A stretch of 22,226 bases of DNA from Clostridiales bacterium. GTDB taxonomy: Bacteria > Bacillota_A > Clostridia > Oscillospirales > Oscillospiraceae. Below the pieces are notes generated by a model. The model saw nothing but the letters and a program-made list of their open reading frames with translations. It did no database searches and was not told the origin of the DNA. The position numbers and the translations under genes were made by a program. Location of the stretch: assembly GCA_019417795.1 (NCBI GenBank), contig DXUR01000011.1, positions 1 to 22,226 of the forward strand. Reading direction: 5' to 3'. This document shows positions 1 through 22,226 of the stretch, piece after piece; position 1 is the first letter of the stretch; every line of letters starts with the position of its first letter.

Positions 1-51
1 ATCGAGCTTGCCAAGCGGTACGGTTTGAAAGTGCGGGTCAAGCGATATTAA
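1..51 (+). CDS. C-terminal end of an unidentified protein (truncated by window edge)
   Basis: Frame 1 is open from the first base to a TAA at 49-51 and encodes 16 residues ending in KVRVKRY, a basic tail. The next gene's ribosome site (AAGGAGA) follows immediately, so this is most likely the last part of the upstream gene in the same transcript. Too little is present to say what it is. Confidence 0.5.
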   Translation: MELAKRYGLKVRVKRY

Positions 52-63
52 GGAGACAGAGAT

Positions 64-294
64 ATGTTAGTCATTAAGAAAATATGCGATTACACAATTC
101 CGATATTTGGGAACAAGAGAGTTCTCCCCTATGCAAAGCTACTTGTTTCTGATGGTATTACAGAAAAGTTAAGGCCGATCATAGATGATGGCGGAAGACA
201 GTACATCACGTTCAACCGAAAGAGATACTACATCAAGAATGCTGGGAGCCTCTATTCTCCCCACTATGTTTTTGCCGATGAACGGAACCCCTGA
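64..294 (+). CDS. Small hypothetical protein, 76 aa
   Basis: An ATG sits about 7 nt after AAGGAGA and opens 76 codons ending in TGA. The protein is basic and rich in aromatic residues (repeated Y and F in the second half), with no signal peptide, membrane segment or recognisable motif. It is the first complete member of a tightly spaced rightward run; the next ribosome site overlaps its stop region. I do not recognise the family. The overlapping open frame on the minus strand lacks ribosome sites and is a shadow. Confidence 0.6.
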   Translation: MLVIKKICDYTIPIFGNKRVLPYAKLLVSDGITEKLRPIIDDGGRQYITFNRKRYYIKNAGSLYSPHYVFADERNP

Positions 295-309
295 AAGGAG
301 CACTTGGGA

Positions 310-510
310 ATGACAAGAATCGAAAAAGAAACAATCATTCGTGCTCTGGAGCAGCACGCGAAATCCCAATCTGATATCGAACAGAATGCAAGGGAGCGCG
401 GGGAACCAGACTTTGCTATTAAGGCAGGCCGTGAGAAGAATGTGGCTGTCGGTCTGGTGAGTGTGTTCCAAGGTATTTTGGATAGCCCGAGTGGAACCGT
501 TAAGATTTGA
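310..510 (+). CDS. Small hypothetical protein, 66 aa
   Basis: AAAGGAG at 294-300 lies 9 nt before ATG 310, which fits better than the in-frame TTG at 304 that is only 3 nt away. The product starts MTRIEKETIIRAL and is a charged, probably helical protein (residues 1-45) with a short glycine/serine-containing tail. No motif is recognised. It sits between two other hypothetical genes with 15-19 nt gaps and is probably co-transcribed with them. Confidence 0.6.
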   Translation: MTRIEKETIIRALEQHAKSQSDIEQNARERGEPDFAIKAGREKNVAVGLVSVFQGILDSPSGTVKI

Positions 511-528
511 GTATAAGGAGGTAGCAGT

Positions 529-1092
529 GTGAAGATTACGGTTGCTGTCATAACCCCACAGGATTACGAAAAATTCAATGCCGTCGGAATGAACGCCGAG
601 GCGTGTCTGGCAGACTGTGTAAAGCTGATATGCCAGGATGACGCCGGACACGTGGCAGAGTCCTTCATGAAACAGGATGAGTTCGACCGGCTGGGGCTGG
701 CCTATATCGAACAGTACGCAAAGCTGGAACACTCTGAGGTCTGCGACGAGTGGTTTATGAAGTGTTCTCAAAATTCCTGGTACAACGATCTGGAACGCAA
801 TCCTGAGAAAGTCATCAAAGTTATGTTCGTCGGCATCGAAGACGGAACAGGCCGAGAGGTTTACCGGGGTGTCGAGACACATCGTTACTATCTGCGCGAG
901 GTACACGCCAATCAGCGTTTTGCCAAGTGGTATCTGTGCGGCGAGCGCCGAGTACCGGAGGATGGTAGAGAGCCGAGACCCAACCTGATTTTCCAGCTGG
1001 GAGATCAGACGGAAAAGGTCGTGTATGATGACTGGAACGGCGTTGCTGCCTATAAGGAACAGTTCAACAAAAACTTTCGGGCGGAAGGTTAG
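529..1092 (+). CDS. Hypothetical protein, 187 aa, GTG start
   Basis: The start is GTG at 529, 8 nt after a strong AAGGAGG. The 187-residue soluble protein begins MKITVAVITPQDY and has an acidic, tryptophan/tyrosine-rich middle followed by a more basic stretch (about residues 120-155). No catalytic motif is evident and I do not recognise the family. Its stop codon TAG lies inside the GGTTAGCAA motif (1087-1095) that recurs after several genes here. Confidence 0.7.
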   Translation: MKITVAVITPQDYEKFNAVGMNAEACLADCVKLICQDDAGHVAESFMKQDEFDRLGLAYIEQYAKLEHSEVCDEWFMKCSQNSWYNDLERNPEKVIKVMFVGIEDGTGREVYRGVETHRYYLREVHANQRFAKWYLCGERRVPEDGREPRPNLIFQLGDQTEKVVYDDWNGVAAYKEQFNKNFRAEG

Positions 1093-1155
1093 CAAATAAC
1101 AGCTTTATTTACGTAATTAGAATAACCAAAAAAAATATAGGAGGTATTAAAAAAA
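1087..1155 (+). promoter_or_regulatory. Intergenic leader with GGTTAGCAA motif
   Basis: GGTTAGCAA overlaps the stop codon of the upstream gene. Its GGTTA (1087-1091) can pair with TAACC at 1123-1127, enclosing an AT-rich loop. An A-rich stretch and AGGAGG (1140-1145) precede ATG 1156. The same GGTTAGCA(A) word opens the leaders at 1769, 4504 and 5859, so it is probably a shared processing or regulatory signal; its function is unknown. Confidence 0.35.
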
Positions 1156-1767
1156 ATGGGGACTCGGAATTTGACAGCGGTTTACCTGGACGGGCAGTAT
1201 AAGGTGGCACAGTACGGTCAGTGGGACGGCTACCCGGAAGGTCAGGGCATAACGGCGCTCACCTTCCTTCGGGGCAAGATGGATCTGGAACTGTTTAAGG
1301 AAGCGTTGCGGAACTCGTCCTACATCCCCAGTGAGGAGCTTACTGCTCTCTGGAAGCAATACGGGGCAGACGAGAACGGATGGATCACGATGGAAGACTC
1401 GGATAGGATGATGGAAGATCATCCTGAGTTTAGCCGTAACACTGGCGCGGGCATCCTTGAAATGGTACAGAACCATTCAGATGGCATGAAGCTCCAAGAC
1501 AGCATCAATTTTGCCGCTGACGGTCTTTTCTGTGAGTGGGCGTGGGTGATCGACCTGGATGCGGGAACATTTGAGGGATACTGCGGGTTCGGCCAGACCC
1601 CTTTGGCCGAGAATGACCGCTTCTACTTCCTGCGGGATTTGGAGAAGGATAACGGGTATCACGGTGTCCGGCTGGCAGCAAAGTGGAACCTGGACGCGCT
1701 TCCGACCGATGAGGAATTTCTTGCCGCATTCAAAAATGATGAGGAGGAGGAAACGCCTACGTTTTAA
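1156..1767 (+). CDS. Conserved phage-type hypothetical protein (MGTRNLT / QYGQWDGYP family), 203 aa
   Basis: The start ATG follows AGGAGG with an A-rich spacer. The N terminus MGTRNLTAVYLDGQYKVAQY followed by GQWDGYPEGQG is a pattern I associate with a widespread family of uncharacterised bacterial and phage proteins; this is recognition from memory, not a search. The middle is acidic (residues 65-100) and the C terminus ends in a Glu-rich tail. There are no membrane segments. Function is unknown. It is preceded and followed by GGTTAGCAA leaders and appears to be its own translational unit. Confidence 0.75.
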   Translation: MGTRNLTAVYLDGQYKVAQYGQWDGYPEGQGITALTFLRGKMDLELFKEALRNSSYIPSEELTALWKQYGADENGWITMEDSDRMMEDHPEFSRNTGAGILEMVQNHSDGMKLQDSINFAADGLFCEWAWVIDLDAGTFEGYCGFGQTPLAENDRFYFLRDLEKDNGYHGVRLAAKWNLDALPTDEEFLAAFKNDEEEETPTF

Positions 1768-1768
1768 T

Positions 1769-1858
1769 GGTTAGCAAATAGTAGTTTCATTCTGAAAATG
1801 TAGTGGTCTGGGAGGCTCCACTATAAAAAGCCTCACCCCATAAAGTGAGGTGGCTGAT
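1769..1858 (+). promoter_or_regulatory. Riboswitch-like leader: H-type pseudoknot plus SD-sequestering hairpin
   Basis: After GGTTAGCAA (1769-1777), stem 1 is AGTGG (1802-1806) with CCACT (1818-1822). Stem 2 is GAGGC (1812-1816) with GCCTC (1830-1834), and loop 3 is A-rich (1823-1829). The stem-2 3' strand is also part of CCTCAC (1831-1836), which can pair with GTGAGG (1845-1850), the ribosome site for ATG 1859. The pseudoknot and the sequestering hairpin are therefore mutually exclusive. A second copy with compensatory changes lies at 5902-5935. The layout resembles preQ1-I riboswitches, but that class's conserved bases are not clearly present and the ligand is unknown. Confidence 0.5.
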
Positions 1859-1993
1859 ATGGAAATCCTCTTTGGGCTTGTCATCGTGGTCGTGAAGCTG
1901 ATTTTGGAACACGTGGCCGTGAGGCACGCCAACAAATACTCCGATACCGTTGTTCGTAGATACAACAAAAATGAAAGTGAGGAAGAAAGATGA
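1859..1993 (+). CDS. Small single-span membrane protein, 44 aa
   Basis: ATG 1859 lies 8 nt after GAGG (1847-1850) and opens 44 codons. The TGA overlaps the next gene's ATG (ATGA at 1990-1993), a sign of translational coupling. Residues 3-18 (ILFGLVIVVVKLILEH) form a short hydrophobic helix and the rest is charged, so a membrane-anchored peptide with a cytoplasmic tail is likely. No family is recognised. Its ribosome site lies inside the switch-like leader, making it the first gene that leader would control. Confidence 0.6.
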   Translation: MEILFGLVIVVVKLILEHVAVRHANKYSDTVVRRYNKNESEEER

Positions 1994-2961
1994 GTTTGAT
2001 GGAGAAGTTCTCCGCCGTCGAGATCAAGGCGGACAACAGAATTTCCGAGGATGACAAGGCGTTTTGTCTCCGCCAGCAGGAAGCCTTTGATAAGGCTGGG
2101 CCGGCGCTCCAGAAGGTTGCTGAGGCGATGGCCGCAGCCAAGGCAGAGCAGGCTGGAATCCTGACCGCAGACGAAGACTTTATTGACCGGTATGTGGGCG
2201 GTGATTGCGACGTAGACGGTGTTTACAACACCATGAAGAAGAGAAACCGCACATTCATTTCAACTGTCGTCAATTATTTTAGCCGCAAGTACAGTGTTGA
2301 GCTGAACGAGCACGAGATTGAGGAGCATCTCATTCCCACCGGCCCGAAGGAGCCGAATTTGCCCTGGGGTGGATACAGGAGCATGAGCGAAGACGAGATC
2401 GCCTCTTATCGGCAGGAGCTGGACGCCTATAAGGTCGAAAAGAATAAGTTTGAACAGTCCTTGCGTACTCTCCCTCTCCGGTATGAACAGGTCGTGGATG
2501 AGATCTTTGTGCAGCTGGGCGGATTCTCATTCCAGGAGCGAGCCATGAATGAGTTTCTCCGGTTGTGCTGGGATACGTCTCATCACAGAAACTGGCGTTC
2601 TGATCAGTATGAGGAAGAGTTCGAGATCAAGAACGATGTGCTCCGTCTGACTGGATCGTGGGTATATTGTGATGAAAACAAGTGGATGAGCAACCCTGTC
2701 CCCGAGTATAAGCCCAGCCAGTCCTTGACGACTATTCTGGATGCGCTGGTGCATTACGAGGTTGGAAAGTTCAAGGGTGGCGCACAGTGGTTCCCGGAGC
2801 TTTTCAAGTACGATACCAAGGAAAACCAGTTTGAGATCGCGTACATGAGCAAGATCAAAAATATCAAGCTGTTCAAAAATGGCCGTGTGGATATCAAGTT
2901 CCGCAGTGCCGCTTTTGTTCAGGAGTTTGTGGAACAGTATTTGAGGAGGAATCCGGCATGA
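1990..2961 (+). CDS. Hypothetical protein, 323 aa, possibly DUF4942-like at the C terminus
   Basis: ATG 1990 follows AGGAAGAAAG and overlaps the upstream stop. The N-terminal third is helical and charged, with an Ala-rich segment near residues 40-56. The centre has a proline-rich stretch (about 116-124). The C terminus (about residues 285-315, with the words KLFKNGRVDIKF) resembles the end of DUF4942 domains in mobile-element proteins; this is a weak recognition from memory. There is no catalytic signature. The stop overlaps the next ATG (2958-2961), so the two genes are translationally coupled. Confidence 0.65.
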   Translation: MSLMEKFSAVEIKADNRISEDDKAFCLRQQEAFDKAGPALQKVAEAMAAAKAEQAGILTADEDFIDRYVGGDCDVDGVYNTMKKRNRTFISTVVNYFSRKYSVELNEHEIEEHLIPTGPKEPNLPWGGYRSMSEDEIASYRQELDAYKVEKNKFEQSLRTLPLRYEQVVDEIFVQLGGFSFQERAMNEFLRLCWDTSHHRNWRSDQYEEEFEIKNDVLRLTGSWVYCDENKWMSNPVPEYKPSQSLTTILDALVHYEVGKFKGGAQWFPELFKYDTKENQFEIAYMSKIKNIKLFKNGRVDIKFRSAAFVQEFVEQYLRRNPA

Positions 2962-3527
2962 AGCTGACAAAGAAGCAGCTCTCCGCCCTACAACGGATTG
3001 TAGGGCGGGAGCAGACCCGATATGACGAAATCCAGTCGGAGGCTCTGGCTGGTGTTCATCCCAGCGAGAAGCATTTTGCCATAACAGATGGAACTATGGT
3101 GGTGCTGTTTGCGGAACAGCCCGAGGGAATCCCCGTAGGTGATCGGACGGAAACGTATGATAAATACGTTCAGGACTATCTCAAGGACGCGAACGCTTCG
3201 TTGGTTGTTTCGCCGCCCACTGTGGATGATTGCAAAAAGATCATCCGTAAGTGGAGAGGTATGAAGAATTTGGGGAATCCTCTTTTCCCGAAGATTACCG
3301 TTACCACCAAGGACGAGAACGATGCTCCTATGACGAGTTACTTCGACGCCTATCGCTATCTGGACATTTTGGAGGCTGTTGGGCCGTATCGTAACATCTA
3401 TATGGGGAGCAGCGACACAATACGGACTCCGTATCCGTGCTTGCTGGTGTATAAGCGGTGCGGGCGTGACGAGCAAGATAGTGTCAACTGGGATGAGCCG
3501 GCATTTCTGCTGCCGTGCCGTCCTTGA
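2958..3527 (+). CDS. Hypothetical protein, 189 aa
   Basis: The start overlaps the upstream stop by ATGA, with TTGAGGAGG just before it. The soluble, mixed alpha/beta protein includes the segment HFAITDGTMVVLF (about residues 39-51) and ends with LLVYKRCG followed by a proline-rich tail. The pattern vaguely recalls DNA sliding-clamp-like or phage ligand-binding folds, but I cannot support a family. It is followed after 15 nt by another small gene with its own GGAGG site. Confidence 0.6.
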   Translation: MKLTKKQLSALQRIVGREQTRYDEIQSEALAGVHPSEKHFAITDGTMVVLFAEQPEGIPVGDRTETYDKYVQDYLKDANASLVVSPPTVDDCKKIIRKWRGMKNLGNPLFPKITVTTKDENDAPMTSYFDAYRYLDILEAVGPYRNIYMGSSDTIRTPYPCLLVYKRCGRDEQDSVNWDEPAFLLPCRP

Positions 3528-3542
3528 CAGGAGGATGATGTT

Positions 3543-3767
3543 ATGAGTTTTGAAGGCGCACTTGAAAAGCTCTTGTCTCTGGGCATCTATAAATGTCTCG
3601 CAGAACGAGTTTTGAGAACTGTTTGCAAAACAGGAAGAAGCATGGACGTTATGGTAGGGAACGAGAATTATCGTATCAATGCGGTATATTCGGGTGAGAA
3701 ACGCGAGGATACGAAATTCTGGGGACTTGCTACAAGCAACTATACTTTCGATGTGGGGAGAGTTTGA
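3543..3767 (+). CDS. Small hypothetical protein, 74 aa
   Basis: ATG 3543 follows AGGAGG with suitable spacing. The 74-residue product has an N-terminal amphipathic helix (residues 3-30) with two cysteines and a C-terminal half with beta character. There is no recognised motif. The stop is one base before the next gene's ATG at 3769. Codon choice resembles its neighbours, with no sign of separate origin. Confidence 0.55.
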   Translation: MSFEGALEKLLSLGIYKCLAERVLRTVCKTGRSMDVMVGNENYRINAVYSGEKREDTKFWGLATSNYTFDVGRV

Positions 3768-3768
3768 C

Positions 3769-4503
3769 ATGACCAGACGGAAAGTGATTTTCTGGAACGA
3801 TCTGAATGACAGCTACATCGTTTCCGAGGAATATAACGGCGACAAGGCTGAAATGGAACGCTTCGGCCTTGGAGCCTGCGACCATACTTGGCCTGAGTTT
3901 ATGGAGGCTATGAGCAGTGTGAGCAACCTGGCGGACTTCCTCAAGGTGATCTCCTACATCACTGCCAGTTACCATGCTACTGTCAATGGCGTACCTCTCC
4001 CGGAGCAGGCCAATAACCTGCCTGGGTCACGGTTGAATGTCGTCCATAGCCATAAGGAGCTGTATAACTTGGTTGGCGACATGGATGAGGTGTGGGAGGT
4101 CACGCGGAATATCTCTGGCGCTCATCTGCTGGACGTGTCCACCATCGCTCCCAAGCCCAAGCAGGTCTGGGACGGAAAGGAAGTCATAGATGAGGATGAC
4201 TTTGACTACGCCACCGCAAAACCCGGTGACTTTGTGACTCAGGCTGTAGTGGACAATGCAATGGATTGTCTGCCGCCTGTTTGTATGAGTGCCCGGTGCT
4301 CCCAGATGGGCGAGCCGTACTCCAGCAAGCTGGATGAAAAGGCTGGCAAATGGAGAGACACCTACACCACCTTCCGTAAGGTCGGCGGAGAATGGCCGAA
4401 TGGTATTTGGAAATACTGCGGTCACTGCTTCCGAGGTGAAACGGTGGAACGGGGCAAAGAAATGGCTCATATCCAAAATCTTCTCGCTACTGTTGAGAGA
4501 TAA
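3769..4503 (+). CDS. Hypothetical protein with C-terminal cysteine pairs, 244 aa
   Basis: I chose ATG 3769 because GGGGAG (3754-3759) lies 9 nt upstream; upstream in-frame starts would overlap the preceding gene and lack a ribosome site. The protein starts MTRRKVIFWNDLNDSYIV. Near the C terminus two cysteine pairs (PPVCMSARC and WKYCGHC) are spaced as in a small zinc-binding site, which is an inference. No catalytic motif and no membrane segment is seen. The family is not recognised. Confidence 0.65.
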   Translation: MTRRKVIFWNDLNDSYIVSEEYNGDKAEMERFGLGACDHTWPEFMEAMSSVSNLADFLKVISYITASYHATVNGVPLPEQANNLPGSRLNVVHSHKELYNLVGDMDEVWEVTRNISGAHLLDVSTIAPKPKQVWDGKEVIDEDDFDYATAKPGDFVTQAVVDNAMDCLPPVCMSARCSQMGEPYSSKLDEKAGKWRDTYTTFRKVGGEWPNGIWKYCGHCFRGETVERGKEMAHIQNLLATVER

Positions 4504-4568
4504 GGTTAGCATCCGTCGTCTCCAACCTGTAATTAAGGTGGGAGACGAAAATTTTGGAGGTGTTCATT
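4504..4568 (+). promoter_or_regulatory. Intergenic leader: GGTTAGCA motif and long hairpin with anti-SD
   Basis: GGTTAGCA (4504-4511) follows the stop codon. A 12-bp hairpin with one A-G mismatch pairs 4517-4528 with 4536-4547 around the loop GTAATTA. Within its 5' arm CTCCAA (4520-4525) can alternatively pair with TTGGAG (4554-4559), the ribosome site of the next gene. The hairpin is the more stable form and would keep the ribosome site open. Whether it switches is unknown. Confidence 0.35.
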
Positions 4569-5387
4569 TTGAAACGGTTCAAGGTGCAAACCGCAGACGG
4601 TCACACTTTGTTGCTTTACTATCCCACCCAAGAGAAAGCCCAGGAGAGCTACCCGGACGCCACAATTACGGAACATACCGATCAATCTCATGTGGAGTAC
4701 ATTGAGCGGATGCTTGCTGCCGCCGACGATTGTAAAACGGCGGAACGCAAAGGTTCTACCGTTTATCTTCTCAGGTTTAATACTTCGGCGGGTATCTGCT
4801 TGGCAATGCTTTCCAGAGATATCAGCGACGGAATGTGGTACGACTTGTGCCAGTATCAGTTCTGGAAGTCCGGGGCGCTGATCGCTCCAATCACGAAGAC
4901 CCTATCTAATCCGGCTGCGTTTTGCAAACAGTTTCTTTTCCCGAAATCGGAATATGAAGTGCTTTGCGCAGGCGGCAAGCTACCCAAGCCGGAAGAAATC
5001 AGAGGCGTTAGGAAATTCGCTTCTGTCTCTTTTGAGGGAATATGTCAGTGCCAGCTATTCCTGAAAGATGACGACTTATATATCAAGCACAACGACTACT
5101 TTTCGGAAACTCGCTCCATCGGAAAGATTGATCCGCGCACCAACATGGAGGAACGGGTACTGTATATTTGCCACGCATGGCTGAGGATTACCAATTTTGT
5201 ACCATTGGTAAAACTCCTGAACGACGTAGAGATTTCCGCTACTGTTTGGCCTATGCTTCGGGACTTCCATCAATGGCCGGCGGGCGAATATAACATGGAG
5301 TGGAACCGATTTTTGGAGGGTGTAGCGAGGGCTACAAGAAACTATCTGAGCAAAGAGGAGGCAGGTTATGGAACAGAGAACCTGTAA
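4569..5387 (+). CDS. Hypothetical protein, 272 aa, TTG start
   Basis: TTG 4569 is 8 nt after GGAGG (4556-4560), so I prefer it to the in-frame codons overlapping the ribosome site. Residues 1-40 (KRFKVQTADGHTLLLYY) look like a small beta-rich domain. The central region carries several cysteines and aromatics and the C terminus is helical (NRFLEGVARATRNYLSKEE). There is no family assignment. It overlaps the next gene by 20 nt, whose ribosome site AGAGGAGG lies inside this one. Confidence 0.65.
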   Translation: MKRFKVQTADGHTLLLYYPTQEKAQESYPDATITEHTDQSHVEYIERMLAAADDCKTAERKGSTVYLLRFNTSAGICLAMLSRDISDGMWYDLCQYQFWKSGALIAPITKTLSNPAAFCKQFLFPKSEYEVLCAGGKLPKPEEIRGVRKFASVSFEGICQCQLFLKDDDLYIKHNDYFSETRSIGKIDPRTNMEERVLYICHAWLRITNFVPLVKLLNDVEISATVWPMLRDFHQWPAGEYNMEWNRFLEGVARATRNYLSKEEAGYGTENL

Positions 5388-5856
5388 CATCATCATGTGC
5401 TGCAAGGGGCATTGCAAACTCGCGGGTGAAAATGCTCCGCCGTTGGAGGCTATCGCTGTATACATGAGCGCTGAGTGCGCTTGCCCGAAGGAAGACTACA
5501 CCGGAAAGCTGATGGAGACGATTTTGAGAGAGGCGCTGTTTGATTATATGGCAGGCGCGGACAAGCCTGGATATGAGCTGCGCCAGCTTCTTCAGCAATA
5601 TGCCACACACGACCCCGATCTTTCGGAGCGTATCTACACCCTATTCCAGTTAGCCCGAGTGAGAGACGATAACGGGTATATCAATGGGTTTACGGATGAA
5701 CTGCTCCGGCAAAGTGAGATTGATCTTGGAACCTCCAGAGACAGTATGCCCTGTCTTTTGGATGAAAAGAAGATCGTCAACTATCCTTGTTCTCGCGCCT
5801 GCCCGCTTTTTGGAGACTGCGTTACAAAGTGGTATCAGGTAAGAAAAAGAGCCTGA
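5368..5856 (+). CDS. Cysteine-rich hypothetical protein, 162 aa
   Basis: ATG 5368 follows AGAGGAGG inside the end of the upstream gene. The N terminus has a cysteine-dense stretch (MEQRTCNIIMCCKGHCKLAG) with two more cysteines in ECACPK. The C terminus has a second cluster (PCLLDEKKIVNYPC, then SRACPLFGDC). Two separated clusters of this kind usually bind zinc or an iron-sulfur centre, but no specific family is evident. It ends just before the second riboswitch-like leader and closes the first gene run. Confidence 0.65.
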   Translation: MEQRTCNIIMCCKGHCKLAGENAPPLEAIAVYMSAECACPKEDYTGKLMETILREALFDYMAGADKPGYELRQLLQQYATHDPDLSERIYTLFQLARVRDDNGYINGFTDELLRQSEIDLGTSRDSMPCLLDEKKIVNYPCSRACPLFGDCVTKWYQVRKRA

Positions 5857-5858
5857 CC

Positions 5859-5965
5859 GGTTAGCAAGTCCCCTTTTCTCTCTGTAATAGAAGTGAGGGG
5901 CGCGGTTCTGAGAGGACTCCGCACAAAAGCCTCTCTCCAGAAAAAAAGAAAGAGCAGGTGAAAGA
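5859..5965 (+). promoter_or_regulatory. Second copy of riboswitch-like H-type pseudoknot leader
   Basis: GGTTAGCAA (5859-5867) is followed by a CCCC/GGGG-closed hairpin (about 5870-5900) and then the pseudoknot. Stem 1 is GCGG (5902-5905) with CCGC (5919-5922); stem 2 is GAGAGG (5910-5915) with CCTCTC (5930-5935); loop 3 is ACAAAAG. Compared with 1802-1834 both stems differ yet remain paired. CCTCTCT (5930-5936) can also pair with AGAG and AGG (5951-5958, one bulged C), covering the ribosome site of the gene at 5966. Confidence 0.5.
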
Positions 5966-8900
5966 ATGAAGTATCAATACCTTAACGAACCGATCCCCCA
6001 GGAATCCCGACAGGAGCTGAACGACAAGATCCTCTATTTGGTGGATCAGGATTTGGCCGAACAGTCTGGAATCTCCCGCGAGGATATCTATAATGCCTAT
6101 ACCGGAGACGGTGGATTGCATGGCCTGAAACGCTCTGACTTTGCCAACTATCATGAGTATGCGGAGGCTAAGAAGGAGATCGAGAACGGTCAGTTCTTTA
6201 CGCCTCCCGCTCTTTGCCAGTTTATCATGGAGGCGCTGTCCCCTGCTATGGACGAAACGGTAGCAGACCTCACCTCTGGCATCGCCAACTTCTGTAACTT
6301 CATGCCGTTGGAGGCAAACTTCTACGGCTGTGAGTTGGATATCAAGTCCCACAAAGTAGCGCACTACCTTTACCCCACCGCTAATCTGGAGCACCGTGAT
6401 ATCCGTTTCTATCAGCCGGATATGCGGTTTGACTATGTGGTGGGCAACCCTCCGTTCAATCTGAAATGGGAGACGGAGGATGGCGAGATCATTTCTCAGA
6501 TGTACTACTGTTTGAAAGCGGCGAAGCTGCTGAAGCCTCTGGGCATTATGGCGATTGTGGTACCGGCGTCTTTCCTGGCTGACGAATATTTGGACGGCGC
6601 AAAAATTTCCGAACTGGCAAAATATTTCTCTTTCCTGGGTCAGGTATCCATCCAGAAGGATGCGTTCAAATCTCTTGGCGTGGATAGCTACGCTACCAAG
6701 ATACTCTTTTGGCAGAAGAAGCTGGACGCTGCCGACAAGGGAGAACCTTATGCTCTGAATAGCGCCAACTGGTTCAATCTGACCGACATGAATAATGCGG
6801 CAGGACTGCTTGAGATCGTCCGTAAGGAAATCGTTGCCCCGGCCAGAGAGCGGATGCGGAGCAATAGCGCCCGTGTTAAACTGGCGTCGATGGGCGGAAG
6901 CGATAATGCGTTCGAGTATGAAGTGCGGAAGCTGATGTTCCATATCAAGTCCAACCCCAAACTGATAGACAAATATGCCAAGTGTCAGGAATACCTCTAC
7001 AAGTTCCGCCATCAGGAACAGCCCAAGGACATGAAGTATGAGGAATGGGCAAAAATTCGTATCACAGAAGCTAAGGTATTAGCCTATCTTCGTCGTGTTA
7101 TCAAGTCTCAGCATAAGAAGCCCAGTCAAGATGTGGTACGGCTGGTCAAGCAGGATGGTGGCCTGATTTACAAAGGGTACAGCAAAAAGGCGCGGAATAG
7201 CATGAGCGATGGCATGAAGCAGCTCGTCCCCTTCTATGCCCTTGCCTCTGGACAGGCGGATGATGTAGGTTTTGAGCAGTATGCCTGCCTTATTCGTCGC
7301 AAGCAGCGCGACTATGAGCGAGAGACGAAACCCTTTGCCGAGATGGAACAGGACGCCGGGATTGCTCAGTTTCTGGATGACTTCACCGTTTACGACAATG
7401 AGAATGAAGAGTGGATTCATCTTAATGATACCCAGAAGCACGACCTGAACCTTGTTCTTCAGAAACACTATCATCTGTTACAGTGGGAACAGGGCGGCGG
7501 CAAGACACTGGCCGGCATCTCCACAGGCCGGTATCGGATGGAGCGTCAGGGCGCTCGTAACGTTTGGGTAGTGTCCACTGCTATCTCCATCAAGAACAAC
7601 TGGGATCTGGTGTTCAAAAACTATGGCATGACCAACTACCGGATGATAAAGTGCCTCGCCGATCTCGACAAAGTACAGGATGGGGAGTTCGTTATCATCA
7701 CCCTGAATATGCTTACCAAGTACCGTAAGCAGATCAAGCGCCATATCAAAATGCGGAACCAGAACGTGTGCTTGGTGTTCGATGAGTCCGACGAGATGAC
7801 CAACCCGGATAGCAAGCGCACAAAGGCTGTGTTGGATTGTTTTCGGAGAGTACGGTTTAAGCTGGAAATGACCGGCACTGTCACCCGGAACAACATCTCG
7901 GAATGTGCGCCTCAGCTTGAGCTGCTTTATAACAACTCTTATAATATGCTCTCCTGGGCAGAAGATTTGTATTGCTATGAGAAGGATGACTGTGAGGAAT
8001 ATCTGAACTGTTCAAGTAATCCTTACTACGGCCAGCCCTTCCCTGCTTATAAAGCTGGATACAGTCTGTTCGCTGAATCCCATCTGCCTGAGCGGATCAC
8101 CGTTTTCGGAGTGGGTAAGAAAACCCAGGACATTTACAATGCGGATGTCCTGAACAAGCTCCTCTCTTACTCGGTCATCACCCGGACTTTCGCGGAGATC
8201 ACCGGCAAAGAAATACGTAGACTTCATCAAACCCCAGTTTCATTCGCTCCTGCAGAGCGTGAAGTCTATCAAAAGGCCATGGAAGAGTTCTTCTCCATGC
8301 GCCAGCGGTACTTCGCTCTTACCGGGAATAGCCGCAAGGATAGCATGATGGCACTGATCCAGCAGATCACTCTGCTGCTCCGTATCTCTGCTGCACCCAA
8401 CACTGTGGAGGAATACGACAGCCTGGATACGCCGGTCAAAATTCGGAAGGTTTGTGACATGGTGGGCGAATGGAAGGATGAGATTGTAGTTATTGGTGTC
8501 CGCCATAAGAACGTGGTGGAAGCATACGCCAATGAAATCCGCAGAAGATTCCCGGATCGGAAGCTGTTTGTCGTGACCGGCTCTACCACCACTCTGGCCG
8601 GACGCCGGAAGCTGAAAAATACTCTGAAAGAAAGCGGAAACGGCATTCTCCTTTGTACCCAGCAGTGCCTCCCCTCCTCTGTCAACTTTGAGTTCGTCAA
8701 CAAAGTTATCATCCCGGAGCTGCATTACAACAATGCACGGATGAGCCAGTTCTATATGCGGTTTGTTCGCTTCACCTCTACGGACTGGAAAGACATCTAC
8801 TTTGTTACTTACTCTGGAAGCATTGAGTCCAACCAGATGCAAATGGTGCTCGCCAAAGAGAAACTGAACCTTTTCATGAAGGGGCAGGACGTGGATTTGG

Positions 8901-9016
8901 ATGAGGTGTACGACCGCTTTGGCGTGGATTATGACCTGATGAGCCTGCTGATGTCTCGTGAGGCAGACGAGGACGGAAACTTCAAAATCTCTTGGGGAGA
9001 GCAGAAGATCAGCTAA
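5966..9016 (+). CDS. DNA N6-adenine methyltransferase-SF2 helicase fusion, 1016 aa
   Basis: The N-terminal third is an adenine-specific methyltransferase: GQFFTP (residues 75-80), an AdoMet-site variant DLTSGIANF (101-109) and the catalytic NPPF (161-164). The middle and C terminus form a helicase: Walker A QGGGKT (about 509-514), a DEAD-like FDESDEM (about 604-610), TGTVTR (about 635) and a C-terminal RecA-like lobe ending near SQFYMRFVRF (about 926-935). Methyltransferase-helicase fusions occur on phages, plasmids and integrative elements and are often linked to DNA modification or antirestriction, as with DarB of phage P1. No endonuclease motif is visible. Its leader is the second pseudoknot element and a terminator follows. 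Confidence 0.85.
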   Translation: MKYQYLNEPIPQESRQELNDKILYLVDQDLAEQSGISREDIYNAYTGDGGLHGLKRSDFANYHEYAEAKKEIENGQFFTPPALCQFIMEALSPAMDETVADLTSGIANFCNFMPLEANFYGCELDIKSHKVAHYLYPTANLEHRDIRFYQPDMRFDYVVGNPPFNLKWETEDGEIISQMYYCLKAAKLLKPLGIMAIVVPASFLADEYLDGAKISELAKYFSFLGQVSIQKDAFKSLGVDSYATKILFWQKKLDAADKGEPYALNSANWFNLTDMNNAAGLLEIVRKEIVAPARERMRSNSARVKLASMGGSDNAFEYEVRKLMFHIKSNPKLIDKYAKCQEYLYKFRHQEQPKDMKYEEWAKIRITEAKVLAYLRRVIKSQHKKPSQDVVRLVKQDGGLIYKGYSKKARNSMSDGMKQLVPFYALASGQADDVGFEQYACLIRRKQRDYERETKPFAEMEQDAGIAQFLDDFTVYDNENEEWIHLNDTQKHDLNLVLQKHYHLLQWEQGGGKTLAGISTGRYRMERQGARNVWVVSTAISIKNNWDLVFKNYGMTNYRMIKCLADLDKVQDGEFVIITLNMLTKYRKQIKRHIKMRNQNVCLVFDESDEMTNPDSKRTKAVLDCFRRVRFKLEMTGTVTRNNISECAPQLELLYNNSYNMLSWAEDLYCYEKDDCEEYLNCSSNPYYGQPFPAYKAGYSLFAESHLPERITVFGVGKKTQDIYNADVLNKLLSYSVITRTFAEITGKEIRRLHQTPVSFAPAEREVYQKAMEEFFSMRQRYFALTGNSRKDSMMALIQQITLLLRISAAPNTVEEYDSLDTPVKIRKVCDMVGEWKDEIVVIGVRHKNVVEAYANEIRRRFPDRKLFVVTGSTTTLAGRRKLKNTLKESGNGILLCTQQCLPSSVNFEFVNKVIIPELHYNNARMSQFYMRFVRFTSTDWKDIYFVTYSGSIESNQMQMVLAKEKLNLFMKGQDVDLDEVYDRFGVDYDLMSLLMSREADEDGNFKISWGEQKIS

Positions 9017-9022
9017 TAATAA

Positions 9023-9046
9023 AACCGCCCTCTTCGGAGGGCGGTT
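9023..9046. terminator. Bidirectional intrinsic terminator
   Basis: A 9-10 bp GC-rich stem (9024-9032 with 9037-9045) is capped by a TTCG tetraloop. It lies between convergent genes. Read leftward it is followed by a good U-run (TTTTATTATT), so it clearly ends the immR-immA transcript. Read rightward the tail is weaker (TTCATTTA). Confidence 0.85.
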
Positions 9047-9049
9047 CAT

Positions 9050-9646
9050 TTAGGCCATGTACTTACTGCGGAATATACGAAGCATTCCGTTTTCCCATGC
9101 CGTTTTGACATGGCTTCTGCACCATTTTGTGTATCGGTCGAATTGAAGTGCTGCCGCTTGATTGGACAGCCCGTATGTTGCCTTGATCTCAGAAGCGGAA
9201 CGGATACCCATTTCACGCAGGATAGGGAGCGGAGCAAGTAAATTCCAGGCAAAGTAGTCTGCCTCGCTCTCGAACTGGTCATAGAAGCCCCTTTGCTCAT
9301 TGTAGGCGATTTCGGCTCCCTCTATGATTTCCAGATGCCCTATATAGATATGGCCGATCTCATGTGCCAAAGTCCACCGGATACGGCCAGCGTTCATTTC
9401 AGCATTGTAGAGAATAAGATAACGGTTTGTATCTGGATCGTAGTGCGTCGCTCCAGAATTGCTTTTGCATAGAACGGCAACGTCTTGGACAGTACATCCA
9501 GTGACTTCGGCCATTTCCTGATACGACAAAATGCGACAGCTTTTAGGTATGCACTGCAAGAGCAGTTCAGGTTGGATAGGATAGGATACAGAATCCATGT
9601 TCTGGTAAAGCTCCAAGACCTTACGCTGTACAAAAACGCTCCTCAC
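9050..9646 (-). CDS. immA: ImmA/IrrE-family zinc metalloprotease, 198 aa
   Basis: The HEIGH zinc motif (residues 95-99, in LAHEIGHIYIGH) with a downstream acidic region is the signature of ImmA/IrrE proteases. In ICEBs1 such an enzyme cleaves its partner repressor ImmR to induce excision. The start is GTG 9646, 8 nt after AAAGGAGGG on the minus strand. The gene lies 51 nt downstream of an XRE repressor, the expected operon order. I infer that it inactivates that repressor on a damage or quorum signal. The gene symbol is by analogy. Confidence 0.85.
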   Translation of the reverse strand: MRSVFVQRKVLELYQNMDSVSYPIQPELLLQCIPKSCRILSYQEMAEVTGCTVQDVAVLCKSNSGATHYDPDTNRYLILYNAEMNAGRIRWTLAHEIGHIYIGHLEIIEGAEIAYNEQRGFYDQFESEADYFAWNLLAPLPILREMGIRSASEIKATYGLSNQAAALQFDRYTKWCRSHVKTAWENGMLRIFRSKYMA

Positions 9647-9697
9647 TATTTCGCCCTCCTTTCGCTACACGGAGACATCATAGGTGCATATTATAAC

Positions 9698-10084
9698 TTA
9701 TTCCGTGTCCAATAAAACGGGCTTCTTCCGCTGCGGATCATTCTCATCGGAAAAAGCGTAGTCAAATCCGATTTTCAGAATGCCCATCATGCGGTTTCTA
9801 TCCTGCTCAGTCATGCGCTCTCTGGCTCGCTGGAGGGTAATATAGTCAGGGTCGCCGAGCATGGTATCAGCGGTAGAGCGCACATTAGAAGCACCTACCA
9901 GGTAGTCAATGGAGACATGGAAATACTCAGCAATCTTGGAGATTTTATCAATGGTTGGAGAAGTAGAGCTTTTCCACCTCCCAATGGAATATTGGCTCAT
10001 ACCAAGTTCGGATTCCAGTTTGTTGATTGTGATGTTATTTTCAGCACACAATTCTTTAATCCTTGTAAAAATGACAGAGTCCAT
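9698..10084 (-). CDS. immR: XRE-family (ImmR/CI-like) repressor, 128 aa
   Basis: The N-terminal helix-turn-helix spans about residues 18-42 (NNITINKLESELGMSQYSIG...), followed by the common KISKIAEYFHVSIDYLVG segment. A variable C-terminal region is probably the dimerisation and protease-sensitive part. ATG 10084 follows TTTGGAGG on the minus strand. It is transcribed with the ImmA-type protease gene. The adjacent 10115-10194 region holds CACGAA-N4-TTCGTG palindromes that overlap promoters of both strands, the likely binding sites. It probably maintains lysogeny or quiescence and autoregulates. The gene symbol is by analogy with ICEBs1. Confidence 0.85.
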   Translation of the reverse strand: MDSVIFTRIKELCAENNITINKLESELGMSQYSIGRWKSSTSPTIDKISKIAEYFHVSIDYLVGASNVRSTADTMLGDPDYITLQRARERMTEQDRNRMMGILKIGFDYAFSDENDPQRKKPVLLDTE

Positions 10085-10114
10085 AACGCAACCTCCAAAC
10101 AGAGAATTTGAATG

Positions 10115-10132
10115 TCACGAATTTTTTCGTGA
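10115..10132. promoter_or_regulatory. Operator O1 (perfect inverted repeat)
   Basis: TCACGAA-TTTT-TTCGTGA is a perfect 7+7 palindrome upstream of the rightward -35 box. It lies within the leader of the leftward repressor transcript. It shares the CACGAA-N4-TTCGTG core with O2 and is the presumed repressor site. Confidence 0.75.
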
Positions 10133-10139
10133 AAAGCAC

Positions 10140-10168
10140 TTGACAGCACGAAAGTAAGCTGGTATAGT
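10140..10168 (+). promoter_or_regulatory. Rightward sigma-A promoter with embedded operator
   Basis: TTGACA (10140-10145), a 17-nt spacer and TATAGT (10163-10168) form a near-consensus promoter reading toward the gene at 10263. A CACGAA half-site (10147-10152) with a degraded partner lies between the boxes, so repressor binding would block it directly. Confidence 0.8.
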
Positions 10169-10178
10169 AAATACCAGA

Positions 10179-10194
10179 CACGAACATATTCGTG
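10179..10194. promoter_or_regulatory. Operator O2 (perfect inverted repeat)
   Basis: CACGAA-CATA-TTCGTG lies just downstream of the rightward -10 and just downstream, on the other strand, of the leftward -10 at 10206-10211. Occupancy would affect both promoters, which fits a lysogeny-type switch. Confidence 0.75.
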
Positions 10195-10205
10195 AAGTTA
10201 AGTAC

Positions 10206-10234
10206 ATCATATCACACGTTTTCAGTTTAGTCAA
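10206..10234 (-). promoter_or_regulatory. Leftward promoter for immR-immA
   Basis: On the minus strand TTGACT (10234-10229), a 17-nt spacer and TATGAT (10211-10206) match the sigma-A consensus. The transcript would have a leader of roughly 115 nt that crosses both operators before the repressor start at 10084, allowing autoregulation. Confidence 0.7.
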
Positions 10235-10262
10235 CCTAATACTTATTTGGAGGCGCGTAAAA

Positions 10263-10724
10263 ATGCACATCGTAAACAGTATGGCAGCAAACTTCGGCAA
10301 ATATGATTTGGATGTCAGCGCCGTGGGGATGCGGAGTATCAGCGAGACGGATATTAAGCTCCCGTACACTGGTGCTCTCCCCGTACAGATGTCAGCGTCC
10401 TCTGGTGCCTATGTCTACCTCAACGTCCAGCTGGCTCAAGGCGCACGCCTGGTTCTGGTTGCGCATGGGAAGGGTAAGGATATCAAGCGTCCTCTCGAAG
10501 CGTCCAGTGAAGAGATTATCGCTTTGCTGGATGGGTTTTTCAAGCAGAACCAAGACGCTACCGGCCTTGCTCAGTATTGGCTCGGCGTGTGGCAAGCTCA
10601 TTATACGGAATGGAGAAAGATCGTAACCGGCCCGGATCGGCTGCTGACAATCCTCTCTTCCCTGTCCGTAACGGATCGTGAGTTCCTGAGTAAGCACATG
10701 ATGGACGTGCCGGCGGCAGAGTGA
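10263..10724 (+). CDS. Hypothetical protein, 153 aa, first gene under the repressed rightward promoter
   Basis: ATG 10263 follows TTTGGAGG at good spacing. The 153-residue protein begins MHIVNSMAANFGKYDLDVSA. It has a glycine/alanine-rich beta-type first half and a helical C-terminal half with several tryptophans. No known motif is evident. As the first gene after the operator-controlled promoter it occupies the place of an early lytic or induction gene (Cro- or antirepressor-like by position only); it has no helix-turn-helix. Confidence 0.65.
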   Translation: MHIVNSMAANFGKYDLDVSAVGMRSISETDIKLPYTGALPVQMSASSGAYVYLNVQLAQGARLVLVAHGKGKDIKRPLEASSEEIIALLDGFFKQNQDATGLAQYWLGVWQAHYTEWRKIVTGPDRLLTILSSLSVTDREFLSKHMMDVPAAE

Positions 10725-10775
10725 GGTGAAGCGGATGTCCCCGAAAAATTTCGCAAATAATTTTCTTGTTTGCTA

Positions 10776-10814
10776 TTGACAATCTCAGCTACGTATGTTA
10801 AGATAGCAACATAG
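10776..10814 (+). promoter_or_regulatory. Rightward sigma-A promoter with AGCAAC at the expected transcript start
   Basis: TTGACA (10776-10781), a 17-nt spacer and TAAGAT (10799-10804) form a strong promoter for the gene at 10846. AGCAACATAG (10805-10814) follows the -10 directly and overlaps the expected start site. It is one copy of the AGCAAC word that also lies between genes at 11791, 15286 and 16539. Confidence 0.7.
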
Positions 10815-10845
10815 AAAATGATTTGAACGGATTGGAGAGGGGAAT

Positions 10846-11763
10846 ATGATCCGTAACAAATTCTTTGAAGACCCAGACGGCGGCTATGCTAAGGTAGGCG
10901 TCAAGAAAAATTTTGATATCGCCTGGAAAAAGGTTCTGGCCTATGAAGAGCAGACAGGCCAATCGCTGGACAATGGCTTTACTAAGGAACAGTATGTGTC
11001 CATGTTCAACTCCATGAGAGTTCGTCACACCAGCATTTTCTTTAACTACAAAAGCCATGTGATGAGCTATGTGCGATACCTGATTGCCAATGGCGTGCTG
11101 CCGACAGAACAGGAACGCATTTTGGCCTCCGTCACTGTGGACGACCTGAAAATCAACGAGATCAGTGGAGTGCAATACTACAAGAACTTGGGTATGCTCC
11201 ACCAGGCAATCCAGGATTCCATCAAAGTGTCCGAGTGCTACGATGAAACCCTGTTCGACCTGCCCGCTGTAATCCTTTATCTGGCTTGGTTTGGATTGAC
11301 CGAAGAGCAGATCATCAACTTCCCCAAGGAAGATGTGTTTGATGACGGCGTGATGATAAACGGTGAGAAGACCGAGATGCCGTTTGAAATCTTGCAGGTA
11401 TTCAAGCGTCTGAGGGATGCAGAGGGATACTACCAGCAGGCCAGAGGCGTGATCTTCCGTGCCTATGTCTATTCAGAAAACCTGATTCGGACAGAGCGGA
11501 ACAGCAAGATCAACGTCTCTAAGATGCAGGGTCTGGTAAATCGTCTGAATACCCTGATGGACGGTGCCTACTCGCTACGGTACAACGTAATCCACCAGTC
11601 CGGTATATTCTACCGTGCTCATCTGCTGGAATGCGAGAGTACCCAGTTCAATCTGGAAGACCCGGAGTTTGCGTCTAAGGTGCTCTGCGAGGATCTATCC
11701 AGTAAGGTCAAGCGTACTGCCCGAATCAGAGACTACAAGCTCTACAAGCAACTATTCTACTAA
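10846..11763 (+). CDS. Integrase-fold protein lacking catalytic residues (possibly MrpR-like phage regulator), 305 aa
   Basis: ATG 10846 follows GGAGAGGGG. The layout is that of a tyrosine recombinase: a helical N-terminal core-binding-like region (about 1-125), then AVILYLAWFGLTEEQIINF (about 138-156) resembling the start of the catalytic domain. A late segment (RYNVIHQSGIFYRAHLLE, about 247-264) sits where HxLRHT normally lies. The Arg-His-Arg-Tyr set is not evident, so recombination is unlikely. SPbeta-type phages use such a fold (MrpR/YopR) as a lytic-cycle repressor. That assignment rests on fold-like pattern only. It has its own promoter next to the immR region. Confidence 0.5.
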   Translation: MIRNKFFEDPDGGYAKVGVKKNFDIAWKKVLAYEEQTGQSLDNGFTKEQYVSMFNSMRVRHTSIFFNYKSHVMSYVRYLIANGVLPTEQERILASVTVDDLKINEISGVQYYKNLGMLHQAIQDSIKVSECYDETLFDLPAVILYLAWFGLTEEQIINFPKEDVFDDGVMINGEKTEMPFEILQVFKRLRDAEGYYQQARGVIFRAYVYSENLIRTERNSKINVSKMQGLVNRLNTLMDGAYSLRYNVIHQSGIFYRAHLLECESTQFNLEDPEFASKVLCEDLSSKVKRTARIRDYKLYKQLFY

Positions 11764-11786
11764 ATGGCTTCGGCCATTTAGTTTTC
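11760..11786 (+). terminator. Intrinsic terminator (TTCG tetraloop)
   Basis: CTAAATGGC-TTCG-GCCATTTAG forms a 9-bp stem that includes the stop codon of the upstream gene and is followed by TTTTC. It is a short but convincing terminator or attenuator before the small gene at 11830. Confidence 0.7.
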
Positions 11787-11790
11787 GGAT

Positions 11791-11800
11791 AGCAACAAAG
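11791..11800 (+). repeat. AGCAACAAAG intergenic motif
   Basis: This is one of three identical AGCAACAAAG words (11791, 15286, 16539), with a one-base variant at 10805. Each lies between a stop codon or promoter and the next ribosome site. Function is unknown; a processing site or 5'-leader signal is possible. Confidence 0.4.
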
Positions 11801-11829
11801 AAAATTATTCTGTAAGAGGAGTGAAAGCA

Positions 11830-12135
11830 ATGAGATCCCGTAAAAACGCCGTCCCCGTACCTGTCACCCGCGATCTCCTGCAGGAAAAGCAGACTGAGGT
11901 TGCTCGTCTGGCTCGTCAGGCAAGCGAGGCGGTAGACATCGTTACCAGAACGATGAATGAGCTGGAAGGTATCAACCAGCAGATTGACAACGACTTGGCT
12001 GAAATCGATGCCTATTCCAAGGAACTGGCCGCAACACGCGCCGCCATGTCCCAGCAGAGGAAGAACAATACCGCTATCATCGCCAACTTCGCAAAGCTCC
12101 TGGACACCAGCCCCGCAGAGAGCGTGAGTGAGTAA
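11830..12135 (+). CDS. Small coiled-coil protein, 101 aa
   Basis: ATG 11830 is 8 nt after AGAGGAG; the in-frame GTG at 11821 touches the ribosome site and is less likely. After a basic N terminus (MRSRKNAVPVPVTRD), residues 15-85 are almost wholly helical with heptad-like spacing (QEKQTEVARLARQASEAVDI, then MNELEGINQQIDNDLAEI). This predicts a coiled coil. No domain is recognised. It is the last protein gene before the tRNA cluster. Confidence 0.7.
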   Translation: MRSRKNAVPVPVTRDLLQEKQTEVARLARQASEAVDIVTRTMNELEGINQQIDNDLAEIDAYSKELAATRAAMSQQRKNNTAIIANFAKLLDTSPAESVSE

Positions 12136-12159
12136 TTCATCCGATTGCACGACCGGAGT

Positions 12160-12220
12160 ATGAGGCGCTAACAGCAATTTTACAACAATCAAACTTTTAC
12201 TTTGACTCAATGCGTCTCGT
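12160..12220 (+). repeat. tRNA-insert RNA element, permuted stand-alone copy 1
   Basis: GAGGCGC (12162-12168) pairs with GCGTCTC (12212-12218). Between them lie TAACAGCAAT (12169-12178), a possible arm TCAAA-CTTTTAC-TTTGA (5 bp, 7-nt loop) and CAAT just before the closing strand. These conserved segments flank the stem in the opposite order to the tRNA inserts, so the hairpin is opened and the element is circularly permuted. Part of it (ACAGCAATTTTAC and AACTTTT) also matches the tRNA-Cys copy, so a degenerate tRNA remnant is the alternative. Confidence 0.5.
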
Positions 12221-12230
12221 TGAAAAGCGT

Positions 12231-12321
12231 GGAGGGGTAATCCTAACTGGTAAGGAAACAGTTTGCTAAACTGTTAGTAACCCGCAAGGGTGTGTGGGTT
12301 CGAGTCCCATCCCCTCCGCCA
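12231..12321 (+). tRNA. tRNA-Ser(GCU), intact
   Basis: The acceptor GGAGGGG pairs with CCCCTCC, followed by G73 and an encoded CCA. The anticodon arm ACAGT-TTGCTAA-ACTGT carries GCT (12265-12267). A long variable arm typical of serine tRNA and a TTCGAGT T-loop are present. This is the only tRNA in the cluster with no insertion and serves as an internal control. Confidence 0.93.
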
Positions 12322-12365
12322 AGCCGCAATAGCGGCGAACTCTTTATCACCTCCTCTCTCTGACG

Positions 12366-12379
12366 GCGGGAAAGACCGC
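12366..12379 (+). repeat. GAAAGA-loop hairpin, copy 1
   Basis: GCGG-GAAAGA-CCGC is preceded by TGACG (12361-12365). Copies at 12385 and 13512 keep the loop and the TGACG prefix while the stem bases change with pairing retained, which indicates conserved RNA structure. Confidence 0.6.
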
Positions 12380-12384
12380 TGACG

Positions 12385-12400
12385 GCTCGGAAAGACGGGC
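12385..12400 (+). repeat. GAAAGA-loop hairpin, copy 2, just upstream of tRNA-Cys
   Basis: GCTCG-GAAAGA-CGGGC (one G-U pair) is preceded by TGACG. It ends about 5 nt before the interrupted tRNA-Cys, the same spacing as copy 3 before tRNA-Gly. A role in 5' processing of the tRNA precursor is possible. Confidence 0.6.
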
Positions 12401-12404
12401 GACA

Positions 12405-12516
12405 TGGGAGCGTCCGGTGGCAGCTTATAACGTGTAATCGACGGTGGACACGCACAGCAATTTTACCTTGAAAGTCTGCAAAACTTTTGCTTACGGTTCG
12501 ACTCCGTAGCTCCTAA
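12405..12516 (+). tRNA. tRNA-Cys(GCA) interrupted 5' of the anticodon arm
   Basis: The anticodon arm AAAGT-CTGCAAA-ACTTT (12471-12487), which is tRNA-Cys-like, the T-arm TACGG-TTCGACT-CCGTA and an acceptor TGGGAGC/GCTCCTA are all recognisable. About 40 extra bases lie between acceptor and anticodon arm, including the insert hairpin CGTGT/ACACG and CACAGCAA. The D-arm cannot be resolved and is where the insert appears to sit. No CCA is encoded. A non-functional tRNA is possible, but the intact T and anticodon arms argue for use. Confidence 0.6.
12431..12466 (+). repeat. tRNA-insert RNA element in tRNA-Cys
   Basis: The hairpin CGTGT (12431-12435) / ACACG (12448-12452) is followed by CACAGCAATTTTAC. 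The exact limits within the D-arm region are not determined. The 3' motif is the same as in the other copies; the stem sequence is different but fully paired. Confidence 0.5.
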
Positions 12517-12723
12517 AAAAAACCGTCATCAATCTATAAGAAGGGTCGTGTGTGTCATGAAGAAGTTCCTGACTATCGTTCTGTGATTCAAAGTGATCGG
12601 CGACAGCGGCGTCCAGCGCCGGGTATGTGGAGGAAACCATGAATAGAACACGAGACAAGCCCTAAGTCATCTTCGGATGACAGTACAGTAATGAATGTGA
12701 CGATGAATGGACAGTAACGAATT
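12517..12723 (+). other. Structured spacer without a gene
   Basis: This stretch separates tRNA-Cys from the next element. It contains a CGGCG-TCCAG-CGCCG hairpin (12607-12621) and a GTCATC-TTCG-GATGAC hairpin (12666-12681). A tiny ORF with a good ribosome site (GGAGG, ATG 12639, 8 codons) is also present. No tRNA T-arm, terminator U-run or protein-coding frame of normal length is present. It may be part of a long structured precursor RNA. Confidence 0.4.
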
Positions 12724-12779
12724 GGGGCACTAACAGCAACCATCAACATTACCTGCTTGTGGAAATGAGAATGTGTCCC
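12724..12779 (+). repeat. tRNA-insert RNA element, permuted stand-alone copy 2
   Basis: GGGGCAC (12724-12730) pairs over 7 bp (one G-U) with GTGTCCC (12773-12779). TAACAGCAAC follows the 5' strand directly and GAAT precedes the 3' strand, the same arrangement as 12160-12220 with different stem bases. The interior (12741-12770) can form an imperfect CCA-CAA/TTG-TGG hairpin. There is no tRNA domain inside. Confidence 0.5.
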
Positions 12780-12821
12780 GCACACGTGGCAAAGAGCCAT
12801 TTTACGGATATAGCGGTTTCT

Positions 12822-12885
12822 GGGAGGTTTCCGTATTCGTATGCGTACAGAGCAACGCAGACAGCAATGAAAAAGCCTCCCACCA
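12822..12885 (+). ncRNA. 64-nt mini-tRNA-like RNA: acceptor stem plus insert element, ending in CCA
   Basis: GGGAGGT (12822-12828) pairs over 7 bp with GCCTCCC (12875-12881) and is followed by A and CCA, exactly like a tRNA acceptor end. Instead of D, anticodon and T arms, the interior holds the insert core: TATGCGT, loop ACAGAGCA, ACGCA and GACAGCAAT. It ends one base before tRNA-Pro. It could be a decoy, a processing intermediate mimic or a degenerate tRNA. I know of no described class like this. Confidence 0.5.
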
Positions 12886-12886
12886 T

Positions 12887-13011
12887 GCAAGGATAGCTCA
12901 GTTGGTAGAGCACCAGTATAAAAAAATGCGTAACGTTCCCCTCCCCCAGTTGCGCTAACAGCTATGTAAAAAGGGAACTGATTGTCGTGGGTTCGAGTCC
13001 CACTCCTTGTA
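12887..13011 (+). tRNA. tRNA-Pro-like (NGG, probably AGG) interrupted in the anticodon loop
   Basis: Acceptor GCAAGGA/TCCTTGT, D-arm GCTC-AGTTGGTA-GAGC and T-arm GTGGG-TTCGAGT-CCCAC are all canonical. The anticodon stem halves CCAGT (12913-12917) and ACTGA (12977-12981) pair at four of five positions. The 3' half supplies GGGA before the stem, as in proline tRNAs. Removing about 52 nt near position 34/35 gives a 7-base loop ATAGGGA. The exact junction is ambiguous because it lies in A-runs. No CCA is encoded. The Pro identity is inferred from the spliced anticodon. Confidence 0.7.
12921..12972 (+). repeat. tRNA-insert RNA element in tRNA-Pro
   Basis: A short A-run and AAT precede GCGTAAC (12928-12934), which pairs over 7 bp (one T-G) with GTTGCGC (12949-12955). 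A 14-nt C-rich loop lies between. TAACAGCTATG follows, a one-base variant of the shared TAACAGCAA. The limits are fixed only to within a few A residues. Confidence 0.65.
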
Positions 13012-13057
13012 ACAAGCTACTTAGTGTAGTCACAAAAAAAGGAGGTGCAATAGACTA

Positions 13058-13225
13058 ATGTTGAATATGGGTTTGCTTGTCTGTTGTTCCTTGCCGTATG
13101 TCATTATCTCGACCCCGATAATTTACAGTACGGTGAAAACCTGGTTCGCCGCCAGCCATAATAGTGCGGGAAGCCGAACCGATCGGTATAACTGTTTGCC
13201 GTATTATACGGCTGGGTTTGAGTAG
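13058..13225 (+). CDS. Small membrane protein inside the tRNA cluster, 55 aa
   Basis: AAAGGAGG (13038-13045) lies 12 nt before ATG 13058, and 55 codons follow to TAG. The N terminus (MGLLVCCSLPYVIISTPIIY) is hydrophobic enough for one membrane span or a signal-like segment; the C-terminal half is polar with several tyrosines. No family is recognised. Its position between two interrupted tRNAs, with its own ribosome site, suggests it is translated from the tRNA precursor or a nested mRNA. Confidence 0.55.
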   Translation: MLNMGLLVCCSLPYVIISTPIIYSTVKTWFAASHNSAGSRTDRYNCLPYYTAGFE

Positions 13226-13255
13226 AAAATGCACATAAGAGGGGTCATGCAAATA

Positions 13256-13273
13256 GCCCCGCTACGGCGGGGC
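13256..13273 (+). other. Stable hairpin immediately upstream of tRNA-Asn
   Basis: GCCCCGC-TACG-GCGGGGC forms a 7-bp stem with a UACG tetraloop and ends 4 nt before the tRNA. A hairpin at the same distance precedes tRNA-Cys and tRNA-Gly, though those have the GAAAGA loop. Confidence 0.6.
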
Positions 13274-13277
13274 GTAC

Positions 13278-13393
13278 GCCAGGGTAGCTCAGTTGGTAGA
13301 GCGCGTACTAATGCGTATCTTGTTGAGACGCTTACAGCAACTTTCTATGGACTGTTAATCCCGTGGTCGTGGGTTCAAGTCCCACCCCTGGCA
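13278..13393 (+). tRNA. tRNA-Asn(GTT) interrupted in the 5' anticodon stem
   Basis: Acceptor GCCAGGG/CCCTGGC, D-arm GCTC-AGTTGGTA-GAGC, T-arm GTGGG-TTCAAGT-CCCAC and anticodon loop CTGTTAA are all present. The 3' anticodon stem TCCCG needs CGGGA on the 5' side. CG lies at 13304-13305 and GGA at 13349-13351, separated by 43 nt. Removing exactly 13306-13348 gives a perfect five-pair stem. The junction falls between positions 28 and 29, not in the anticodon loop. A73 is present and no CCA is encoded. This is the clearest interrupted copy. Confidence 0.8.
13306..13348 (+). repeat. tRNA-insert RNA element in tRNA-Asn (43 nt)
   Basis: TACTAAT leads into GCGTATC / GAGACGC (13313-13319 with 13325-13331; six pairs and one A-G mismatch) around the loop TTGTT. 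TTACAGCAAC and TTTCTAT follow. The limits are fixed by restoration of the tRNA stem. The hairpin has the same 7-5-7 layout as the tRNA-Gly copy. Confidence 0.8.
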
Positions 13394-13511
13394 CAAGCAG
13401 AAGCCGTCCCTGCTAATGGGCGGATAGGCATAGGGCTTTGGGATCGTTTATGTCTATGCTGACGGTAAACGCCAGATATTCAACCCAAATATCTTGAACT
13501 GGGTTGTGACG
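13394..13511 (+). other. Structured spacer between tRNA-Asn and tRNA-Gly
   Basis: No coding frame or tRNA is visible. It contains CAACCCA/TGGGTTG (13481-13487 with 13500-13506), a perfect 7-bp hairpin, directly followed by the TGACG and GAAAGA-loop hairpin at 13512. It also holds a possible GCATAG/CTATGC pairing. Confidence 0.4.
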
Positions 13512-13527
13512 GCTCGGAAAGACGAGC
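13512..13527 (+). repeat. GAAAGA-loop hairpin, copy 3, just upstream of tRNA-Gly
   Basis: GCTCG-GAAAGA-CGAGC is preceded by TGACG (13507-13511) and ends 5 nt before the tRNA. Relative to copy 2 a G-U pair becomes A-U, so pairing is maintained. Confidence 0.6.
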
Positions 13528-13532
13528 TTCAT

Positions 13533-13656
13533 GCGGCAGTGGTGAAGTGGTCAACACAGCAGCCCTATTACAATGCGAAACGAGGAGTTCCGCTAACAGC
13601 AATGTTCAAGGAAACCAAGCTGCCATTCGTAGGTTCGAGTCCTACCTGCCGCTCCA
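13533..13656 (+). tRNA. tRNA-Gly (probably TCC) interrupted in the anticodon loop
   Basis: Acceptor GCGGCAG/CTGCCGC is followed by T73 and an encoded CCA, typical of glycine tRNA. D-stem GTG/CAC, anticodon stem GCAGC/GCTGC and T-arm GTAGG-TTCGAGT-CCTAC are all intact. The loop is split: CCT (13564-13566) and CCAA (13615-13618) are separated by 48 nt. Joining them gives CCTCCAA with anticodon TCC but an unusual C33, so the junction may differ by a few bases. The site (about 34/35) matches that in tRNA-Pro. Confidence 0.78.
13567..13614 (+). repeat. tRNA-insert RNA element in tRNA-Gly (about 48 nt)
   Basis: ATTACAAT precedes GCGAAAC (13575-13581), which pairs with GTTCCGC (13587-13593), one A-C mismatch, around the loop GAGGA. 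TAACAGCAATG follows. The 7-5-7 hairpin matches the tRNA-Asn copy, with base pairs changed on both sides. Confidence 0.72.
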
Positions 13657-13663
13657 TTTCTCT

Positions 13664-13699
13664 GGGCACAAACAGCAATAGTAAATAAAAGGTGTGTCC
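13664..13699 (+). repeat. tRNA-insert-like element, permuted stand-alone copy 3 (weak)
   Basis: GGGCACA (13664-13670) pairs with TGTGTCC (13693-13699) over 7 bp including one G-U. AACAGCAAT follows the 5' strand directly. The AAT usually found before the 3' strand is absent. It lies in the leader of the TROVE-like gene, 30 nt before its start, so it could regulate that gene. Confidence 0.4.
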
Positions 13700-13729
13700 T
13701 GGGTATCTCAATATAGGAGGTAAGAGATA

Positions 13730-15286
13730 ATGAGCAACTTTATGGATGGAATCAAGAGCACGCTGAATAACGAGTGCAATGTCTCTGTCACCGAGAACGG
13801 TGCAGTCGGCTTCCGTACTACCGGCAAGGCTCTCCTGGATCTCAATTTCGCTGTGGCATCTCTCCGTAGTGCCAGCGAACACGACATCTCTCAGCGCTTC
13901 ACCAAGGCGTTCTTCGAGGACAAGCTGATGGCAATGAAATGGCTCTTTTATGCTCGTGATGTCCGTGGTGGCCTGGGTGAGCGTCGGCTGTTCCGTGCCT
14001 GCATGGTGCCTCTGGCGAAGGAGTTTCCCGAGTACGTCGCCCCTGTGGTGGCACTGGTGCCTGAGTACGGTCGTTGGGACGATCTGTGGTGTCTGCTGGA
14101 TACTCCTGCGTGTGACTGCGTGACCGGTCTGGTCAAAGGGCAGCTTTATGACGACACCCAAAATGCGGCAGAGGGCAAGTCTATTTCTCTTCTGGCAAAG
14201 TGGATGCCTCGCTGTAAGACTTCTTCCAAGCAGACCCGGCATTATGCCCAGATCTTGCGGAAGGCTGTCGGCATGACCGAGCGCCAGTATCAGCATACCC
14301 TCGCCAATCTCTCCCGTTACCTGCTTGTTGTGGAGCAGCAGATGACCGCCAAGCAGTGGGAGGAAATCGACTATCAGCGTGTTCCCTCTCGTGCCAACCT
14401 GCAGTACAACAGCGCTTTCCTCCGTCACGACGAGGATCGCCGACGTGCATTCCTGGGTGCTGTGGAGAAAGGCGAGGCCAAGATCAACGCTTCTGTTCTC
14501 TTCCCGCATGACATCGTACATCGGTACGGTTATGCCGACAGCACCGACACCAATCTGGAAGTGCTGTGGAAGAACCTCCCCGATACGGTGCAGGGCTGTG
14601 GTAACACCATCGTGGTGGCCGACGGTTCTGGTAGTATGAGAGTGAGAGTCGGCAACACTGATGTGTCTGCGCTGGAAGTAGCAAACTCTCTGGCGATCTA
14701 CTTCGCCGAGCGTTCTTCCGGTCAGTTCAAGGATCAGTACATCACCTTCTCTGAACATCCTCAGCTGGTCGATTTGAGCAGAGGCAAGAACCTTCGTGAG
14801 AAACTGCGGATCGCGGCTACCCATAACGAGGTTGCCAACACCAACATCGAGGCCGTATTCGACCTGATCCTCACTACGGCGATCAACAAGCACATGGATC
14901 AGAGCGATCTTCCCGCGAACATCCTTATCATCTCTGATATGGAGTTCGATGGTTGTGCAACCACCGGCGCAATCTCCCGTGATAGGTGGGGATATAGCAG
15001 AGTGGTCACTCCTACTCCCCGCCTGTTTGAGGTAATCGCCCAGCAGTATGCGGAAGCCGGGTATCAGATCCCCCGTCTGGTATTCTGGAATGTCAACTCC
15101 CGTAGCGGCACCATTCCTGTTAAGGAGAACAATCTGGGCGTTGCGTTGGTCAGCGGTTTCTCCCCCAATATCGCCAAGATGGTGATGAGCGGCCAGACTG
15201 ATCCTTATGACTGCCTGTTGGAGGCCATCAACGCGGAGCGGTATCAGCAGGTGGACGATGCCCTTCGTCCTATTATCTCCGCATAA
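13730..15286 (+). CDS. TROVE-like/vWA protein (DUF2828 family, Ro60-related architecture), 518 aa
   Basis: ATG 13730 follows AGGAGG. Residues 1-280 match the helical-repeat TROVE-like region of DUF2828 proteins (LKDVRGG-type word YARDVRGGLGERRLFRA near 78-93, then PEYGRWDDLW). Residues about 290-490 form a von Willebrand A domain with the metal site DGSGS (about 298-302) and a later ISDMEFDG. Ro60 proteins bind misfolded RNAs and tRNA-like Y RNAs and, in some bacteria, sit in RNA-repair operons. The gene lies between structured interrupted tRNAs and an RNA repair set, so I infer an RNA-binding scaffold role. Family recognition is from memory. Confidence 0.8.
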   Translation: MSNFMDGIKSTLNNECNVSVTENGAVGFRTTGKALLDLNFAVASLRSASEHDISQRFTKAFFEDKLMAMKWLFYARDVRGGLGERRLFRACMVPLAKEFPEYVAPVVALVPEYGRWDDLWCLLDTPACDCVTGLVKGQLYDDTQNAAEGKSISLLAKWMPRCKTSSKQTRHYAQILRKAVGMTERQYQHTLANLSRYLLVVEQQMTAKQWEEIDYQRVPSRANLQYNSAFLRHDEDRRRAFLGAVEKGEAKINASVLFPHDIVHRYGYADSTDTNLEVLWKNLPDTVQGCGNTIVVADGSGSMRVRVGNTDVSALEVANSLAIYFAERSSGQFKDQYITFSEHPQLVDLSRGKNLREKLRIAATHNEVANTNIEAVFDLILTTAINKHMDQSDLPANILIISDMEFDGCATTGAISRDRWGYSRVVTPTPRLFEVIAQQYAEAGYQIPRLVFWNVNSRSGTIPVKENNLGVALVSGFSPNIAKMVMSGQTDPYDCLLEAINAERYQQVDDALRPIISA

Positions 15287-15363
15287 GCAACAAAGTAAAC
15301 CATTAAGGAGGCTCAGAACGATAGAGTAGCAAGTAGCTGTCTACGCTCTGAGCCTCCTTTATC
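15286..15363 (+). terminator. Long hairpin (terminator or attenuator) with AGCAACAAAG motif
   Basis: AGCAACAAAG (15286-15295) is followed by a perfect 13-bp stem, AAGGAGGCTCAGA (15305-15317) with TCTGAGCCTCCTT (15347-15359), and a short TTTAT tail. The U-run is weak for a terminator. The 5' arm carries a full ribosome-site sequence that is buried by the stem, so an RNA stabiliser or translational insulator is also possible. Confidence 0.5.
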
Positions 15364-15378
15364 AAAGGAGTGAAATAC

Positions 15379-16536
15379 GTGGTATATCTCGACAATGCTG
15401 CCAATGCTCCGGTTTTCCCGGAGGTTCTGGAAGCTATGCTCCCTTGGCTCCGACCCGATCATGTAGGCAACCCCGGAAGCCTCCATACCCAAGGTGTCAA
15501 AGCTCGTGAAGCTGTTGAAAATGCCCGCCGCCAGGTCGCCAAAATGATTGGTGCCGATCCCTCAGAGGTGTTCTTTACCTCTGGTGGCACAGAGTCGAAC
15601 AATGCGTGGTTGCAAAACTTTGGCGGCGACTTGATTTTAACAACTGTTCTGGAACACGATTCGGTTCTGGAACCTATGTCTGCGCACTGTCATCGCCATT
15701 ATATCAAAGTCCACAAAGATGGTAGCATAGATCTAAATGACCTGGAACGTTTTTTATCGGATGCCCATACTGCTGAGTCTAACTATTTACCTCGTGATGG
15801 ACGTTCGACGGCTGTTTCTATCATGTGGGTAAATAATGAGCTGGGCACTGTCAATCCTATGAAAGAAATCGGAACCCTTTGCAAAAGGTATCATGCCGTA
15901 TTCCATGCCGATGCTGTGCAGGCGGCAGGCCATGTGAATATGAACGTGAAGGACTGCGGAATTGACTTCTGCTCTATGTCCGGTCATAAGTTCGGTGCTC
16001 CTCTGGGTGTTGGTGTGCTTTATATCAGCAATTCTATCCGCAAATCCCCGTGGATTATCGGTGGAGGCCAGGAAAACGGAATGCGTGGTGGTACCGAGAA
16101 CGTTCCGGGAATTGTAGGAATCGGCAAAGCAGCAGAAATCGTTACTGAACGCCTCCAGAACTGGAAGCTACGGTGGGGATTGCTCAGAGATACATTCTTA
16201 ACTGATTTGGGGTTAAGAATGCCTGGGGAGTTCTATATCAACGGTGATAACGAGGACTATTCTTCTAACATCATCAGCCTGACCATCCCTGGTGTCAACA
16301 GTGAATCTCTGCTTCTTCTGTTGGATCAGCTGGATATCTACCTTTCTGCTGGTTCTGCGTGCAGTGCTGCCAGTGCTAAATCCTCCCACGTTTTGCGTGG
16401 CATTGGAATGTCTGATGAAGATGCGGCCTGCACTGTGCGTATCTCAATGGGATTCGATACCACTGTTGATGATATGCGAGAAGCAGCAGAGACTATTGCG
16501 GAGGTCTCTTATAAGCTGAAATCTATGTATTCTTAA
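15379..16536 (+). CDS. Cysteine desulfurase (NifS/IscS-like), 385 aa
   Basis: GTG 15379 lies 8 nt after AAAGGAG (15364-15370); the GTG at 15370 overlaps that site. This PLP enzyme transfers sulfur from cysteine to a carrier. PLP-site words include YLDNAANAP at the N terminus, HADAVQAAGH (about 176-185) and SGHKFGAPLG with the Schiff-base lysine at about K204. The persulfide cysteine is at about C328 in SAGSACSAAS. Length and order are normal for NifS/IscS. It lies between the TROVE-like and RNA ligase genes, so sulfur may go to tRNA thiolation. A CysH-like PP-loop protein at 20409 is a possible partner, as in phosphorothioate or thionucleoside pathways. Confidence 0.93.
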   Translation: MVYLDNAANAPVFPEVLEAMLPWLRPDHVGNPGSLHTQGVKAREAVENARRQVAKMIGADPSEVFFTSGGTESNNAWLQNFGGDLILTTVLEHDSVLEPMSAHCHRHYIKVHKDGSIDLNDLERFLSDAHTAESNYLPRDGRSTAVSIMWVNNELGTVNPMKEIGTLCKRYHAVFHADAVQAAGHVNMNVKDCGIDFCSMSGHKFGAPLGVGVLYISNSIRKSPWIIGGGQENGMRGGTENVPGIVGIGKAAEIVTERLQNWKLRWGLLRDTFLTDLGLRMPGEFYINGDNEDYSSNIISLTIPGVNSESLLLLLDQLDIYLSAGSACSAASAKSSHVLRGIGMSDEDAACTVRISMGFDTTVDDMREAAETIAEVSYKLKSMYS

Positions 16537-16538
16537 TT

Positions 16539-16548
16539 AGCAACAAAG
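16539..16548 (+). repeat. AGCAACAAAG intergenic motif
   Basis: This is an identical copy of the words at 11791 and 15286. It lies directly after the desulfurase stop codon and 10 nt before the ribosome site of the RNA ligase gene. Confidence 0.4.
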
Positions 16549-16571
16549 TAAATTAACAAGGAGTGAATATA

Positions 16572-17972
16572 ATGTACTGTGCCTATGTTACCAGGATTCA
16601 TAATCTGAGGAAGCATACCAACGCCGACCGGCTGCTCTGTGGCGAATGCTTCGGCAATACGGTGATTGTGGATCTCGGCACCGACCCCGATCAGCTGGGC
16701 GTGTACTTCCCTACCGATGGCAAACTCGGTTTGGAGTTCGCACAGAAGAATGACCTGCTGCGGCGCAAGGATGAGAACGGTGCTCCGGCTGGCGGATACC
16801 TTGACCCGGAGAAGCGGAATATTAAGGCCCTCAAGCTCCGGGGCGAGAAGAGCGACGGCCTGTTCCTCCCTCTCTCCTGTTTGGCTTCTTTTACCGATAT
16901 CAAGAAGCTCCAAGAGGGTGACACGATCTCTGTGTTGAACGGCATCACTATCTGCGAGAAGTACGTACCCGCCGTCAAACGTTCCTTCGGTAGTGGGGGG
17001 GGTGGTAATCGTGTTCGTAAGCGTTCTGATCCTATCTCCCCGCTCTTCCAAGAACACGCTGACACGGAGCAGTTGGCCTACAACCTCTCCGCATTCCATG
17101 CCGGAGATCTGGTAGAAGTTACCCTGAAAATGCACGGAACTTCTCAGCGTACCGGCTATCTGCCTGTATTGCAGGGCTACAAATATCGGAACGGTATGGA
17201 AAAGCGGCTCTATGAGAGTCGCAAGACCCCGAACGTGATTCGTTCCAAGATCAAGCGGGTACCCATCTATGACTGGGGCTACGTTACCGGAACCCGCCGC
17301 GTGGTTCTGGATACCTTCGATGAGGGAGGTTTCTACGGCAATAACGCTTTCCGCGAGAAACACGCCAAGGTCTTTGAAGGAAAGCTCCACAAGGGAGAGA
17401 CGGTCTACTACGAGGTTGTTGGATTCACTGACGATGGTGCGCCCATCATGAATCCCGGAAACAACTCTAAGCTGAACGACAAGGAGTTTACCAAACAGTA
17501 CGGTAAAACCACCACATTCAGCTATGGCTGTGCTCCCGATGGCAAGGAACATCCCAAGTCCGATCTTTTTGTTTACCGCATGACGATGACCAACGAAGAC
17601 GGCGATGTAGTGGAGTATCCACCCGACTTTATGCGCTATCGTTGCGAACAGATGGGCGTCAAATATGTCCAGGTGTTTTGCCGCACTATCATCCCGGACT
17701 TCTACCAGCTCCCCGACGATGTTGGATCTCCGCAGGCAGTGAACGCCGGCGAGTATGTGAAGAAGCTGGCTGAGGATTTCTACGACGGCCCCGATCCTGT
17801 CGGTCATACCCATGTCCGGGAAGGTGTTGTGTGCCGCATTGTCAACCGTCCCAAGTTCGCCGCCTATAAGCATAAAAACTTTGCATTCAAGGCGCTGGAG
17901 GGGCTGATCAAAGACACCGCCGCCGCGCCTGATATGGAAGAAGCTCAGGATGTTGGAGAACAGAATGGATGA
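16572..17972 (+). CDS. RNA ligase, DRB0094/Rnl5-like, 466 aa
   Basis: ATG 16572 is 8 nt after AAGGAG. This nucleotidyltransferase-fold ligase forms an enzyme-AMP intermediate and seals RNA 3'-OH and 5'-phosphate ends. Motif I is KMHG with the nucleophile at about K186; motif III VYYEVVG at about E281; motif IV REGVV at about E417; motif V YKHKNFAFK at about K433/K435. Residues 1-150 form an N-terminal extension with an OB-like character, as in the Deinococcus RNA ligase. A Gly-rich linker coded by a G8 run (16995-17002) separates the two parts. It is followed directly by RlaP and kinase-HD genes, a recognised RNA repair grouping. Confidence 0.88.
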   Translation: MYCAYVTRIHNLRKHTNADRLLCGECFGNTVIVDLGTDPDQLGVYFPTDGKLGLEFAQKNDLLRRKDENGAPAGGYLDPEKRNIKALKLRGEKSDGLFLPLSCLASFTDIKKLQEGDTISVLNGITICEKYVPAVKRSFGSGGGGNRVRKRSDPISPLFQEHADTEQLAYNLSAFHAGDLVEVTLKMHGTSQRTGYLPVLQGYKYRNGMEKRLYESRKTPNVIRSKIKRVPIYDWGYVTGTRRVVLDTFDEGGFYGNNAFREKHAKVFEGKLHKGETVYYEVVGFTDDGAPIMNPGNNSKLNDKEFTKQYGKTTTFSYGCAPDGKEHPKSDLFVYRMTMTNEDGDVVEYPPDFMRYRCEQMGVKYVQVFCRTIIPDFYQLPDDVGSPQAVNAGEYVKKLAEDFYDGPDPVGHTHVREGVVCRIVNRPKFAAYKHKNFAFKALEGLIKDTAAAPDMEEAQDVGEQNG

Positions 17973-18084
17973 AAAGTCGTTCTTGACTTTATCAACAACT
18001 TCAAAGCTGGGCAGATATGGAGCAGTTCGACTCAAGCCTATACCGGAGAATGATCCGGGATTGTATCAAAAAGGAGCGATATGA
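17965..18084 (+). CDS. Small overlapping ORF, 39 aa
   Basis: ATG 17965 lies 6 nt after GGAG and overlaps the ligase stop. Its TGA overlaps the ATG of the next gene at 18081. The 39 residues (MDEKSFLTLSTTSKLGRYGA...) are polar with no motif. The double overlap and ribosome site suggest it is translated, either as a true peptide or to couple ligase and nucleotidyltransferase translation. There is no independent support. Confidence 0.4.
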   Translation: MDEKSFLTLSTTSKLGRYGAVRLKPIPENDPGLYQKGAI

Positions 18085-18914
18085 CGATGACGACTTTGAT
18101 CCAGAATGAGCAGAAGCGCCAGAAGATTATGGCGCGGATGCGGGAACATCTGGTGCCCGTCTTGGAGCATTGCAGGGGAGGCTGGGTTGGCCTCTTCCTG
18201 CAAGGTTCTCAGAATTATAACCTTGACTATGAGGGTAGCGATATTGACACCAAGGCAATCATGTTGCCCAGCTTTTCCGATTTCGTGTTGAACGCCAAAC
18301 CTCTCAGCACTACCCACATTATGGAGAATAACGAACACGTGGATTTCAAAGACATCCGCCTCATGTTTGACTGTATCAAGAAGCAGAATGTCAACTTTGT
18401 TGAGATCCTGTTCACCCCTTACTCCATCATCAACCCGGAGTATGCCGATCTTTTCCAGCCTGTTCTGGACGCTCGTGAAGAGATTGCCCGATACAACAAC
18501 TACGCCGGGATGAACTGCATTATGGGTATGGCTCTGGAAAAGCAAAAGGCAATGGAGCACCCCTACCCTGCCACAATGGACAAGATTGAGGCATTTGGGT
18601 ATGACCCGAAGCAGCTTCACCATGCTCTGCGGCTGCGGGAGTTTATGACCCGTTACGAAGCCGGCGAGCCTTACGCTGACTGTCTTATCAGTAACCAGTG
18701 TGATTATCTCAAAGAGGTGAAGCGCGGTTGCTACTCTTTGAAAGAAGCACGGGCACTGATGAGCACTGCAATTCAATCTATGACCGAAGACAAAAAGCGC
18801 TATATGGATACGGTGCCTGTTTCGATCAACCAGCACACCAATGAGGTACTGCAAAAGGCTACCGTTGAAATTCTCAAACGATCCTTCTTAAAGGAAATCC
18901 AAGGAGGAGAATGA
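18081..18914 (+). CDS. rlaP: RlaP-type DNA polymerase beta superfamily nucleotidyltransferase (RNA repair), 277 aa
   Basis: The catalytic signature GSQNYNL (42-48) with SDID (53-56) is that of the Pol-beta nucleotidyltransferase fold, and the word order matches the RlaP family predicted to act in RNA repair. The start may be ATG 18081 or ATG 18087, which both follow AAGGAG at 18071-18076. The rest is helical. The gene lies between an RNA ligase and a polynucleotide kinase-HD gene, with 1 nt to the latter, so the three form one operon. The reaction is unproven; adding or healing 3' nucleotides at breaks is the usual proposal. Confidence 0.8.
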   Translation: MTMTTLIQNEQKRQKIMARMREHLVPVLEHCRGGWVGLFLQGSQNYNLDYEGSDIDTKAIMLPSFSDFVLNAKPLSTTHIMENNEHVDFKDIRLMFDCIKKQNVNFVEILFTPYSIINPEYADLFQPVLDAREEIARYNNYAGMNCIMGMALEKQKAMEHPYPATMDKIEAFGYDPKQLHHALRLREFMTRYEAGEPYADCLISNQCDYLKEVKRGCYSLKEARALMSTAIQSMTEDKKRYMDTVPVSINQHTNEVLQKATVEILKRSFLKEIQGGE

Positions 18915-18915
18915 G

Positions 18916-19830
18916 ATGCCGATGTTTTACATGATGGTTGGCCTTCCTGGTAGCGGGAAGTCATTCACTGCCGAAAGCATCCCTAACGCCGTCGTCCACT
19001 CCAGCGATGCGATCCGTGCCGAAGTTCTTGGTGACGAGAACGACCAAACCCAACAGGACTTGGTTTTCCAAACCCTTCACAAAAGGGTTTTGCAGGATCT
19101 GGTGGATGGCAAGGATGTGGTGTACGACGCAACCAATATCAACTACAAGCGCCGTATCGGATTCCTTGATCGTGTCCGAGCGCTCCACAAACATGATTTG
19201 CGCACAGTATGTCTTTTCATGGCGACGCCCTATGAGGTGTGTTTGGAGCGCAACAATAATCGGGAACGTTCTGTCCCGGAGTCTGTAATCCAAAAGATGT
19301 ACTTCAAATTCGATGTTCCCATGATGGCGGAGGGTTGGGATGAAATCAGGATCGTGGGTGACGAAGATCGCCACGACCAGATTGATACCCTTATGCTTCG
19401 TCTCTCCAAGCTGGAACATGATAACCCGCACCATGAGTACACGGTTGGTCAGCACTCTATGACGGCATGGCAGTATCTGATCAGCCACTATAAAGGTGCC
19501 GATGCTGCTCTGCTCCGCGCCACGCTGTTGCACGATATTGGCAAAGAGAAGACTAAAGTATTTCATGACATCAAAGGCAACCCCACTGAGATCGCCCACT
19601 TCTATCATCATGAGCGTGTAGGAGCTTATGACAGCTTCTGCTATACCGGCGATCTCAGTCCTAACCAGCGCCTTACTGTGGCGCTGCTGATCCGCTGGCA
19701 TATGTGGCCGTATGCGGTTGAAAAGTCAGATAATCCGAGTAAGACGGTTAGCAAAATCAAACGTCTGCTTGGTAATGATATCTGGAACCAGGTCATGGTG
19801 TTGAACGCCTGTGACCGCAATGCACACTGA
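18916..19830 (+). CDS. Polynucleotide kinase-HD phosphohydrolase fusion (RNA end healing), 304 aa
   Basis: The start follows AAGGAGGAGAATGAG with 1 nt from the upstream stop. Residues 1-150 are a P-loop kinase (GLPGSGKS at 9-16, then SSDAIR and a VVYDATN strand) like T4-type polynucleotide kinases. Residues about 175-300 are an HD domain: H180, HD at 206-207 in LLHDIGKEK and HHER at 231-234. A 5'-kinase plus an HD phosphatase or cyclic phosphodiesterase would convert 2',3'-cyclic phosphate and 5'-OH ends into ligatable ends. That is what a cleaved tRNA needs before the ligase encoded two genes upstream can seal it. Confidence 0.88.
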   Translation: MPMFYMMVGLPGSGKSFTAESIPNAVVHSSDAIRAEVLGDENDQTQQDLVFQTLHKRVLQDLVDGKDVVYDATNINYKRRIGFLDRVRALHKHDLRTVCLFMATPYEVCLERNNNRERSVPESVIQKMYFKFDVPMMAEGWDEIRIVGDEDRHDQIDTLMLRLSKLEHDNPHHEYTVGQHSMTAWQYLISHYKGADAALLRATLLHDIGKEKTKVFHDIKGNPTEIAHFYHHERVGAYDSFCYTGDLSPNQRLTVALLIRWHMWPYAVEKSDNPSKTVSKIKRLLGNDIWNQVMVLNACDRNAH

Positions 19831-19846
19831 ATAGGAGGAAATAACT

Positions 19847-20305
19847 ATGATTCCCGACATGATCCACACTCCCTACATCGCTCCCCGCACCTCTGTTATG
19901 GCACCCCCCCCGGTAACTGCTGAACGGTTCGTTGATGAGCTTCTGAGCGGCCTGTGTATGCCGGACGGCGGCTTTGTTGCCCATCTCGCTCCCAGCGGAG
20001 ATCCTTTCTCCAACGGTTGGAATGCGGCAATGAAGCTCCAAGCCAGTCAGCCTGCTTCTCGCCATCTGCCGATGCCCGTCAATGTGATCTTCCACAACCC
20101 GGCTACCATCGTGTTCTGGGATGACGGTGATAAGACGGTTGTGAAATGCCAGCCCGGTGATACATTCAGCGCCGAAGCCGGCCTGACTGCTGCCATGCTG
20201 AAGAAGTACATGGGCAACGACAATACTTTCAACAAGGTCATCAACGAGTGGCTGGCTCGTGCCAGCTATGCCAGCGTCCCTGCTCTGCCGGAGGCCACAG
20301 AGTAA
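19847..20305 (+). CDS. Conserved phage-type hypothetical protein, 152 aa
   Basis: ATG 19847 follows AGGAGG. The N-terminal region is proline-rich and includes a C8 run (19904-19911) coding for APPP. The C-terminal half (VIFHNPATIVFWDDGDKTVV, then KCQPGDTF) is a compact beta segment followed by a helix that I associate with uncharacterised phage proteins. This is recognition from memory. There is no catalytic motif. It lies directly after the RNA repair genes and is probably co-transcribed. Confidence 0.65.
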   Translation: MIPDMIHTPYIAPRTSVMAPPPVTAERFVDELLSGLCMPDGGFVAHLAPSGDPFSNGWNAAMKLQASQPASRHLPMPVNVIFHNPATIVFWDDGDKTVVKCQPGDTFSAEAGLTAAMLKKYMGNDNTFNKVINEWLARASYASVPALPEATE

Positions 20306-20308
20306 CCA

Positions 20309-20416
20309 ATGGACGGTATCATCCTACTGCTTTTGGCTCTGGTGCTGATTTATACGGTAGGATCGGGCGGCGATGACGACAATCATTGGAACCGGGGAGG
20401 TGGGTGCTTTGCATAG
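20309..20416 (+). CDS. Small membrane protein, 35 aa
   Basis: ATG 20309 opens 35 codons: MDGIILLLLALVLIYTVG is a clear membrane helix, followed by an acidic-glycine tail ending CFA. Four bases separate its ATG from the upstream stop. It overlaps the first codons of the CysH-like gene, whose ribosome site (GGGGAGG) lies within it. The ribosome site of this ORF is weak, so coupling to the upstream gene is likely. Function is unknown. Confidence 0.5.
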   Translation: MDGIILLLLALVLIYTVGSGGDDDNHWNRGGGCFA

Positions 20417-21348
20417 CAGAGAAGAGTTGGAAGAGATGCAGCGCCTGCCTCTCCAACGCAAAATCCAGATCACTACTGCTCGTATTATCGAGTGGTATCA
20501 GCACTACGATGGGAAGGTCTATGTGGCATTTAGCGGTGGTAAGGATTCTACCGTACTACTCGATATTGTGCGGCGGATCTACCCCGATGTGCCTGCTGTT
20601 TTCTCTGATACCGGGCTTGAGTTCCCGGAAGTCAGAGAATTTGTTAAGAGCTGTGAAAACGTTACGATTGTCCGGCCTGAGATGAACTTCCGTAAAGTCA
20701 TTGAGGTGTACGGATATCCCGTTGTCTCGAAGCGTGTAGCTGACACTGTGGAATATGGGCATAAGCCAGGTTCTTTCAGATGGAAAGAGCTGCATGGAGA
20801 GATTATGCGGAGCAACGGAACGCCGTCAGAGTTCAACTGTGAAAAATGGTGTTATCTGTTGGATGCCCCATTCAAGGTTTCTTCTCGGTGCTGTACTGTC
20901 ATGAAGAAGCAGCCTATGAAGAAATACTCCAAAGAAACTGGTCGAGTACCTATTATTGCAACTATGGCAAACGAGAGCAGATCTCGGCGTGCCACATGGT
21001 TGCGTATGGGATGTAATGCTTTTTCCGGTAAGAAGCCCAGCTCCCAACCCATGTCTTTTTGGACTGAGGAAGATGTGCTGGAATACCTCTATACTTACCA
21101 AGTCCCCTATGCTTCAGTTTATGGCGAGATCGTCAGAACTGATGGGGGGGGGGTGGACGACGACAGGCGAAAAGCGTACTGGCTGTGTCTTTTGTGCCTT
21201 TGGCGCTCACCTTGAAAAAGTTCCAAACCGTTTCCAGCGTCTAAAAATCACGCACCCAAAGCTCTGGGATTACTGCATGAGACCGTGGGAAGAACATGGT
21301 TTGGGTATGCGGCAAGTCCTTGAGTATATTGGTATTCCGGTAGAATAA
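20409..21348 (+). CDS. CysH-like PP-loop/4Fe-4S protein with a frameshift at a G10 run
   Basis: TTG 20409 lies 8 nt after GGGGAGG and is preferred to ATG 20373, which has no ribosome site. SGGKDS (42-47) is the PP-loop that activates a substrate by adenylation. A CC pair (about 161-162) and a CxxC (GCVFCAFG, about 259-262) match the iron-sulfur signature of APS/PAPS reductases and related phage proteins. The frame breaks at a run of ten Gs (21144-21153): read as ten, the protein ends at 21215 without the CxxC; read as nine, it continues to 21348. It could be assembly error, phase variation or slippage. With the desulfurase it may thiolate nucleic acid. Confidence 0.8.
21144..21153 (+). repeat. 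G10 homopolymer causing the frameshift in the CysH-like gene
   Basis: Ten consecutive Gs follow GAT. Nine (or any number giving the same frame) would restore the C-terminal reading frame TTTGEKRTGCVFC. Shorter runs of G8 (16995-17002) and C8 (19904-19911) lie in two nearby genes, both in frame. Confidence 0.85.
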
Positions 21349-21371
21349 TACAAATAAAAAAGGAGTGCCTT

Positions 21372-22028
21372 ATGATTGATGTAATGGAAAACATCAAAAA
21401 ACTCTCCGCCGCTTTGGATGCAGAAACTGCAAGCCTACATCCTTCCGGCAAGCTGCTTCTGCTTGGTTCGCAGGATAGCGTGTTCCTGAAAGCCATCAAG
21501 CGTAAGGCAGACCAGCTTGGTATCAACTGTGATCATACGTCCAACCCTCTCCCTCCCTATCGAGGGATTGTTGTGGATAGTGAAACAGTGTCGTTCAACT
21601 CTATTCTCGATCCTGATGTGGATATTGACCACTCTTATTCTCCCGGAATGTCGGCGGTCTCTCAAGCAGTCATGGATTTGCTAATTGAGTCTGGATTGGT
21701 ATGGGAGAAGGATATTACCATCGTAGGCCGAGGGCACGCCGTTAAAGAACTGGCGAAGTATTTGGACTTTAACAACGCGACGGTTACAGTAGCACATTCC
21801 AAAACAAAAAGCCTGTTGCAAGCTACGCAGAACCGGGATGTGGTGATTTACGCAACTCCGATTATCACGCAGGATATTTCCTACAATACCCGCGATCTGG
21901 TTATTGACCTGGGAAACAGCGTCCCGCATCCTGACCGGCTTAATTGCCCCTATGTAAATCGGATCGGACAGCTTACCGTAAGTATATTGCTGAACCGTTT
22001 TGCAAAGAAGGAGTCAGTATGGATCTGA
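21372..22028 (+). CDS. FolD-like methylenetetrahydrofolate dehydrogenase/cyclohydrolase, short form, 218 aa
   Basis: ATG 21372 follows AAGGAG. The C-terminal half matches the FolD NAD(P)-binding domain: PDVDID (FolD PxKDVDG), ITIVGRGHAVKELAKYL (about 114-130), ATVTVAHSKTKSL and YVNRIGQLTVSILLNRF. At 218 residues it is about 65 shorter than usual FolD, and the N-terminal substrate region with its catalytic lysine motif is not recognisable. It may be a degenerate or re-specialised enzyme in one-carbon or nucleotide metabolism. It overlaps the following small ORF. Confidence 0.65.
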   Translation: MIDVMENIKKLSAALDAETASLHPSGKLLLLGSQDSVFLKAIKRKADQLGINCDHTSNPLPPYRGIVVDSETVSFNSILDPDVDIDHSYSPGMSAVSQAVMDLLIESGLVWEKDITIVGRGHAVKELAKYLDFNNATVTVAHSKTKSLLQATQNRDVVIYATPIITQDISYNTRDLVIDLGNSVPHPDRLNCPYVNRIGQLTVSILLNRFAKKESVWI

Positions 22029-22123
22029 AATTCAACACAGTATATTTTACCCAAAAACCTATTCCGCTGCCCCATGCAATTTTTAAGGGCGGCGAAAATA
22101 ATTCAAATTTAGAAAGGAGCTAA
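22019..22123 (+). CDS. Small hypothetical ORF, 34 aa
   Basis: AAGAAGGAG lies 6 nt before ATG 22019, inside the end of the FolD-like gene. The 34 residues (MDLKFNTVYFTQKPIPLPHA...) are polar with a proline pair. Its stop region contains another AAAGGAGC. It may be a short real gene or the start of a frame-broken one. Confidence 0.4.
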   Translation: MDLKFNTVYFTQKPIPLPHAIFKGGENNSNLERS

Positions 22124-22130
22124 TACCAAT

Positions 22131-22149
22131 CCCGGTAAACCGGGTTTCT
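22131..22149 (+). terminator. Small CCCGG-TAAA-CCGGG hairpin
   Basis: A 5-bp GC stem with a TAAA loop is followed by TTTCT. It is too short for confidence as a terminator and could instead be a leader structure for the next gene. Confidence 0.3.
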
Positions 22150-22194
22150 ACAAGATTGATATGGAACGACGATTTTTTAATAGGCGGTGAGAAA

Positions 22195-22226
22195 ATGGAA
22201 GAGCGTACTTATTTGAGCGGCACCAG
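22195..22226 (+). CDS. Start of an unidentified gene (truncated by window edge)
   Basis: ATG 22195 follows AGGCGGTGAG and reads MEERTYLSGT to the window end. The reading frame is open but only ten residues are visible, so nothing can be said about function. Confidence 0.35.
   Translation, partial: MEERTYLSGT

What the first reader, a model, noticed from the sequence alone, without database searches (positions are those of the whole stretch)
12405..13656. Four phage tRNA genes interrupted by one family of about 40-52 nt RNA inserts
tRNA-Cys, -Pro, -Asn and -Gly each have intact acceptor and T arms, and the last three an intact D arm, but carry an insert. Each insert holds a short hairpin, usually after AAT and always followed by (T)AACAGC(A/T)A or CACAGCAA. 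The stems differ in sequence but stay paired (GCGTATC/GAGACGC, GCGAAAC/GTTCCGC, GCGTAAC/GTTGCGC, CGTGT/ACACG), which is covariation. Cutting out 13306-13348 restores a perfect Asn anticodon stem; cutting near 34/35 gives plausible Pro and Gly loops. Known group I tRNA introns are over 200 nt. Archaeal-type BHB introns are not expected in a bacterial phage, and the insert sites differ between tRNAs. I know of no described class that fits.
Basis: partly seen in the sequence, partly recalled or inferred. Interest (0 to 1): 0.95.

Follow-up and report, generated by a model that had tools for sequence, protein, structure and literature searches.

The report
Phage tRNAs carrying Ro-protein docking hairpins
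Several tRNA genes of this phage are interrupted by one conserved RNA hairpin that recurs in many other phages, most of which also encode a protein predicted to be a relative of Ro60; that protein likely binds the hairpin, which would make these tRNAs tRNA-shaped "Y RNAs" (scaffolds or decoys) rather than ordinary split genes, and would explain a puzzling class of interrupted phage tRNAs.

Summary
In detail: eight copies of one RNA element (a stem with AAY or similar 5' and NN-ACAGCWA 3') lie in 12162-13699, four inside tRNA-like genes. The intron reading is only partly supported. The element also occurs with its two strands in opposite order (three window copies; 296 P-like hits in fetched DNA, about 75 expected by chance), enclosing a lone anticodon arm or a circularly permuted tRNA whose acceptor stem is capped by a short loop: the plan of bacterial YrlA "Y RNAs", whose Rfam model weakly matches some. 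The gene just downstream (13730-15286, DUF2828) is predicted to have a Ro60 fold, and the motif is six times denser around such genes. Contigs found by RNA pattern alone mostly encode it (21 of 25; 36 of 50 R-type), against 0 of 21 chance-match contigs. I infer that the element is the Ro-like protein's binding site and that interrupted tRNAs are a new, non-permuted kind of Y RNA, likely for RNA repair or nuclease evasion. Splicing is the main rival: 56 of 85 such tRNAs give a perfect anticodon arm once the insert is left out, and RNA ligases are common in these phages. Neither binding nor splicing is shown.

The parts
12162..12218 (+). Permuted element P1: arm GAGGCGC (12162-12168), TA-ACAGCAA, lone anticodon-arm-like hairpin 12189-12205 (loop CTTTTAC, Lys UUU-like), AAT, arm GCGTCTC (12212-12218)
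12231..12318 (+). Intact tRNA-Ser (GCT), no insert
12405..12515 (+). tRNA-Cys-like gene (GCA) with the element in its D region
   Evidence: read from sequence; not found by Rfam or ARAGORN
12429..12460 (+). Element inside the Cys-like gene (AAC-GTGT...ACAC-GC-ACAGCAA)
12724..12779 (+). Permuted element P2: arm GGGGCAC, TA-ACAGCAA ... AAT, arm GTGTCCC
12840..12867 (+). Regular-order element inside a non-tRNA hairpin (12822-12881, GGGAGG...CCTCCC)
   Evidence: read from sequence
12887..13011 (+). tRNA-Pro with insert after U33 (about 12920-12971)
12925..12964 (+). Element inside tRNA-Pro (motif ACAGCTA)
13278..13393 (+). tRNA-Asn (GTT) with insert 13306-13348 between positions 28 and 29
13310..13340 (+). 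Element inside tRNA-Asn
13533..13653 (+). tRNA-Gly-like gene with insert in the anticodon loop; CCAA kept, no U33
13572..13602 (+). Element inside tRNA-Gly
13664..13699 (+). Permuted element P3 directly upstream of the Ro-like gene (stem GGGCACA/TGTGTCC with one mismatch; GGT in place of AAY)
   Evidence: read from sequence
13730..15286 (+). Protein with predicted Ro60 fold (DUF2828 + DUF7788, phrog_850), predicted binder of the element
16563..17972 (+). RNA ligase (phrog_968)
18081..18914 (+). Nucleotidyltransferase (phrog_388)
18916..19830 (+). AAA_33 kinase + HD domain (polynucleotide-kinase-like, predicted end-healing enzyme)

Best explanation
The inserts are copies of one conserved RNA stem element that is likely the docking site of the phage's own Ro60-like protein, so the interrupted tRNAs are predicted to stay unspliced as tRNA-shaped Y RNAs. 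Shown: the element (usually AAY, a 7-8 bp stem of varied sequence, NN, ACWGCAA) occurs in two circular permutations. In one (P) the stem is open at its far end and encloses an anticodon arm, a permuted tRNA with a capped acceptor stem, or other sequence; in the other (R) the stem is closed by a short loop and sprouts from the anticodon stem, anticodon loop or D loop of a tRNA with ordinary ends. Shown: the element clusters around, and mostly co-occurs with, a gene whose product is predicted to have the Ro60 fold. Inferred: the Ro-like ring holds the stem, as Ro60/Rsr holds Y RNAs, and the tRNA part serves as bait or adaptor. Inferred and weakest: the particle works with the phage RNA ligase and kinase in tRNA repair, or soaks up host anticodon nucleases; the commonest anticodon among lone arms is Lys UUU.
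Against: No binding data. All YrlA matches at P elements lie below Rfam's gathering score (35-48 bits against 69), none is in the window, and YrlA's own Ro stem lacks ACAGCAA. Sequence alone does not join DUF2828 to TROVE: PDB profile search E 0.2, no TROVE match in Pfam, vWA_Ro60 only weakly in 6 of 24 members. 14 of 50 R-type records show no full Ro-like gene, among them contigs of 129, 133, 171 and 308 kb, and none of these 14 has TROVE either. Of the 22 other records, not R by my finder, 13 have the gene, so the finder or the pattern is not a clean divider. Ro genes without nearby motif exist (L006, L007, L227, L233). Why unspliced mimics would keep complete, diverse anticodon arms is unexplained: 56 of 85 are perfect without the insert, exon-swap control mean 16, at most 24. 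R carriers have the window's type of RNA ligase more often than P-only carriers (11 of 16 against 2 of 15, my sorting, one weak hit not counted), which splicing would also predict.
Confidence: 0.6

Rival explanations
1. The inserts are true introns, removed by protein enzymes: a nuclease guided by the hairpin (perhaps with the Ro-like protein) cuts, and the phage kinase/HD enzyme and RNA ligase heal and join, giving working tRNAs. P elements would then be permuted introns around permuted tRNA genes or lone anticodon arms.
For: 56 of 85 R-type tRNAs form a perfect 5-bp anticodon stem with U33 once the insert is left out, exon-swap control mean 16, at most 24; among those split after position 28 or 29 there are nine pair combinations at 27-28/42-43, eight Watson-Crick and one wobble. 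CCAA is kept in six Gly copies from the window and five relatives. 20 of 27 hand-picked R-carrying contigs of 94 kb or more have at least one RNA-ligase hit (PF09414, phrog_968 or RtcB). 11 of 85 R tRNAs encode CCA.
Against: 29 of 85 give no canonical arm (5 bp and U33) at any of the cuts tried; the six Gly copies have no U33. Permuted tRNAs with 1-6 nt acceptor caps (17 of 27) and lone anticodon arms have no obvious functional spliced product. 7 of 27 contigs have no hit to the three ligase families. I saw no splice-site consensus by eye and made no search for a nuclease. R anticodons duplicate an intact tRNA of the same fetched locus in 9 of 56 cases, so at least these may not be needed for decoding.
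Confidence: 0.25
2. The inserts are a mobile or self-cleaving element (tiny ribozyme) that invades tRNA genes; circular permutation is typical of small ribozymes (recalled).
For: Two circular permutations of a small core; several insertion points in tRNAs.
Against: No Rfam ribozyme match in the window, L001-L005 or 11 further loci; the copies within the window differ in stem and loop rather than being recent copies; a ribozyme does not explain the tie to the Ro-like gene.
Confidence: 0.07
3. Decayed tRNAs with chance similarity.
For: Some copies have poor anticodon arms.
Against: Motif, stem and placement recur across many phages; motif-reversed control scan finds 2 against 88; stems far above shuffles.
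Confidence: 0.02

Closest known systems
Bacterial Y RNA YrlA (Rfam RF02553)
   Same: Stem from the two ends, tRNA-like module in the order T arm, capped acceptor stem, D arm; gene next to a Ro protein; Rfam model matches P elements of five relatives below its gathering score.
   Different: Stem carries NN-ACWGCAA/AAY, absent from the YrlA consensus; many forms keep an anticodon arm; short forms hold only such an arm; R forms are not permuted and have ordinary tRNA ends.
Ro60 / Rsr (TROVE) proteins
   Different: DUF2828/DUF7788 sequence family, no TROVE match.
Suspected Y RNAs of Listeria phage CKA15 (PMC12282133, passages read)
   Same: Highly transcribed non-coding regions within 2 kb upstream of an Rsr-like gene (CKA15_055); in Listeria phage LP-039 I find three P elements within 330 bp upstream of its DUF2828 gene. 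That CKA15 and LP-039 belong to the same P100-like group is partly recalled.
   Different: The passages read give no such motif and leave the RNAs unidentified; no tRNA-embedded form there. I did not place the P elements on the CKA15 transcripts.
'Enigmatic' tRNA introns of Lak megaphages (PMC6784885, passages read)
   Same: Interrupted phage tRNAs. Lak-A1, -A2 and -B9 have a Ro-like gene, and Lak-A1 has two P-like elements near 110.7 kb, judged by eye.
   Different: The three interrupted tRNAs that I printed, of four that ARAGORN reported in 300 of 542 kb of Lak-A1, hold no ACWGCAA, so their introns are something else or a diverged form.
Circularly permuted tRNA genes of algae and archaea (PMC3978253, passages read)
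   Same: 3' half before 5' half.
   Different: Those mature through BHB splicing and a circular RNA; here a Ro-type stem closes the RNA and many acceptor stems are capped by only a few nucleotides.
Group I tRNA introns
   Same: Interrupt phage or bacterial tRNAs at the anticodon arm (recalled).
   Different: Inserts are about 40-52 nt and match no group I model.

Membership tests
YrlA-type bacterial Y RNA | Gene adjacent to a Ro-family gene | tested here: met
   P3 ends 30 nt before the Ro-like gene; motif 1.87/kb near such genes against 0.29/kb elsewhere in 28 loci
YrlA-type bacterial Y RNA | tRNA-like module: T arm, capped acceptor stem, D arm on a terminal stem | tested here: met
   27 P-like hits in relatives; not met by the window's own P1-P3, of which P1 holds only an anticodon-arm-like hairpin
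YrlA-type bacterial Y RNA | Match to Rfam RF02553 at gathering score | tested here: not met
   35-48 bits at P elements of relatives against 69; no match in the window up to E 5
YrlA-type bacterial Y RNA | YrlA Ro-stem sequence | tested here: not met
   The model's consensus shown has no ACAGCAA in its stem region
YrlA-type bacterial Y RNA | Bound by a Ro protein | not testable with these tools
   needs a binding assay
Ro60 protein family (window 13730-15286) | Ro60 fold: helical-repeat ring plus vWA domain | tested here: met
   predicted model only
Ro60 protein family (window 13730-15286) | TROVE sequence family | tested here: not met
Group I intron | Size over 200 nt and conserved core | tested here: not met
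   inserts 43-52 nt, no Rfam hit
BHB tRNA intron | Bulge-helix-bulge at both exon-intron borders and a splicing endonuclease gene | not tested
   no BHB or endonuclease search was run
Spliced tRNA intron (any kind) | Excision restores a canonical anticodon arm | tested here: inconclusive
   56 of 85 yes, 29 of 85 no
Spliced tRNA intron (any kind) | Spliced RNA exists | not testable with these tools
   no RNA data

The most novel reading that the evidence does not exclude
A phage-encoded tRNA splicing system: the Ro-like protein recognises a hairpin intron in pre-tRNAs, a nuclease cuts, and the phage kinase and RNA ligase join the halves, so the phage keeps its tRNAs inactive, and safe from host anticodon nucleases, until its own repair machinery is present. 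This would be a protein-driven intron class outside archaea and eukaryotes.
Probability: 0.22. Interest if true: 0.97.

Novelty: new variant of a known kind. Interest (0 to 1): 0.85.

Why it matters
Y RNAs are known as tRNA mimics, but how a tRNA could become a Y RNA has been unclear (my understanding). Here are natural candidates for intermediates: ordinary tRNA genes with a Ro-type hairpin, and the same parts in permuted order, side by side in one genome. A simple motif (stem, NN, ACWGCAA, AAY) would let phage Y RNAs be found by sequence, offers an identity for abundant unexplained phage RNAs such as those of Listeria phage CKA15, and ties phage tRNA clusters, Ro-like proteins and RNA ligases into one testable RNA-repair module. 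If splicing proves true instead, it would be a new intron class in bacterial viruses.

Tried and rejected
Permuted-intron splicing was my working idea; I moved it to rival when the Ro-like gene proved the best-linked of the three genes tried and when permuted tRNAs turned out to have capped acceptor stems. Lak tRNA introns as the same element: not supported by the three printed from the 300 kb of Lak-A1 read; the pattern search found no more hits in Lak-A1 than its backward control. A TROVE protein in place of DUF2828: 0 of 17 records. Intron-end pairing and splice-site consensus: looked for by eye, none consistent. Anticodon complementarity between R tRNAs and intact tRNAs: ambiguous, 9 of 56 duplicated within partial loci. 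CCA encoded in 11 of 85 R tRNAs against 101 of 301 intact ones, suggestive only. One search counts 47 insertions after nt 28 or 29, which breaks ties the other way, counts 41. One search's tables for pairs 1-3 of R stems and all pairs of P stems are biased, because pairing was required there; one search is the unbiased test. The 21 negative contigs were hand-picked from 45 loci with fewer than two elements; two more of these were searched, L055 (later found to be R-type, has the gene) and L066 (has not). The 28 loci include near-identical pairs. One search's tool control shows phrog_850 ringing in 6 of 14 known genomes at E 0.001, so I counted only E below 1e-25.

Papers: passages only were read of PMC7824862, PMC7790460, PMC12282133, PMC7765460, PMC8394870, PMC6784885 and PMC3978253. 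That Y RNAs were found bioinformatically in mycobacteriophages is taken from PMC12282133; the 2014 paper it cites is not held. I found no paper on tRNAs carrying a Ro-binding hairpin in the listings, over an open-licence library only.
Full report
WHAT IS IN THE WINDOW. The stretch between the ORFs ending at 12135 and starting at 13730 holds an intact tRNA-Ser and four interrupted tRNA-like genes: Cys-like 12405-12515, Pro 12887-13011, Asn 13278-13393, Gly 13533-13653. Eight + strand copies of ACAGC(A/T)A lie there. Each follows, after two or three bases, the 3' arm of a stem whose 5' arm is usually preceded by AAY. Five copies have the order AAY - arm - loop - arm - NN - ACAGCAA ('R'). Three (12162-12218, 12724-12779, 13664-13699) have the order arm - NN - ACAGCAA - enclosed sequence - AAY or similar - arm ('P'): the same two strands pair, but across the enclosed RNA (the third read by eye). 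In P1 the enclosed RNA holds a single anticodon-arm-like hairpin, TCAAA-CTTTTAC-TTTGA.

RELATIVES. Of thirteen loci encoding relatives of the protein at 13730-15286, six (L001-L005, L008) carry both forms and L009 carries P elements; L006 and L007 have no motif near the gene, and L010-L013 have two motif copies without a stem. Inserts occur in Lys, Thr, Pro, Asn and Gly tRNAs and in a D loop (L003 9659-9776). Pattern scans by RNA alone gave further loci: 65 stretches, 45 of them with fewer than two elements; 26; 88; 2 when the motif is read backwards. The stem sequence is free: GYG/CRC in the window's clade, other sequences elsewhere, for example ATATCTT/AAGATAT in L211 and TGGTAC/GTACCA in a Campylobacter phage. 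Without requiring a hairpin, 56 of 59 tRNAs with an internal ACWGCAA have a stem of at least 6 of 7 pairs just before the motif and 42 have 7 of 7; shuffles give 24 (at most 35) and 3 (at most 10).

THE TWO FORMS. I collected 85 non-identical R-type tRNAs, from 68 loci, with a T arm and at least 6 acceptor pairs, and 296 P-like hits from 123 loci. Three scrambled motifs put the chance share of P-like hits at about 75 of 296, and about 22 of the 181 at a stricter score. With the insert left out, 56 of 85 R tRNAs give a 5-bp anticodon stem and U33, mostly with the insert after position 28 or 29; swapping 5' parts between tRNAs gives 16 on average and at most 24. Nine pair combinations occur at 27-28/42-43 among these, so the anticodon stem appears to be maintained around the insert. 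Of short P enclosures (25-65 nt), 94 of 196 hold an anticodon-arm hairpin, against 22 on average and at most 35 when shuffled; the commonest anticodon is UUU, Lys, 21 of the 94. 27 P-like hits enclose a circularly permuted tRNA: T arm and acceptor 3' strand, a linker of 1-15 nt (median 6), acceptor 5' strand and D arm. In L210 a tRNA-Phe is seen by ARAGORN only when the enclosed RNA is treated as a circle; in L039 one P encloses a tRNA-Ile seen also in linear order.

LINK TO Y RNAs. Rfam's YrlA model ('Y RNA-like') matches P elements with permuted tRNAs in L228 (two, E 9e-8 and 3e-4), L229, L237, L242 and L268; all lie under Rfam's gathering score. It matched no P element in L218, L219, L223 or L284, and nothing in the window. 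YrlA is described as a terminal stem that tethers the Ro homologue Rsr plus a tRNA-like domain resembling the D, T and acceptor arms (PMC8394870, passages). The P elements with permuted tRNAs have that plan with a different stem sequence.

RNA REPAIR NEIGHBOURS. The window also encodes an RNA ligase (phrog_968), a nucleotidyltransferase and a kinase/HD protein. Ligase hits (three families) occur in 20 of 27 R-carrying contigs of 94 kb or more, sometimes next to the Ro-like gene (G063 and G092). By my sorting the window's ligase type is in 11 of 16 R carriers and 2 of 15 P-only carriers, so ligase and R form go together; kinship may explain it. PMC7824862 (passage) describes Ro/TROVE proteins as platforms for RNA repair with a tRNA-like partner and notes them in a few jumbo phages; PMC7790460 (passage) proposes YrlA as a possible competitive inhibitor of an anticodon nuclease.

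MECHANISM. Shown: the element, its two permutations, its place in tRNAs and beside Ro-like genes. Inferred: the Ro-like protein binds the stem; R-type tRNAs stay whole; they act as tRNA mimics in repair of, or protection against, anticodon cleavage. The chief argument against splicing is that the same element encloses lone anticodon arms and permuted tRNAs with capped acceptor stems, which have no evident spliced product, and that 29 of 85 R tRNAs, and the six Gly copies checked, lack a canonical loop. The chief argument for splicing is the perfect anticodon arm in the other 56. RNA sequencing would settle it.

NOVELTY. P elements look like new, diverged members of the Y RNA kind; the R form, a tRNA gene carrying a Ro-type stem as a hairpin, I found described nowhere in the searches listed under Tried and rejected. 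Lak megaphages, known for 'enigmatic' tRNA introns (PMC6784885, passages), have a Ro-like gene and P-like elements, but the three interrupted tRNAs that I printed from 300 of 542 kb of Lak-A1 do not carry the motif.

Noticed in passing
window 12822-12881: An R-order element sits in a GGGAGG/CCTCCC hairpin that is not a tRNA; L001 has a counterpart at 8738. Possibly a further small RNA.
   Followed up: no
L015, L039, L075 (counterparts of window 12405-12515): The Cys-like gene with the D-region element has a GGA (Ser) anticodon loop in these relatives as read, and its inner hairpin loop (window GTGTAATCGACGGTGGACAC) is similar across them.
   Followed up: partly
G070 (L268) and G094 (L292): The Ro-like gene has 11 and 14 in-frame TGA codons, suggesting phages that read TGA as an amino acid.
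   Followed up: no
L198 5821-6266: GOLLD RNA in a contig that also carries P-like elements.
   Followed up: no
L071 7363-7678 (- strand) and L284 1032-1310: Phage-borne tmRNA genes inside tRNA clusters with P or R elements.
   Followed up: no
L230 4357-4466 (Synechococcus phage B23, MN695335): A gene annotated 'tRNA-Undet' is an R-type tRNA (anticodon TCG) with the ACTGCAA variant.
   Followed up: yes
G005 (L005 contig) 63118-64505: The RNA ligase gene is in two pieces, with a TAA inside the first.
   Followed up: no
window 15370-16536: Class-V aminotransferase (cysteine desulfurase-like) between the Ro-like and RNA ligase genes.
   Followed up: no
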